Source of the DNA: Sedimentisphaerales bacterium
Lineage (GTDB): Bacteria > Planctomycetota > Phycisphaerae > Sedimentisphaerales > Anaerohalosphaeraceae
Assembly (NCBI GenBank): GCA_016926155.1
Contig: JAFGPC010000183.1
Location: forward strand, 1 to 64,000
Length of the DNA stretch: 64,000 nt
Reading direction: 5' to 3'
Under the pieces are notes generated by a model. It searched no databases and was not told the DNA's origin. It was given only the letters and a program-made list of their open reading frames with translations. This document shows positions 1 through 64,000 of the stretch, piece after piece. The position numbers and the translations under genes are program-made. Position 1 is the first letter of the stretch, and each line of letters opens with the position of its first letter.

Positions 1-3000
1 AGACGCCCCTTCCGGAACGAGAACCACATCGGTGTACACGGACGTGTCGGGAACGGTCATCGAGAAGGTGGCACTGACAGGCGTATAGCCGCCATGCTGA
101 AGAATGCCTCCGATTCGGAATTGAGGAGCCTCGACTTGTGGATACAATTGAGCGGCCTTTAGCTGATCCAGGACAATATCTGTCCGAACGGAAAGGAACG
201 TGTCAACCAGATAGTCCTTTACTTCCGCCCACCAGTGGGCACGTGTATAGGGAGAGTCCACCCGGTCCGATCGATGATCGCCCCATCGAGCTGACTCGCC
301 AATAATGGCCAAATCAATTTCGGCTGCTCTCTGTAGACACAGTGCCTTGGCACGATCCGGCGTCAAGACGCCATCATTGAAGAAGTATTTGTGCACTTGA
401 TCAGCGAAATGCATTCGATATTCCGGATGAACAGTAAGTTTTTGATGAAGCCACTGTGGATTGAAATGCTCTATTGCCGAACCTGCACTTACCCATGTCG
501 TACGGTTGTCATCCGTACTTAACATTGAATGCTCCGAATCATAGGCAAAGAACTGCCATCCTTGCCGAATCCGGGGATCACGATTGCGAATAGCAAAGAA
601 GTTATTCGCTGCCGTTCCGCTTAGCGTAACCGGTGCATCCCGATTGCCCGTAAAGAAAATGTCAATCATGTAATCGATGAGATTGTCAACATCCACATGT
701 ACTTCAAGAGCGGGATCATTTTCACCGATTGGGTTTTTTCCTTGGACAGCGTAGTACGTTTCATCTGTATCGAATCCTGCCTCGCACATCCACCAAAGCT
801 CGTTCCACTTATCAAGGGTTCCATCAGTGTACCCTGTACTATAGTTATCGGCTTTTACTACATCGTATTTCTGCTTATCATCTCCGAAGTATCGCTCCGC
901 ATAGGAAGCCTCGGAACGTTCCTGGCTTTGATATAATCCCCAATACTGCCCGTTGATATAGAGGTGATAATAACGGCTTGCCGTATAAGGCTGATTCATT
1001 TCACGTTGGAGGTCACGCGAATAAACATCTCTAATAAACGTATTCCTGCTCCCATCATTGCCCCAGTTGCTCCAGGCATAGTTCTGAGCTGTTCGCAAAT
1101 CAAGATCGTCAAATTCATCGGCTCTTTCATCCCCGAACAACGGATATTCGAGTTTGCCTCGACCGTAACCCCCTTTGAACAAAAGACGAAAAGAGTGTTT
1201 GGGATTAGTGCCACTTCGACTATATCCACCCCGAATGCGAAGTCCTGCATCCGTCTGGAAGCCCTCATCGCCTTTGGCATCAATCAACTCTACCGAAGTG
1301 GGACGCTCCCATTGAACGCCTTCCCTTGTAGCGTTCACATAAATACCACTCATCGGATCCACGAGGTATTCAAGATCGGTGACGAGAGAAATGGAAGGTA
1401 TGGCTTTCATTACGTCAATCATAAGCGAGCTATATTCTTCGCTGTCGACAATGTCTGGATCCATACCGTATTCAAATGTCTGCCCGTTGACAGAGCCTGT
1501 GGGCCAACCGGATGGCGTTTCACCGCTGGGTGATTGCCTGATGACATCGTCGAGGAATATATACGTATGAGTGTCAACATTGGTACTAAGCCAGCCCTCT
1601 TTAAATGCTACCGCACGCAAACAGGTTGTCGAGGCAATAAAAATGGGTATCGTGTATGTATCTCCATTGGATAGAGTCGGTGTACTGCCGTCGAGGGTAT
1701 AGTGAATAACGGCTCCTTCCGTCTCACATTGAATCCGTACATCGAAGGATTGACCTGCTTCATAGAACCCACGATTGACGCTGAATTTCGTATCCGCCAC
1801 CGCACCCGCCCAGGCAGTGCTGTTGGGTGCTTTCGGCGTAGGTGTTTTCAGATAACCCCTTAAACCATTGTTTCCTGTCCCATACGAGATCAGTCCTCTT
1901 TGAGGGGGATACTGTGGAGCATACTGGTGAACAATTGTTACTCCGTCGCTCCAGACGAGAGCCAGATATTCTCCATCCCCACTCAGCTCAAAGTTGGTAT
2001 GGAGATTTCCCGCATCATCGACATAAGGGAAATTATCCGGATATTCGTCTGCCGTCTTTCCGGAAGCATAAACCACCAAATAACCATCGGCAGGAATAAA
2101 AACATCGGAGAATTTCCACTTGGTGAGATTTTCCGGATCATCCGTAAGATACCAGCCTTCCAAAGAAACTCCGTTATCCATACTTGTGTTGTGAAGTTCG
2201 ATCCAGTCGGCATGTTCGGCAATTCCATTAACAGTGGTATGGATATCTGTGGAATTAAGAAATGGCACGTATGAATTAACCGCCATGAACTCGCTTATCT
2301 CCACCAAGTCGGACTTGTATTTCCAATTCTCAGCCAGAATAGCCAGGTCGGCCATACCAACACCATCGATCCGGTTCAGATCTGCACAATCAAGGCCGAA
2401 GCATGTGGCATTCAACCACTGCCCTGAAAAGAGGAGCAGATCGGCCAGATCCACATTCCCATCCCCATTGAGATCCCCCGTAATACCTTGGTGACGAGTC
2501 TGGAATGTCAGATCGTCGATCAGTAATGTGGCTGCGCTGCCGACCTTTATTTGGATCTTACCAACCTGGCTCCAGCCAGGTTTTGCAGCAACATCGACTG
2601 GGACACCCATAATTGCCCATTCGGTTAACAGGGTAGCATCAGGTAATGTGAAGCTTTCAATAATATTTTCATCTCTGTCAAGGACAATCAGTGTTACGTC
2701 CCCCTGAATATTTTCCGGAGCGCCTTTGATTCGGACAACCAGATCCTGGCCGTCATGAATCGAATAGTCAAAGACCTCATTCATATCCTTACTCACAACC
2801 CCAAGGGCCGGTAGAATCGCTTTCATGGCTCCGGCACCCTGATTTGTGTCATATGTTTCCAGATATAATTGTCCTATGGAACTCCAAAACATAAGCAGAT
2901 CGGCTGTTTCTGTATAGGTCTCGAAATTATCAGGTACTAACACCAAAGGATTCCCCATGCATGCTTCAGCATGAAAACGGATCTGCTCATCGGTAAGAGC

Positions 3001-3651
3001 TCGGTTATATACTACTGCTTCATCCAGCAGTCCATAGAAAGCATCGGCGGATGTGCCCGCTCGCCCTCCCAGGGTCGCCAGTGGCAAATTAACCGAACTC
3101 GCATGTGTTCCAGCCAATTCCCCATTGATAAAGAGCTGGGTACCCATACCGTTACATCGGAAAACCAAATGCTTCCATTCATTCAATGGTACAATAGCTT
3201 CTCGTCCGGGCTGCTTTGTGAACTGATAATCCGCTACACCATAGAGAGTGAAAGAGGCTTCCTGCATGCTCCAGCCCTGGACACGCAAGGACGATATTCC
3301 ATCATCATGCAATGCCTGGGATGCACTGGCTTTTTTCATCACAATATATTCAGCGGTCCAATCAAAGGAGATCGGTGAAACAGATCCGAAAGTAACAAGA
3401 CTTGAGCCGAGAAACTCCACTGCTGTTGCGGATCCCAGCAGACCTTCTTGTGCCAGGGCCACAGAACTATAGGTCCCGATCAGGGAAGCACTTCCATGAT
3501 CGATACATGAGTCGCCCGAGGTTTCATCAAACCGATACCAATGAAGTGGATCATCTGCCATCACGGCAGCATCCCACAAATCGCCGCCGTATGCCGACTG
3601 GGCCCAGACATAGATTACCACGATGCAGACAAAGAAAAACTTTTCTCTCAT
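1..3651 (-). CDS. Secreted CotH-kinase / lamin-tail / LamG / dockerin-like protein, 3' end beyond window
   Basis: The frame is open for 1217 codons from ATG at 3651 to the window edge with no stop, so the C-terminus is missing. Order: hydrophobic signal peptide (about residues 1-20), LamG-like jelly roll (25-235), a sandwich module (240-375), a dockerin-like calcium loop with the DLNGDGNVDLADLL pattern (380-440), a lamin-tail domain (450-580), a chitobiase C-terminal-type module (about 620-690) and a CotH domain (about 740 onward). The CotH part shows WGLYQSQER and YDSEHS near 1034, typical of the family. CotH proteins are secreted atypical kinases; the substrate here is unknown. GGAG lies 7 nt before the ATG. 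It lies 92 nt downstream of another CotH gene on the same strand. Family assignment is firm; biological role is not. Confidence 0.85.
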   Translation of the reverse strand, partial: MREKFFFVCIVVIYVWAQSAYGGDLWDAAVMADDPLHWYRFDETSGDSCIDHGSASLIGTYSSVALAQEGLLGSATAVEFLGSSLVTFGSVSPISFDWTAEYIVMKKASASQALHDDGISSLRVQGWSMQEASFTLYGVADYQFTKQPGREAIVPLNEWKHLVFRCNGMGTQLFINGELAGTHASSVNLPLATLGGRAGTSADAFYGLLDEAVVYNRALTDEQIRFHAEACMGNPLVLVPDNFETYTETADLLMFWSSIGQLYLETYDTNQGAGAMKAILPALGVVSKDMNEVFDYSIHDGQDLVVRIKGAPENIQGDVTLIVLDRDENIIESFTLPDATLLTEWAIMGVPVDVAAKPGWSQVGKIQIKVGSAATLLIDDLTFQTRHQGITGDLNGDGNVDLADLLLFSGQWLNATCFGLDCADLNRIDGVGMADLAILAENWKYKSDLVEISEFMAVNSYVPFLNSTDIHTTVNGIAEHADWIELHNTSMDNGVSLEGWYLTDDPENLTKWKFSDVFIPADGYLVVYASGKTADEYPDNFPYVDDAGNLHTNFELSGDGEYLALVWSDGVTIVHQYAPQYPPQRGLISYGTGNNGLRGYLKTPTPKAPNSTAWAGAVADTKFSVNRGFYEAGQSFDVRIQCETEGAVIHYTLDGSTPTLSNGDTYTIPIFIASTTCLRAVAFKEGWLSTNVDTHTYIFLDDVIRQSPSGETPSGWPTGSVNGQTFEYGMDPDIVDSEEYSSLMIDVMKAIPSISLVTDLEYLVDPMSGIYVNATREGVQWERPTSVELIDAKGDEGFQTDAGLRIRGGYSRSGTNPKHSFRLLFKGGYGRGKLEYPLFGDERADEFDDLDLRTAQNYAWSNWGNDGSRNTFIRDVYSRDLQREMNQPYTASRYYHLYINGQYWGLYQSQERSEASYAERYFGDDKQKYDVVKADNYSTGYTDGTLDKWNELWWMCEAGFDTDETYYAVQGKNPIGENDPALEVHVDVDNLIDYMIDIFFTGNRDAPVTLSGTAANNFFAIRNRDPRIRQGWQFFAYDSEHSMLSTDDNRTTWVSAGSAIEHFNPQWLHQKLTVHPEYRMHFADQVHKYFFNDGVLTPDRAKALCLQRAAEIDLAIIGESARWGDHRSDRVDSPYTRAHWWAEVKDYLVDTFLSVRTDIVLDQLKAAQLYPQVEAPQFRIGGILQHGGYTPVSATFSMTVPDTSVYTDVVLVPEGAS

Positions 3652-3743
3652 TTTGCCGCTCCATCCATCTGATAACAGTTCTTGCCGCTTTTCATCATAC
3701 CAGATTGACTTCAAGATTGCCAGGAAACCTGCGTTCTATATAT

Positions 3744-6700
3744 CTAACGGCTCGGCGATGGATTATCAGCAATCCAATTATCCGGATCATTCGAAGCGGC
3801 CGCCGGAAGGAAGTGGATTCGCTGCAGACTTTTTCCTGTCCCATCCGCCTCCGGCGGCCATGGAATCTGGTCGCTGTAGCAAAGTTCATCTATAATCACC
3901 CATGGAATATCCGTATCAGGCAGGTCGGGCGAAAGGGGCTTTTCCAGTGAGATCCATTCTGTACTATTCGCAAGGTCTCCGGTCCACGATCCCAGGATAT
4001 CCACGCCCAGTGTCAATGGCCCGGTTTGGTATATTGTTATGAAATTGTCCAATCGTCGGGTTTCAAGAGCCGGATCGAAGTCAACTATGATCAATCTAGT
4101 ACCGCTAGCGAGGGAAATCCCCTGGGGCATTTCATACTCGATACCGCCACGAAGTTTCCAAGTACCAGTATCTGTAAACAAATCAATCGTCCGCGAGGTG
4201 GGATTGAATAACTCGATGTATTCCTCCGCGCCCTCAATGGGATGATACATAATTTCACTTATGATAATGTCGAGATAGGGAATTTCATTTCCACTTGCCT
4301 CTGTCGGAATCATGCGGAAGAAGAAGTCCCCCCCATCAGGATAACGCCCCAGCGATAGCAGGTTTTCCTGGCCTTTGAATCCTATGCTGTCCACAACACG
4401 GCCAGGACGATCAATAGGCAGGTAAGAAAGAAAGACCTGTTCCCCGGCTTTGTTTAAACCAAATCCATCCGGATAGGGAGAATGAAAACCGGTTACTTCA
4501 TCGAACGCGACAAATGTGTTTGTTTCCAATACCATATCGGCAATGCACCACTTCTTCAGGTCTTTTATGTCATCGCTGAGATACAAGTCCCGTAGGGGAG
4601 CCTCGGATTGACTTGTATTATAAAGTTCAATCCAGTCGTTTGAATCATACTCAGGATATGCAGGATTAGTATAGTCAGTGTGTGCCATGATCTCATTCAT
4701 AACCAGCGTGTTCTCAAGTATTGGATCATCAGTGCCGGGAGAACCATATATATAAGCGCTGGCCCGCCAATTGCCGCCGTATTGCAGGGAACCGCCTGGC
4801 TGATCGGCTATCGCCCGATCCAAAGGAACCAGAGAATGTCCGGATCCGTCGGCGGAGATGGGCCAGCCGCGTGAGTCATTGTATTCGAATTCAGCGATCG
4901 TGCCGTTCCACTCATCCACCAGCTTAATCAGTTCTCCCTCGTTGGCTAGTTTCTGATCGTTTTCCGGAGTGGAGTATTGCCCGGCGATTTTTGTGGAAAA
5001 GCCCGAACCATAGCGATTCTCGAAAGCCTCCTGATCTCGGACAACTAAAACAAATTCACCGGCCGAAAGAGTCCGAATGGAGCTTGTTGCAAAGGCAAAC
5101 TGCACTCCTTCGACGAAAGCGACAGCCGATAGATCGAGTTCCTCCTCGCCTATATTTTTTAACTCGATGAACTCAAAGTCATCATTGTCATATATGCTCC
5201 CATTTATCGGTTCAGCGGGATTAAACATTACCTCGGTAATCCGTAAATTCTGCAGAATCCCCGCAGATAAAGGTTCACCAACAGTGAATTGTTCGGGCTT
5301 TGACCAATGGCTCCATCGGCCGGAATTGTCTTTCATACGGCATCGTACTCGGTACATATGACCCGGCCTGACGGCAACCGCAGGAATACGCACCCAGGTT
5401 TGAGCGGGATCGAGGATCTCATCACTCTCCCAGACAGTCTCAATTTCATATCGTCCGGGCTTTATCGTATAGATTCCTATTGGACTGGATCCGCCGCCAT
5501 CTGTTTTTGGTTTGGCCGTTAGACGAATATCGATGAAACAGTCATTGCTGTTGTTTTTCGAGACGTTTAGTAACTGAACTGCCATCACATTCGTGCCTGC
5601 CGCCAAAAAGTCATTCGGAACAAGATGTGTGAATACGACAAAACTATCCTCTTCTCTTGAGGATCGGGCTGTAGCATCGAATGTGAGTTCTTGGGAATCC
5701 ACATTATCACCGGCAAAGAATCTGCCATTGATCCAGGCGTTAAAACCGTCGTCATATCGTACTTCCAGGGTGATTGACTCAAAGGCATTCGGATCGTCAA
5801 TATCAAATGGTTTCCGCAAGTAAAGTGTTGTATAGCTGTATTGCATATCAATGTTGGTTTCGATAAAGGATTCACCATAGCCAATAGGCAGATCACCTAC
5901 AAGCCAATCGGTGGTGTCGGGATTATCATTGTATCCGGTGTAGCGCCATGCATCCTTAGGATCGGATGGTTCAATGCGCCCCTTGAAGTATCTCCATGAG
6001 GAGTTTTCCGAAATAAGAAGCATGTTCTCGTTCTGTGGAATACGTGCCCACGGCCGCACTTCGGCAATCCTCCACTTCATGGCGCCGAATGTGTCATTAC
6101 CTTGTGGATCATCAAAGGCGCTGGTTGCGAAGGTCAATCCATTTGCCGGCAGTTGTCCAGGGCCTGTATAGGAGATCACTGGAGTATTGGGTATTTCAGG
6201 ATCTTCAATAAGGAAAGACAGACGGGAACCGCCCCATCCATCGGGTGAAATGAATTCCTGCATTTGTTGTACCATGCCTTTAAAATCCCCAGTTGGCGAA
6301 GCGCCATAGAATCTGCCGGGATGCTGTATTTGCGGATGATAATCCCAGAGTATGCGGTCGGCATCAACAAACGTTGGACCTCCAACCGAATCATTGACCA
6401 TAGTGGCGTGCTCCTCAATCAGTTGCCCGCACTGTTCGACATTCAAGAGCAAGTCGCTTAACTCACGAGCGCGGTTCTGAAAGGCCAGAGTATTTGCGGG
6501 GTAGCTGCGGAACATACTGGAGCTTACATGAGGAAATAGCCGGTAGTCCAAGACTTGTTTCCAGCGTTCATCATCATGTGTGTAGATATCATAATCCCAG
6601 GACAGGTCCACATCCCAAGGCATAATCCACCACTTCTCGGTAGACGGATGACGATAGTACATGCAGTTCCATCGATCCGTCAGGTCATAGTGGTGTACCG

Positions 6701-9700
6701 CGTCACATATAATTCGATAGCTGAAATACCTGTCTAATTCTGCATTATTATTCCACCAAGCTTCTCCTGGGTAGTTACGATAGGCCCTGCAGAAGTTTTC
6801 CACATCACTGTGATCGGTTACCTGTGTAGGACCCTGATTGTTTTTGTTGCCGCTGTCACCGCTGATTGGAAAGAACATTTTGTAAAAATTCCCATCGGGT
6901 AAATTACGTTCATCAAGAAACTTTCCATCCGGTTGTTCCAAAGCCAGATAGAGTCCCCAGAAATCGCCAACGTACTGATCTGTCGTTGCTTCCTGTTCCT
7001 CATCGATGACTCGAAAATGCACCCAATTCGTGTTGCTCGCCGGTACTCCAGATAATTGAAACAGGCGAAACGTCACAGCTTCATACATACCCTGTTCACC
7101 CCGATTGTCGGAAGCCCCAACCTGCTGGATACAGGCAGAGAAATTTAACTTGTCCCATTTCTCCTGATACTTTTTTCCATAGTTATCTCTTGCCTGGAAA
7201 AGATGTCTGCGATGGAAATCGAACTTCCACTTATTCTTGCCCCATGCATAGGCGCTCCACCATCCGCGGTTGCGATACCAGATATGGTCATACACGATCC
7301 CATCATAGACCAGAGCGCCGGTCCACTGGTACCATTGGGCCTGGGGTGACGTGTGGCTGATGGGTTCATATTGGCACTGCTGGATATCCTCCGCTTTGGC
7401 GATCAGATGATAGATTGGCAGAGAATTCATTACATCCCTATTCACTGTGATCGGTTCATCAATCCCCGGGCGAACCGCACCGGTCCAAGCCGGTGCGCTA
7501 TCGTAGACAAAGTAAGCAAAGTTCGGCTGGGGATCATCATCATACGGCACTTTTAGTACATACCCCAATGAATCTTCCATAAGAATGCGATAACGAATCA
7601 ATCGCCGATGCATCTGGATATCAGAACCGATCTGGACGGTATAGATATGATCAGCAGCAATCCGATCCCCCTTTATACCGTTATCGTTCATGGGAACACT
7701 GATCCATCCATTTTCATATTCAGGATCCGGCAATCGATTATTATTGCCGTCGGAATATTCATACCGGATATATCGGCCCGGTTCGACGATCTGATATTGA
7801 AGAGTCACTTCCACTACACCATCCGGATCAGTCACTTTCGCGGTGATCGTCACTGTCTGGTCCGAAGAAGGCTGCCTGGGACTGTGTTCTACTTGCCGTA
7901 TGTGGGGAGGAACGTTAGTCGCAAAGACCTGTGTGTTTTCCTCTCCCGGTGTTGGAAAAGCGCTGCGCCAACTGCCCGCCAGGTCATTATCCATTGCAGG
8001 ATTGACCAACTGGATAGACCAACCGCTGCCCGCCTGACCGTTGTGTGCAGGAACCGGATCGCCTACTGTCGGCCAGGGAAAACCAAGTTGGTAATCCACC
8101 TGGTCCACCTCATTGTCCATTGCGTCGCACAGTTTAATCTTCTCTCCCTCATTGCTCAGTTTGCCCTCAAACGGGCCATACACAAGGTTTGATGGTGTAC
8201 CAAATTTTTCAATTATCGTAATTGGATCATGGGCAGTTGCAGGATCCTCGGCGACAACCAGGAAACCACCCGCGGGCATAATCGTTCCTGCGGGAAATTC
8301 ATAGGCAATCCCATCACAAAAATGCCAGCCCGAAAGATCAACATCTAATGGTCCGGTATTATACAGTTCAACAAATTCCACTCGTTCGGTTTTAACATCC
8401 GGATCATAATGAATTTCATTAATAATGATTCGTGATTGGACTTCCGTCCGCCACTCTTGAGCCATTACGGCAAAGTCCGATACCCGTACCCCATCGCCGC
8501 CTACAAAATCCGCAGGGTTTCCCGGTTCAGAAAGCCATTGTTGAGCGAATAATACTAAGTCCTGTAGGAAAACAGCGCAATCGCCATCCATGTCGGCCTG
8601 CGGACACTCGATTGGTTTCTGTCGTGTGGTAAAGGACCATACGTCTCCCGGAATCGTCAATTCGCCCTGGATATACTGGTCTATCTGCCAGTAGTATGTG
8701 GTCAATTGCGAAAGGCCTTCAATAAGAAAGCTGGGGGAGGATCCCTCGTATACAGGTGTTGGATCCAATGGCAGAGAGGCGCCCAGGTAGAGTTTGAACG
8801 TATCAACGAATTGGTCCGGCGACCATACAAGTGTGGCATCGGGTATGGTTACTTCCATCGCACCATTGACGGGAACGGGCAATATCGCTTTTCCCCCCGT
8901 TTGGAAACTCCACAGCGTACCAGTGTGAATCTCACTACCTTCTACAACATCAACACGCCAATAATAGTCCTGACTCCACTCCATGGCAGGGCTGAACATT
9001 GCCGTAGTCAGATCGGTTTCGACCACGTTCCAGTCGTTGGGATTACGTCCGAAATAAAAATTGTATCGTGCATCAGCTACATCCTCCGGCGCCCGCCAGC
9101 GAAGCGGATCCGTTCGGTTAATCCCGGTCGCCTTGTCTACCGGTGTGGGGCCCCACGCCGTTTTGTTTTCTCCGAAGGGCCTTCCATTCATACCCGCATT
9201 GTAGATTTCCACGATTTCCGAGGCAGTGAGAGCCCGCTCCAGAACCGCTACGTCGTCAATCACCGCCACCAATGGATCAACCGATCGGCTGATCGTTGCC
9301 ATGGGACAGGAAATCGAAACATTAATTATTCCTTGGAACTGTCCGTCAGCCCAGAGCGATACGCTCGAATTCGTACCGATAAAGACCAAGTGAACCCATT
9401 CGTCCACTGGAGCAATGTAGTCAAATGAGTGATCGGCGACACCATATACTGTGAATCCAACATTTTGCGTATTGGCGTATTGCTCCAGCCGCAATGAGTA
9501 GGCGGAAGAATTAAGCAGGGCGGCCGAACGCGTGTGTTCCAGCTTCCTGACCCACAGAGAGACCGACCATGGAGGGGTTATATCCTCCGCTCCAAGATCG
9601 AGATACTGGCCGACGCGGCTGTCGATGGAGATACCCCCGAGGAGCATACCTTTCACAAATCCGGCTCCGCCGATGGCCGTCCCATGAATGCCATTCCCGG

Positions 9701-9818
9701 AATCATCCAGTGTATTCCCGTCGAATGGCCAATATGCAATCAATCCCTCCGTCGCATCCACATATCCACAGAATAATCCCACCAGCATCACAGAAATTAC
9801 GCATATATGAGTAAACAT
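3744..9818 (-). CDS. Giant secreted CotH-kinase protein with LamG, dockerin-like and four lamin-tail domains
   Basis: About 2024 residues. An upstream in-frame ATG exists at 9887, but the ATG at 9818 puts a proper signal peptide first (MFTHICVISVML..., cleavage near VDA), so it is preferred; no convincing ribosome site supports either. Order in the longer numbering: LamG (47-240), two Fn3-like modules (245-425), dockerin-like loop with DMDGDCAVFLQDL (about 430-485), lamin-tail domain (about 487-600), a sandwich region, CotH core (about 780-1130) with YWPFDG-type LamG features upstream and WIMPWDVDLSWD in the core, then three further lamin-tail repeats (RITEVMFNP, LVMNEIMAH, IIISEIMYHP) in the last 500 residues. 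It probably acts outside the cell, on or bound to polymers. It differs from its downstream neighbour in domain order, so the two are not a recent duplication. Confidence 0.85.
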   Translation of the reverse strand: MFTHICVISVMLVGLFCGYVDATEGLIAYWPFDGNTLDDSGNGIHGTAIGGAGFVKGMLLGGISIDSRVGQYLDLGAEDITPPWSVSLWVRKLEHTRSAALLNSSAYSLRLEQYANTQNVGFTVYGVADHSFDYIAPVDEWVHLVFIGTNSSVSLWADGQFQGIINVSISCPMATISRSVDPLVAVIDDVAVLERALTASEIVEIYNAGMNGRPFGENKTAWGPTPVDKATGINRTDPLRWRAPEDVADARYNFYFGRNPNDWNVVETDLTTAMFSPAMEWSQDYYWRVDVVEGSEIHTGTLWSFQTGGKAILPVPVNGAMEVTIPDATLVWSPDQFVDTFKLYLGASLPLDPTPVYEGSSPSFLIEGLSQLTTYYWQIDQYIQGELTIPGDVWSFTTRQKPIECPQADMDGDCAVFLQDLVLFAQQWLSEPGNPADFVGGDGVRVSDFAVMAQEWRTEVQSRIIINEIHYDPDVKTERVEFVELYNTGPLDVDLSGWHFCDGIAYEFPAGTIMPAGGFLVVAEDPATAHDPITIIEKFGTPSNLVYGPFEGKLSNEGEKIKLCDAMDNEVDQVDYQLGFPWPTVGDPVPAHNGQAGSGWSIQLVNPAMDNDLAGSWRSAFPTPGEENTQVFATNVPPHIRQVEHSPRQPSSDQTVTITAKVTDPDGVVEVTLQYQIVEPGRYIRYEYSDGNNNRLPDPEYENGWISVPMNDNGIKGDRIAADHIYTVQIGSDIQMHRRLIRYRILMEDSLGYVLKVPYDDDPQPNFAYFVYDSAPAWTGAVRPGIDEPITVNRDVMNSLPIYHLIAKAEDIQQCQYEPISHTSPQAQWYQWTGALVYDGIVYDHIWYRNRGWWSAYAWGKNKWKFDFHRRHLFQARDNYGKKYQEKWDKLNFSACIQQVGASDNRGEQGMYEAVTFRLFQLSGVPASNTNWVHFRVIDEEQEATTDQYVGDFWGLYLALEQPDGKFLDERNLPDGNFYKMFFPISGDSGNKNNQGPTQVTDHSDVENFCRAYRNYPGEAWWNNNAELDRYFSYRIICDAVHHYDLTDRWNCMYYRHPSTEKWWIMPWDVDLSWDYDIYTHDDERWKQVLDYRLFPHVSSSMFRSYPANTLAFQNRARELSDLLLNVEQCGQLIEEHATMVNDSVGGPTFVDADRILWDYHPQIQHPGRFYGASPTGDFKGMVQQMQEFISPDGWGGSRLSFLIEDPEIPNTPVISYTGPGQLPANGLTFATSAFDDPQGNDTFGAMKWRIAEVRPWARIPQNENMLLISENSSWRYFKGRIEPSDPKDAWRYTGYNDNPDTTDWLVGDLPIGYGESFIETNIDMQYSYTTLYLRKPFDIDDPNAFESITLEVRYDDGFNAWINGRFFAGDNVDSQELTFDATARSSREEDSFVVFTHLVPNDFLAAGTNVMAVQLLNVSKNNSNDCFIDIRLTAKPKTDGGGSSPIGIYTIKPGRYEIETVWESDEILDPAQTWVRIPAVAVRPGHMYRVRCRMKDNSGRWSHWSKPEQFTVGEPLSAGILQNLRITEVMFNPAEPINGSIYDNDDFEFIELKNIGEEELDLSAVAFVEGVQFAFATSSIRTLSAGEFVLVVRDQEAFENRYGSGFSTKIAGQYSTPENDQKLANEGELIKLVDEWNGTIAEFEYNDSRGWPISADGSGHSLVPLDRAIADQPGGSLQYGGNWRASAYIYGSPGTDDPILENTLVMNEIMAHTDYTNPAYPEYDSNDWIELYNTSQSEAPLRDLYLSDDIKDLKKWCIADMVLETNTFVAFDEVTGFHSPYPDGFGLNKAGEQVFLSYLPIDRPGRVVDSIGFKGQENLLSLGRYPDGGDFFFRMIPTEASGNEIPYLDIIISEIMYHPIEGAEEYIELFNPTSRTIDLFTDTGTWKLRGGIEYEMPQGISLASGTRLIIVDFDPALETRRLDNFITIYQTGPLTLGVDILGSWTGDLANSTEWISLEKPLSPDLPDTDIPWVIIDELCYSDQIPWPPEADGTGKSLQRIHFLPAAASNDPDNWIADNPSPSR

Positions 9819-9988
9819 TCCAATCGTTGAAACAATCTTTGATTCGTCATCGATCATAACTTGAAAAGTTTCCCACGAAATACTCATATTATGCTTTTAT
9901 CGTCAATCCGGTCCAGCGGTTCAATGAAAACCAGTAGAAATAAACCGTAGAGACTCATCTGGAACCAATAATCACAAACACAAATAAT

Positions 9989-10023
9989 ACGGACCTATGC
10001 CAGGATTATTGACACAGGTCCGT
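9989..10023 (-). terminator. Inverted repeat between LamG gene and CotH gene
   Basis: ACGGACCT at 9989-9996 and AGGTCCGT at 10016-10023 form a perfect 8-bp stem with a 19-nt loop, 53 nt past the stop of the 10076-12103 gene. Only a loose T-rich run (TATTATTTGTG) follows on the minus strand, so it may be a terminator or an RNA-end stabiliser separating the LamG gene from the CotH genes. Confidence 0.45.
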
Positions 10024-10075
10024 TGTATCACATCACGTTAAACTAAAATTCACATCATAGTCCAACAGAACAACC

Positions 10076-12103
10076 TTATTCACAGAACGTAGCCGGTTCT
10101 CGACCGCATTCCATCCACGTCGCTGCAAGTATTGCGAAGTCGGCAAGATCGACACGACAGTTACCGTCGTAATCATAAGGCAGCAGCACGTCGTCAAGAC
10201 ATACCCAACTTCCCCATAATGAGAGGATGTCATTGGTTGGATTGTCATCTTTATCCTGCCACGGAAGCTTACCGTCCCAGATAGTAAAATCATCCACCAT
10301 GCCATCAAAGTAAGCATTGTGATCGAGGCCCAGCGGTGAAATACTGATGCGATTCATAGCATCGGAAAGGGACACAGCTCCCTTGCCGATTTCCTTGCCG
10401 TTCTTGTAGATATACAAAAATTGAACCCATTTATCATACGTCACGGTAATCATCTGCCACTTACCAACATCCAAAGGCTCGGTTGTAATAATATCTCCGT
10501 AGTGCGGCCAGAAAGCAATGTTACCACCCGAAGAATACACCTGTCTCATTGAGCCGGCTTCATCAGTATCACCGGTGTAGAACTCACTTCTTCCGAAACC
10601 GCCCAACATTACAGTGCTTACAGGAACAGCATTGAGATAAACCCATTGATTGATGGTCCAGGAACTTGTCGGACTGAAAATATTCTCGACTCCTTCAGGA
10701 AGAACAACATTTTCTGCTATGACAATATAGTTGGGATCCGGACCGAAGACAAGAGCGTTATCGCCCGGTTGACCCGTGTTTCCGCCATCGATCGCCCATA
10801 TGGCAGGAAATGTATAATCAAGAACACCGTTGATGCCGTTGCCACTACTGTCGACAGCAATCTTTCCTTCAGTTTCATCAAATTTCCAGTCCACGACTTT
10901 GACAGGATCCTTGTATGGCGGGCTCAACTCGATGTTATCAAAGTTAAGCGTACCGGCGGCGGACACCTCGATAATAAGCTGAGACGTTACGTTCCAAGGA
11001 AAATTCGGATCGGATGCATTTACACTCAGTTTGATCCAGTTCCAGTCGGCCGAAGTAGTGCCGGTTTCAGCGGTCTGACTGGCAAAAGGAATACCGTTGG
11101 GATCTGCTACTTTTAAGGTTACTGTCCCTTCGACATTGGCTGGGTCACCTTTGAACCAGACAACCAGTTCCTGGTCGTCTTTGTCGGTAAGATCGATATC
11201 GCGCGGAGTATCCTTGATCAGCGCACCACCACCTTCATCGAAAATCGCCTTCATGGAATTGTTGCCGTCATAGGAAACTGCGGTATCCAGTAAAACTGTT
11301 GCACCGTTACCTGTCCACAACGAATTCAGCGAATCACTGTTTTCATATAGTTCAAAACCATCCGGAAGGAGTTCGGGATTATAGGCATGCGAATGCTTGG
11401 CAAGTTCAATATCGCTCAGAGCACGATCGAAAATCACAGCCTCATCCATATACCCTTCCATTGCATCGGAATCCGAGTCACGACGGCCACCAAATGTCTC
11501 GATAGGACAATCGATATTCAGAGAAGTGGTTCCGACCAGTATCGCATTGATAAAAACCTGTGTTTTACCGGCCTTCTTTCGGAATGTAATGTGAGACCAC
11601 TTGCCTACCGGAACAATAAGGCTTGTTCCCGGTTCAGGATCGAACTCTGCATCCCAGACACCATACTCTGTGAAACTCAGTCTTTCCTCGGTATTCCAGC
11701 CGACAAGCCTTAATGAAAAGTCAGGACTGTCACAAAGCGCCTGAGCCTGTGTCGAAGTATTCTTCTTGACAATAAATTCTGCCGTCCACTCTGGAGTTTC
11801 AACGGTTCCGCCGCTGGTCCACATCAGGTCATTCTGGCCGCCCCTTTCGAACAAGACGGCTTTGCCCGGCCCAAACGCACCCTCCTGATTCAGGTCGACC
11901 AAAGAACGATAAGTACCATTGAGTCCCCCACTGCCGTAGTCGATACAGTCCGTGCCCGATAGCTCGTCGAATTTGTACCAGTGCAATGGATCCGAAGCGT
12001 TAATTGCCGCATTCCATGCAACTTCATCTGCAATTGAAGCCGTCGAAATCACACAAAGAATAAGAAAAAGCAAACCATATTTATTTTTGTCGTTCTTTAT
12101 CAT
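10076..12103 (-). CDS. Secreted LamG-sandwich-LamG protein with C-terminal dockerin-like motif
   Basis: 675 residues. Signal peptide to about A25 (ISTASIA/DEVAW), LamG (26-245), a carbohydrate-binding-like sandwich (250-400), second LamG (405-640), and one dockerin-like calcium loop at the extreme C-terminus (DYDGNCRVDLADFAILAATW). There is no recognisable catalytic domain, so binding or scaffolding on a polysaccharide is the likely role. AAGGAG at 12111-12116 lies 7 nt before the ATG. It is paralogous along its whole length to the gene upstream at 12185-14185 (both begin the mature protein with a WNAAINAS/WDAAINAS stretch and share the LHWYK/LNWYK start of LamG). The single loop is unlike a classical paired clostridial dockerin, so cohesin binding should not be assumed. 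Confidence 0.85.
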   Translation of the reverse strand: MIKNDKNKYGLLFLILCVISTASIADEVAWNAAINASDPLHWYKFDELSGTDCIDYGSGGLNGTYRSLVDLNQEGAFGPGKAVLFERGGQNDLMWTSGGTVETPEWTAEFIVKKNTSTQAQALCDSPDFSLRLVGWNTEERLSFTEYGVWDAEFDPEPGTSLIVPVGKWSHITFRKKAGKTQVFINAILVGTTSLNIDCPIETFGGRRDSDSDAMEGYMDEAVIFDRALSDIELAKHSHAYNPELLPDGFELYENSDSLNSLWTGNGATVLLDTAVSYDGNNSMKAIFDEGGGALIKDTPRDIDLTDKDDQELVVWFKGDPANVEGTVTLKVADPNGIPFASQTAETGTTSADWNWIKLSVNASDPNFPWNVTSQLIIEVSAAGTLNFDNIELSPPYKDPVKVVDWKFDETEGKIAVDSSGNGINGVLDYTFPAIWAIDGGNTGQPGDNALVFGPDPNYIVIAENVVLPEGVENIFSPTSSWTINQWVYLNAVPVSTVMLGGFGRSEFYTGDTDEAGSMRQVYSSGGNIAFWPHYGDIITTEPLDVGKWQMITVTYDKWVQFLYIYKNGKEIGKGAVSLSDAMNRISISPLGLDHNAYFDGMVDDFTIWDGKLPWQDKDDNPTNDILSLWGSWVCLDDVLLPYDYDGNCRVDLADFAILAATWMECGREPATFCE

Positions 12104-12184
12104 TTCTGAACTCCTTATATTAAATCACAGTTCAACCAACGGTCCATAAAAACAGTACTGCTCCTCAACAAACTCAATTTTTTA

Positions 12185-14185
12185 TTACAATCCCTCAGGA
12201 TATCGACCGGAATCCAGCCAGGCATCAAGGAACGCCGCCAAATCCGCAATATCAATAATACAGTCGCCGTTCGTATCGTAGGCCGGAGGATTCGTGCAGA
12301 CCCATCCAGCATACATCGAAAGGATGTCGTTGGTCGGATCGTCATCGTCGTCCGTCATTGGAAGTACTCCGTCAAAGATACTAAAATCGTCGATCATCGC
12401 CGTCAGGGGCGGTTGATTCGCAGCATCTTCCCAAGCGACAACTCCAGTTCCGATCTTGATTGAGTTTTCAGTAACATCGATAAGAGTATCGTTTTCGCTG
12501 GAAATTACATATGCGTCAAGATACATCGTAAACTGTCTGCTCCACTTGTCATATGTAACCGTCAACATATGCCACTCGCCAAGAGAAGGCTCCGTACCAG
12601 GCCACATACCATTTTCACCGTAGTTGAACTCTACTGAACCACCGGTCCAGAAGTTGAAATAGCGGTCGTTATATCCGGAACCGTCCACAAATACACAATC
12701 ACCAAAACCGGCAATCATGGTGGTACCGGGATCGGCTTCAATTTTAACCCAGATATTCATCGACCATGATGAATCTCCCTTGAAAATATCTTCTACATCA
12801 AGCTGTGACAGGTCAATATTAAGCGCCGTAATAGACTTCGTAGCATCACCGTCGAACAAAATCGCATTGTCGTCCGGCTCCCCTGTACGGCCACCACCAA
12901 TAATCCAGTTACTGTCGCCAAATCCGCCGTTAAGTACTCCGTCGATATCGTTGCCGGAACTATCAACTGCAACAGCACCGCTCGACTCGTTGAACAGCCA
13001 CTCGACAACCTTACGGGCCTTAGGAACGACAATACCAAGATCATCAACATAAATCGTCCCGCCGCCTGTAACTTCGATCTGAATCGAGGCTATATTCACC
13101 CATGCAAGGTTCGGATCGGAAGCATTCGGAACCGCAAGAACAATTTCTGTCCATTCATCTTGTTGTATCACACCCATAGAGGTTGTACTGCTGACAGGAT
13201 TGTCGTTCGGATCGAGAACACTCAACATAATGTCGCCGGCCTCATTACCCGCATCGCCTTTGATCCAGACAACAAGTTTTTTCCCGGCATCACTGATATA
13301 GTCCGACATGGATGCAACGATTGTTTTCTTGATCGTATCACCGGCGGCGACTTCGGCTTTCATAGACTGCATCCCCTTATGAGTCTCACTGGTTTCCAGC
13401 ATGATAGTTCCATCGCTGTTCCAAAGCATTGCCATCGCCGCTGTATCCTGATAGCCCTCGAAATCGTCATAGGCAAGATCAAGCCATGGAGCAGCTATCG
13501 CAGCATGAGCCGCAATTTCCGTATCATCCAGCGCTCTGTCATAAACGACCGCTTCATCAAGAAGACCATAAAACTGATCACCCGTGGCTTTACTTATTCG
13601 ATCACGAGGCAGGTCTACTGTATTCGTTTGCGTACCTACGAGAATACCGTTGATAAATGCCTGAATCCCCTCGCTGTTTCGGCGAATCACAAAGTGAATC
13701 CACTTGCCTATCGGAGCAGAATGAGTCTGACCCGGCTGGACGGTGAAATAATAATCCGCTACGCCATACTGAGTAAAACCGACATTTTGAGTATCCCAAC
13801 CCTGAATACGAATCGAGGTCGAGGATCCGTCATGCAATGCCTGGTTTGCAGTACCATTTTTCATAACCAGATACTCAACCGTATAATCATCGGTAAGATT
13901 AGTTCCGCCAAACTGAATCACCGAACCAAGACCTCCGTCAAACTCAACAGCAGAACCCGCTCCGAAAACTCCATCCTGCCCCAGCGACACATTCGTATAA
14001 GTACCGTTAAGACCGCCTGAGCCGGAATCAGAACATACAGTTCCCTGTGCTTCATCAAGCTTGTACCAGTTTAATGGGTTTGATGCGTTAATGGCCGCAT
14101 CCCAGTTCGCCTCTTGCCCAATCGCTGAGCCGACACCGATCAGCATTGACACAGCAAGAAGCCCAATTGTTTTTCTCCCAGTCAT
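12185..14185 (-). CDS. Secreted LamG-sandwich-LamG protein with C-terminal dockerin-like motif (paralogue)
   Basis: 666 residues with the same order as the downstream gene: signal peptide (1 to about 23, GSAIG/QEANW), LamG, central sandwich with VVWIKGDAGNEAGD, second LamG, and a final DTNGDCIIDIADLAAFLDAW loop. The ATG is preceded by a near-perfect ribosome site (GAGGAGGT, 14193-14200, 8 nt spacing), one of the strongest in the window. It is first in the four-gene minus-strand run and has a long, palindrome-rich upstream region that may control the whole set. Export and binding are inferred from the signal peptide and LamG fold; no enzyme motif is visible. Confidence 0.85.
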   Translation of the reverse strand: MTGRKTIGLLAVSMLIGVGSAIGQEANWDAAINASNPLNWYKLDEAQGTVCSDSGSGGLNGTYTNVSLGQDGVFGAGSAVEFDGGLGSVIQFGGTNLTDDYTVEYLVMKNGTANQALHDGSSTSIRIQGWDTQNVGFTQYGVADYYFTVQPGQTHSAPIGKWIHFVIRRNSEGIQAFINGILVGTQTNTVDLPRDRISKATGDQFYGLLDEAVVYDRALDDTEIAAHAAIAAPWLDLAYDDFEGYQDTAAMAMLWNSDGTIMLETSETHKGMQSMKAEVAAGDTIKKTIVASMSDYISDAGKKLVVWIKGDAGNEAGDIMLSVLDPNDNPVSSTTSMGVIQQDEWTEIVLAVPNASDPNLAWVNIASIQIEVTGGGTIYVDDLGIVVPKARKVVEWLFNESSGAVAVDSSGNDIDGVLNGGFGDSNWIIGGGRTGEPDDNAILFDGDATKSITALNIDLSQLDVEDIFKGDSSWSMNIWVKIEADPGTTMIAGFGDCVFVDGSGYNDRYFNFWTGGSVEFNYGENGMWPGTEPSLGEWHMLTVTYDKWSRQFTMYLDAYVISSENDTLIDVTENSIKIGTGVVAWEDAANQPPLTAMIDDFSIFDGVLPMTDDDDDPTNDILSMYAGWVCTNPPAYDTNGDCIIDIADLAAFLDAWLDSGRYPEGL

Positions 14186-14450
14186 TGCAATGACCTCCTC
14201 AAAAAATGAAAATTACCTCGCCCGACCATCGGACGCACACGTCGGTTTTCTCTAATGATGTGATTCCAGTCGCATGGATGCGTGTCCCTGAGGGGGTATG
14301 ACAGAATCGCCGGATGAATACCCTCCGCGTTCATGCAGGTCAAGACCTGCCCCATCGTGAATACATCCAAACACCACCCAGGTCCTTGACACATGTATTT
14401 TCGGCTCCCTTGAATTGATGTCCAGGGATTCAAATACCTCTTAATACACT
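14186..14450 (-). promoter_or_regulatory. Palindrome-rich leader of the LamG/CotH gene run
   Basis: On the minus strand this stretch holds several hairpins before the strong ribosome site: GCAGGTC/GACCTGC at 14335-14350 (7 bp, 2-nt centre), GGGGTAT pairing with ATACCC around 14293-14324, and nested GACG/CGTC and CCGAC/GTCGG pairs around 14220-14245. It matches no riboswitch consensus I recognise. It could be a structured leader or a set of operators. A small open frame across it (14182-14433) looks non-coding. Confidence 0.3.
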
Positions 14451-14849
14451 TTAATACTACTGTAAATTTTCAGATTCTGCAATAAAAAAAAGTGGCGTTA
14501 TAATGGGTCTTTTATGCACTCTTTGCCGTCGCTGCGATAACAGTTATTTAAATACACAACCATTTGTCATACATATCAAGAGGTAAATCTATCGAGTTCC
14601 ATCGAGCAACCAATATTTTCTTGATAGATATTATCGTATACCATGTAGGATAACAATCGCAACGGCGCCGATCTTGAGTACCTGACCATGAAGTTAGTAA
14701 TTTTTTAATTCCATAAATAAGAAGCGGAATTCAATATAGCCCATTTGAAATGAAAGTATTATATTGTTGGAAACCTTTAAAGGTGATTTCGTGAAATGTG
14801 TCAGATGAATCGCAGCAATTATTGATGTTTTAACCGAAGGGTTTTTCGT
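14451..14849. other. Intergenic region, AT-rich, nothing firm
   Basis: This separates divergent genes. It has an isolated TATAAT at 14499 without a good -35 partner, a direct repeat of ATCGAG around 14591-14606, and a weak inverted repeat TATCAAGA/TCTTGATA (14574-14581 and 14619-14626). I see no gene remnant. Confidence 0.4.
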
Positions 14850-16118
14850 ATGGAAAAAATATTTATCAACGGTACCGGTCGGCAAAAAATTCTATATATG
14901 TTTAAAATGTTCCTTTTTATGATTCTTTTAAACTGTACAGGATTGGCCCGATCTGCCGCTAAAGAGTACCACTTTCAGGGCGGTATTTCTAAACAAGTGC
15001 TGGAGAATTATCTTTCACGTTCGACCACGTACTGTGAATTGCTCAATCCCCCGAGACTGGAAGAACTGGGAAGCTCACTGGATGAAAGTATTCGTTATCT
15101 GAGCCGTACGGGAGCCAAATTCATCGGGCGCAGTATTTACATGTGGGGCCGAGAATCACGGCTTCCGGAACTACTGGAACGGGGCAGGCAGGCGGCGGCG
15201 AAAGTTCACAAAGCCGATCCCGAGATTGTCCTGCAGGCCTGCGCATTTGAAATTGTGACTGACGAGGTCAATACCCTGCCGATCCCGGAGTGGGTGTTCC
15301 AGGAGTTCGGACTTTCGGTCGAGCAGCGTTATTTCAATCTGGATGCAATGCGGTATCCGCCGAACCGCTACCGGGATAACTGGGGACGCGACTCGTCGAT
15401 CATCCCGGATATTACCAGGCCGGAAACACAGATGTGGTTTTTTTACCTGATCGCGAGCTACGTGGATATCGGTGTCGAAGCGATCCATTTGGGCCAGGTT
15501 GAAATCATGAATGAGTGCGATCCGGAGAACGACTGCTGGTACGATGTAGCCGGCCGCATCAGGAAATATGCACGCACGCATGCACGCCGGGGCTTTGTGA
15601 TCTGTGATGCCCATGTGCCCAGCGGCGGCATTGTCAAAGACGGCAAGCTTCTTCTGGATTTTCACAGTTTTCCGCTTCGTGTTGAAGAACTCCTTTCCGG
15701 AGGGGAACAGGGATATATCGCGGTAGGCCATTACGACAGTATTTATCAGAAAAGCAAAGGCGGAATCACGCCAAGTGGATGGAAATGCCAGTCTCTGCCG
15801 TATTTGGTGGAATTTGATAATTTCGGCCGCAGCGGACATGAAGGGCAGGTATACGGCTTGCACTGGATCTGGGGATACGATGAGATCGGCTGGTTTGCCC
15901 GACAACCAAAAGAGTATCGCGAGATGTGGCTCCACTACGCCTGGCACTGGCTCAAATGTAATGATCCGGCAGGCCATTTACAGATGCCCGGCTCCAGAGT
16001 GCTTCATTCTCCGGTTGACGGCAACGGATGGTATTGGGCCAATAATCCCAGCGAAGCATTACCCACAGGATTTGGAGACGAGGATATTATTAAGGGGATC
16101 TGGACAGTGGATGAATGA
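14850..16118 (+). CDS. Unrecognised secreted protein, possible TIM-barrel glycoside hydrolase-like fold
   Basis: 422 residues with an N-terminal signal peptide; a second start at residue 17 (MFKMFLFMILLNC...) would give a more standard one, with cleavage near RSA/AKEYHF in either case. No family is recognised with confidence. The mature part has alternating predicted strands and helices with acidic or aromatic residues at strand ends (GRSIYMWGRES, IHLGQVEIMNE, GFVICDAHVPSGG, YLVEFDNFG, LHWIWGYDEIGWF), which is what a sugar-binding TIM barrel looks like. The MNE and EFDNFG motifs are candidate catalytic acids, but this is a guess. It stands alone, with a terminator-like hairpin 28 nt after its stop. 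Confidence 0.7.
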   Translation: MEKIFINGTGRQKILYMFKMFLFMILLNCTGLARSAAKEYHFQGGISKQVLENYLSRSTTYCELLNPPRLEELGSSLDESIRYLSRTGAKFIGRSIYMWGRESRLPELLERGRQAAAKVHKADPEIVLQACAFEIVTDEVNTLPIPEWVFQEFGLSVEQRYFNLDAMRYPPNRYRDNWGRDSSIIPDITRPETQMWFFYLIASYVDIGVEAIHLGQVEIMNECDPENDCWYDVAGRIRKYARTHARRGFVICDAHVPSGGIVKDGKLLLDFHSFPLRVEELLSGGEQGYIAVGHYDSIYQKSKGGITPSGWKCQSLPYLVEFDNFGRSGHEGQVYGLHWIWGYDEIGWFARQPKEYREMWLHYAWHWLKCNDPAGHLQMPGSRVLHSPVDGNGWYWANNPSEALPTGFGDEDIIKGIWTVDE

Positions 16119-16146
16119 ATGTCTTTCGCATTCGATTGATGTAATT

Positions 16147-16176
16147 CCACTGCCCTTCACAGTGGTCTTTTCTTTA
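16147..16176 (+). terminator. Rho-independent terminator after 14850-16118
   Basis: CCACTG (16147-16152) and CAGTGG (16160-16165) enclose a 7-nt loop and are followed by TCTTTTCTTTA. The stem is short but the position and T-run fit an intrinsic terminator. Confidence 0.6.
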
Positions 16177-16422
16177 TATTTCACTTTATGGACCACAGAA
16201 ATTGCGGCAAAATTCCTCGGATTCAAAAGTAGTATAGTCTCGTATTGATCTTATTTGATATATCAGAATTATGTAATATTCCTACATCGAATTCGACTAA
16301 TTCTGAAACAACCTCAACACAGGCGTATCCGGGAATTATCCCATAGCAATTCGTTAACAGCAGACCAGCGTATTTCAGGGCTTTTTTATTGAGCTTCCGA
16401 TCTATGCTGATGATCAGGCCTG
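16177..16422. other. Intergenic region without recognisable gene
   Basis: AT-rich sequence. A minus-strand frame (16223-16492, TTG start) is open for 89 codons but has no ribosome site and no recognisable protein, so it is not called. Confidence 0.4.
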
Positions 16423-16452
16423 TTGAGATTAAAGCCCTGATTGTGGTATCAT
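16423..16452 (+). promoter_or_regulatory. Possible sigma70 promoter for the sulfatase pseudogene
   Basis: TTGAGA (16423-16428), an 18-nt spacer and TATCAT (16447-16452). Downstream, the hexamer TGTACA occurs three times (16464, 16527, 16536), the last touching the start codon, and could be a regulator site. Confidence 0.4.
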
Positions 16453-16540
16453 AGACTATGTTCTGTACAGGAACAGTGATAATGAAAGGCAAATGCCGGA
16501 CAAAAAAACTTTTGAATAAGGAGAACTGTACATACTGTAC

Positions 16541-18092
16541 ATGTCGTCAAACAGTAAGGATCTTCAGTTGCTAATAAATCGACGTCAGTTTCTCCAGGCG
16601 GCTGGGGCAGGCGCTGTTTCCATAGCTTCATTGAACCCTGCATGTTTATTGGCACAGGAAGAATCTGCAAAGCTTTCCCCTCCCAATGTTCTGGTCATCT
16701 TCGATGATCAGCTCCGAGCAGACGCGTGCAGTATCTATGGAGGCAGGAACATCGAAACACCCAATATCGATCTGCTTGCCAGGCAGGGAGTGCGCTTTAC
16801 CAATGCCACATCCACCTGTCCCCTCTGCACTCCCTTTCGAGGCATGCTTCAGACCGGCCGGTACCCAACGCATTCGGGGTTGGTCCTGAATTGGGTCGAG
16901 GCCAATCCCAACCAAAGATGCATTGCCCACATATTCAAAGATGCAGGTTACCATACCGGCTTTATTGGCAAATGGCACCTCTCGGCCGGAAGGCTCAAGA
17001 AGGCAGGCAAGTATAAACCCAACCAAGAAGCCATCCAAGCCTACGTCCAAGAAAATCCGAATACCGAATTCACGCCCCCCGGCCCAAACCGTCTTGGATA
17101 CGACCATTGGGAGACATTTAACTTTCACTGCACTTTTCACAATTGGTGGTTCTACCGGGATGATCCGCAAAAGATCGTGATGCCCGGATACGAAACCGAC
17201 GGCGAAACCGATCTGGCCATAAAGTTTATGAAAAAGAACAAAGACTCCAACAAACCCTTTTTTTTTAATGATGGCCCCCCATCCACCGCATCCGCCATTT
17301 GGTATTCCTCACGTACCCGAAGGCTACCTGGAGGAGATCCCGGAACAGCTTCATTGGTCTCCCAATGTTCCTGAAAACCATCCTCGCAGGAAGAATCCGC
17401 TTCAAGCTCGCTGCTACTACGCGATGGCGAAAAATATGGATGACAACGTCGGCCGAATTATGAAATTCCTCGATAGTTCGGGCCTTGCAGATAATACCAT
17501 CGTCGTATTCACCGCCGACCATGGCGAACAGCATGGCTCGCACAACCGAATCAATAAGATGGTTCCTTATGTCGAGTCAGTGAACATTCCACTGATTATT
17601 CGCTGGCCGGGAAAAATACCTGCCGGGACTACCAGTGACGAGCTTTACAGCCCCATGGACCACATGGCTACATTGTGCGGGCTGTCAAGACTAAAACCAT
17701 CCGACACCTCCGACGGAATCGATCTAAGCAGGACCGTCCTGGACAAGGGTAGAGTAAATCGCGATGAATTAATGATGATGAATTATGTCTCGCATTGGGA
17801 TTTCTTCCAATCGGGAACGTCATGGCCGGAGTGGAGAGGCGTCAGAACAAATCAGTACACTTACGCCAAGTGGCTGACCGGCCAGGAAGAGCTTTACGAC
17901 TACGCAAGCGATCCGTACCAGATGAATAACCTGGCCTAGAACCAAAAGGACCTACCTCGGCTCAAGAAGATGCGTAAAGTGCTGAAAGACCTGCTCGCAC
18001 AGGCACATGATGAGTTCTTGTCAGGCACCCAATACGCAGACTGGTATGACGATCAACGTAATCTGGTACGCACAGCCTTGGGCCCGATATGA
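16541..18092 (+). pseudogene. Tat-exported sulfatase, broken by a frameshift and a nonsense codon
   Basis: The N-terminal part (16541 to about 17260) carries a twin-arginine signal (NRRQFLQAAGAGA), the metal site NVLVIFDDQ and the formylglycine motif CTPFR followed by GMLQTGR, so it is a cysteine-type S1 sulfatase. At a run of nine T (17258-17266) the frame is lost. The next frame continues with the family sequence (MMAPHPPHPPF, then FTADHGEQHG) as far as TAG at 17937-17939. Past that TAG the same frame stays sulfatase-like (PRLKKMRKVLKDLLAQAHDEF) to TGA at 18090-18092. One T fewer would join the halves, but the TAG would still cut about 50 residues. AAGGAG sits 17 nt before the ATG, farther than usual. 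This is probably a decayed gene; a homopolymer sequencing error could explain only the first lesion. Confidence 0.85.
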
Positions 18093-18251
18093 CAAGTTGA
18101 CAACATAGCCACCTTGATTGTTATTTGCCACCATTTAAGAAGGAAATTCTTGACAATTCAAGTGTGCTCCTACAGAATTGCTGGCACCGAAAAGAACCGT
18201 TTGCGTGCTATATTAGGGGAGATTTCCTGATAAAATTTACTGCCAATAGTA
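18093..18251. other. Intergenic gap before the RHS scrap
   Basis: Contains TTGACA near 18152 with a weak CAGAAT 17 nt on, a possible promoter with no clear intact target. Nothing else is seen. Confidence 0.3.
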
Positions 18252-18590
18252 GTGCAGGACAGTGTCACGTATGTCGAGAGCTTCACGTATGACGGACTGG
18301 GGCGGATGCTGACCGCTGATAAGGTGATTGACGAAACGAACCCGACGCCGGATACGCAGATCAGCGAGATTACGTTTGCGTATAACGACCTGGGGCAGGT
18401 GACGGACTTTGATCAGGCCTTGTTCGGCGGGACCACCCGCACGATGGACTATACCTTTGATCAGGCGGGCTATCTGACTGCGACGACGTATCCGGACAGC
18501 ACAGTCATAAACCGGATCAATGACTGGCAGGAACGGATCGAACTCGTAACGGAGGATTTTGACCATTGGTTAAACTGCGAAGCTTACTGA
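18252..18590 (+). pseudogene. RHS/YD-repeat protein fragment
   Basis: About 90 codons show RHS-type YD repeats (FTYDGLGRMLTA, FAYNDLGQVTDF, DYTFDQAGYLTATTY), then the similarity stops and the frame ends at 18590. RHS proteins are normally over a thousand residues long, and here there is no start region, signal or core, so this is a scrap. Its base composition is clearly richer in G+C than the AT-rich flanks, which fits a transferred or rearranged piece. A short open stretch in another frame after it (about 18570-18699, AEYASFSSIMKKLRNEYNR) has no recognisable identity. Confidence 0.7.
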
Positions 18591-18799
18591 AGAAGTCGAT
18601 GAGGAATATGCAGAGTATGCAAGTTTTTCTAGTATCATGAAGAAGCTGCGAAACGAATACAACAGGATTATGACACTCAGGAGATGCTTTATTATATAGG
18701 AAATCCCTTGCAAATCGGATTCCTCTTGTTATATACTTAATGTTGGTTTGGCTGTTAACACTCGGAAATGGGTATGGATGTAGTTTAGGAGAAAAACAG

Positions 18800-19555
18800 A
18801 TGGGTCTTCGAAAACACATCCTCTACTTGCTGGCGATACTGTTTGTATTCCTCATAATATCAACCATCTCCGGCAAAGAAAAATCCATCCCGCTCGACAA
18901 AGATCCGGCTCTCGAAGGCTGGTGGAAGTTCGAAGAAACCATCGGCAAAACTACCGCCGACGCTTCGCCCCATAAGCGTAAAGGCACACTCCTCGGCGAA
19001 TTTTCATTCGAGGATCATTCCGCTGAGGGCAAGGTTGGTAAAGCACTGAAATTCACCGGTAAAGACACCTATGTCAAAATCAAGGACTATAAGGGCGTTA
19101 CCGGCACAGGTCCACGCAGCGTCACAGCATGGATCAGAACTACGAATAGTAAGGGCGATATTGTCCTCTGGGGCGCGAATGATTCCGGCAAACAGTTCCG
19201 CTTTGGTCACATCCGCGGGCGCATCGGTTTGACCCCCTTCGGCGGTTACTACTACATGAAGGAATACACCCGCGACGATAAATGGCATCACATCGCCGTG
19301 GTGGTCGGCGAATCCGAATTGCCGAATCTGCACGACGACGTGACGCTTTATCTCGACGGAGAAGTCGCTGTTATTGATGACATCGGCCTACTCGATTTAC
19401 TGCCCATCGAGACGGCCAGTGAACTCGACGTTCGGATCGGCAGTGGATTTGAGGGTCTGATGGACGACTTGCGCATCTACAAACGGCCTTTGACCGAGGC
19501 TGAAGTTAAGACCATCTACCTGTTGAAAAGTGATAAACCGACTCCGAAAGACTGA
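18800..19555 (+). CDS. Small secreted LamG-domain protein
   Basis: 251 residues from ATG 18800. The upstream ATG at 18740 is rejected because AGGAG at 18787-18791 lies 8 nt before 18800 and the signal peptide begins there (MGLRKHILYLLAILFVF..., cleavage near ISG). One LamG/concanavalin-like domain fills the rest: LEGWWKFEE at the start, GKALKFTGKDTYVKI, VTAWIRT, DDKWHHIAVVV, VTLYLDGE and GLMDDLRIYKRPLTEAEV at the end. It probably binds carbohydrate outside the cytoplasm. The next gene starts 55 nt downstream on the same strand, so co-transcription with the oxidoreductase and cytochrome is likely. Confidence 0.85.
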   Translation: MGLRKHILYLLAILFVFLIISTISGKEKSIPLDKDPALEGWWKFEETIGKTTADASPHKRKGTLLGEFSFEDHSAEGKVGKALKFTGKDTYVKIKDYKGVTGTGPRSVTAWIRTTNSKGDIVLWGANDSGKQFRFGHIRGRIGLTPFGGYYYMKEYTRDDKWHHIAVVVGESELPNLHDDVTLYLDGEVAVIDDIGLLDLLPIETASELDVRIGSGFEGLMDDLRIYKRPLTEAEVKTIYLLKSDKPTPKD

Positions 19556-19610
19556 CCGACGTCACAATTTGTGGGGTCATTGAAAATCTGATCCGTGAAG
19601 GAGACATAAT

Positions 19611-20618
19611 ATGAGCCACTCCAGAATCACACGCCGCCAACTAATGAAAGATGCGGCTTTTACTACGGCGGGGCTTGCTGCAATGACCCTTACTGCCGGA
19701 TTGACCCCTGCCTTGGCCGACGAAGTGGATACCTCTAAAATTCTCAACTACAATCCGAACATGGAATATCGACGTCAGGGGAAAACAGATCTTATGATCT
19801 CGGCCGTGTGTCTCGGCGGACACTCCCGCAGCAATCAGGAAGAACGCAACGAAATCGTCGGTCGTGCTATTGATGCAGGTATCAACTATATTGATGCCTG
19901 CTGGGAAAATGAAGTTAAGCGGGACGCCAAAGCTCTGCAGAATCGGCGCGACAAAATGTATTTGGCGCTATCCCACGGTGCTAAGGAAATGCGAAACGAG
20001 GATTTCCGAACCTCCAAAAAACTCCTTGAATCACTGGATGAACTTCTGCTGAGTTCAGGGCAGGAATATACCGATCTATGGCGGATCACATGTTTCGAAC
20101 CCGGCGGCCGCCACACATTCAATGCTGCATATGAGATGGTTGATGCCCTCGAAAAAGCCAAGAAACAGGGTAAGGCTCGATTCATCGGCTTCTCGACTCA
20201 CGACCGTCGTTGGATCAAATTCATGATCGAATATTTCCCTCAGATTGATTGCGTGTGCTTCCCGTTCACAACCATGAGCAGAAGAGCACAGACCGACAGC
20301 GTCTTTGACGCCTTAAAGAAATATGATGTCGGCGCATTTGGTATCAAACCCTTCGCCGCCGGTTCGCTGTTCACTCAGGAAAGAGAAGAGAATCTAAAAC
20401 GTGCCAGACTGGCCCTGCGATACATACTGGCCAGCAACACTGTCGTTCCGATTCCGGGCCTTAACAGTATCGAAGAGCTCGACAACGCCGTTTCAGCTGT
20501 TATAGAACGACGCAATTTTGATCTGAAGGAACAAGCCTGTCTAAACGAGGTCAACCACCACGTTTTGGCGTCGCTGCCGACGAACTACCAGTGGCTTAAG
20601 CAATGGCAGAATGTCTGA
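19611..20618 (+). CDS. Tat-exported aldo/keto reductase-family protein with altered active site
   Basis: 335 residues. A twin-arginine leader (ITRRQLMKDAAF) ends near ALA/DEVD. The rest is an AKR barrel: YRRQGKTDLMISAVCLGG at the start, AIDAGINYIDAC, ARFIGFSTHD, GAFGIKPFAAGS and SNTVVPIPGLNS near the end (cofactor region). The catalytic tetrad of classical AKRs (D, Y, K, H) looks incomplete: D95 is present, but the Tyr position falls on Asn100 or Trp98, the Lys region reads LALSHG, and the His region reads LWRITCF. So it may reduce or oxidise by another mechanism, or only bind ligand. AAGGAG (19598-19603) is 7 nt upstream. The following cytochrome gene begins 48 nt after its stop. Confidence 0.85.
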   Translation: MSHSRITRRQLMKDAAFTTAGLAAMTLTAGLTPALADEVDTSKILNYNPNMEYRRQGKTDLMISAVCLGGHSRSNQEERNEIVGRAIDAGINYIDACWENEVKRDAKALQNRRDKMYLALSHGAKEMRNEDFRTSKKLLESLDELLLSSGQEYTDLWRITCFEPGGRHTFNAAYEMVDALEKAKKQGKARFIGFSTHDRRWIKFMIEYFPQIDCVCFPFTTMSRRAQTDSVFDALKKYDVGAFGIKPFAAGSLFTQEREENLKRARLALRYILASNTVVPIPGLNSIEELDNAVSAVIERRNFDLKEQACLNEVNHHVLASLPTNYQWLKQWQNV

Positions 20619-20665
20619 TCACGACACCGATATCGGAAGTTAACCACCCGCATAGAGAAAGACGC

Positions 20666-21232
20666 ATGAGATATATAGTAACAGTTGTGCTAGCACTAAT
20701 AATACTGATGCTGCTCAGTTGCGAGACCCACATATCGGACAAAGGTCCAAAATCAGATTCTGTAGAAAACACAGACGATGTGGTCGCAGAGACTAAGCCA
20801 ACCCAAAATGACGTACCCCTTTTGCTCGATGACAGTCCTCTTCTGTTAGCTGATGAACCACTTATGCACAATTCCACTGATACGGAGACTGTCACGAGTG
20901 CCGATAATAGCCGCTGTCATGTCTGCCACATCAACTATACCCTAGATGACTTGGCTGTTACGCATGCCAGGGAGGGCATCGGCTGTACTGGCTGTCATGG
21001 GCAAAGTGATGAACACATTGCCGATGAGTCCTGGGCTTCCGGGGGAAATGGGACAGCGCCTGAGAAGATGTACCCAAAAGACAAGATCAATCCGTTCTGT
21101 TTGACTTGCCATGAAGCAGACAAGCTCCCTGCACAGCAACACAAGGCTGTTCTTATTAAGAATCCCGACAAGGTCTGTACCGACTGCCACGGAGATCATC
21201 GTCTGCCCATTCGACGCTGTAAGTGGAAATAG
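20666..21232 (+). CDS. Tetraheme c-type cytochrome lipoprotein
   Basis: 188 residues from ATG 20666; an upstream ATG at 20603 overlaps the previous gene and would spoil the leader. Lipoprotein signal with lipobox LLSC (Cys19), then a flexible acidic linker (20-80), then four CxxCH heme motifs: CHVCH (about 84), CTGCH (107), CLTCH (145) and CTDCH (171). Extra histidines (HARE, QQHK) could be distal ligands, as in multiheme electron carriers. It should be membrane-anchored and face the periplasm. Its place straight after an exported oxidoreductase suggests that it carries electrons for it, but no quinone-linked partner is in view. Confidence 0.9.
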   Translation: MRYIVTVVLALIILMLLSCETHISDKGPKSDSVENTDDVVAETKPTQNDVPLLLDDSPLLLADEPLMHNSTDTETVTSADNSRCHVCHINYTLDDLAVTHAREGIGCTGCHGQSDEHIADESWASGGNGTAPEKMYPKDKINPFCLTCHEADKLPAQQHKAVLIKNPDKVCTDCHGDHRLPIRRCKWK

Positions 21233-21394
21233 TTTCGTCGCAGAATTGACCTGCACAGTAAGGTGCTCAGATAATATGAAACGCGGATTTTATATACTCG
21301 TTAAACGTTAAAAGGATCGCTGTAACAATACTTCTGAAATCCTAATTTCTTTTTTCCTAAGCTTAATCATTAAATCTATGTACGTTAACCTCTA
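21233..21394. other. Intergenic DNA after the cytochrome gene
   Basis: AT-rich and featureless. No terminator with a good stem is visible after the cytochrome stop. Together with the IS110 relic it fills the gap to the GH30 gene. Confidence 0.3.
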
Positions 21395-21603
21395 ACTAGT
21401 ACACACGTTTGGAAGAATCTTGTAGCAGAACCAACAGATTTTCACGAGTAGGTATCGCAGCAGTTTGTTCTCCTGCCCACTGATGTTCCCCTAACGTTCG
21501 GTCTGATCCGACTGATGCCGTTTCGACGTTAGACCCACATGGCTGCCCACCTGTTCACCACTTTGGAATCGCATGGAATCATCCAAAATAGCGGCATGTC
21601 CGG
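21395..21603 (-). mobile_element. Decayed C-terminal end of an IS110-family transposase
   Basis: On the minus strand one frame reads ILDDSMRFQSGEQVGSHVGL, then TSKRHQSDQTER, a TAG (21491-21493), then GNISGQENKLLRYLLVKICW. This follows the IS110 C-terminal pattern (RF.S..QV..Y.GL.P..YQSG...R.G.ISK.G...LR.LLVE..W). There is no upstream catalytic part and no start, and there is an internal stop. Inverted repeats are not expected for IS110. It is a relic, not an active element. Confidence 0.65.
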
Positions 21604-21683
21604 ACTATGCAACATAAATTGTGGTTCAGATTTATGAACATCGGATTGGCCAGAGTCCGTTCGGAAGTTACATCTGTATAGTA

Positions 21684-23291
21684 TCACTGATTCACGAGCG
21701 TGACCACCGATCTGTTAGGTATACTGATATTATCCAGGGACTGGAAGGACCGTTCCAAATTCTTATTCTTGTCGGTTATATAGGTCTTTACGTGTTTGCC
21801 CGGTCCGACATTGACGTATCTGTCCTGTTCAGACAGGTTTATAAACACATAAACCACGTGTCCTGTGTCTTTATCTTTATACGCCGATACTAGCAATCCG
21901 TTTTCTATGGACTGTTCTTCCGAAAGCTCACATTTGATACGCACCATGCCCGGTCGAATAAATCGGGAATAATTACCAAGGACCCAGAGCAACTTGCTGT
22001 CACGTACCACACCATCGTACCGCAGGCTTTCAACATGACCGCCCATTCTGCCGGCCTCTCCTTGAGAACCATCATCCAGATACACCAGTCCATCCTTAAA
22101 GTTACACTGTGTGATAGCTGTCCACCACTGCCACGATTTGGCATGGCATAGTGTGAGGTCGTTATGGATGATGCGGGCGACGTAAAGGGCAGTATTCATT
22201 CCTAAATCACGGCCGCCGCCTCCACGGATTTCTCGGTTTCGTTGCAAAATACAATATTCGCTCATCCAATAACCCAGTTCAGGACTGGCCACATTCAAGG
22301 CTTTGTGGACCATCTGTCGGTACTCCACCTGTTTATCCAGGGGCCAGACAGAGTGGTAACTGTGAACAGAGATCGTCTTTTCCACATTGGGCAGGTTTCC
22401 GATATAGAACGGGGAGGCCTCGCTGAAAAAGAACCGGGCCTGATCATCCCGTCCATCTCTTGTCATGCCTATCAAATCCATTGGCATAGATACGTGTCCG
22501 ATACTCCCTGCTTCCCCAATCACAATTTCCGTTTTCAATCCTCTTGCAGCTAATCCGTGAGATAAATATCGAACGAAGACATAGATCTCTTCATTCAGCG
22601 CGGGGGTTCCCTCCTGGCCCGGCCCATCCCAATTCCATTGGGGTTCATTCACAGGACTCAGATAATCAAAAGAAATTCCGTCTTGGCTGAAATGGGCTAT
22701 CACCTCGATGAGGTATTCCGCATAATCCCCCATACAGCCCGGCTTGACATTCATATGGATATCCCCTTTGGTTGCATAGCCCTTGCCGTTATTGCTCAGA
22801 TGCACCGGGGCCGCGTTGGAAAACGCCAGGAATCTTTCCACGCCCCTATCCTTGGCGGCCAGCAAAAACCATCGCTGACCTTCATGCTTACTCCAGTCGT
22901 AGGTGCCATCCACATTCAGGAAACACTCTCCCCTACGCCATGGATTACGGATATCGGAGGCATCTCCCTGTTCGGCTGTCCCGGAGGAGAGGTAAAACCG
23001 CCATATGGAAAGACCGATGCCTTTCGGATTGCCTTTCTCGTCCTCTTCCCGACTGAACAGCAGATCGGCGATCTTGTTCTTTTTCACAGGGGGCCAGTTC
23101 TTGCCGACAAACTGGGTACGCCAGGCATCGGATGCGCCAAATCCATCCATCATCTGATATTCCACGTCAGGAAAGGGGTTTAGTTCAAGGTCCTTTTGTG
23201 TTTGGGCCCGTAGTGAAAGACCTGTTAAGACTAAGAGAATAAAGAACAAATATCCAAAGAAATGAATTGGCTTGTTAATTATGTGTTCCAT
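21684..23291 (-). CDS. Secreted glycoside hydrolase family 30, endo-beta-1,6-galactanase-like
   Basis: 535 residues from ATG 23291; an ATG at 23321 lies upstream but the signal peptide (MEHIINKPIHFFGYLFFILL..., cleavage near LRA/Q) starts at the second. The fold is the GH30 barrel plus beta-sandwich. In the longer numbering the acid/base is E226 in LSPVNEPQW and the nucleophile is E355 in YWMSEYCIL. The early QMMDGFGASDAW and the GQEGTP after NEPQWNW resemble the galactanase-like GH30 group more than glucocerebrosidases or xylanases. It would cut beta-1,6-galactan side chains outside the cytoplasm, which fits with the arabinofuranosidases and PL11 nearby. The subfamily and substrate are inferred. 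Confidence 0.85.
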   Translation of the reverse strand: MEHIINKPIHFFGYLFFILLVLTGLSLRAQTQKDLELNPFPDVEYQMMDGFGASDAWRTQFVGKNWPPVKKNKIADLLFSREEDEKGNPKGIGLSIWRFYLSSGTAEQGDASDIRNPWRRGECFLNVDGTYDWSKHEGQRWFLLAAKDRGVERFLAFSNAAPVHLSNNGKGYATKGDIHMNVKPGCMGDYAEYLIEVIAHFSQDGISFDYLSPVNEPQWNWDGPGQEGTPALNEEIYVFVRYLSHGLAARGLKTEIVIGEAGSIGHVSMPMDLIGMTRDGRDDQARFFFSEASPFYIGNLPNVEKTISVHSYHSVWPLDKQVEYRQMVHKALNVASPELGYWMSEYCILQRNREIRGGGGRDLGMNTALYVARIIHNDLTLCHAKSWQWWTAITQCNFKDGLVYLDDGSQGEAGRMGGHVESLRYDGVVRDSKLLWVLGNYSRFIRPGMVRIKCELSEEQSIENGLLVSAYKDKDTGHVVYVFINLSEQDRYVNVGPGKHVKTYITDKNKNLERSFQSLDNISIPNRSVVTLVNQ

Positions 23292-23395
23292 TGTTTTCGT
23301 AATGTCTCCGATCCTATTCATTCGTTGCGGCAGATCGACAATGTAAACCTCTACAAAATGGTAGATCTATGATCTGCTGACAGTTCCCTGAATTT

Positions 23396-23424
23396 ATTCT
23401 ATAACAATCTGTGTCCATGTACAA
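23396..23424 (-). promoter_or_regulatory. Possible promoter of the GH30 gene
   Basis: Minus-strand TTGTAC (23419-23424), 17-nt spacer, TAGAAT (23396-23401). The -10 box is good and the -35 box weak. The rest of 23322-23686 is AT-rich with no gene. A TATAAT (23575-23580) and a TTGAAA-16-TACACT pair from 23561 may serve the divergent PL11 gene. Confidence 0.35.
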
Positions 23425-23686
23425 GAACCAGGCTGATACAATATAGATTTTCTAACTAGTTTATATCCTGCTATTTCGAATGATCATAGTGGATGTTTTT
23501 CTTATGACCGATGAAATACAATTGAATAGAAACGAACAAAGTTAAAAGAAAAATCATCGCTTGAAAGATACAAATATAATAGTACACTATCAGAAATCGA
23601 GGTTAAAATCGTCGCCTTTTGAACCGCTACTTGTGCGTCATTTTACCTGACGACGTACACAAAATCTGTTTATGGACACTTTTATC

Positions 23687-25603
23687 ATGATCCGATATTC
23701 ATTGAAGATCGCTTGTGCCTTTCTAGTGGCTTTATCAGTGACAACTCTGGCACAACGCCAGATGGAAAACATTACGCGTGGCGTAGTCGCCGTCAAGCAG
23801 CCTGACAAGACCGTCTATATCGGCTGGAGACTCTTCGGGACTGATCCTGAAGCAATTGCTTTCAATATCTACCGAGCCACAAATAACGCCACACCGGTTA
23901 AGATTAACGAAAAACCGATTACGGATAGTACGAACTATCTAGACCGAGATGCCAATACCAGCCAGCTACTCCATTACCATGTTCAACCCGTTTTAAACGG
24001 AAAGAAACTGGCGTTATCCAAGTCGGCATATGCCTGGGATAAGAATTACCTTGAAATCCCGATTAAACCTATAGATCGATATCGATCCGGCGACGCGTCG
24101 ATTGCCGATCTGGATGGCGATGGAGAGTATGAGATCATTCTGCACCAAGTCTCCGACGCAAGAGACAACGCTCATGCAGGTATCACTGGAACACCCATCT
24201 TCGACGCTTATGAAATGGATGGAACGCATTTATGGCGCATCAATCTGGGCATTAATATTCGCGAAGGGGAACACTATACCCAGTTTATGGTTTATGATCT
24301 GGACGGAGACGGCAAGGCTGAAATGGCCTGCAAGACAGCCGACGGCACTATAGATGGGACCGGACAGATCATCGGCGATAAGGATAAGGACTGGCGCACG
24401 CTCCAAGAGGGCGACCGCACTCACGGCCGAATCCTCAACGGTCCTGAGTATTTTACCATTTTCGACGGCCGTACCGGCGCATCTTTGAAAACAGTTGATT
24501 ATATTCCCAGTCGTGATCCGATCGATGGTTGGGGTGGTATAGGTGGAAACGGCGGTAATGATAACTATGGGAATCGCTGTGATCGCTTTCTGGCCTGTGT
24601 TGCCTATCTAGACGGCAGGCGACCGAGCGTTGTCATATGCCGCGGTGTCTATGGGCGAATTGTAATGGCTGCCTGGGATTGGCGCGATGGCGAACTGACC
24701 AGCCGTTGGGTGTTCGATTCCGGAATAAGTCACCCTCCTTTTGAGGATGCCTCACCTTATTCGGGCATGGGCGGCCACTCGCTATCCGTGGCTGATGTGG
24801 ACAGCGATGGCAAAGATGAAATCGTGTATCATGCAATGGTTGTCGATGATAACGGTCAGGGGCTTTACTCCTCCGGACTCCGACATGGCGACGCAATGCA
24901 TATTAGCGATATGTACCCCGACCGCCAGGATCTGGAGGTGTTTACAATTCACGAAAACGAGGGTGACACCGTTCGCTTCCAGACGCCCGGCATGGCAATG
25001 CGGGATGCACGTACCGGGGAATTACTATGGACAATTGGTCCCGGTATTGATGTCAGCAGTGGTTTGGCGGCGGATATTGATCCTCGCTATCGTGGCTATG
25101 AGGCATGGGGCGGCCCAGGGGGCTTGCGTGATTCACACGGCAAGGAGATAGGTCCTAATCCACGTTCGAGCAGCTTTGCAATCTGGTGGGATAACGACCT
25201 GTTACGCGAGTTGCTTTACGGATCCACCATTAAAAAATGGAATTGGGAAAAAGGCGTGGAAGAGACATTATTCACGACAGGCTCTCGCCGAGGTGCGCGT
25301 GGTCCCAACCTCATGGGAGATTTTATCGGTGACTGGCGTGAGGAACTGCTGATGACGGCCCCTGATGGTCGGGCGTTACGTCTCTATACCACAACGATTC
25401 CGACGGATCATCGTATTTACACGTTGATGCATGATCCTCAATACCGGCTGGCGATTGCTTTCCAGAATGTTGTCTACAACATACCTCCTCATCCCGGTTT
25501 TTTTCTTGGGGATGGAATGGCACAGCCACCGCGCCCCGGGATTTATCTTATAGGAAAGGGGGAGGTGATCGCCGGAGTGAGGGACGCAAATCAAAAACCT
25601 TGA
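23687..25603 (+). CDS. Secreted rhamnogalacturonan lyase, polysaccharide lyase family 11
   Basis: 638 residues from ATG 23687, chosen because the signal peptide starts there (MIRYSLKIACAFLVAL..., cleavage near LA/QRQ); an ATG at 23672 is only five codons upstream. The N-terminal Fn3-like part (RQMENITRGVVAVKQPDKTVYIGWRLFGTDP) and the eight-bladed propeller are typical of PL11. Calcium sites repeat as DLDGDGEYEI, DLDGDGKAEM and DVDSDGKDEI. It cleaves the rhamnogalacturonan I backbone by beta-elimination at galacturonate. Full length for the family, no lesion. Together with GH30 and GH127 it points to pectin side-chain and backbone breakdown. Confidence 0.93.
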   Translation: MIRYSLKIACAFLVALSVTTLAQRQMENITRGVVAVKQPDKTVYIGWRLFGTDPEAIAFNIYRATNNATPVKINEKPITDSTNYLDRDANTSQLLHYHVQPVLNGKKLALSKSAYAWDKNYLEIPIKPIDRYRSGDASIADLDGDGEYEIILHQVSDARDNAHAGITGTPIFDAYEMDGTHLWRINLGINIREGEHYTQFMVYDLDGDGKAEMACKTADGTIDGTGQIIGDKDKDWRTLQEGDRTHGRILNGPEYFTIFDGRTGASLKTVDYIPSRDPIDGWGGIGGNGGNDNYGNRCDRFLACVAYLDGRRPSVVICRGVYGRIVMAAWDWRDGELTSRWVFDSGISHPPFEDASPYSGMGGHSLSVADVDSDGKDEIVYHAMVVDDNGQGLYSSGLRHGDAMHISDMYPDRQDLEVFTIHENEGDTVRFQTPGMAMRDARTGELLWTIGPGIDVSSGLAADIDPRYRGYEAWGGPGGLRDSHGKEIGPNPRSSSFAIWWDNDLLRELLYGSTIKKWNWEKGVEETLFTTGSRRGARGPNLMGDFIGDWREELLMTAPDGRALRLYTTTIPTDHRIYTLMHDPQYRLAIAFQNVVYNIPPHPGFFLGDGMAQPPRPGIYLIGKGEVIAGVRDANQKP

Positions 25604-25991
25604 ATGATTATTTGATCATAAAAATTCCTCATCGCATATTATACGGTATCACAAACATCCAGAGATTATTGAAAATTAGCTGAAGAAATGCAAGATACTG
25701 ATTTCTTGTCATCAATTTAATGAGAATCATTATGAATCATCTGACTATGTCCACATACATTGAAGACTATTTCCTCTAGAATATTATTTGCATGAGGTTT
25801 CTTTCGGCAATAAGGCCACATATTCTCAAACTCGATTTGGCAAACCTGGCCCCTGTGGAGTCACTTTGGAGTTAAGAATTCGTATTGGATTCAAATAATG
25901 TGAGTCACTCTTGTCTGTTCTCTGATCTGCGTTATAATCACCCTAACCTCTACCTTGATGTGCAGAATTGGTCGTACATATCGAGGAAAAG
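25604..25991. other. Intergenic DNA after PL11
   Basis: AT-rich without a recognisable gene. TTGTCT (25911), a 16-nt spacer and TATAAT (25933-25938) form a possible promoter running into the IS3 relic. A small palindrome ATGAT/ATCAT lies just after the PL11 stop. Confidence 0.35.
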
Positions 25992-26156
25992 AGGTGTATT
26001 GTGGGGCGTTAGCAGATGGACTATAATCACTATCAGCTGCATAGCAGCTTGGACTATATGACACCGGCAGGCTTTGCTGAACTGTGTCGCAAAATTGGCT
26101 GTATCGGGCCGTATATGTGAATGCTTGATGGAGTACAGAACATTGGAATTCTCTCA
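25992..26156 (+). mobile_element. Decayed C-terminal end of an IS3-family transposase
   Basis: One frame reads IVGR, TAG (26010-26012, in place of the usual Trp), QMDYNHYQLHSSLDYMTP, AGFAELCRKIGCIGPYM, TGA (26118-26120), MLDGVQNIGILS. This matches the DYN..RPHSSLGY.TP end of IS3-type OrfB integrases. The two stops and the absence of the DDE part show it is dead. The frame stays open to TGA at 26262. Confidence 0.7.
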
Positions 26157-26376
26157 TGGCAACGAAACCAACCAAAGTGGGCAAATCAGTCGGCAGTACC
26201 GCTTGACCAACGACTGGCGATCTTCTATGATGGCCAAAATGCCGCTCAAATCACACGGGTGTGAAGAGTCACATGAATCGCGATATTGGCCTGGCCTGGT
26301 TGGACCTGCCGTTACAGGTACCGATTGAATGACTGTTCGGACTCATCTGATGATGTTTATATACAGGAATATTTTT

Positions 26377-26499
26377 ATGATATGTCCAATGATCCAATAC
26401 CTCGGCCAGTTTGTGATAATGGTAGCTTTCCTGATCACCGGAATAACCGCAGCGCAAGGCACCGCAGTTCCCGCACTTGATCCCGTAAAGTGTAAATAG
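26377..26499 (+). CDS. Possible 40-residue secreted peptide or leader-only gene remnant
   Basis: ATG at 26377 follows AGGA (26365-26368, 8 nt spacing) and encodes a convincing signal peptide (MIQYLGQFVIMVAFLITG..., cleavage near TAA/QG) followed by only about 13 residues (TAVPALDPVKCK) and TAG. It may be a small exported peptide, but since it lies next to an IS3 relic it is more likely the leader of a gene lost to deletion. Confidence 0.35.
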   Translation: MICPMIQYLGQFVIMVAFLITGITAAQGTAVPALDPVKCK

Positions 26500-26596
26500 A
26501 CAAAGACATAATGCTGAAATAGTAAAACATACTTCCAGGCCAATCAATTCTTGATGCGGATTGTGGAAATGGGTACATGGCCGTAGAGTTGGAGAG

Positions 26597-26625
26597 TTGA
26601 CAATATTACGTAATCATTTAAAAAT
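26597..26625 (+). promoter_or_regulatory. Sigma70-type promoter before the propeller-phosphoesterase gene
   Basis: Perfect TTGACA (26597-26602), 17-nt spacer, AAAAAT (26620-26625). The predicted transcript would have a leader of about 120 nt before ATG 26754. Confidence 0.45.
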
Positions 26626-26753
26626 AAACGCGATCCGAATATTGTTTTTATATATTAGCCAGATAATATAAAGAAAATATTGGTTTTGCTAAGACAAAAT
26701 TTTAATCATTTTAATGGAAGTATTAGAGTGCATTTTTAACGGGAAGGAAAACA

Positions 26754-29450
26754 ATGAAAAGAGTATACCAAGATTCATCTAATGTTTGTATTTGGATCTT
26801 TATTAGTCTTTGTGCCTTGGACGTTACACTGGCGAGTCTGTTAGTCGGATGCTCATTGGACCGAACCCGATTGCAAGCTGCCCCTGTGGGTCAGATATCA
26901 AAGAATCGTTACATCATACCCACAGGCCAAATTCTGACCCCTGCTGGTCAGCAAATACATATGCCCGGCCTACGTCCTCAGGCACTGGCGTTAAGTCCTA
27001 ATGGCGAACTACTGGTGACTTCAGGCAAAAACAATCAGCTTTACGTCATTGATCCGGCTACAGGTCACCTTCTCCAAACGGTAGCCATGCCTGGAGATAA
27101 AATCGAATCATCCCATGAACCAAAGGAAGACTCCAACGCTTTATTAAGCTTAACAGGTTTAATCTTTTCTCCTGACAGCAGGCGTATTTACCTTTCCAAT
27201 GCTCGAGGTGACGTAAAAGTATTTTCGGTAAATGGGAAAAAGGTCAGCCGATTTACGAGATTTTCCGTCCCTAACGCCAGGGCGCCCAAACGCAAGGAAG
27301 AAATTCCCACGGGACTAGCGGTATCGGAGGATGGAAAACGGTTGTACGTAGCGGGCAACCTCGGCAACAAGTTGCATGAATTCGATACAGCCACTGGCAA
27401 GGTATTACGCACATGGGATACCGGGATTGCCCCCTTTGATGTCGTGTTGGCTGCGGGTAAAGCCTACGTCAGCAATTCGGGCGGTCGGCGCCCTAGAAAA
27501 TCGGATCTGACCGCCCCAGCCGGACGTGAGACCAAAGCGCGGGTTGATCCGGTTCGTTATATTGCCAATGAAGGCTCAGTGAGCATCATCGATCTCGCCG
27601 CTGGGCGGGTAAAAGATGAAGTAATAGTCGAACTGCACGCCTCTGCCCTTGCGGTATCTCCAGACAGGCAATATGTGGTAGTCGCCAATTCCGGTAGTGA
27701 CACGTTGAGTGCCATCGACACCCAAACCGATCAAATCGTTGAAAAAATATGGATGCGTCACTCCCCAGGAGACCCATTCGGAGCACAACCCAATGCACTG
27801 GCGTTTCATCCGGACGGCAAACGATTGTTCGTGTGTAATGGTACTCAAAATGCAGTTGCCGTGGTTCAATTTGAACCCGCGGAAAAAGAGTCGGCCATTA
27901 TAGGTCTAATTCCGGTGGGCTGGTTCCCGGGCGCAGTGGCAGTGGATGTTACACATCAAATCGTTTGTGTTGCGAACATCAAAGGCATCGGCGCAGCCAA
28001 AGATTTCAAACCGGAGGAAAAAATCAAGCTTCATTCCAAGAATTACTACGGTACACTCTCATTCATTCCTTTCCCCTCCAAGAAACAATTATCTTCCTAC
28101 GAGAAGACTGTATTGCAAAACATGCGTTTCCCAAGGCTCGAACAAGCCAAGCTGCCGCCCCGTTCCGAGCAACCCGCTCGGCCGGTACCTGAGCGAGCAG
28201 GTGAGCCCAGCGTCTTCAAACATGTCATTTACATTATCAAAGAGAATCGTACTTACGACCAAATCTTTGGGGATATGTTAGAAGGCAATGGGGATCCGGA
28301 ATTGTGTACGTTTGGCGAGAAATTTACACCCAATCAACACAAGATCGCCCGTGAGTTCATCCTGTTGGATAATACCTACTGTTGCGGCGTCCAGAGCGCC
28401 GATGGCCATCAATGGACAGACAGCGGCATTGCGAACGAATATGTGGAACGGCAATTATCCTCCAACTTCCCACGCAGTTATTCCAGTGGCAAGAATGCCG
28501 AAGGCAGCGATGCGCTCTCGTGGTCGTCTTCCGGTTTCATTTGGGATAACGCATTGGCACATGGTAAATGGTTTCGCAACTACGGCGAATGGATGGTTTC
28601 CGAATCCGGTTGGAAAGATAAAAACCATAAAAATCCCCCCGAGTGGATTGATTACTGGAACGATTATCAAAACGGCACGGGCCTGACGCAACTCCGTTGT
28701 CGGCCAGCTATCGAGTCATTGCGTGCGATTAGTCTTTTCGAGACAGAAGGATACAATCTAAAAGTACCCGATGTCATGCGTGCAGCGGCCTTTATCAAGG
28801 AACTCAAGGCATTTGAAGCCAAAGGGAGTTTCCCGGATATCGTACTTCTGTTTCTTCCCAATGATCACACTGGCGGTACCAAAGAGCGTTATCCCACACC
28901 GGGTGCACAAATTGCCGACAATGACCTCGCTATGGGAATGGTGGTGGAAGCAATAAGTCATAGCAAGTTTTGGCCGGAGACTTGTCTCTTCGCCATTGAA
29001 GATGATCCGCAAGCTGGCTGGGACCATGTGAGCGGTTACCGGACCACCTGCTATGTGGTCAGCCCATACACGAAACGCCGGCAAACAATCAGTACACGGT
29101 ATAACCAAACCAGCTTGATACGCACAATGGAACTAATCTTGGGTCTGCCTCCGATGAATCAACTCGACGCTGCGGCAACCGCCATGTTTGACTGCTTTAC
29201 TGAAAAACCGGATCTCACCCCGTTCACCGCCGTCCCTAATGTGGTTCCATTAGATACAATCAATCCTGCCCCGGATCAAATCAGCAACGCCGTATTGCGG
29301 CAGGACGCTATTGTATCGGCCCAGTTGCCACTCGACGAAGTGGACGCATGTCCGGAAGATATTTTTAATCGCATCCTCTGGCGTGCCATGAAAGGCCCCC
29401 ATGCCCTCTACCCTGAATGGGCTGTAAAAGCGGTGGACGACGATGATTAA
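26754..29450 (+). CDS. Exported beta-propeller fused to a phosphoesterase (PF04185-type) domain
   Basis: 898 residues. The leader is unusually long, with a hydrophobic stretch ending in LLVGC (Cys33), so it is probably a lipoprotein. Residues about 70-400 are YVTN/SMP-30-like propeller repeats (LRPQALALSPNGELL, GLIFSPDSRRIYLS, ALAVSPDRQYVVVANSG, ALAFHPDGKRLFVCN). From about 489 comes a phosphoesterase of the phospholipase C type (HVIYIIKENRTYDQIFGDM, LLPNDHTGG-like LPNDH, FAIEDDPQAGWDHVSGYRT). The GGAAGGAAA ribosome site fits the ATG. The combination is known from soil and planctomycete genomes; the substrate (phosphoester of lipid, sugar or teichoic type) is unknown. It stands alone. Confidence 0.85.
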   Translation: MKRVYQDSSNVCIWIFISLCALDVTLASLLVGCSLDRTRLQAAPVGQISKNRYIIPTGQILTPAGQQIHMPGLRPQALALSPNGELLVTSGKNNQLYVIDPATGHLLQTVAMPGDKIESSHEPKEDSNALLSLTGLIFSPDSRRIYLSNARGDVKVFSVNGKKVSRFTRFSVPNARAPKRKEEIPTGLAVSEDGKRLYVAGNLGNKLHEFDTATGKVLRTWDTGIAPFDVVLAAGKAYVSNSGGRRPRKSDLTAPAGRETKARVDPVRYIANEGSVSIIDLAAGRVKDEVIVELHASALAVSPDRQYVVVANSGSDTLSAIDTQTDQIVEKIWMRHSPGDPFGAQPNALAFHPDGKRLFVCNGTQNAVAVVQFEPAEKESAIIGLIPVGWFPGAVAVDVTHQIVCVANIKGIGAAKDFKPEEKIKLHSKNYYGTLSFIPFPSKKQLSSYEKTVLQNMRFPRLEQAKLPPRSEQPARPVPERAGEPSVFKHVIYIIKENRTYDQIFGDMLEGNGDPELCTFGEKFTPNQHKIAREFILLDNTYCCGVQSADGHQWTDSGIANEYVERQLSSNFPRSYSSGKNAEGSDALSWSSSGFIWDNALAHGKWFRNYGEWMVSESGWKDKNHKNPPEWIDYWNDYQNGTGLTQLRCRPAIESLRAISLFETEGYNLKVPDVMRAAAFIKELKAFEAKGSFPDIVLLFLPNDHTGGTKERYPTPGAQIADNDLAMGMVVEAISHSKFWPETCLFAIEDDPQAGWDHVSGYRTTCYVVSPYTKRRQTISTRYNQTSLIRTMELILGLPPMNQLDAAATAMFDCFTEKPDLTPFTAVPNVVPLDTINPAPDQISNAVLRQDAIVSAQLPLDEVDACPEDIFNRILWRAMKGPHALYPEWAVKAVDDDD

Positions 29451-29697
29451 TGAAGTTATTTTGGCACTTGATGAAAAGATGAAAAAACACGATGAATCCC
29501 ATTGACATTATACACTCGCCATATAATCAAAACAAAGAGACACCTATTCAGGGAAAATTCTGAACTGAAATTACTGCTCACGTTAAGTTACTACCGAGAG
29601 CAAGATCTGGGTCTTCCTGTACGTGAATTCATTGGTAAACCGGAATGCTATCCGATGGCCACAAGATCATCTCACACTGTTAACTTTTTTACCTTAT

Positions 29698-32600
29698 TTA
29701 CTTGAGTGTGACATCAAGATATACGGAATAGCGACCATAGATCTCGAAGAAGGGTTTGAGATTCACTCCATTGGTGCTGAAACGCAGGGTGGCCGGATCG
29801 CCTGAAAAAGATTTACTAATGTCGTCAGCGTCCAAGGTGACCGGACGCCATTTGGACAGGCTATCTATCTCTTCAACCGCTAACAGGACCGGTCCGTAGA
29901 AAATACTGGCGATGTTGGGCTTGTCCATAACCGGGCAGAGGTAGAAATCCATCGGCATTTTCAATTCGATGACATCACCATCCTGCCAGTTTCGACTCAA
30001 GGTCAGATAGGATCCAACCGTAGCCTCTGCAGGGTAATCTTCACCATTGAGCTTGACAAAGAAACCTTGCGTAGCCCATTTTGGGACGCGAACATGGATG
30101 GAAAAGGTTGCGCCTCCTTCCAGGATCAAAGTGGTGTTATCGGCGTAGGGGAAACTGGTACGCTGCGTGACGACCACTTTCTTCTCCGACCATTTCAGGG
30201 TCGATGGCACATAGAGATTGACATACAATGCACTGTTATCGGTACTCTTGAAGTAGATGGAATCCTGGAGCTTGGTGCTGCTTTCCAGGGCTGTTCCATT
30301 ACAACAGGTAAATCCGTTCATACGGGCATTGCCAAAATTCTTACGTGCGCCCGGATTGAGAGGCACGTGGTAGGTATTGCCGGGATTGTTCTTGTCTACC
30401 GAGGCCAGGATATGGTTGTATAAGGCCTGCTCATAATAGTCCATATACTTAGCGTCCTGGTCAAACATAAAGAGTTGGCGGCTGAGTTTGAGCATGTTAT
30501 AAGTTGCGCAGGTCTCGTTCTGACCGCCCTGGGAAAATCCATTGGCATGAAGGGTATTAGGCTGGATTGTAAAACACTCGGCATTATTGGGATTCTTAGC
30601 GCCTGCTACGCCACCAATGCAATACATGTAACAGTTGGTACAGATATTCCAGAAGTTCTCTGCAACTTCATAATAAGTGATTTCCTTCGTGCCCTTATAA
30701 ATCTCCAGTGAGCCGGTTATCTGCGGAATATGCTGATTGGCATGTTTGCCGCGGATGGTGTCTACATTCTTTGCCAGTCCATGCTCATGCGCAGCATTAC
30801 CGAAGAAGAAGTCAATATTGTCAAACATCCGGGCACATTCCAGGAAACGCGCGTCCCCAGTAATCCGATGCAACCGAGCCATAACCTCATTCATACCACC
30901 GTACTCACCGGCAATGTAACGGTTCCACATCCTGATGCGGGTTTCCTTGGGAACAACCTTAAGACGTTTATAAACCCAAATCCCCATACCTTTAGCAATC
31001 TTCAGGGCCTTGGGATTGCCGCCGACTTCATAACAATCCATCAAACCAGCCAGAATCTTGTGCAGAGTGTAGTAGGGCGCCCAGATCTGGTTGTTGCGGC
31101 CGCCATAGGTTGCCCCCTGTTCGAGCATGATGAATTGATCGGGCGGATAGCCACTGATAAAGCCCTCTCCCCAATTCCAGTAGTCCGTACGAATGCCGTT
31201 TTTACTCAAATCAGAGTCGTAACCGTCACGGCCTTGCCCGGGCGGTATGGTTGTCGGATCAGCATTAAAGGGGCCGCCTTCGGTCGCAGGCTTGCCTGAT
31301 TTTTGCGACAGGTCATAGAGGATTTCGATCATATAGTCCATCTTCTGCGAGAAATTGGCGTGCAATTCTTCATCGTATGTAGTACTGGCCCAAGCCTGGG
31401 CAATGGCGGTCAGGTAGTGGCCGCTGGCGTGACCGCGCAGACGTGTGGTCTGACTGTCCCAGCCCCGAAGTGGATGCACGCCCTCGGGTTGCTGCTGGCC
31501 GAAGGCATCGCGGAAATTATAGAGGAAGGTATTCGGATCTGTTTTGGCCAGGCCCAGGATAAACTTGTCGCGATTCTTTATGAAAGGAGTATCATGTCCC
31601 TCTCTGTCGGGACCCAAAAGCACCTGTCCCAATGGAAACGGTTCCAGGTTACGTTGAGGAGCCGAATCAGTAATAGATTCCGATAAAACGGTCACTATAG
31701 CCTTGGGGGTAAAGACAGTGCCGGGTACCGTACCGGTCACCGTGTAAGTTCTGGCTTGGACAACGTCACTAGTGTCCGTGGGAGCCGGCCAAATCACACG
31801 AACAAGGGACCCGTCAACACCGTCACGATAGATCCCAGGAATGTAATAAGGCAGATGTGGTAAATGTCCAATGATTGTCTGCACTTTGATATCCGGTACA
31901 TCTGTCAATACATCGGTTAAGAGGGTAATACATTCTTCATTCTGACTCACTGCGAGTTCGGTGCTCTTGCCTTCTGTGACCAGAATATCCTCATCTGAGA
32001 CAGCATTATGACGAATAACGGCCACCTGTTTATCGGTTAAGGCAATGCGATAAAAACGAACATCGTACACCTTGCCGGCAAGGTTGGTGTATTCATCGTT
32101 TAACGACTTGCCGATGTACAACCGGTTGGCAGCAGCATTGTCTTGATTAAAAATCTCAACCATAGACCACTTCACGCCGGTACTCCGGCCCACGCGTACA
32201 CCGTCGATATAAAGGCTCAAGGTCTTCTTGGTGGCATCCAGCACAGCGGCCAGATGTACCCATTGTCCGGTCATTACTCTGAATGTGGCAGGTCCTTGCT
32301 CCTGGCTATAGCCTGCGGCCGTAATGCGAACAAGACAACCATTGGATCGTTCCTCACCCACTGGGGCGCAGTAGAAGCAGCGATTTTTATCCTGCCCAAG
32401 GTCAAAGAAACATTGCCATGGGGTGAGATCCCTGACATTAATCCAGCCGGTTATGCTGAGGTTCTCAAGCCCGACAAGGGCTTGGCCCGGGATTTCGACA
32501 TAGGCGCCGTTCTTGCCGCCTGATAAAGACAACACCTTGCCGAATTGCTCATCCTCGTCGAAGAAGGCTCCCTGCCCCTTCAAGTCAGCATGATAGCTGT

Positions 32601-32775
32601 TTCTCGAGCAGTCTTTGACGTTGCCATTGAACAGGTAACGGGCAATTAAGGCGGTCTCACCTATCCCATCCAGAAATTGATCGCCTTCTCCATTTTGTGC
32701 ATAAATGGAAGTAATACCTATTAAGATTGACAAAAACAGCAGACATAAATTCGATCTCTTACGCTTTTTTTTCAT
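29698..32775 (-). CDS. Secreted LamG + Ig-like + GH127/GH146-type beta-L-arabinofuranosidase
   Basis: 1025 residues. Signal peptide to about A26 (SIYA/QNGEG), LamG-like domain (about 42-255), a bacterial Ig-like (Big_4-type) module near 320-370 (RVIWPAPTD, TYTVTGTVPGTVFTP), then the DUF1680/GH127-clan alpha/alpha barrel to the end. The barrel shows GHASGHYLTA, GGMNEVMARL, NETCATYNMLKLS and TCCNGTALESSTK (Cys824/825), the cysteine motif that holds zinc and the catalytic thiolate in this clan. Members release L-arabinofuranose from pectic arabinan or hydroxyproline-linked chains. The embedded Ig-like module is unusual. It is convergent with the phosphoesterase gene; no strong ribosome site is seen. 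Confidence 0.87.
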   Translation of the reverse strand: MKKKRKRSNLCLLFLSILIGITSIYAQNGEGDQFLDGIGETALIARYLFNGNVKDCSRNSYHADLKGQGAFFDEDEQFGKVLSLSGGKNGAYVEIPGQALVGLENLSITGWINVRDLTPWQCFFDLGQDKNRCFYCAPVGEERSNGCLVRITAAGYSQEQGPATFRVMTGQWVHLAAVLDATKKTLSLYIDGVRVGRSTGVKWSMVEIFNQDNAAANRLYIGKSLNDEYTNLAGKVYDVRFYRIALTDKQVAVIRHNAVSDEDILVTEGKSTELAVSQNEECITLLTDVLTDVPDIKVQTIIGHLPHLPYYIPGIYRDGVDGSLVRVIWPAPTDTSDVVQARTYTVTGTVPGTVFTPKAIVTVLSESITDSAPQRNLEPFPLGQVLLGPDREGHDTPFIKNRDKFILGLAKTDPNTFLYNFRDAFGQQQPEGVHPLRGWDSQTTRLRGHASGHYLTAIAQAWASTTYDEELHANFSQKMDYMIEILYDLSQKSGKPATEGGPFNADPTTIPPGQGRDGYDSDLSKNGIRTDYWNWGEGFISGYPPDQFIMLEQGATYGGRNNQIWAPYYTLHKILAGLMDCYEVGGNPKALKIAKGMGIWVYKRLKVVPKETRIRMWNRYIAGEYGGMNEVMARLHRITGDARFLECARMFDNIDFFFGNAAHEHGLAKNVDTIRGKHANQHIPQITGSLEIYKGTKEITYYEVAENFWNICTNCYMYCIGGVAGAKNPNNAECFTIQPNTLHANGFSQGGQNETCATYNMLKLSRQLFMFDQDAKYMDYYEQALYNHILASVDKNNPGNTYHVPLNPGARKNFGNARMNGFTCCNGTALESSTKLQDSIYFKSTDNSALYVNLYVPSTLKWSEKKVVVTQRTSFPYADNTTLILEGGATFSIHVRVPKWATQGFFVKLNGEDYPAEATVGSYLTLSRNWQDGDVIELKMPMDFYLCPVMDKPNIASIFYGPVLLAVEEIDSLSKWRPVTLDADDISKSFSGDPATLRFSTNGVNLKPFFEIYGRYSVYLDVTLK

Positions 32776-32957
32776 GTTTCTACTATATCATAATCCGGAT
32801 TCCGTGTCCATGCAGAGAACCAGTTAAACATAACTGGAGATACGATTGTCAATTCCTTCATGGAATCTGTGTTGGTAATCAAGGAGACCGATCTGATTAA
32901 CCGATCCTCTGTCTCCAAAAAATCAATGCAGTGTTCCTTTACTATGGTTCCGTCATT

Positions 32958-35675
32958 TCACATCGAATTCTTCCCGATCTTATTTAAAGATTCCGACAGA
33001 AAAGATGGATTTCTCACAGACAAATCCTCTGGGGGAAGTTGGGAATTTGTGTCGGGTTGACTAGCTTTAAGGAGGTGATGTGCGAGGAATTCGCGACAAC
33101 GGCGTTCGCCGTATGCACCGCCACTGCCATGCCCGCTGCCAGGAATGATCAACAACTCAAAATCCTTATCTGCCTTGATTAGTGCATCAACGAAACGCAT
33201 TGTTGATTCCGGCGGCACATTGGTATCCATCTCTCCCACGATGAGCATGAGATGTCCCTGTAGTCGCCAGGCATTTTCGATATTGGAAGACTCGGTGTAT
33301 TGCGGGCCCACAGGATATCCCATCCATTGCTCGTTCCAGGAGGCTTTGTCCATACGGTTGTCATGACAGCCGCACGATGCGACGGCAACTTTATAAAACT
33401 CGGGATGAAAGAGGAGGGCCCCTGCGGCATTCTGCCCGCCCGCCGATGTGCCGTAGATTCCCACTTTCTCGGCGTCCATGTAGGGGTATTTCTTGGCGGC
33501 AGACTTAATCCAGAGGATGCGATCCTCAAAGCCGGCATCTTTAAGATTATGCCAACAGATGTCGTGAAAGGCCTTGGACCGGTGGGCTGTTCCCATGCCG
33601 TCGATCTTTACCACAATGAAACCAAGATCTGTCAACAATGCATAACGGCGACTACTGCTGAATCTTTTAGGCACATATGCGCTTTGGGGTCCTGCGTAGA
33701 TATCCTCGACGATAGGATATTTTTTTTCTGGATCAAGATTCGTCGGCCGACAAATGATCCCCCAGATATTGGTCTTGCCATCACGTCCTTTGGTTACAAA
33801 CACTTCCGGCGGTTGCCGGCCTTCGTCTTCAAGCTGGGAGATGTCTGCCTTCTCCAATTCACATACCAGACGACCATTCGAAACACGCCGAAGTTCATGG
33901 ACAGGGGGCGTATCCACACGTGAGTACGTATCGATGATATACGCACGGTCAGGGGAATACTGGATAGTATGATCACCGTCACCTTCCGTAAGCGCCACTA
34001 ATCCGGATCCATCAAAATTGATGCGATAATAATGGATAAAATACGGGTCTTGTTCCGGATTCATTCCACTGGCTCGAAACCATACTTGTCGCTGTTCTTG
34101 ATCAATGCGATCGATAGCCCTGACTACGAACTGCCCTTGGGTAATCTGGTTCTTGATTTGGGCGGTTTCGGCATCGATGAGGTAAAGATGCCGCCAGCCA
34201 TCACGTTCTGAGGCGTAGACAATTTCATTGCTGTCCGGTATCCAGTTCACACGGTTGAGTTGAATGTTCTCGGTATGAGCGGTCCAGATAAATGTATCCG
34301 ATCTTTCGTCGATAATGTTACGTGAGTTGCCGGTGTGAGAATCTACTTCGATCACTCGAAATCGCTGATGACCACGATCTATTTTTTCATACGTGAAACG
34401 GTGTCCGTCAGTATTCCATCGCAAGCGAGGACGGCCGAAGTCGATCCTATCCATATCAGGTTTGAGTTGTGTTTTTTGCCCCACATTGAAGAGATTCAGT
34501 TCATAGGCAGTAAAAGTATCACCCGGCAAGTCATAGGATCGCGAGTGCAAGACAGCTCGACCGCCCCCTTTCGGTGAGGATTCAATCAAGTGCACTTCTT
34601 TTTGATCCCCCGGTTCGATACGAAAGGCCACCAAGGTCTTTAAATCGGGTGCCCATTCCAGCATCCCATAGCTTTGATGGGAATCGCCATCATGACTCAA
34701 TTGGATCTCAATGGTATTATCGTTTGAACGTATAAACACGTTTCCATCCCGGACGAAAGCCTTCCATCTCCCACCGGAAGATTCAGAACGTGGTCGGTTA
34801 CGCTGTCTTCCTTCCATGCGTCTTAATGCGTCCGTTCCTTTGGATTCCGTGATCTCCACGCGAGTTGGATAGTCCTCGGCCTGCGACATTGAAAGTATTG
34901 CGCCTTTGCTGTCGACAATCCGCCAAACATGACCGGCATAAGTGTGTTGTTGACGTTCTTCGCCGGGTTCCAGTTTGCCGTAACTGTGCTTGCCGCCGGC
35001 AGCGTCAAGCCAGAATAGTTCAACTTCACCTGAAGTACGATTTACAAAGGTCAATGATGTTTCCGCCCCCGTTCTCGTGCTTGCCCGGGGTGCAATGTCA
35101 ATTGAAATGGCTGAAGGCACCTCGCTGGGAAAAGGCACGTCGAGTTTCTGCAGTTTATATATCTCAAGATCGCATTGCCAACTGTTTTCTCCAATTCGGA
35201 AATAGAGCGTATTGTCTGCAAGTCGGAATGCAAGGTCTTGAATCGGCAACCGGTTCCAGTGGACGTCTGTCATGCCGGCACTTTTCAGCGCATTCGCCAG
35301 TCGCTCGTGGTCAAAGGCAGGTTTCCGTACTCCTTTCACAGCATCAATAAGGATAAACTCTCGCAATCCTGCCCGCAGATCGTTACGATACCAGAAGTGC
35401 ATATTGTCCGCAAACCAGTGTGGCGTGATACCTGCCTTATACACGCGATTGTCAGAACGGCGAAATCCACGTCGCTGCTGTGGTGAAATTGCCATATTGG
35501 TGTCCAGGACAGCGTCGTCTTCCTTTTCGTCATTTACTATGGACCAGACCGTTTGAATGGAGCCTTCTGTGCCTCCAATAAACGCCCGATTCCAAATTGG
35601 ATTGCATCGTCCTGTGGATAGAATAAATACCACCGCGACCAGGGATATCATCGCTTTATCCAATGTTGATTTCAT
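32958..35675 (-). CDS. Secreted prolyl oligopeptidase family (S9B, DPP IV-like) serine peptidase
   Basis: 905 residues. Signal peptide (MKSTLDKAMISLVAVVF..., end near GRC), DPP IV-type N-terminal propeller (about 100-620), then an alpha/beta hydrolase. The catalytic triad is visible: Ser744 in GTSAGG, Asp817 in GEMDTNVP and His849 in GSGHGSGG. It would clip dipeptides from peptides outside the cytoplasm. GAGGGTGAG precedes the ATG. It follows the duplicated HExxH gene by 31 nt and that follows GH127 by 24 nt, so the three are probably one transcript, which suggests a glycoprotein such as an extensin or arabinogalactan protein as substrate (inference). Confidence 0.9.
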   Translation of the reverse strand: MKSTLDKAMISLVAVVFILSTGRCNPIWNRAFIGGTEGSIQTVWSIVNDEKEDDAVLDTNMAISPQQRRGFRRSDNRVYKAGITPHWFADNMHFWYRNDLRAGLREFILIDAVKGVRKPAFDHERLANALKSAGMTDVHWNRLPIQDLAFRLADNTLYFRIGENSWQCDLEIYKLQKLDVPFPSEVPSAISIDIAPRASTRTGAETSLTFVNRTSGEVELFWLDAAGGKHSYGKLEPGEERQQHTYAGHVWRIVDSKGAILSMSQAEDYPTRVEITESKGTDALRRMEGRQRNRPRSESSGGRWKAFVRDGNVFIRSNDNTIEIQLSHDGDSHQSYGMLEWAPDLKTLVAFRIEPGDQKEVHLIESSPKGGGRAVLHSRSYDLPGDTFTAYELNLFNVGQKTQLKPDMDRIDFGRPRLRWNTDGHRFTYEKIDRGHQRFRVIEVDSHTGNSRNIIDERSDTFIWTAHTENIQLNRVNWIPDSNEIVYASERDGWRHLYLIDAETAQIKNQITQGQFVVRAIDRIDQEQRQVWFRASGMNPEQDPYFIHYYRINFDGSGLVALTEGDGDHTIQYSPDRAYIIDTYSRVDTPPVHELRRVSNGRLVCELEKADISQLEDEGRQPPEVFVTKGRDGKTNIWGIICRPTNLDPEKKYPIVEDIYAGPQSAYVPKRFSSSRRYALLTDLGFIVVKIDGMGTAHRSKAFHDICWHNLKDAGFEDRILWIKSAAKKYPYMDAEKVGIYGTSAGGQNAAGALLFHPEFYKVAVASCGCHDNRMDKASWNEQWMGYPVGPQYTESSNIENAWRLQGHLMLIVGEMDTNVPPESTMRFVDALIKADKDFELLIIPGSGHGSGGAYGERRCREFLAHHLLKASQPDTNSQLPPEDLSVRNPSFLSESLNKIGKNSM

Positions 35676-35706
35676 AACTCACCCTCGATATAATGAATTA
35701 ATATCG

Positions 35707-37287
35707 TCATTTTCCACGACGCCAGTCAACCTTGCCACTATAGCCCATGACCTCATCTACGAGTGCAAAGAGATCCGGATCATATTTTTCAAGGATTTCA
35801 CGTGTTGTAATCGGATGAGCGGCATCATTGGGGCATACGCCCTGACCGGTTGCGTCGAAGTAAGCCAGCACGCCTGCCGTCCAGTATTCCACGCGGTCGT
35901 GAAGGGCGGCGGTCCCTTTCCAAAGGCCTTTACTCATCGCACTGTCATAGGCCGCCTTCAGCTTATGATCGAAACGTACATCCATGCGCTGGATACGCAG
36001 TTCGTATTGCTGCACATTTCGCCCCCTCTTGTCCCAGTCTGGGTCGACTGGACGCAGGCCAGTCACGAAATAGAGAGCCCTCGCACAAACACGAATGACC
36101 TGACATTCGGTGGCAGAAGCATCATTGAAGCTACCCAACACATTCTCTTGGCTTACGACAAGAAGTTTGACCTTAGGAGAGTAATCCATAAACCGTGCCG
36201 TATGATCCAAGTCCTCACTAGAGACTTTCTTATATTCAGGAAGATCAGCCAGACTTTCAGAGGGACCCAGGACTACCAGTTTGAGCCCGTCAGCAATAAG
36301 AGCCTTGAGAATGTCATGACGATAGGCAAACATTTTGCGGATCGTATCATTGGCCTTGAGCAGGGCTTCGTCGTCAGTATCTCTTCCGATGACAATGAAT
36401 TCGCGTGCCCAGGTGAACTTTGTATAGTAGGTATCGATATTGAACTTGGAGGGCGCTTTGTCAACCATGGGCAGGGTTTGCAGCCATTGGTATCGCCAGT
36501 CCTGCTCAGGGCTGAGGTTAAAGGTGCTTCTGACCAGTTCGTAACCTTCCGGATCGTACATCTTGAGCTGTTCACGTCGGCCGATGGGACCGTGATTCCA
36601 ATTGTTCACGCGATTACAGTCGAAATATGCCTGTGCGATTTCAGCCCAATACTCAGCCGAATTACCAATCACGTATGTATCTTTATATAAGCCTTTCTTT
36701 ACCGCCTTTTGATATACGTCATTTTTCCGGTCCATCCACGTCGAGTCGATTCTTCTCAGCGTACTATCGATGGTGTGGCAAAATTCATGCACTGCAATGC
36801 TTTCGTCGTCATAACGGTCTATGGGGAGGCTCAATAGGTTTTCCTCCCCAAAGCTGGTCGGGAAGCCGCCCGTGCCTCGTACCCGCTCATTGAGATACTC
36901 CGGATTGCGTGCATTCCTGTTTTCCGGAAGATCCGTATAGACCTGATCAGCTCCTATAATGACAAGATACATGCCGCGATCGACGAGCGCCTTGAGGATA
37001 TCAGGACGGCCGGCAAGCATATGAGTTACAATTTCATAGGTGCGCTGTAATGCCAAATCTGCCACTTCCTGCGAAGCGACAACCGGGATGCCATGAATGT
37101 TGACGTATTTGCTGTAGAAGCGATGTGCTTCCTGTCTATCTTGTTCACGAACCTTCTCAAAGAAAGAAGCAGGCGGCGCAATTACGGCAGGGTATTCCAT
37201 ACTTATGCCCGGATGACCAAAAAGAAGTGTATAGTTGACGCTTGCAATCAGTACAAACGCGGCCATGTAATAGTGCCTGGATTTCAT
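35707..37287 (-). CDS. Secreted duplicated gluzincin-like metalloprotein, one half active-looking, one half degenerate
   Basis: 526 residues with a signal peptide (MKSRHYYMAAFVLIASV...). The protein is an internal tandem repeat. The first half (about 40-270) has HEFCH (His167, Glu168, His171) and a downstream EYWAEIAQAYFD helix that could give the third zinc ligand, in the manner of anthrax-lethal-factor-like or gluzincin peptidases. The second half (about 290-526) repeats the pattern (MFAYRHDILKALIADGLKLVVLG against MLAGRPDILKALVDRGMYLVIIG; VEYWTAGVLAYFD) but its HExxH position reads ECQVIRV. So one catalytic site and one pseudo-site are expected. The exact family is not recognised. Ribosome site AAAGG 8 nt upstream; middle gene of a three-gene set. 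Confidence 0.8.
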   Translation of the reverse strand: MKSRHYYMAAFVLIASVNYTLLFGHPGISMEYPAVIAPPASFFEKVREQDRQEAHRFYSKYVNIHGIPVVASQEVADLALQRTYEIVTHMLAGRPDILKALVDRGMYLVIIGADQVYTDLPENRNARNPEYLNERVRGTGGFPTSFGEENLLSLPIDRYDDESIAVHEFCHTIDSTLRRIDSTWMDRKNDVYQKAVKKGLYKDTYVIGNSAEYWAEIAQAYFDCNRVNNWNHGPIGRREQLKMYDPEGYELVRSTFNLSPEQDWRYQWLQTLPMVDKAPSKFNIDTYYTKFTWAREFIVIGRDTDDEALLKANDTIRKMFAYRHDILKALIADGLKLVVLGPSESLADLPEYKKVSSEDLDHTARFMDYSPKVKLLVVSQENVLGSFNDASATECQVIRVCARALYFVTGLRPVDPDWDKRGRNVQQYELRIQRMDVRFDHKLKAAYDSAMSKGLWKGTAALHDRVEYWTAGVLAYFDATGQGVCPNDAAHPITTREILEKYDPDLFALVDEVMGYSGKVDWRRGK

Positions 37288-37311
37288 GACAAAACCTTTC
37301 TTGAAAATGGA

Positions 37312-40011
37312 TTACTGGTCCTTTATCCAGACAGATGAAAGGGGGCCACGGTTGCGACGATTACTCTTGTTCGCAATAGTACGGTTGTTCCTTGCATAAT
37401 TGGGGATTGCCGTCAGTTCGGAACCATCGGCCCATTTTCCTTTGATCACCATTACACCGTCAAGCATATCGGGCTTCCATTCGATTGTCAGGGGGGCGTC
37501 AGGCTGCAGGATATTATCAAGGTTCTGGTCTATTCTCTCGACATTGTAGATCAATGGTCCGTAACGTAGGGCTACTTGCCCCTTTGTGGCATCAATCTTG
37601 TCGATACCTTTAATTCTCTGAATCTTCATGGGTAGTAAAAGAGTAACCTTATCCCCGGTTTTCCACATACGGTTTATGACGGCATAGCCGTTTCGGACGG
37701 GAGGAGAGATCACAAGCCCGTTTATGGAGATTGAAACAATACCATTTGCAGAAGGGGAAGCTTGATAAAGTTCGCTGACGCTACGGTTCGGCAGGCGAAT
37801 ATAGACTGTGAAATTTCTTTCTGCTTTGGGATTAACCGTCATTTCAACATTACCGCTCCATGGATAGTCTGTCGTTTGGACTATCTCTATGTCAGTACCG
37901 GAGACATCCTCGATGTCTACACTGCTTCCAATAAAAAGGTTTACATAAATACCGTCATCGCTTTTGACATATGTCCATGTCGGCAGCATGAGAAGGATCC
38001 TTGGAATGTTGCCTACACAGCAGGGGCAGCCGTGCCAGTCGTAGCGATCTCCTCGGGAGTCCAGCGGATTCTGGTAGTAGAAATTCTTTCCCTCCAGATC
38101 GATCGATCCTAAAAGCGCATTATAGAGTGTTTCTTCATACAGGTCTGCATATTGGGCGTCATGATATGTCATGTTGAGCTTGTGCTGAAAGAAGATCTCT
38201 CCGCAACTGGAACAGGATTCACAGTAGGCGTTATGACGTAAGGAGTAGTCCGGACCAAATCCCTCCGAGGTCTCTCCACTTCCTATACCCCCGGTAACAT
38301 AGTATTTCCGATTAACAATATTATCCCATAGCGACATGACGGCACTCTGGTAATCGATATCACCTGTTTCCATGGCAACATCAGCCATCCCTGCATATGA
38401 ATAGGCTGCGCGAACGGCATGACCTACAGCTTCATACTGCTCAATAACAGGCATATGGCTCTGGTCATACTCTTGGCCCTCCTTGCGACAGTCCAATAGA
38501 AATTTGGCTAGTTCGATATACTTGTTCCCTGTGCCTTTTCCTTCTATGTCGTTCACAAATCTCCCGAAACGCACAAGCGCGATTTCCATCTCCTGGTGGC
38601 CATCGAACCATTCCTTTTTGGGTGCTGGACCGATGTTGTCGTACCAGCAATCAGCGAGTTTTTTAGCTGCGTTATAAAGTCTTTTATCGTTTCCCTCCGT
38701 TAAAAGATAATGACTGATTGCGCATTCCAGGAAATATCCTGCCACATATCCTTCGTGGTCGGCCCTATGTCTTGGGGACCAGTGTTCACGGTCACTCAGA
38801 GTAAAGGCTGTCTGCAGGTACCCATCGGATTCCTGCGCTGCCAGTATTTTGGGAATCCAGTCTTCCAATGTCTCCCTCATGTCCCTCTGCGCCTTTATGA
38901 TCTCCTTATCATTTTGCGGTTCAATCATAAGAGCGACACATATTGACTCAATCGTGTTATACACCCATGCATTGGAGAATACATACCCCCTGTGACGACC
39001 ATGTTCTCTGCCAGCGAGTTTGTTCGCCGCGTCTATGAAATTATTAATACCTCCCTCTCTTAGGTCTGGATCTGATATCTTCTCTATGCAGTGCGGGATC
39101 CAGTTGACGATCAGCGCCTTGGCTCTCTTACTCCACAAAGGACTACTGATCGTATAGTGCCGGGTGTCGATCAGATCAAGGTGCATCGCTGGCGGCGGTG
39201 CACTTACCTTCACGGTCACAGTGGAGGAAGCACTCAATTGTCCTCTGCCTGCCGTTAGCTTAACAATATATTCACCGATTTCGGTGAACTTTGCTGTCGT
39301 TTCCTGCACATTGGCGTCCTCGAAGACAACCTTTCCTGGACCGGATAGTTTGCTCCAGATAATCGGTATGTCTTTGGTCTGCAGGGTCTTTACCGCTCCA
39401 TTCAACCAGGTTCTACCTCCCAGGACGACTATGCGATTTACTCCCGCATCAACAAGAGGTGGAAATTCCGGTGAATTGCCCGAATCATATACTTTCCACT
39501 CCAATAGTCCTGTCGAATATTGCCCATCAGAATCAATTTCGAGTCTCAGTTTGGTCGTGCGAACTTCGTCAAATGTAGTTGTATTATAGCGATCTTTTTC
39601 CACCCCGAGGCCCAACCCATTCTTCACCGGTTGGAAGGTCTCACCATCCCAGTACAGTAATCGGCACGCTGCTGGAAGATGAACGCCGCGTCGGTCATCC
39701 CACCAGTATACGTCGATCTTGTTCGTACTTATGGGCTTGCTCCAATCATACTGAACCCATTGCGTTCCTCGGGCAGGCCAGTTGCCGTACGATCCCCGGC
39801 CGCGGACATGGGAGGTCTCCGGGGCATAACCGTCATGAAGAGATGCGAGTGATGTATCTCCGGAAACCCGTGAGGCCGATGGTGTGGCAATAAGGGCAAG
39901 GTTTACGGGGGAATCAACCTGTTCAGTTGTATCCGGTTCGGCATATGATGTACTTAAAAAAAATATGGATATACTGACACATGTTTGTAATAGAAAACGT
40001 ACCCGTTTCAT
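37312..40011 (-). CDS. Secreted GH127 beta-L-arabinofuranosidase with F5/8-type-C and PKD-like modules
   Basis: 899 residues. Signal peptide to about A24, F5/8C-like carbohydrate-binding module (36-175), PKD-like module (about 185-270), GH127 barrel and sandwich (290-899). The zinc/thiolate site of GH127 is complete by pattern: Glu598 and Cys600 in YCESC, and Cys662, Cys664, Cys665 in HGCPCC, with Cys664 matching the nucleophile of the Bifidobacterium enzyme HypBA1. Glu583 is the likely acid/base. It hydrolyses terminal L-arabinofuranose, in characterised members from beta-1,2-linked arabino-oligosaccharides on hydroxyproline. AAGGA lies 8 nt before the ATG. First gene of the set with the HExxH protein and the S9 peptidase. 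Confidence 0.92.
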   Translation of the reverse strand: MKRVRFLLQTCVSISIFFLSTSYAEPDTTEQVDSPVNLALIATPSASRVSGDTSLASLHDGYAPETSHVRGRGSYGNWPARGTQWVQYDWSKPISTNKIDVYWWDDRRGVHLPAACRLLYWDGETFQPVKNGLGLGVEKDRYNTTTFDEVRTTKLRLEIDSDGQYSTGLLEWKVYDSGNSPEFPPLVDAGVNRIVVLGGRTWLNGAVKTLQTKDIPIIWSKLSGPGKVVFEDANVQETTAKFTEIGEYIVKLTAGRGQLSASSTVTVKVSAPPPAMHLDLIDTRHYTISSPLWSKRAKALIVNWIPHCIEKISDPDLREGGINNFIDAANKLAGREHGRHRGYVFSNAWVYNTIESICVALMIEPQNDKEIIKAQRDMRETLEDWIPKILAAQESDGYLQTAFTLSDREHWSPRHRADHEGYVAGYFLECAISHYLLTEGNDKRLYNAAKKLADCWYDNIGPAPKKEWFDGHQEMEIALVRFGRFVNDIEGKGTGNKYIELAKFLLDCRKEGQEYDQSHMPVIEQYEAVGHAVRAAYSYAGMADVAMETGDIDYQSAVMSLWDNIVNRKYYVTGGIGSGETSEGFGPDYSLRHNAYCESCSSCGEIFFQHKLNMTYHDAQYADLYEETLYNALLGSIDLEGKNFYYQNPLDSRGDRYDWHGCPCCVGNIPRILLMLPTWTYVKSDDGIYVNLFIGSSVDIEDVSGTDIEIVQTTDYPWSGNVEMTVNPKAERNFTVYIRLPNRSVSELYQASPSANGIVSISINGLVISPPVRNGYAVINRMWKTGDKVTLLLPMKIQRIKGIDKIDATKGQVALRYGPLIYNVERIDQNLDNILQPDAPLTIEWKPDMLDGVMVIKGKWADGSELTAIPNYARNNRTIANKSNRRNRGPLSSVWIKDQ

Positions 40012-40035
40012 GGAAAATTTCCTTAACCATCATTT

Positions 40036-40428
40036 CTAACTCTTAACCATCTCTGAACTTGTCCTGTGCCCTTGCAAATTTCCGGAAGAGGTAGTCGGTC
40101 CGTTTTTTGATCTCTCGTCACCGGTTGTCGCCCATATAAAACTTAAAGCGGACAGGCAATGATCCGCAATGTGGTCAGTAAGATTTTTTCCTGTACTATC
40201 CCAGCCACCGTACGGTTCGGCTTTAGGCTCGAGCTTAAGCAAGTCCTCTGCATCCCGGTACTGGATCTGCTTTAGGAGGCCACCAAGGAGTCTTACATGA
40301 CTCAGTTTGAGTGGCCAAACCTTAAATCTCTCTTGACAACCATTTATGCTGGAAACACCAATTTGTGCATTAACATATACCTGAAATGATATGGCAAAGA
40401 TCCAAAGAAATAATAGATCCCTTCTCAA
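40036..40428 (-). pseudogene. Truncated, frameshifted GH127-like gene fragment
   Basis: A 130-residue frame begins with a clean signal peptide (MRRDLLFLWIFAISF..., cleavage VNA/Q) followed by the N-terminal GH127/DUF1680 signature (LSHVRLLGG, AEPYGGWDSTGKNL, HCLSALSFIWATTGDER). Compared with the family, about 15 residues are missing between LLKLEP and KAEPYGG, and GHYLSAL has become DHCLSAL. After GDER the frame is lost: reading one base over gives KKRTDYLFRKFARAQDKF and then TAA (40043-40045), restoring the family pattern, so one T was lost before an A6 run. The other 500 or so residues are absent. It sits 24 nt upstream of an intact GH127 gene. Confidence 0.8.
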
Positions 40429-40832
40429 AACAGTTCCCCTTACTCATTTTGGCGTGTTAAAATGTATCATTCTATACATATCCGATTATCTCCATTCCTG
40501 CGATCTCCTAATATCGATCGAAGATCCAAGGTTGTTTCTCACTACGATCTTATACTGTTTTAAGTTCCAAGACAACATCTTGTTCTTGATCACAATCCTA
40601 GAACAGAAAATAAAAGCAGCAGCTGCCGACGCAGTGATGGTTTGCCTTTTTGACACATTCACTTCAGAACCACAGTATTCTGCATAGGACTCATTTTTCG
40701 ATACCAGTTCCAGTGGGTCTTCATGAGGACGTTAATCTAGCCTTCTCCCTTCGGCATCACAGAGATAGATCCTCTCATAAATTAAATGACTGATGATACT
40801 TTATCGTTTCCTTGGTTTGAAAACAAAAGACC
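40429..40832. other. Intergenic region between divergent genes
   Basis: AT-rich. A plus-strand frame at 40391-40687 is open but antisense to the pseudogene start and looks non-coding. A small inverted repeat TGTAT/ATACA lies near 40464. Nothing else is supported. Confidence 0.35.
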
Positions 40833-40861
40833 TTGACAGTTCAATATGTTTTTGATATATT
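40833..40861 (+). promoter_or_regulatory. Near-consensus sigma70 promoter of the oxidoreductase-HEAT/DUF1080 operon
   Basis: TTGACA (40833-40838), a 17-nt spacer and TATATT (40856-40861), with a leader of about 75 nt to ATG 40943. It is among the best promoter matches in the window. Confidence 0.6.
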
Positions 40862-40942
40862 TATCAACTATATAAGGTCCTCATTGTATTATTACAACAT
40901 TGAAACATAAAATCACAGGTAACTTTTTTACCAGGAGTCAAC

Positions 40943-42220
40943 ATGGAAGCGAAACACATCAGTCGGCGGGATTTTTTCCACAAAGCTGCAGAGGTGTCTG
41001 CAACGGTCGGAGCATTTTCGATTGTCCCCAGAAAAGTGCTGGGCGGCTCCATGTACGAGTCCCCAAGTGACGGACTTACTAAGGCCGTTATAGGCGTCGG
41101 CGGTATGGGACAGGGACATCTGGATTATGGCGGTTCGAAGCTGCTGGCGATCTGCGATGTCGACGAGATCCATTTGAAAAATACCCTCCAGAAGGTTGGA
41201 TCCGATGTAAAGGGGTATAAAGATTTTCGTGAGGTGCTGGAGAGAAAAGACATCGATATCATTCATGTACCAACTCCACCACACTGGCATGCACTAATTT
41301 CTATCGCGGCAGCGGAAGCGGGGAAAGATATATGGTGCGAAAAACCAATGACCCGTACGATCGGTGAGGGCAAGAAGGTCATCGAGGCGGTACAACGTAA
41401 TGGTAGAATTTTTCGGATCAATACATGGTTTCGGTTCAGCAGCGGTTTTTACGGCTTCGGCACTTCCGTTAAACCGATCAAAAAGCTTGTCAATAGCGGA
41501 ATGCTGGGATGGCCATTGAAGGCAACAATCAGTGCTTCGACGGGATTTAACTGGAAATTCCAGTGGAGTGGAAAGACAAATCTGATTCCGCAACCGGTGC
41601 CGGCTCATCTGGATTACGATATGTGGCTGGGTCCTGCACCATACAAACCTTATCATCCGCATAGGACGCATGGAACATTTCGAGGTTACTGGGATTATGA
41701 CGGCGGCGGATTGGGCGACATGGGAATGCACTATCTGGATCCGGTGCAGTACCTGCTCAACAAGGACGATACGAGCCCTGTCGAAATTGAAGCGGATGCC
41801 CCACAGCAGGATCCGGATGCGTGTGGTTCGTGGCGGTGGATTCGAATGAAGTATGCCGACGGTTGCGAGATTATTCTGGATGGCGAAAACAGAGACAAAG
41901 ACGCTCCTTTTCTGGAAGGTCCGGACGGCAAAGTATGGCCAAGAATGAGATCAGATATACCGAACCTGCAAGACAAACTGGCAGAATGTCCTGATCCGGA
42001 GCCCCAAGTTACTGATTTCGAAAATGCTGTGAGGAATCGTAAGAAGTTTGCGTTGAATGAAGCAAATGGGCATCGCTCGTGTACAATCGTGAACCTTGGG
42101 AAAATTGCGGTCCGTGTTGGAAGGCCTCTGCGTTTCGATCCTGTTCGGCAATTATTTATTAACGATGAACAAGCTAACCGCCTGATTGATCAACCCATGC
42201 GGAGTCCATGGTGCATCTAG
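40943..42220 (+). CDS. Tat-exported Gfo/Idh/MocA family oxidoreductase
   Basis: 425 residues. Twin-arginine leader (ISRRDFFHKAAEV), Rossmann nucleotide site VIGVGGMGQGHLD, and the catalytic-lysine motif CEKPMTR of the family, followed by the alpha/beta C-terminal domain (GDMGMHYLDPVQYLL). It should oxidise or reduce a sugar hydroxyl with a tightly held NAD(P), folded before export. AGGAG sits 5 nt before the ATG. The next gene, with HEAT repeats and two DUF1080 domains, starts 41 nt after its stop. In Bacteroides, related oxidoreductases make 3-keto-glycosides that DUF1080 proteins cleave, so the pair may be a two-step unit. The sugar is not predictable from sequence. Confidence 0.9.
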   Translation: MEAKHISRRDFFHKAAEVSATVGAFSIVPRKVLGGSMYESPSDGLTKAVIGVGGMGQGHLDYGGSKLLAICDVDEIHLKNTLQKVGSDVKGYKDFREVLERKDIDIIHVPTPPHWHALISIAAAEAGKDIWCEKPMTRTIGEGKKVIEAVQRNGRIFRINTWFRFSSGFYGFGTSVKPIKKLVNSGMLGWPLKATISASTGFNWKFQWSGKTNLIPQPVPAHLDYDMWLGPAPYKPYHPHRTHGTFRGYWDYDGGGLGDMGMHYLDPVQYLLNKDDTSPVEIEADAPQQDPDACGSWRWIRMKYADGCEIILDGENRDKDAPFLEGPDGKVWPRMRSDIPNLQDKLAECPDPEPQVTDFENAVRNRKKFALNEANGHRSCTIVNLGKIAVRVGRPLRFDPVRQLFINDEQANRLIDQPMRSPWCI

Positions 42221-42261
42221 AACGACCAAAGTGGTCATGAAAAATATTTTCGGAGACAAGT

Positions 42262-45200
42262 ATGATGAGCAACTCACGAAAATCAACAAGCCTTATAATA
42301 GGATTTCTAACACTGATATTCATCAGTCCAAAGAGTTTAACAGCCAAAGTTGATTCTCTTATCGATAAATTTCCGGCTCAGAGTTTTAAACAAGAGAAAA
42401 CACTGGCAGGAGATTTAATTAAACTAGGTCCAAATGGAATTGATGAGATTTGTGACAAACTCGTACCCCCAGGAACAACTGATGATTCAAAAGTGCGTCA
42501 GGCAATTAGTGCCATAACATTTTATGTCGGTACGCCAGAGAGAAACGAGTCGGAAAGGAAGACTTATTCTGAAAGCCTGATCAAGTCGTTAGATCGCCAT
42601 AAAAACAAAGAAGTAAAGGCGTTTCTAATCAGCCAGATTCAACTGATCGGTAAAGCTGAGGCGGTAAAACCGCTCGGGAAATACCTGAAAGAAGAGGGCC
42701 TTTGTGAACCGGCAAGTCGAGCAATTGTACGGATCGGGGGCAAAGAGGCTGCAAGAGAACTGGTTGATGTACTGGACTCTGTAAAGGGAAAAAACAGTAT
42801 CGCGATCATTCGCGGTTTAGGTTCTTTGAAACACAAACCGGCGGCTAACGATATCGTTAAATACCTAAATACTGAAGACAGGGACTTACGACTGGCAACT
42901 CTTTGGGCACTGGCAAATATCGCCGAGCCATCAACAGGTATGTATTTGGCAGACGCCATGAACACAGAGAGTGGATATGAAAAGACCAAGGCGGATTCTT
43001 ACTATCTGCTGTTTGCGAAGCGGCTTGTCGAGGATGGCTGCAACAGGCAAAGCACAAAAATATGTCGAAATATTTTAGAAAGGCGGACAGGTTCCGATCA
43101 GGGAAATATACGGTGTTCGGCCCTAAGCATCCTGGTTGAGGCTGCAGGCGAGAATGCAATGGACGAGGTATTTGAGGCTATGGAAAATCCGGATCCGGCC
43201 ATGCAGGCAAGGGCCATGGAACTGGTTGAAAATATACCGGGAACATCGGTGACAAGGAAACTTCTGGAGCGATTGGAAACGGCACCACTCGACACGAAGC
43301 TTAAGCTTTTGACGACGCTGGCAAAACGGGGTGATACAACGGCCCTTTCAGGAATCATGGCAGGTATTCGAGACAAAGAGGAAGCAGTAAGAATGACCGC
43401 GATTGATGCGGCTGTGATCTTAGGACAGGATGAAGTAGTTGACGATCTTCTAAAGATTCTACAAAAGACAGAGTATCCAAGCGACATCAAACATATCAAG
43501 AACGCCCTTCTGCGAATCGAAGGGAAAAAGGTGATGGATAAAATCGCCGATTCTTTGCCTGACATGGATACGATTGCCAGAGTCGCTCTTATCGAAGTTC
43601 TCGCTCAACGGCGGGTGGAAAAACACATAAATGTAATCTTGAAGCAGATAGAGTCAGAAGATCCAATAATCCGAACGGGAGCGTTTAAGGCGCTGTCGAA
43701 GATCGGAGGCCAACAGGCTCTTACGGCGGTTGTTGCTTTGAAGAAAAGCGACAATGTCGACAAGAGGGATACAGCTGTCCGCACAATCTGTGAATGGCAG
43801 GATGCAGAGGCTGTCGAGGAAATTTTAAAAATACAAGCCGAAAGTGATTTGCTGGCATATCAGGTTCTGGCAACTCGGAGATCGGTAAGATTGATTACAC
43901 AGACTGACTGGCCTGCAGCAATGAAGGTATCTGCGCTTCGAAGAGCAATGGACAATGCCAAGAGAATCGACGAGAAGCGGACCATACTCGCTGGTTTGGG
44001 ATCGGTTCGTGATCTGGATGCACTTATGTATGCAACAATCCTTCTGGAAGACAAGGAACTAAACCAGGAAGCGGCACTTGCAGTCGTCAAGATCGCCTGT
44101 CCCCAGAACAGCGAGGATAAAGGTTTAGTCGGCAGGACGATATCGCTGATTCTGAAAAGAGCCACTCCCAAAATCGTTGATATGGAGGTTCGAAAAAGGA
44201 TTGAGGATCATCTAAAAAATATGCCTAAAGCCGAGAGTTCGAATCTTGCTCTTGGTAAGCCGGTGAGTATCTCATGCAGATCACAGGGGAATCAGAAGCC
44301 GGAGTTCGCCGTAGATGGGGAAGTATCCAATAAAGGAAATTCTTACTGGGGAGACAGATGGCCTTCGTGGTTTCAGATCGATCTGGAGCAGACCGTCAAG
44401 GTGGATACTGTGCATATTTATTTCTACTGGGATGGCAGGTACTATCAGTACGACATCGAACTTTCAGAGGATGGTAAAAACTGGAAGAAGGTTATCGATC
44501 AGAGCGAGAATACAACCGCAGCAACGGCGACAGGCGTAGTACACAATTTCGAACCTACAAATGCTCGTTATGTGCGTGTTAATATCCTCAAAAACAGTGC
44601 AAACGAGGCAGTACATATTGTAGAGTGTAAAGTTTACGCGGGGGGAGCCGGTCGCGTGGAGAAACCATCGAGTGCAGCGGCGCAAGGGGAACCACAAGCA
44701 CCGGAGGGATTCGTTTCGTTGTTTAATGGAAGGGATTTGACAGGATGGAAAGGCCTGTTAAAGGGACCTTATGATAATCCGATCAAACGGGCTGAATTGA
44801 GCCAGGAGAAGCTTGTTAAACTGCAAGAGGAGGCAGACAAATATATGCGGGACCATTGGTTTGTAGAGGATGGAGTATTGGTTTTCGATGGGGAAGGATC
44901 AAGTCTTGCCACGGAGCGACGGTATGGAGATTTCGAGATGTATGCGGACTGGAAGCTGCTTACAGCAAACGGTGACAGCGGTCTGTATCTCCGTGGCTCA
45001 CCGCAGGTTCAGATTTGGGATCCGGCATACTGGAAGATCGGTTCAGGAGGATTGTATAACAATCAGAAAAATCCCAGCAAACCGACTTGTATTGCGGACA
45101 ATCCTGTCGGAACGTGGAATGCCTTCTATATCAAGATGGTTGGCGAGAAGGTTACTGTTAAACTTAATGATATACTGATCGTGGATAATGTTACGCTGGA

Positions 45201-45891
45201 AAATTACTGGGATCGTAATAGGCCGATCTTTCCACTCGAGCAAATCGAACTGCAATGCCACGGGCATCCACTGGGTTTTCGCAATATTTCCCTTCGTGAA
45301 ATCCCAAGGCCAAATAATTTTACAAGTATGTTCAATGGTAAAAATCTGATCGGCTGGATCGGGGATACGAAAGGATATAAGGTCGAAGATGGTATGATTG
45401 TATGTAAGCCAGGAGGAAATCTATATCTGGAAAAACAATACAGTGACTTTCATTTCAAGTTCGATTTTAAGTTGACAACCAACGCTAATAACGGACTAGG
45501 GATTCGAGCTGAACTGAACAAGGACGCTGCTTATTATGGAATGGAATTGCAGATCCTGGATAATACGGGAAGCGATTATACGAAGCTGCATCCGTATCAG
45601 TATCATGGTTCTATTTATGGGATTGTACCTGCCAAGCAGGGGTTTTTGAGGCCTGTAGGCGAGTGGAACCATCAGGAAGTGATCGCGAAGGGTCCAAAGA
45701 TCAAAGTGATTCTCAACGGTACGGTCATTGTGGACGCCGACATAGAACAAGCAGTAAAGGAATATAAACCGGGTATTATGCATGATCCAAAAAGCCATCC
45801 CGGCCTGATGAACAAGAAAGGACATATCGGATTTTTGGGACATGGATCTATTGTCTATTTTCGCAACATCGAGATTATGGAACTAAACTAA
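42262..45891 (+). CDS. Exported HEAT-repeat / F5-8C / double DUF1080 (3-keto-glycoside hydrolase-type) protein
   Basis: 1209 residues. Signal peptide (SLIIGFLTLIFISPKSLTA), long HEAT-repeat solenoid (about 40-650), F5/8 type C module (about 662-800: NLALGKPVSIS, WFQIDLEQ, ARYVRVNIL), then two DUF1080/PF06439 domains (about 813-1015, FVSLFNGRDLTGWKG; and 1017-1209, FTSMFNGKNLIGWIGD). DUF1080 proteins have a concanavalin-like fold, and the family includes hydrolases of 3-keto-disaccharides. Two copies in one chain suggest a processive or bivalent enzyme held on a solenoid scaffold. GGAG is 6 nt before the first of two adjacent ATGs. It is almost certainly co-transcribed with the upstream oxidoreductase. 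Which DUF1080 copy is catalytic cannot be told by eye. Confidence 0.88.
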   Translation: MMSNSRKSTSLIIGFLTLIFISPKSLTAKVDSLIDKFPAQSFKQEKTLAGDLIKLGPNGIDEICDKLVPPGTTDDSKVRQAISAITFYVGTPERNESERKTYSESLIKSLDRHKNKEVKAFLISQIQLIGKAEAVKPLGKYLKEEGLCEPASRAIVRIGGKEAARELVDVLDSVKGKNSIAIIRGLGSLKHKPAANDIVKYLNTEDRDLRLATLWALANIAEPSTGMYLADAMNTESGYEKTKADSYYLLFAKRLVEDGCNRQSTKICRNILERRTGSDQGNIRCSALSILVEAAGENAMDEVFEAMENPDPAMQARAMELVENIPGTSVTRKLLERLETAPLDTKLKLLTTLAKRGDTTALSGIMAGIRDKEEAVRMTAIDAAVILGQDEVVDDLLKILQKTEYPSDIKHIKNALLRIEGKKVMDKIADSLPDMDTIARVALIEVLAQRRVEKHINVILKQIESEDPIIRTGAFKALSKIGGQQALTAVVALKKSDNVDKRDTAVRTICEWQDAEAVEEILKIQAESDLLAYQVLATRRSVRLITQTDWPAAMKVSALRRAMDNAKRIDEKRTILAGLGSVRDLDALMYATILLEDKELNQEAALAVVKIACPQNSEDKGLVGRTISLILKRATPKIVDMEVRKRIEDHLKNMPKAESSNLALGKPVSISCRSQGNQKPEFAVDGEVSNKGNSYWGDRWPSWFQIDLEQTVKVDTVHIYFYWDGRYYQYDIELSEDGKNWKKVIDQSENTTAATATGVVHNFEPTNARYVRVNILKNSANEAVHIVECKVYAGGAGRVEKPSSAAAQGEPQAPEGFVSLFNGRDLTGWKGLLKGPYDNPIKRAELSQEKLVKLQEEADKYMRDHWFVEDGVLVFDGEGSSLATERRYGDFEMYADWKLLTANGDSGLYLRGSPQVQIWDPAYWKIGSGGLYNNQKNPSKPTCIADNPVGTWNAFYIKMVGEKVTVKLNDILIVDNVTLENYWDRNRPIFPLEQIELQCHGHPLGFRNISLREIPRPNNFTSMFNGKNLIGWIGDTKGYKVEDGMIVCKPGGNLYLEKQYSDFHFKFDFKLTTNANNGLGIRAELNKDAAYYGMELQILDNTGSDYTKLHPYQYHGSIYGIVPAKQGFLRPVGEWNHQEVIAKGPKIKVILNGTVIVDADIEQAVKEYKPGIMHDPKSHPGLMNKKGHIGFLGHGSIVYFRNIEIMELN

Positions 45892-46115
45892 GCGGTTTTA
45901 CATAAGTTCCTTGAGCGTCTACGCTTCGGAAGGGCCTGTATCGGGCCCAAATAGCCCTTTCGGTGGCATTCGCTGTAGAGTGAAAACATATAAAGACTTA
46001 TCTGAACCCGCTTAGTACAAGAGCAATGAATAAATATATTGTATAAGGCAGGATAATTGTTTCGCCGGTTGTAATTGGTGGGAACACTAATTGGATTCTT
46101 TCATGGAGGCTGATC

Positions 46116-47864
46116 ATGATCAAAAAGATCCAACTACAAATAGACACGCCTGTCGGACTTGTGGTTTTATTCGTGATTTTTCTGCTCATCATTGCTGCTA
46201 CGGATGCCGCTCCCAGGTATCCAACTGCTTCCAGACAAGAAGAGACACAGGGCCAGCGTAAGACCTATATAACTTGGTGGCGGGAAGCCCGCTTCGGCAT
46301 GTTTATTCATTGGGGACCGGTGAGCCTGACAGGATTAGAAATAAGCTGGTCACGGGCCAATTCCAATCCCGCCTGTCCCAATAAGGGGATTACACCCGTC
46401 GAAACCTATGATAACTTATATAAGGAATTCAACCCAACGAAGCTCGATACCGTCCGATGGGCCGGTATCGCCAAATCCGCAGGTATGAAATACATAGTCC
46501 TTACGGCCAAGCATTGCGATGGCTTCTGTCTGTGGCACACGAAGGTCTCGGATTACAGCATGGCCGGTACTCCCTTCGGCAGAGACATCTGCGCCGAACT
46601 ATCACAGGCAGCCCGAAAGGAGGGATTGCGCATCGGCTGGTATTACTCACCTATGGATTGGAGGGATCCCGACTTCCGTACGGCCGGCAACGCTTTCTAT
46701 ATAACTCGGATGCAACAGCACCTGCACGAACTTCTCTCGGATTATGGAAAGATTGATCTGCTATGGTTTGACTGGGATGGGTGTGAACCATTATACGGCC
46801 AAGCGACAACCTATGGTCTCGTAAGGGAATTGCAGCCGAGGATCATCATTAACAATCGCCTGGATCTGGGTCCTGGAGACAGTGACCGTAAGATCCTGAA
46901 TACCAATGCCGACTACTATACGCCGGAACAGAGCATCGGCCAGTTTGATAACCAGAAGCCATGGGAAACCTGCATGACCCTTGGCACACAGTGGGCATGG
47001 AAACCCAATGACAGTATCAAATCCCTAGAGGAGTGTATTGAGATTCTCATTCGCTGCGTCGGTGGTGACGGCAATCTGCTTCTCAATGTTGGACCCATGC
47101 CCACCGGCGAGATTGAACCTCGGCAGGTAGAGGTTCTTCAGGGGATCGGCCGCTGGCTTGATTGTAATGGAGAAAGCATCTACTCCTCGCGCGGCGGGCC
47201 ATACAAGCCAGGGCCATGGGGTGCCTCCACGTACCGCGGAAACCGGATCTATCTGCACATCCTCGATTGGTCGGACACGACTATCCGCCTGCCGCCTTTA
47301 CCGTGTAAAATCACCGGATCACGGCTGCTTAATGGCGGCAAGGCCCTTTGCAGGCAAGATGCCGAATCCGTTGAGATTGCCGTCGATCCGAAGGATCGTG
47401 ATTCTCTCGACACGGTTGTCGTGGTAGAGATAGAAGGATCCGCCGAAGCGATCCCCCCTATTCATGTCCCATCGATGTCGCTGGCTACGGGCAAAAAGGT
47501 CATCGCTTCCAACGTATATCAAAACATACCCCTCTACAGCGCCGCCATGGCCTTGGATGACGATGGGGACACCCGTTGGGCGACTGATTCCGGTATTAAG
47601 CAAGCCTGGCTCCAGATTAATCTGGAAAGGTCAACTGCATTTAATCGCGTCATAATCAAGGAGGCCTATCCCAATCGGATTCAACGGTTCCAATTGGAGA
47701 AACGCGATGGTGATTCTTGGAAGCCCTTCTTTGAGGGTGAGACGGTCGGTGAAAGAGGCATCTTCGATTTCGAAATGATAACCGCCCATGAAGTCCGCTT
47801 TAATATCCTCGATGCCACCGACGGTCCGACAATCTGGGAGTTTGCCCTGATACATAGGAAATAG
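46116..47864 (+). CDS. Exported alpha-L-fucosidase, glycoside hydrolase family 29
   Basis: 582 residues. Signal/anchor segment LVVLFVIFLLIIAATDA. GH29 barrel (about 50-345): WWREARFGMFIHWGPVS at the start, AKHCDGFCLWHT, and LLWFDWDG with the likely nucleophile Asp219. A beta-sandwich follows, and an F5/8C-like module (about 450-580: SMALDDDGDTRWATDSG, WLQINLERS) ends the chain. It removes alpha-L-fucose, found on xyloglucan, rhamnogalacturonan and arabinogalactan chains. GGAGG (46105-46109) sits 6 nt before the ATG. It lies 224 nt after the HEAT/DUF1080 gene, so it may have its own promoter. The gap holds GC-rich inverted repeats near 45920-45965 but no clear T-run. Confidence 0.92.
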   Translation: MIKKIQLQIDTPVGLVVLFVIFLLIIAATDAAPRYPTASRQEETQGQRKTYITWWREARFGMFIHWGPVSLTGLEISWSRANSNPACPNKGITPVETYDNLYKEFNPTKLDTVRWAGIAKSAGMKYIVLTAKHCDGFCLWHTKVSDYSMAGTPFGRDICAELSQAARKEGLRIGWYYSPMDWRDPDFRTAGNAFYITRMQQHLHELLSDYGKIDLLWFDWDGCEPLYGQATTYGLVRELQPRIIINNRLDLGPGDSDRKILNTNADYYTPEQSIGQFDNQKPWETCMTLGTQWAWKPNDSIKSLEECIEILIRCVGGDGNLLLNVGPMPTGEIEPRQVEVLQGIGRWLDCNGESIYSSRGGPYKPGPWGASTYRGNRIYLHILDWSDTTIRLPPLPCKITGSRLLNGGKALCRQDAESVEIAVDPKDRDSLDTVVVVEIEGSAEAIPPIHVPSMSLATGKKVIASNVYQNIPLYSAAMALDDDGDTRWATDSGIKQAWLQINLERSTAFNRVIIKEAYPNRIQRFQLEKRDGDSWKPFFEGETVGERGIFDFEMITAHEVRFNILDATDGPTIWEFALIHRK

Positions 47865-48169
47865 TTATGCCACGGGAAACGAGGTAAGAAAGAGATACCT
47901 ACAACCTTATGCCTATTCGACTTAAAGGTATACAATCCCATTCTTGTTAATTAAATCGCTGTCGTCTTTCTAGTTTGGATTACAACTTTACGGCAGCCTG
48001 CTACAACCTGTGCTGTCAGATACCTCAGCCGGATTAATCTGTACTCCGGATTCAATGAACATTGTTCGCTCTTTTAGAGAATGCTCATCTTGGTAGTGGG
48101 AAAGAATAAAACTTGATTCTTATTTGTTCTCGCCGGATTATACTTTCGCTATAATACTTGGGCTCGTTG
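47865..48169. other. Intergenic gap between convergent genes
   Basis: 305 nt where the fucosidase and the HEAT gene meet tail to tail. It contains TATAAT near 48151 without a usable -35, and no clear terminator stem. Nothing coding is recognised. Confidence 0.35.
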
Positions 48170-49633
48170 CTAACTATGTAGTGATCGCTGCCATTTACTG
48201 TTGATCCCATGGATCACGACTTTGGGGATATTGACAACGGTTATGATAATCCCGAAGGGATCCAACGCGGATGCTTGCGGCTGAGATGCCTCCAGTATTT
48301 TTTCCGCTCTATCCCGCGTCTCTTTGCTCCGGACAGTTTTGGTTACCTTCTGCATCACCGCCCGTACTTGGTTTATGCTGCCTCCGCTAATCTTCTCCGC
48401 AATTAGCACGGCGGCGAAACCTGCGTCTTCCGCGATCGCGGGCTGGTCTAGGCAGGAGGCAACGAGGGCCAGTGACTCCAGTGTTGGGATTGTACCGAGA
48501 GTGCCCAACACCAGAACTTTCTCTTCTTTGCGTGTGGCCAGCTCCATCGCCTCGCTAAGCATGGAAATGTCAGCCGGATGATCCGTTCCAGGACTGGCCA
48601 AACGGGTTATGCCGCGAATCGCCAAAACATGATTCCTCAAATTCTTGACGTTACGGGCCAGTTCCTTCAGGTGAGGAATTGCGGCGGGATCTCGCCATCC
48701 GGCGAGGACACGTACTGCTTCACCACGAACGCCCTCATCATCATCCTTTAAGCAGGTGACAATCTCGTTCAAGGCTTCCGGTCCACCGGCGAAAGCGAGG
48801 GCATGCATTAAGGAAATGCGTGTCGCCACATCGGCTTCATTAAAACCGGCAATTACAGTTTCCGTACATTTCATTCGTCCTCGTCTGCACGTGGCCAGTA
48901 GCGCGAGTTCCGCCCGCTTGCGTTCTGAATTGTCGTTGGTCGATTTGAGGCGTTCTAAGATCAACGCAGTATGATTTTCATCCGCCATAATACGAAGCGC
49001 ATCCAATACTGCCAGCCTAACCGCCAGATCGGTATCATTCATGCTTTTGAGCACCACAGGCAACGACTCCTTTACATTACGGTCACTCAGCGCGGCAATC
49101 AGCTCGATTCTCGACTTTGTGTCGGCACTTTTCAGGGCCTCGATCATAGCGGTGTTCATCTCTTTGCCGCATAGCTGTCGGAGACTGTATCTGGCGGCTT
49201 CCTTTTCTGAGTTCGATCCTGTTGCGGCCATTTTGGCCAGTACGCGAATATCAGAGGGGCCAGCCAAGCTGGAAAGAGCGCGTGTCGCCATGACGCGAAT
49301 GGCTTCGGTATCGCTATTAAGCAGTTTTAGGATCGCTGGGCGTGCGGTGGCATCGCCCCGTTCACCGAGCGCATCGATCAGCATGACCTGTACATCCGAC
49401 GGAAGTTTCGGCAACAGTTCGACGAAACGCATGGTTGCATCCTCACCCGGTGCCTTCTCGCGAATCTGTTGGAGCGCCAGGTTGCGCATGTCGGTATCTG
49501 AGCCACTGATTAACTCGACGATCATATCCACGGCCTCATCATCAGCACGCACTTCACCCGGCAGAAAAAGACTGAAGCCGACTGAAAACAAGAGGGCGGC
49601 TAAAAAAAGTAAGTTAGTCTGTTGGTAGAACAT
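48170..49633 (-). CDS. Exported HEAT-repeat protein
   Basis: 487 residues from ATG 49633. A longer frame opens at 49744, but the signal peptide (MFYQQTNLLFLAALLFSVG..., cleavage near VRA/DDEA) begins at 49633. The rest is a run of HEAT-type helical pairs about 30 residues long (AIRVMATRALSSLAGPSD, LAVRLAVLDALRIMAD, GVRGEAVRVLAGWRDPAAIP). There is no catalytic module, so a scaffold or binding role is likely. It is the third gene of a minus-strand set behind an oxidoreductase and another HEAT gene. The repeats resemble the solenoid of the 42262-45891 protein, suggesting that the two sets share an ancestry in which domains were split or joined. Confidence 0.85.
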   Translation of the reverse strand: MFYQQTNLLFLAALLFSVGFSLFLPGEVRADDEAVDMIVELISGSDTDMRNLALQQIREKAPGEDATMRFVELLPKLPSDVQVMLIDALGERGDATARPAILKLLNSDTEAIRVMATRALSSLAGPSDIRVLAKMAATGSNSEKEAARYSLRQLCGKEMNTAMIEALKSADTKSRIELIAALSDRNVKESLPVVLKSMNDTDLAVRLAVLDALRIMADENHTALILERLKSTNDNSERKRAELALLATCRRGRMKCTETVIAGFNEADVATRISLMHALAFAGGPEALNEIVTCLKDDDEGVRGEAVRVLAGWRDPAAIPHLKELARNVKNLRNHVLAIRGITRLASPGTDHPADISMLSEAMELATRKEEKVLVLGTLGTIPTLESLALVASCLDQPAIAEDAGFAAVLIAEKISGGSINQVRAVMQKVTKTVRSKETRDRAEKILEASQPQASALDPFGIIITVVNIPKVVIHGINSKWQRSLHS

Positions 49634-49829
49634 GGGTGTCTTTTCTGTGTCAAGTAGCGGAGATCCACTGGATTTCAGCTTCGAGATATGAAATATAGTT
49701 GGCCTCAACCGCAATATTACGTGTCGTATGTTCTTGATCTTCATGATTTTGTCTTTTTTGAAAGGCCTCCACTATCATTGTGTCGGTACAGGCTTACTCT
49801 TGATTTTTCTGTTGGTTACTTGCACGGTC

Positions 49830-50612
49830 TTACTTCTTAGCCGCAGCGGTCAGGATTCCTTTCATGGCGGCAACCTTTACATGTTTAGGTTGGTCATCGT
49901 CATTGAGTCCTTTATACAGGGCTACTGCCTCGGACTTTTTACCGTCAGCCAGTAACTGCTCGGCACAGATCAGACGGGCGTCGGCTATCGGTATCTGCAT
50001 GCCGGCGGGTACATTCTTTGAGAAATTACTCAATTCTCTGGCAGCATCCGATGTGCCGATCAGGCCTAAAGAGTAGGCGGCCGCCCGGGCGACTTGGATA
50101 TCAGAGTCACCGAGGAACCTGGATAGGGTCTTAATGCTCATCTTGTCGCGACGTATACCCAGTGAACCGATGATACCCGGCTTGAGCTTGTTACTGACTT
50201 TTGGCATCGCGTCCCGCATCACCTCGGTCGCCTTCTCGTCCTCAATACGTTCTAAAGCATAACGCGCGATGTGGGATGTCTCCTCGGCTGGCAGAAGAGC
50301 CGCCAGGGCCTTGATGGACTGGACTGTGCCCACAGTCCTCAGCTTGCGGCACACGTAGTCCTGTGCCGCTCTTGAGATACCGCCGGTAAGTGCATCCATC
50401 AGACGCTTTTCCAGCACATGGCGTGCGGCTGGCTCATCCTGCGTGGCGTTGATCGCCTGGTCGATAGGATTTAAGATGTTACGGTCAACACCCCAGTCAT
50501 ATGTCTTGAGCGTTTCGAATGCCTTATCTACAGCAGCAGAGTCTATTTCGGCAGCGGTTGTAGCAGCAATCCCGGCGGCCCGCGTCATTTTTGAAATATT
50601 TTTGTTTATCAT
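49830..50612 (-). CDS. HEAT-repeat protein without a visible signal peptide
   Basis: 260 residues of HEAT-like helices (ALAALLPAEETSHIARYALERI, IQVARAAAYSLGLIGTSDAA) with a C-terminal TPR-like end (GKKSEAVALYKGLNDDDQPKH). The N-terminus (MINKNISKMTRAAGIAATTA) has no hydrophobic leader, unlike its neighbours, and no in-frame start adds one. So it is either cytoplasmic or the detached N-terminal part of a once larger HEAT protein. AAGGGA precedes the ATG. It lies 35 nt after the oxidoreductase gene and about 200 nt before the exported HEAT gene. Confidence 0.8.
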   Translation of the reverse strand: MINKNISKMTRAAGIAATTAAEIDSAAVDKAFETLKTYDWGVDRNILNPIDQAINATQDEPAARHVLEKRLMDALTGGISRAAQDYVCRKLRTVGTVQSIKALAALLPAEETSHIARYALERIEDEKATEVMRDAMPKVSNKLKPGIIGSLGIRRDKMSIKTLSRFLGDSDIQVARAAAYSLGLIGTSDAARELSNFSKNVPAGMQIPIADARLICAEQLLADGKKSEAVALYKGLNDDDQPKHVKVAAMKGILTAAAKK

Positions 50613-50647
50613 AATAAAGTGTCCCTTTTTGAAACTATTGTCTTCTC

Positions 50648-51892
50648 TTAAATTACCCAGGGTTCTCTTCTGGCAACGTCGACAAGGCGGTTGGCTTCAT
50701 CGTCGTTAATGAACCGCTGGCTCGCTGTGTCCCATTTCAGTGACCGTTCCAATTCATATGCAGTGAGAAATAGATGGCACACTGTTGCAGTATGGACTGC
50801 ATATTCGATGTCACGGAACGGCCTCTTACGTGTCTTGACACAGTCGATGAAATCACCGTAGATGCCGCCCGTTCCGGCGTAGCCGGGGACAGGCTTGGAG
50901 GAGCCTTTTTCATTCGTACCTTTCACATCCAGATTGCCTCGACCTGGGAAATTGTGGTGGAGAAGCTTGCCGTTCGGATAGCGACAGGTCGCATACTTCC
51001 TACCGTTTTCGTTATGAAAGATAACTTCTTCCGGCTCCAGTTCCCGTACATCTATGGCAAAAGTCGCGCCGCCAAAATGATGAGCGCCCCAGTCAGTCAT
51101 GCCACCGCCGGAGTAATCTTTGAACGATCGCCAGCTTGTTCCGTCGATACTGTAACTGCCACTGCATCGGTGGGGATGGTAAGGCGCCCATGGAGCAGGA
51201 CCAAGCCACATATCCCAATCAAAACCGGCGGGAACAGACTCACCTTTTTTGTTGCAGTCCATAGGTAACGGACCCACGTTAACGTTGATCGACTTGATGA
51301 TGCCCTTGTCTCCATTCCAGCAGGCATCGACCGTACCCCTGTAATCCTCAAGCACACGCTGGCTGCCGCCGGAGACAACCCGACCATAACGCCGGGCTGC
51401 GTCAATCATCAGCTTGCCTTCGCGGAGTGTTTTGGTCTCGGGCTTTTGGCAATAGATGTCTTTTCCGTTGCGGCAGGTTTCGATCACTATGATTGCATGC
51501 CAATGATCCGGTGTAGCGCAATGCACAGCGTCGATGTCGTCGCGGACCATAATTTCACGGAAGTCCTTGTAAACTTTGCAGTCCTGGTTACCATACTTCT
51601 CATTCACCCGATTCATAGAGCCGTCGCGCACCTCCTTTTTGACGTCACACACGGCGACGTACTGTACATCATTTCGACCCAAAAATGCACGCAGGTCGCC
51701 GCTGCCCATGTTGCCGATGCCGATTCCGGCCATGACAATACGGTCACTTGCTGCAGTGTTGCCCTCTTTCCCCAGCACGGAGGCCTGAATGAAGTAAGGT
51801 AACATCCCCGCGCCTGCCGCGGCCTTCAGAAATGTTCTTCGCTTCAAAAAGACGCCGGGGCCTTTCGCTCGTTCGTTCTTCCGGTCTGCCAT
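50648..51892 (-). CDS. Tat-exported Gfo/Idh/MocA family oxidoreductase
   Basis: 414 residues from ATG 51892, where AGGA lies 7 nt upstream; the ATG at 51916 has no ribosome site. Leader FLKRRTFLKAAAGAG with cleavage after the ASVLGKEG region, Rossmann motif AGIGIGNMGSGDL, active-site motif YCQKPETKT (Gln in place of the usual Glu before Lys-Pro), WDMWLGPAPWAPYHPHR, and an HFGGATFAIDV stretch. Its domain layout matches the 40943 protein. It heads a three-gene minus-strand set with two HEAT proteins, mirroring the 40943-45891 pair. An exported sugar oxidoreductase is expected; substrate unknown. Confidence 0.9.
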   Translation of the reverse strand: MADRKNERAKGPGVFLKRRTFLKAAAGAGMLPYFIQASVLGKEGNTAASDRIVMAGIGIGNMGSGDLRAFLGRNDVQYVAVCDVKKEVRDGSMNRVNEKYGNQDCKVYKDFREIMVRDDIDAVHCATPDHWHAIIVIETCRNGKDIYCQKPETKTLREGKLMIDAARRYGRVVSGGSQRVLEDYRGTVDACWNGDKGIIKSINVNVGPLPMDCNKKGESVPAGFDWDMWLGPAPWAPYHPHRCSGSYSIDGTSWRSFKDYSGGGMTDWGAHHFGGATFAIDVRELEPEEVIFHNENGRKYATCRYPNGKLLHHNFPGRGNLDVKGTNEKGSSKPVPGYAGTGGIYGDFIDCVKTRKRPFRDIEYAVHTATVCHLFLTAYELERSLKWDTASQRFINDDEANRLVDVARREPWVI

Positions 51893-52126
51893 GTGTTGAT
51901 CCTTTCCTGGATTCATGCGGATAATTGCTTAGAATCATATCTATTCTGAATTTTTAATTGTGTAATCAATATCGCTTGCATAATAAATTCTTTCCTAGAT
52001 AACCTCTTTTCCTGCAATCGTTATGAGGTTTTCACTGATATTGACAGAAATTCTGATTTTATACTTACCTTTAATAATTATACACTCAAAATAAAACAAA
52101 TCAAGGAAAAGCAGTAGCATGCGGTC

Positions 52127-52156
52127 TTGACAAATGGATATCCTTGGAGTTATGAA
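52127..52156 (+). promoter_or_regulatory. Probable sigma70 promoter of the DUF5107-TPR gene
   Basis: TTGACA (52127-52132), 18-nt spacer, TATGAA (52151-52156). The transcript would begin about 30 nt before ATG 52192. The remaining 51917-52126 is AT-rich with a further TTGACA at 52042 that lacks a good -10 at proper distance. Confidence 0.5.
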
Positions 52157-52191
52157 TATTTATATCTTGGCATATTGAAAGGGGTACGAAT

Positions 52192-55100
52192 ATGATCGAT
52201 AACTTAAAACTGCAGTTGTTTATCTTTCTGGTATTCAATACAGTCCTTATTGTGTGTCCACGGGGACTTGCTGATGTCAAGGCGTGGGAAGGAACCATTA
52301 CGATACCAACGTATGGTTGGGAGGAGGATATCAATCCTAAGTTCTGGGCGCTCGAAGGACAGATAAAACTGTCTACCACAGTCAAAGGAACGATTGTCTA
52401 TCCTTATACGATGCAGGATCATCTCTCTCGTACCTGTGAGAATCGGATCTACAAGGCGCTATATCTTGAGAATGAGTACCTTAAAATTACCTGTCTACCG
52501 GAATTGGGCGGACGGTTGCATTCTGTACTCGACAAGACTACCGGCGAGGAAGTATTTCACGTCAATCATGTAATCAAGCCTAGTATGATCGCCATGCGTG
52601 GCGCTTTTATAAGCGGTGGTGTAGAATGGAATGCCGGGCCACAGGTCCATACAGTCACGATTCTCTCGCCGGTCGATGCATTGGTTGGGAAAAATACAGA
52701 CGGTTCGGCATGGCTTCAGGTGAGCAATCTTGAGCAAAGTCTGCGGACACACTGGACGGTTCGACTGACGCTACATCCGGACAGGGCGTACCTTGACGAA
52801 GAGATCCGCATCGAGAACCCGGTCGATGCGATTAATCCGTATTACTTCTGGAACTGTACAGCCTTTCCGTGTCGGGAAGGGACGAGGTTTATCTATCCGA
52901 TGACACTGGGCACTGATCATAACGGCACGGAATCTTTTAACTGGCCTGTGCATGAAGGCAGGGATCTGTCGTGGCTGAAGAATTATGAAACGTGGGCTTC
53001 TATTTTTGCGGTGGATTGTGCGTTTGATTTCTTTGGAGCTTATGATGTAGATACTGACCGGGGCGTGGTACAGGTAGCGGATCGTTATGAGCTTTCGGGC
53101 AAGAAAGCATGGACATGGGGCACGTGGGACTTCGGTTTAGTGAGCCAGAAGAATCTTACCGATGACGATGGCCCGTATATCGAGGTGCAAAGCGGGCCTC
53201 TACCGACCCAGTCGGATTACGGGATGCTTTGGCCGCGGCAGGAAGTATCATGGCACGAGTGGTGGTATCCGGTACACGGCTTGGCAGATGGCTTTGAGTA
53301 TGCAACCCGCGATGTCGCGATTCAAACACTCTGCAAGGATGGAAACTTACAGCTTCGAATGATCGCCACAAAAGTTTTTTCTAACGCGATTTGCACGGCG
53401 AAAAAACACGGCAAAACACTTATGAAACAACCACTGCATCTTTCTCCTGACAAAGTGGTGTTTTGGAGCGTTCCCAATGGTGATTCCGAGCCGATGGAAA
53501 TACACATACGCACAAGGAACGGTCGGATTCTTGCCAAATTCACAACCCCTCTGCCGATCCCGAAGGCATCTCTGACGCCCCGTCCGTCGTTCGAGAATAA
53601 AGCCGACGAGGAACTTACGGTAGAACAGTTGTTTCTCAAAGGAAAAAAATACGATTTGGCCACAGACCGCACTAGTGCGAGGCGATATTACGAAAAGGCG
53701 ATTGCCAAGGATGAGAATTATTGTCCGGCCCTGCGAAACCTGGCTGTTCTTGATTATGAGGCGGGCTTATATGGGCAGGCGGCCATTCAATTGCATGAGG
53801 CAACCAAACGCAATCCATCGGATGGAGTGGCGTGGTATTTCCTGGGGCTTTGCCATTTAAATTTGGATCGGACCGACGATGCCGTTCGCTGTGGATATCG
53901 GGCTGTGCGATGCTTTGGATCGGAATCGCTCGGATATGATCTGGCCGGGAGGGCTTTTATGCGATGCAGTGAGTACAGTAAGGCGGTTACGGCCTTCGAG
54001 CAGGCCACAGCCGTCAATCCGAAGGATGATAACGTGCAGAATCATCGACTAATTGCCCTGTACGCCGCAGGTGATAAAACCATATCGGAAAAGGCAATGG
54101 GACGAATCAAACAGGATCCTACGGACATCATCCCGCGGGCGCTGGTTGCCCTGCAAAGTAAAAAGCACATGAAAACATTTGATAAAGAGATTCGGGATTT
54201 TGTCGGCGAGGTCAATTTTGAAATGATTGAAGCAGCCCTAGTCTTCGCTGATTTGGGGCTGCATAAGGAAGCGGCTCTATTGCTTGAGGTGGTGTGTGTC
54301 GATTCGCTTCCAGTGGAGAAGCAAAATCCGCTGCTGCTGTATTATATTGCGTATTTTCATGGGCAAGGTAAAGACGATGCATCAGCGCAGGATACTTTGA
54401 AGAAGGCGACAGGTATATGGCGGGATTTTGTTTTCCCCTCACGGCCGGAGGCAGTTTCGGTCTTTCAATATGCCATCACACAGAATCCTAGAGATGCCTG
54501 TGCGCATCTTCATCTGGGAAATCTCTATGCCCATCTTGGAAGACTGGATGAAGCCCTTGAGTGTTGGCGGGAGGCTGCTCGGCTGGATTCAGGGCAAAGT
54601 ATTACATGGCGGAATCTGGGACTGTATATGTGGGGATTTAAGGAGGACCTTGCCGCGGCAGCTGACTTTTACCGCAAGGCTATCCTGGCACGGCCGAAGG
54701 ACCAGACCCTCTATCGAGATTTGGCTGATATTCTTATCGCAGACAAAAAACGCCCGGAAGCAATTAAAGTACTCAAATCCACTCCTTTTGAGAAGGTTCG
54801 CAGGGCAGATATAATCATCATGCTGGCACAGGCCTATATTGATGAAGAACGCCATACCGAGGCGATCGATCTGTTGGAAGGAACGCCTTATTTCGTGAAT
54901 TGGGAAGGCCAGACGATTACCTGGGACCTTTTTAACCGGGCACATATTGCCCGTGGAAAACAACGACTCGATAGCGGTGATTATATGAGGGCACTCAAGG
55001 ATTTCGAAGCGGCTCTGACGTATCCGGCTAATATCGGCGTGGGTCGATCTGACAAGCCGTGTGAAGCATGCGCTCAATACTGGCGTGGTAAAGCCCTGTA

Positions 55101-55224
55101 TTCTCTCGGAAGACCGATAGAGGCAAACGATGCGTGGAAACTGGGTGCTGAAGGAATCGATGGCTCACAAGAGCAGAACCAGCACATTCATCTCTGCCGT
55201 GAGGCACTTAAAAATAATTTGTGA
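52192..55224 (+). CDS. Exported DUF5107-domain protein with C-terminal TPR array
   Basis: 1010 residues. Signal peptide (FIFLVFNTVLIVCPRGLA/DVKAW), a DUF5107 region (about 40-400: LKITCLPELGGRLHSVLDKTTGEEVF, GGVEWNAGPQVHT, EVSWHEWWYPV) with the galactose-mutarotase-like look of that family, and then TPR repeats from about 480 to the end (ARRYYEKAIAKDENYCPALRNLA, DACAHLHLGNLYAHLGRLDEALECW). DUF5107-TPR proteins occur beside glycoside hydrolase genes and are taken to bind or process sugars, but no reaction is established for this one. AAAGGGG (52178-52184) precedes the ATG. No break seen; it converges on the oxidoreductase pair at 55345. Confidence 0.88.
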   Translation: MIDNLKLQLFIFLVFNTVLIVCPRGLADVKAWEGTITIPTYGWEEDINPKFWALEGQIKLSTTVKGTIVYPYTMQDHLSRTCENRIYKALYLENEYLKITCLPELGGRLHSVLDKTTGEEVFHVNHVIKPSMIAMRGAFISGGVEWNAGPQVHTVTILSPVDALVGKNTDGSAWLQVSNLEQSLRTHWTVRLTLHPDRAYLDEEIRIENPVDAINPYYFWNCTAFPCREGTRFIYPMTLGTDHNGTESFNWPVHEGRDLSWLKNYETWASIFAVDCAFDFFGAYDVDTDRGVVQVADRYELSGKKAWTWGTWDFGLVSQKNLTDDDGPYIEVQSGPLPTQSDYGMLWPRQEVSWHEWWYPVHGLADGFEYATRDVAIQTLCKDGNLQLRMIATKVFSNAICTAKKHGKTLMKQPLHLSPDKVVFWSVPNGDSEPMEIHIRTRNGRILAKFTTPLPIPKASLTPRPSFENKADEELTVEQLFLKGKKYDLATDRTSARRYYEKAIAKDENYCPALRNLAVLDYEAGLYGQAAIQLHEATKRNPSDGVAWYFLGLCHLNLDRTDDAVRCGYRAVRCFGSESLGYDLAGRAFMRCSEYSKAVTAFEQATAVNPKDDNVQNHRLIALYAAGDKTISEKAMGRIKQDPTDIIPRALVALQSKKHMKTFDKEIRDFVGEVNFEMIEAALVFADLGLHKEAALLLEVVCVDSLPVEKQNPLLLYYIAYFHGQGKDDASAQDTLKKATGIWRDFVFPSRPEAVSVFQYAITQNPRDACAHLHLGNLYAHLGRLDEALECWREAARLDSGQSITWRNLGLYMWGFKEDLAAAADFYRKAILARPKDQTLYRDLADILIADKKRPEAIKVLKSTPFEKVRRADIIIMLAQAYIDEERHTEAIDLLEGTPYFVNWEGQTITWDLFNRAHIARGKQRLDSGDYMRALKDFEAALTYPANIGVGRSDKPCEACAQYWRGKALYSLGRPIEANDAWKLGAEGIDGSQEQNQHIHLCREALKNNL

Positions 55225-55344
55225 TAGAACAATTTGATAAATATTGATGGAATTTGTTCTGGTAGGATTTACTCGCCATTGAAGTGGTTGGTTAGGATTC
55301 AATGGCCTGCGCACATGTTTTATAGGAAAGCCCCAGATTCAATA

Positions 55345-56568
55345 TTATACGTTGGAACTTTCCGAAGACCACAGGCTTAATGGATGTTTACGATTTTGAA
55401 GGGGAGATCGAACGGGGGCATTCAATCGATGCGACTCATATATTCCGAGGATCATCTCCAGGGCGGCACGGCCATCATACACACTTCCTTTCGGTTGGCT
55501 ATCTGATTCAATAGCATAAATCAAGTCTAAAGCAATTAATCGGTTGCCATACTGGTGATGAGAATCACTGAGAGGCTCCGGCCTATCAATACCGGCACTT
55601 GATATCCGTTTCCATGTGTTTTTCGTACGACCAGGCTGCCAAGTGGGATCCTCCGTAAACCAGACTTCGGGCACAGCACCAGTGGTGGTAGTGAGGATTC
55701 CCTTGCTTCCATAAATCTGGAGACCATATCGTTGAGAGACTCCGTGGCGTGTTCTGTGGGTGGAGAAATAGCCCATTGTTTTCCCGTCAAAACCGTATAT
55801 CGCATGAATCTCATCCCCGGTAAGGGGGCCAATACCTTCAGCCCCATCCCGCACATCGTCCTGCGTAACAGGGCGGCCCTCGTTTCGTACCTGCGCGAAA
55901 CACCATTGCGGATCACCCGCGAAAAACCGCATCAGATCCATAATGTGGGTTCCCAACACCATTAGATCTTCCCCCCCACCCCGACGGTCCTCTTTACCAC
56001 GGCCACGAAGTTCCAGGATATCTCCGAGCAATCCTTCCCGGATCGCCTTCTTTGCATGGGCTAGTGCCGGGCTATACCGTGTCTGGTGAGCTATAGCCAG
56101 CTTTAAATTCCGTTTCTCCAATACCGCCACCATTTCGTCCGCTTGATCAAGACTTTGACATATGGGTTTTTCCATGAAAATATGGCATCCTGCCTCAGCA
56201 CAGGCCAAAACCATGTCCCGATGGCCGTCCAGCCAGCGTGGGGCGACACTTACGATGTGCGGATGTTCTTTTTCAAGCATTCTACGATAATCAGAGTATC
56301 CTTTAGGAGCCTTGAGCCGTCGAGTCGCGGCAGTAAGGCCTTGTGGATCAGGATCAGCCACAGCAACCACTTCCGTCTGTTCAATGTCACTCCAAACAAT
56401 GTCAAGTCCATGGCCATAGCCTCCCCGTCCCGTGTTTCCGATGATTGCCACTCGATATTTGGCGGTAGCTGTGCCGGCTATGTTTTGTTTCCCAGTCGAC
56501 ACAGCCGTCAGGCCAAGCGTGACGCCTGCGAGAAAATCTCGTCGTCTTATCGGTCTCTTCAGATTCAT
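55345..56568 (-). CDS. Tat-exported Gfo/Idh/MocA oxidoreductase, coupled to upstream gene
   Basis: 407 residues from ATG 56568; the in-frame TTG at 56589 is not needed. The ATG overlaps the TGA of the preceding gene (ATGA), so translation is probably coupled. Twin-arginine leader RPIRRRDFLAGVTLG, Rossmann site AIIGNTGRGGYGHG, and active-site motif MEKPICQS. It lacks the WLGPAP/HPHR block seen in the oxidoreductases at 40943 and 50648, so it belongs to a different subgroup and probably has another substrate. AAAGGA is only 2 nt from the ATG, consistent with re-initiation. Confidence 0.9.
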   Translation of the reverse strand: MNLKRPIRRRDFLAGVTLGLTAVSTGKQNIAGTATAKYRVAIIGNTGRGGYGHGLDIVWSDIEQTEVVAVADPDPQGLTAATRRLKAPKGYSDYRRMLEKEHPHIVSVAPRWLDGHRDMVLACAEAGCHIFMEKPICQSLDQADEMVAVLEKRNLKLAIAHQTRYSPALAHAKKAIREGLLGDILELRGRGKEDRRGGGEDLMVLGTHIMDLMRFFAGDPQWCFAQVRNEGRPVTQDDVRDGAEGIGPLTGDEIHAIYGFDGKTMGYFSTHRTRHGVSQRYGLQIYGSKGILTTTTGAVPEVWFTEDPTWQPGRTKNTWKRISSAGIDRPEPLSDSHHQYGNRLIALDLIYAIESDSQPKGSVYDGRAALEMILGIYESHRLNAPVRSPLQNRKHPLSLWSSESSNV

Positions 56569-57878
56569 ATTCCTTTGGGGATAGCCCAATGACCACTCCG
56601 ATACTGGCGACGAACGAGTTGGTTAGCCTCAACGTCATTCATAATTTGTTCTGATTTTGGATCTACGTGCAGGATGCGTCCGACACGAGCGGCGATATTA
56701 CCCAGATGAGCGAGGGTTGCCGAGAGGTGCCCGGTTTCGATATTGGCATGAAGACGCTCGCCCGTCTTGATGGCATCCAAAAAATTGCGGTGATGCATTG
56801 AACTGTTGAGCCTGCTTTTCATCCGGTCACGCAGTTCGTTGCGGGGACCATATAATTGCCAGCCTTCCTGTTTTCCTAGAATCATCATTCCCTGAGTGCC
56901 GTAGAATGCATTCCCATTCTCATATCCCTCCTGGACATAGGGGGACCAGATGCGCTGTTCATAGATAAGCTGCTTCTTGCGCCCACCTGACAACTCATAT
57001 TCATAGGAGACATAATATGTGTCCGGGAACTGTTGATCATCGTCGAAGAAGTACTTCCCGCCGACGGCGGCTATTTTGCTCGGATGGGTTTCCACGCCCA
57101 AGCCCCAACGGGCAATGTCAATATCATGGACTCCGTCGTTTCCGATATCGCCTGTTCCAAAATTAAGAAACCAGCGCCAGCTCGAATGCAGCAGGTTGCT
57201 TTGATAAGGAACCTTTGGGGAAGGACCAATCCACAAGTCATACTCCAGATGTGGCGGTGGATCGGTTGGCTTAGCCCTGCCGATATTCCGACGCAGTTGA
57301 CTGTTCCAAGCCTTGGCAGCAAGAACTTCTCCGATAGCGCCTTCATGGAGCAATTGCATCGCCCGGATAACATGATCGGCGCTGCGGCTCTGTGTACCCA
57401 CCTGTACCACTCGCCCATGCCGACCAGCGGCCTCCACCATCAGGCGACCCTCCCGGATATTGTGCGAACAGGGCTTTTCCACATAGACGTGTTTACCTGC
57501 CTCACAGGCAAGAATCGTTGCCGCCGCATGCCAGTGATCGGGGGTGGCGATGATCACGGCATCCACCTGCTTGTCATCAAGCACCCGCCGCAAATCCGAC
57601 ACGGTCTTGGGCACCTTACCGCCTGCCTCCTCAACGATATTTGCAGCCCGATTCGCATGAATTGTATCGGGATCACAAACATAAATGACATCAACATCTT
57701 TCTGAGAGGAAAAGGATTTTAATAGGCCAGAACCGTGTCCTCCCGGGCCGATCATACCAATCCGAATCTTATCTCTGGTGCCTGCAGCCCAAATCATGGA
57801 CTGAGAACTCGCCAATATCGTACTTCCTCCAATTGCCCCGGAGTCTTTCAAGAACTTTCTGCGGCTGATTCTTTTCAT
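56565..57878 (-). CDS. Tat-exported Gfo/Idh/MocA family oxidoreductase
   Basis: 437 residues from ATG 57878; the frame runs open upstream to 58163, but the twin-arginine leader (RISRRKFLKDSGAIGG) begins at 57878 and AAGGA lies about 11 nt before it. Rossmann site GMIGPGGHGSGLL, active-site motif VEKPCSHN, YDLWIGPSPKVPYQSN and the GDIGNDGVHDIDIARW segment are all in family positions. It sits divergent from the Spy-like gene and is coupled to the next oxidoreductase by an ATGA overlap. The pair may act one after the other on the same sugar, as oxidoreductase pairs do in 3-keto-glycoside loci (inference). Confidence 0.9.
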   Translation of the reverse strand: MKRISRRKFLKDSGAIGGSTILASSQSMIWAAGTRDKIRIGMIGPGGHGSGLLKSFSSQKDVDVIYVCDPDTIHANRAANIVEEAGGKVPKTVSDLRRVLDDKQVDAVIIATPDHWHAAATILACEAGKHVYVEKPCSHNIREGRLMVEAAGRHGRVVQVGTQSRSADHVIRAMQLLHEGAIGEVLAAKAWNSQLRRNIGRAKPTDPPPHLEYDLWIGPSPKVPYQSNLLHSSWRWFLNFGTGDIGNDGVHDIDIARWGLGVETHPSKIAAVGGKYFFDDDQQFPDTYYVSYEYELSGGRKKQLIYEQRIWSPYVQEGYENGNAFYGTQGMMILGKQEGWQLYGPRNELRDRMKSRLNSSMHHRNFLDAIKTGERLHANIETGHLSATLAHLGNIAARVGRILHVDPKSEQIMNDVEANQLVRRQYRSGHWAIPKGI

Positions 57879-58166
57879 AGTATATATTTTCCTTTTATTT
57901 GATATATCACGCAAGAGGATTCTTTGAGGAAGTAATCTACCTGATTTGAAACGGAAGATCCAGCAGATGACACTTGAGTCATGAGATGTATGGATGTTAA
58001 GTTGTTTCGACAAAGATTGGAAAGCCCGATTCAATAAATCTGAAGTAATGTATGCAATTAAAAGCTGGTTGCTGGCGTCTTGATACAGTAAAATGAGTAT
58101 CAGGCCAGTGCCCGGCGGGGGTATAGGCCTAAAGCGTAAAACCATATTCTTTTGGAGGGCCATGTC

Positions 58167-58850
58167 ATGAAGAAGTACCTACTATTGACGGGAGTGATTC
58201 TGGGGATTCTGGTAGTTACCTGGACAGCAATCGCCCAGGATGAAGGAGTTTCGGCTCGGCGAGGAGGGGGTGGATCCCAAAACTTGACGGCCGAGCAGAG
58301 AGCCCAGATGAGGGAGAGGTTTCAGATTATGTCCGAGGAGGAGCGACAACAGTTCCGGGAACAAATGCGTGCACGATTCGAGAACATGTCCGAGGAAGAA
58401 CGTGCTCAGATGCGTCAGCGATTCAGCGGAAGAACCCGCTTGAGCCAAGAAGAGCAGCTTGCGGCTATAAAGAAGGTGGAAGAACAACTGGGAAAGCTCA
58501 AAGCCAGTATAGAAAGCAATTCCACTTCCCAGGGCAGGAATTTCCGGGATATGTCAGAAGAAGAAAGAACGAAATTCAGAGAAGAACGCACCAAGGTACG
58601 GGAGGCCCGTCAGGCTACTTTTACCGCAATTAATGAAGAGCTTAACAAGCTCAATCCACCTAGACCAACTCCCGAACAGATGGAAACCCTGCGCGAACTC
58701 ACGGAGATACGAGAGTTAGCTGAAAAGGAGAAAGCAACAGAAACTGCAAAACGTCTAGTCACCCTCATCGAGAAGCAAACCCAGCAACTCGGGCCGATGA
58801 TGATACGGGGGGGGCGTGGTGCAGGTGCTCCGGAGACCAGCGGTCGGTGA
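58167..58850 (+). CDS. Small secreted charged coiled-coil protein, Spy/CpxP-like, with MSEEER repeats
   Basis: 227 residues from ATG 58167, with GGAGG 8 nt upstream; the TTG at 58152 is not the start. Signal peptide (MKKYLLLTGVILGILVVTW..., cleavage near AIA/QDE). The mature protein is almost all helix, rich in Glu, Arg and Gln, and repeats MSEEER three times (about residues 51, 72 and 128), each followed by a phased Q/R/F stretch. The Gly-rich tail ends in PMMIRGGRGAGAPETSGR. This resembles periplasmic Spy/CpxP-type chaperones and planctomycete charged repeat proteins. No enzyme function is expected. Confidence 0.75.
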   Translation: MKKYLLLTGVILGILVVTWTAIAQDEGVSARRGGGGSQNLTAEQRAQMRERFQIMSEEERQQFREQMRARFENMSEEERAQMRQRFSGRTRLSQEEQLAAIKKVEEQLGKLKASIESNSTSQGRNFRDMSEEERTKFREERTKVREARQATFTAINEELNKLNPPRPTPEQMETLRELTEIRELAEKEKATETAKRLVTLIEKQTQQLGPMMIRGGRGAGAPETSGR

Positions 58851-59429
58851 TCGTAGTTTTTGAAACCTGGCAGGTCATAGTACCGGATTGCAGTGAATTA
58901 TTCAGATGAGCCAGGCTGGTATGCTCAGGAATCTCTAAAAGAGTTCTTATTTTTGTTATCGCAGGATGTTCGGTAGATAGGCAGTAGATAAAGTGTAAAA
59001 TGAATTAGGGGATTAGTAAGGCTAACTTTGTGGTATTCGGCGTAAGTAGATATACGAGTCATTGAGCAGGCGATCCTAAATCCCTATCCGACTTTAATTA
59101 CAATAACTGAGTTGTGTTGAAGATGCTTATTCTTAAGATTCACCCTTCGACATTATAACTGACAACGCCTGCAATCTATAGAAGGAATGAAGTTATGGGC
59201 CTGTAATCTGAGAACCTATTGTGTAAGAATCTATAGTCAAGCAGACATACTATGGTTCTTTCCCGCAGACATTCTTTGTATTCCTTGGTTTTCCTCTCTT
59301 TCGGTTGAGCATTGTCACAAGATTCCGGCAAGCGGAAGAAAGCTATATATACACTATCTTGAGTATGATAATGATATGTAATTACATCAAAATATGATCC
59401 GTTGTAGAAATATCCTTTGCCGCACGGCC
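58851..59429. other. Long intergenic region without recognisable gene
   Basis: AT-rich. It has a weak CCTGGC/GCCAGG pair (58866-58871, 58910-58915) soon after the Spy-like gene. Short open frames have no ribosome site and no recognisable product. No relic of a mobile element was found by eye. Confidence 0.4.
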
Positions 59430-59479
59430 TTGAAACACGATGATTCAGTGGTACAATAAAAAAGAGTCAAATAACTCTT
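59430..59479 (+). promoter_or_regulatory. Promoter and start-site hairpin before the 59580 gene
   Basis: TTGAAA (59430-59435), 16-nt spacer, TACAAT (59452-59457). A perfect hairpin AAGAGT/ACTCTT with loop CAAATA (59462-59479) lies right at the expected transcription start, where it could be an operator or a 5' stabilising stem. Confidence 0.5.
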
Positions 59480-59579
59480 AATTCAAAGGAGCATTTGTTC
59501 TTTTCTCATGACTGCTTCTCAGCATCAGGAGAATCAATTATCTCTAATCGTAATCAAAACGCGCAAAGGAACATGATCC

Positions 59580-61424
59580 ATGAAATTAAGTTGGAATCGT
59601 AAGAAGGCTAAATTGTTTCTGCAAAAAATGACATTACTTGTTTTTCTGATGGTTGTCCTTGAATTATCAACCGTACAAGGCAATCCATCCGTCAATGTCA
59701 TGATCTGGGACTCTTGTTCGTACTTGGATGACATGGTCGATATAGGAAAAAAGACAGGATGGAAAGTAGTGCCTATTAATCTCCTGAAGCTCGAAACGGA
59801 TCCACCCAAGGCATCTTCAGATCCCGGGTACTATGGCAGAGAGTACACTTTTGAGGGTGATGCGGTGATAGAGAGCGACCGACTGGTCATCCTTTTTCAG
59901 TCTAAAAAAAGAAGTGTGGCTTTCTTTTCAAAAGCGACTCCAGACAGGAAGATCGTGGACTTTTCTCCATTCCCGATGAAGATCAATCCAGCCGGTGTTG
60001 TCCATGTTGGAATCGTGCAGAATACAGGAGATGAAGCAACACTAAAGATATCCCTTTTTAACGCCCATGATCAAAATTTATCCTATATCCTCTCTCTGGA
60101 CAGGAGCGGGATTATTGGAATAAAACCATCTCAGTACCTACAAAGATTCAATCTTCAAGGTAAGATTGAGTATGGTATTGTCCCCAGTTTTATTGGCGAT
60201 GACCTGATATATGATCCCAAACAGTATCCTTCAATGAATGTACTCTCTCTGCCGTCAGAGAACCTTTTTTTGGGATTGCTGCAAGGAGAAAATAGTCAAC
60301 TGGTTATCACCTGGCCGGAAGGGAGGCAGCGGATAGGGCTTAGATTAGGTGGGAAAGAACAAGAGGAACGATTCATTGAGTCTATTGATTTTGAAACTGA
60401 AGGACAGAGTCTTTATATGGCGATATTGGAATCAGATGGTATTTGGCATAGCGAAAAACTGACATCGTCCTTTCTGGAGAGAGAAGTTGCTATAAGTTGG
60501 AAAAGGCCTTTTCCTGCCAAATGGATAACTCAGTTATACGAGGGCGAGGTGAAAACCACTTATGGATTCAGAGACTTCAAAGGACAGATATGGCGCGGAG
60601 TAGCAGGTATGTACCTTTATCCTGTCTGGTTCGACGGAGACATTGCATTCTACCATCTGAGTAAAAAGGTGCCGCCGAAGGGCGAATCTATCATTTATTT
60701 CCTGGAAGGAAACAACACCCCTGTTTCTATCCCGACTCCCGTTGACATTATGAAGGCTACGCTGGGCCGTAAAACCTGTGATGATTTATTTGACCTTGCC
60801 GGTCAAACATTGCGCACGCATCATAGAAGGGGAGGCGTCGGTATTCGCCGCGCCTGTACCTGTGGATGTACAGAGGCAATAGAGATTGTCTTTAAGGCGG
60901 GTCAGGAGAACGACAGAAGTGAATATATTGACGAAGCCATTGCAGATATGCTCTACTTTGTCGAACGTCATATGGAAAGAATTGATGAATATCGTGTTTT
61001 TGCAGATACCATGATCAAATTTCTACGCTCAGCAGCAAGCTCTTCTGTGGAGTTGAAACCATTTGTTGAACCGTTGGAACAAATAGCGTTGCAAATACCC
61101 CAGGACTATGATGCACAGCGAGGGAATATTAAATCTATCGTATATGCAAAGGAACTTGCATCAAAGACCGGCGCTCTTGTGCACAGAAAATCTGCGGAGA
61201 ATTTATCCGCCTGCCTGGATCTCTGTGGAAAGTGGAGAGACATGGGTGGGGCTCAAGATAGCCTTCTTGCGGAGTATCATATGATCGTCCGGAAACTATT
61301 TCAGGAAGCGGGATATGGCTGTGTAGAATGGCCCAACGCAGTGGAATTGGCACAAGAAATCAGAAATCGATGCCGACAGTGTCTCAGAAATCCTGATGGC
61401 TATGAGATATGGGCAAATTACTAA
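59580..61424 (+). CDS. Unrecognised exported protein, paired with an FGE-like lipoprotein
   Basis: 614 residues, AAAGGA 9 nt before ATG. Signal peptide (KMTLLVFLMVVLELSTVQG). I recognise no family. The first two thirds read as beta-rich (AVIESDRLVILFQS, GLRLGGKEQEERF, EVAISWKRPFPAKW, IYFLEGNNTPVSIPTPVD), and the last third from about 390 is helical, with a tight cysteine group (RACTCGCTE, about 420) and further cysteines (SACLDLCGKW, RCRQCLRNPDG). The layout suggests a large carbohydrate-active or binding protein with a helical C-terminal part. The next gene starts only 45 nt after its stop, so the two are probably one transcription unit. Confidence 0.75.
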   Translation: MKLSWNRKKAKLFLQKMTLLVFLMVVLELSTVQGNPSVNVMIWDSCSYLDDMVDIGKKTGWKVVPINLLKLETDPPKASSDPGYYGREYTFEGDAVIESDRLVILFQSKKRSVAFFSKATPDRKIVDFSPFPMKINPAGVVHVGIVQNTGDEATLKISLFNAHDQNLSYILSLDRSGIIGIKPSQYLQRFNLQGKIEYGIVPSFIGDDLIYDPKQYPSMNVLSLPSENLFLGLLQGENSQLVITWPEGRQRIGLRLGGKEQEERFIESIDFETEGQSLYMAILESDGIWHSEKLTSSFLEREVAISWKRPFPAKWITQLYEGEVKTTYGFRDFKGQIWRGVAGMYLYPVWFDGDIAFYHLSKKVPPKGESIIYFLEGNNTPVSIPTPVDIMKATLGRKTCDDLFDLAGQTLRTHHRRGGVGIRRACTCGCTEAIEIVFKAGQENDRSEYIDEAIADMLYFVERHMERIDEYRVFADTMIKFLRSAASSSVELKPFVEPLEQIALQIPQDYDAQRGNIKSIVYAKELASKTGALVHRKSAENLSACLDLCGKWRDMGGAQDSLLAEYHMIVRKLFQEAGYGCVEWPNAVELAQEIRNRCRQCLRNPDGYEIWANY

Positions 61425-61469
61425 ACATGAAATGTTGAGTACGATATGGTCATACATAAGAGGGCGGTT

Positions 61470-62321
61470 ATGAGGTACTGTGTTTTATCCGGATGTGTTC
61501 TGATTACAGTTTTAGCTCTACTTCAAGGCTGTGAGCGGAAGGGTTCAAATGAGGAACCAGAAGTTTCAACTGATCTTGCAGGTGTGTTAGAGACCAAATC
61601 CGGGATAGAGATGGTTTTACTTCCTGCTGGACACTTTATCATGGGAGACAAGAATGAGCCGGATGCGCAACCTCATGAAGTCGCATTAAGTTCGTTTTAT
61701 ATCGATAAATACCTGGTGACACAAGAACAGTATCAAAAGGCCTGCAAAGAAAATCCTTCCCGCTGGAAAGGAATCCAGAATCCTGTAGAGCAGATACGCT
61801 GGTCGGACGCTGTAAAGTACTGCAATCAGCGTTCGATACTTGAAGGGCTTGAACCCTGTTATGACCTGAAAACATGGCAATGTAACTTCGATTCGAACGG
61901 ATACAGACTTCCTACCGAAGCAGAGTGGGAATATGCATGCCGAGCTGGAACCCAAACAGTCTATTTTTTCGGGAATGATGCTTCAAAACTAACCGAATAT
62001 GCATGGTTTGATAAAAATTCCGACAGACACCCGCATCCCGTGGGTCAAAAACAGCCCAATTCCTGGGGATTATATGATATGTGTGGCAATGTATGGCAAT
62101 GGTGCAACGATTTTTATCAGGTGGACTACTATCAGAAATCTCCTTTGGAGAATCCCAGAGGGCCCGAAGAAGGCCAGAGCAAAGTCGTTCGTGGTGGAGC
62201 ATGGAAATTCAGTGACCAAAATTGCCGCTCCGGCTATCGCTATAATGAAAATCCAGGATATGTAGACGTCTGTTTTGGATATGACATTTACGGATTTCGG
62301 TGCGTGAGGAACAACAAATAA
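61470..62321 (+). CDS. FGE-sulfatase-domain lipoprotein, likely not a true sulfatase-maturing enzyme
   Basis: 283 residues from ATG 61470, giving a lipoprotein leader with lipobox LLQGC; the ATG at 61446 is eight codons upstream. The domain is of the formylglycine-generating-enzyme/SUMF1 type: MVLLPAGHFIMGD, VTQEQYQKAC, GYRLPTEAEWEYACRAG, GLYDMCGNVWQWCNDFY, VVRGGAWKFSDQNCRSGYR and FGYDIYGFRCVRN. Real FGE needs two active-site cysteines five residues apart; here only the Cys in DQNCRS is seen and the other position is Phe. Many such domains serve other jobs, so a binding or altered role is likely. It follows the unknown 59580 gene closely. Confidence 0.85.
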   Translation: MRYCVLSGCVLITVLALLQGCERKGSNEEPEVSTDLAGVLETKSGIEMVLLPAGHFIMGDKNEPDAQPHEVALSSFYIDKYLVTQEQYQKACKENPSRWKGIQNPVEQIRWSDAVKYCNQRSILEGLEPCYDLKTWQCNFDSNGYRLPTEAEWEYACRAGTQTVYFFGNDASKLTEYAWFDKNSDRHPHPVGQKQPNSWGLYDMCGNVWQWCNDFYQVDYYQKSPLENPRGPEEGQSKVVRGGAWKFSDQNCRSGYRYNENPGYVDVCFGYDIYGFRCVRNNK

Positions 62322-62383
62322 TCTATAGAATTTTTCAATTTCAAAAAGCAAGTCACGAATCAGGTGAGTCGTTAAACACAAAG

Positions 62384-62416
62384 AAGCACCGCTGTCTTCA
62401 TTTGGCAACGATGCTT
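62384..62416 (-). terminator. Terminator downstream of tRNA-Ser, possibly bidirectional
   Basis: On the minus strand AAGCATCG pairs with CGGTGCTT (8 bp with one U-G pair), followed by CTTTGTGTTT, just after the tRNA. On the plus strand the same stem has one mismatch but runs into TTTTTC, so it may also end the 59580-62321 unit. Confidence 0.5.
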
Positions 62417-62422
62417 TTTCAC

Positions 62423-62507
62423 CGGAAGAGGAGGGATTCGAACCCCCGGTGGGTTGCCCCACAGCGGTTTTCAAGACCGCCACCTTAAGCCACTCGGTCA
62501 CTCTTCC
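62423..62507 (-). tRNA. tRNA-Ser, anticodon TGA
   Basis: 85 nt. The acceptor stem is GGAAGAG with CTCTTCC, the D arm begins ACCGAGTGG, the anticodon stem-loop is GCGGT CTTGAAA ACCGC (anticodon TGA), there is a long variable arm typical of serine tRNA, and the T arm is GGGGG TTCGAAT CCCTC with one G-T pair. CCA is not encoded. It reads UCA and other UCN serine codons. Confidence 0.95.
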
Positions 62508-62579
62508 ATAATGAGCTGCCGACTTTTGAAAAACCATGGATTCCCAAGTAAGCCGCTTTAAGTTCAAAACGAATAGGAA

Positions 62580-62608
62580 TTTATAACACCGGGGGTCGGA
62601 GATGTCAA
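62580..62608 (-). promoter_or_regulatory. Consensus-like promoter of tRNA-Ser
   Basis: Minus-strand TTGACA (62603-62608), 17-nt spacer, TATAAA (62580-62585). The start would be about 66 nt before the mature tRNA. Confidence 0.65.
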
Positions 62609-62633
62609 CCTTGGGATGATAGGAGAGGATCCT

Positions 62634-62671
62634 GAAATGAAAAGTTACTTCCGGGCCTTCTTTTCAGTTTC
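62634..62671 (-). terminator. Long hairpin after the isomerase-like gene
   Basis: GAAATGAAAAG (62634-62644) and CTTTTCAGTTTC (62660-62671) form an 11-bp stem with one bulge and a 15-nt loop, 17 nt past the stop of the 62688 gene. There is no T-run, so it may shield the transcript end. Confidence 0.35.
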
Positions 62672-62687
62672 CAAAGAAAGTTTTCGA

Positions 62688-63632
62688 TTACAATTTCGCC
62701 TGCCCTTTGCGTATCATCTCCTCAAATACCAGACGCTGTTCCACTAGAGCTGCGATCCGATCTTTTGGTTTGGTACGTGCTTCCAGCAGAATCCAACCCT
62801 TATAATTCATCTTTACAAACAGGTCCATCAACTTTTGATAGGGATAATCACCAATGTTGAGTTCACGGACATGTACTGTTTTCCCAAATCGTTTCCTGAC
62901 CAGGTTGAAGTTGTATTCCAGGCCGGGCTCCTTGAGGTCTTGCTCGTTACAATTCCAGCAGATGCCTACGTTTGGCTCGATAACATAATCGAAGATCTGT
63001 TTCATCATCGGTAAATCACTGGTACCGGAGCCATGCACTTCCACCCGGATTTCCTGTTTATAATCGGTGGCGAATCGACCCAGTATATTGAGAGCCTTAC
63101 CGATTTGTTCGCATGTTTCTTCAACCGGAACACCTTTGGGTAACGCATTGGGTTTGACCTTCACACCGCTACCGCCGCAGTCAAAGCTCAATTTCACATC
63201 GGCCTTGGCCCCTTCGACGTTGGCCTTCACTTTTTCCGGATCCGTATGATGAAAATCCCAGTTGCATCCCATTCCAACAAATTTGACAGAACTGTCGGCA
63301 AACCGTTTTTTAACAGCCTTGCGTTCTTCCGCCGTCAGTTTGGCGCTGACCTTATGGGCATGATCGACGCGAAGCTCCAATCCCTTAAAGCCGGTCTTTT
63401 CACAGTTGGCAATTAGCGTAGGAAGGTCCCAATCCTGTCCCCACAGATAGGTCACCAGGCCAAGTTTTATCTTGGAACCAAGCTTTTCATCTTCGGGCTT
63501 TGCTGCTTGTTCCTCCACTCCAGGCACTATTGAACAACAGGTCTGGGCCAGGAGTTGAGTGCCGCTCAAACCCAGGGTTGTACTCGCCAGGACCGATGTT
63601 TTAAAAAAATCACGACGACTACCTGAGCTCAC
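62688..63632 (-). CDS. Tat-exported sugar phosphate isomerase/epimerase-like protein
   Basis: 314 residues. GTG start with GGGAAGG just upstream. Twin-arginine leader (GSRRDFFKTSVLAS), then a xylose-isomerase-like TIM barrel (AP endonuclease 2 superfamily): IKLGLVTYLWGQDWDLPTL, GFKGLELRVDHAHKV, EIRVEVHGSG and WILLEARTKPKDR. Glu residues at the ends of strands (LELR, RVEVHG, LLEAR) fit the metal/acid site of the family. Cytoplasmic relatives isomerise sugar phosphates; an exported one more likely acts on a free or 3-keto sugar (inference). It diverges from a second protein of the same type at 63841. Confidence 0.88.
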   Translation of the reverse strand: MSSGSRRDFFKTSVLASTTLGLSGTQLLAQTCCSIVPGVEEQAAKPEDEKLGSKIKLGLVTYLWGQDWDLPTLIANCEKTGFKGLELRVDHAHKVSAKLTAEERKAVKKRFADSSVKFVGMGCNWDFHHTDPEKVKANVEGAKADVKLSFDCGGSGVKVKPNALPKGVPVEETCEQIGKALNILGRFATDYKQEIRVEVHGSGTSDLPMMKQIFDYVIEPNVGICWNCNEQDLKEPGLEYNFNLVRKRFGKTVHVRELNIGDYPYQKLMDLFVKMNYKGWILLEARTKPKDRIAALVEQRLVFEEMIRKGQAKL

Positions 63633-63681
63633 AACCTTCCCTTTCTATCGATGCTCCGATTGACCATCTCACATTATTCAG

Positions 63682-63711
63682 ATTATACCAGATCGGACTA
63701 TCTTCTGCAAA
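63682..63711 (-). promoter_or_regulatory. Promoter of the 62688-63632 gene
   Basis: Minus-strand TTTGCA (63706-63711), 18-nt spacer and a perfect TATAAT (63682-63687), about 45 nt before the GTG start. Confidence 0.5.
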
Positions 63712-63735
63712 CCCGTTGCAGGTTCCCTTTTCAAT

Positions 63736-63764
63736 TTGACGCCGCCTTCCTCTTACCCTACAAT
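63736..63764 (+). promoter_or_regulatory. Promoter of the 63841 gene
   Basis: TTGACG (63736-63741), 17-nt spacer, TACAAT (63759-63764). It is back to back with the minus-strand promoter, 25 nt apart, so one regulator could govern both isomerase-like genes. Confidence 0.6.
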
Positions 63765-63840
63765 TTTAAATTAAGACCTGTTTGGTGCTATTGGAAGCAC
63801 CCAGGAAAGAAAGAACGATTTGGAAATGAGGTGAAGGATT

Positions 63841-64000
63841 ATGAATAATAATACCCAGCAGAACAGTTTTTCCCGTCGTCGGTTTCTGGCCGCTTCGGCT
63901 TCCGTTGCAGGCTTATGTGTGGCTGGTTCCGGCTGTCAGGAGATGGGAAAAATGTTTGGAAAAAAACAGATCCCCGTCGGCTTGCAGTTGTACTCGGTCC
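63841..64000 (+). CDS. Start of a second Tat-exported sugar isomerase/epimerase-like protein, cut by window edge
   Basis: 53 codons only, too short to fold in full. ATG 63841 with GAGGTGAAGGA upstream. Twin-arginine leader (FSRRRFLAASASVAG), a possible lipobox GSGC, a short linker, then IPVGLQLYSV, the opening strand of the xylose-isomerase-like TIM barrel family. Divergent from a gene of the same type, with which it may share control. Confidence 0.75.
   Translation, partial: MNNNTQQNSFSRRRFLAASASVAGLCVAGSGCQEMGKMFGKKQIPVGLQLYSV

Follow-up and report, generated by a model that had tools for sequence, protein, structure and literature searches.

Two adjacent genes at the start of a contig from a Sedimentisphaerales bacterium, here called A and B, encode proteins that follow one module order, while their CotH domains come from two distinct subclasses of old origin. 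The window analysed is the whole stretch of 64,000 nucleotides that begins at the first base of this contig. A and B are probably secreted CotH-fold kinases that belong to a large modular family in a polysaccharide-degrading bacterium. The equivalents of the catalytic Asp and of the metal-binding Asp are kept; secretion, anchoring and phosphate transfer are what we infer from these sequences.

Module order of proteins A and B

The two genes lie in tandem on the minus strand. Their extents and modules are as follows (LTD, lamin tail domain).

1–3651, minus: gene A, putatively secreted, class I CotH, 3′ part missing at the contig end; order LamG, CBM-like spacer, dockerin-like loop, LTD, CHB_HEX/Fn3_assoc, CotH
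2980–3204, minus: LamG of A, best Pfam stretch (PF13385, E = 1.1e-13)
2311–2481, minus: duplicated dockerin-like loop of A, abutting the LTD (20.7 bits, below the Pfam cut-off; weak matches to dockerins in the PDB)
1912–2319, minus: LTD of A (Pfam, E = 3.6e-09)
1561–1770, minus: CHB_HEX_C_1/Fn3_assoc module of A (Pfam)
139–1512, minus: class I CotH domain of A, aligned and modelled span (Pfam core 232–1242)
532–639, minus: active-site stretch of A (D292 at 637–639, N304, D325 at 538–540, E327 at 532–534)
277–297, minus: ESARWGD motif of A, typical of class I CotH
3744–9887, minus: gene B, putatively secreted, class II CotH, complete ORF of 2047 aa; order LamG, two Fn3-like repeats (recognised by eye), dockerin-like loop, LTD, Ig-like stretch, CotH, Rha78A Ig, three LTDs
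9213–9611, minus: LamG of B (Pfam, E = 1.6e-09)
8439–8600, minus: duplicated dockerin-like loop of B, abutting the LTD (not in the Pfam Dockerin_1 list at E up to 0.1)
8091–8438, minus: first LTD of B (82 bits)
6198–7523, minus: class II CotH domain of B, motif PWDVDLSW (Pfam core 6393–7094)
6606–6686, minus: active-site stretch of B (D of HHYDLTDRWN at 6684–6686, first D of PWDVD at 6612–6614)
5277–5456, minus: Ig_Rha78A_N module of B (Pfam)
4077–5249, minus: three C-terminal LTDs of B (4878–5249, 4521–4712, 4077–4271)

A first, sequence-only reading had described two big secreted CotH-type proteins encoded in tandem, and this description was partly confirmed. Both proteins carry LamG, LTD and CotH matches above the Pfam cut-offs, a hydrophobic, signal-like N-terminus and a duplicated dockerin-like loop. 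Against PF08757, whose curated cut-off is 23.8 bits, the CotH domain of A scores 77.1 bits (E = 2.3e-21) and that of B 59.8 bits (E = 4.1e-16); the LTD match of B has a Pfam E value of 2.1e-47. The start of A was taken at the ATG at 3651, the ORF itself opening at a TTG at 3714, and the real start of B may be the ATG at 9818.

Base 1 of the window is base 1 of the contig, so gene A runs off the contig end. When the cut end was compared with all other contigs of its own genome no match was found, and an extension of A was rejected for want of a contig with matching sequence. Of the sizes reported before (more than 1200 and about 2000 residues), that of B stands and that of A reflects this cut. 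A relative of A in a Sedimentisphaerales MAG (L043), 71% identical in the CotH domain and 58% across 1213 aa, is complete at 1941 aa, and has one LTD before CotH and three after it. B also has three LTDs after CotH, and the difference in LTD copy number between A and B thus most likely results from truncation, the further LTDs of A lying beyond the contig end.

The order of the modules, which had been called different, is also the same: both proteins read LamG, spacer, dockerin-like loop, LTD, spacer, CotH, and in both the loop is joined to the first LTD without a linker. It is the spacers that differ, with CHB_HEX/Fn3_assoc in A and an Ig-like stretch in B. In a MAG labelled Kiritimatiellales (L044), a protein with an LTD-CotH core 64% identical to that of A is preceded by a LamG/Ig-like stretch different from the front of A, which indicates that front modules get exchanged.

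The common order, the adjacency of the genes and a weak alignment of the N-terminal half of A with B (24% over 578 aa) would fit a recent tandem duplication after which the CotH domains diverged. The CotH domains themselves argue against such an origin. They show no BLASTP similarity to each other (E = 0.21), and in the tree a long branch (support 1.000) sets them in separate clades, where A groups with its L043 relative and B with paralogue C119, near C25. A recent duplication was therefore rejected as extremely improbable, unless the CotH domain was swapped later.

Active site, fold and proposed function of the CotH domains

The earlier proposal that the aspartates be checked against CotH gave a positive outcome. 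A search with a class I profile matched B. cereus CotH (5jd9) at E = 7.5e-6, and one with a mixed set including B at E = 1.4e-17. The profile alignment places D292 and D325 of A on the two key Asp of 5jd9, where chain positions 224 and 247 correspond to D228 and D251 given a numbering offset of 4, itself inferred. The equivalent of D228 is D292 in A and the D of HHYDLTDRWN at 6684–6686 in B; that of D251 is D325 in A and the first D of PWDVD in B. The substitutions D228Q and D251A in B. subtilis CotH are described as catalytically inactive (PMC7821199). Loss of the catalytic residues from both CotH domains, named beforehand as the observation that would speak against the proposal, was looked for and not found, since both equivalents are present in A and B and the domain of A models as CotH.

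Among 90 class I domains from several phyla, K105, E198 and D325 are invariant, and D292, N304 and E327 are each kept in 89. The W-D-x-D motif is represented in A by Y-D-S-E, and D-x-E is found in 89 of the 90 domains. The second Asp of this motif, a Glu in A, is present in B (WDVD), in 5jd9 and in the other paralogues; it is not a known requirement and is therefore not decisive for family membership. Conservation of ESARWGD in class I is partly biased, since this stretch had itself served as one of two patterns in the search.

The CotH domain of A is confidently predicted to have the fold of B. cereus CotH. Its model (pLDDT 93.2, pTM 0.93) finds as its best solved match the CotH structure 5jda with Mg/AMP (E = 5.5e-12, TM 0.74 on the target). 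The model of the B domain, built from two sequences alone, reached a pLDDT of 32, and B is assigned to CotH by its sequence. Bacillus CotH (5jd9/5jda) thus has its fold in common with the A domain and its catalytic-residue equivalents in A and B. It differs in being a spore-coat protein devoid of the modules described above, whereas A and B are signal-bearing multidomain proteins, and in having D-x-D where A has D-x-E.

In BFVD, CotH-fold domains of Bacillus phage G Gp353 and of several tailed phages match the model of A, with E values down to 1.5e-12. A search for viral relatives of class II CotH gave none, and a search for NCBIfam names likewise gave none. The class I paralogue C8 (L041, gene 6026–10003) is without equivalents of D228 and of the N, and may by its sequence be a pseudokinase. 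Two further proteins, in L025 (C137) and L029 (C182), represent a third CotH subclass with a PHDMD/VHDLD motif and, in the alignment, a Glu at the D228 position.

For the kinase reading favoured here, A and B would be secreted through Sec, their LamG and LTD modules would hold them at the cell surface or on polysaccharide, and they would phosphorylate targets bound in their vicinity, either further secreted proteins (on Ser/Thr) or glycans. Such modification, or anchoring, of an extracellular layer by A and B had been suggested at the outset and may apply. Against a kinase role stand the secretion of bacterial proteins into surroundings with no obvious ATP supply and the Glu at the second acidic residue in the subclass of A; in an unsystematic look, moreover, no protein with Ser/Lys/Arg repeats like those of CotB/CotG emerged as a substrate candidate.

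An alternative, which the lack of an obvious ATP source outside the cell would suit, is that the CotH domains are binding or adhesion folds in which phosphate transfer is absent or unimportant, A and B being adhesins or structural parts of a surface layer. Mucorales CotH3 and CotH7 offer a precedent, since on the surface of these fungi they serve as ligands for the host receptors GRP78 and integrin (PMC7267888). They are CotH-family surface proteins like A and B, but they are eukaryotic, carry other modules, and receptor binding is the function shown for them. The remainder of A and of B consists of binding modules, and at least one paralogue (C8) has no D228 and N equivalents. An adhesive role is possible but unlikely, as the residues equivalent to the catalytic ones are almost perfectly retained among 90 relatives from several phyla, to a degree that a scaffold would not require.

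A second question is the substrate. Fam20B phosphorylates xylose, and a comparable kinase acting on sugars or polysaccharide instead of protein, to prepare or mark glycans, would suit the fusion to LamG and the glycan-degrading genes nearby. CotH is, moreover, distantly related to the Fam20C-type secretory kinases, but the characterised CotH phosphorylates protein, namely CotB and CotG (PMC7821199), and a kinase directed at glycans rather than protein is here regarded as improbable.

Dockerin-like loops and gene neighbourhood

The loop of A scores 20.7 bits against Dockerin_1 (PF00404), below the Pfam cut-off of 22.9, and the loop of B gave no match to this family at E up to 0.1. The first loop of A has the ligands D-N-D-D-D (GDLNGDGNVDLAD); the first loop of B is one Ca ligand short, and the second loops of both are degenerate. 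At least 149 dockerin-like loops were counted in the genome, and of the 17 CotH proteins of the genome with such a loop, 12 have it fused to an LTD with nothing in between; the loop model drew in part on these CotH proteins, the position of the loop did not. No cohesin (PF00963) match was obtained at E up to 0.1 in this genome, which is 96% complete, and cohesin occurs in 3 of the 58 genomes of the order.

With loops so abundant, A and B might be thought to join a complex of the cellulosome type by way of cohesin. In clostridia, proteins with CotH and dockerin are genuine components of the cellulosome (PMC6083626), and a ‘planctosome’ built on cohesin and LTD has been proposed for freshwater Planctomycetes (PMC6461901). 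Anchoring of this kind is nevertheless unsupported, because the loops fall below the Pfam threshold or are missing from its list and cohesin goes undetected; with the second loops degenerate as well, we regard a cellulosome-like complex as very improbable. Of the original proposal, the sequence bears out secreted CotH-type kinases that are fused to binding modules and encoded next to carbohydrate-active genes; a differing architecture is not supported, and anchoring by dockerin has no detectable cohesin partner in this genome.

The closest known plan is that of C. thermocellum Cthe_0239, a protein of 117 kDa with a type I dockerin and the order LTD-LTD-Fn3-CotH (PMC6083626). It resembles A and B in that a single secreted protein combines CotH, LTD and an Fn3-type module with a dockerin, or in A and B a dockerin-like loop. 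In A and B this loop is internal and immediately precedes the LTD; they also possess LamG and have about double the length. Cthe_0239 and the CotH-dockerin protein CseP (Cthe_0044; PMC4711584) belong to a cohesin-based cellulosome, whereas cohesin is undetected in the genome of A and B. The giant secreted planctomycete proteins of the ‘planctosome’ hypothesis, from freshwater Nemodlikiaceae (PMC6461901), resemble A and B in their LTD and dockerin/cohesin modules; cohesin is present there and CotH is not described in the parts of that source available, while here CotH is present and cohesin undetected. By CotH and LTD, A and B belong to this known kind, but cohesin, the defining feature of a cellulosome, is not detected with them. 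A recent review calls the role of CotH in cellulosomes unclear (PMC12484212).

The same-strand run of genes goes beyond A and B, with two LamG proteins of 666 and 675 aa upstream.

9989–10023, minus: terminator-like hairpin between the upstream LamG gene and B, 14 pairs with a T-rich tail (consensus match only)
10076–12103, minus: putatively secreted protein with two LamG and, at its C-terminus, a half dockerin-like loop; identity of its N-terminal half with that of A, 38%
12185–14185, minus: putatively secreted protein with two LamG and, at its C-terminus, a half dockerin-like loop; identity of its N-terminal half with that of A, 44%

A single operon of four genes (A, B and the two LamG genes) was rejected, as the terminator-like hairpin stands before B. 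In 8 of 15 CotH units the gene upstream lies on the same strand and ends in a dockerin-like loop (P about 1e-10 to 2e-7 against an assumed background of 2–5%), and so it does for 4 of 15 other dockerin genes in ten comparison loci (Fisher P = 0.26 against 8/15); these are hand counts of low power, taken once the pattern was already known. Five strong non-seed hits have no recognised CotH gene after them. A dedicated cassette of kinase and upstream LamG gene, not demonstrably more frequent than with other dockerin genes, was therefore set aside, and the pattern fits a general clustering of such secreted genes. A half dockerin-like tail, D..GDC.V.L.DFA..A..W..C, forms the C-terminus of many secreted LamG, F5/8 or Ig proteins of this genome; in the window such tails lie at 10079–10213 and 12191–12316.

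The rest of the window holds genes for GH30, RGL11, two GH127, an alpha-L-fucosidase, a sulfatase and an S9 peptidase. The sulfatase is split over two overlapping ORFs (16541–17939, plus strand; profile positions 1–167 and 175–298), and a T run near their junction points to a frameshift or an assembly error.

The CotH family in the genome and in the order

In the genome of A and B, 23 matches to CotH, spread over about 21 genes, and 63 to LTD were counted. CotH was found in 36 of the 58 genomes of the order, the number of matches per genome running from 0 to 26. Tandem CotH pairs recur in L053, L072 and L098 and, by coordinates, in genomes G035, G049 and G050. The A/B pair is thus beyond chance yet ordinary, being two of about 21 CotH genes on a plan known from cellulosomes.

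Most CotH genes of this genome (C101, C68, C67, C25, C193, C207, C8, C28, C119, C65 and others) are interrupted by the end of a contig, in or close to the 3′ half that is rich in LTDs, and copy numbers taken from short-read assemblies may for this reason be unreliable. Repeats at the contig ends were considered as gene conversion between paralogues. This was rejected, as the paralogues are about 65% identical and just short patches of 50–154 bp near the contig ends reach 88–100%; at least one such patch is probably an assembly overlap.

Class I domains occur in Planctomycetota, Verrucomicrobiota, Bacteroidota, Ignavibacteria, KSB1 and others. We put forward, as a speculative proposal, that class I, with its D-x-E and ESARWGD, is a distinct subfamily of secreted kinases, and that repertoires of at least 20 CotH proteins per genome, laid out on one module plan and aimed by different binding modules, could form a system that phosphorylates matrix proteins or polysaccharide outside the cell.

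With about 21 CotH genes and no detectable cohesin in one genome, the question of kinase activity separates from that of the cellulosome. If the class I domains are active, extracellular phosphorylation of secreted proteins or glycans would take place in many environmental bacteria, and this activity, if true, raises the questions of extracellular ATP supply and of the substrate.
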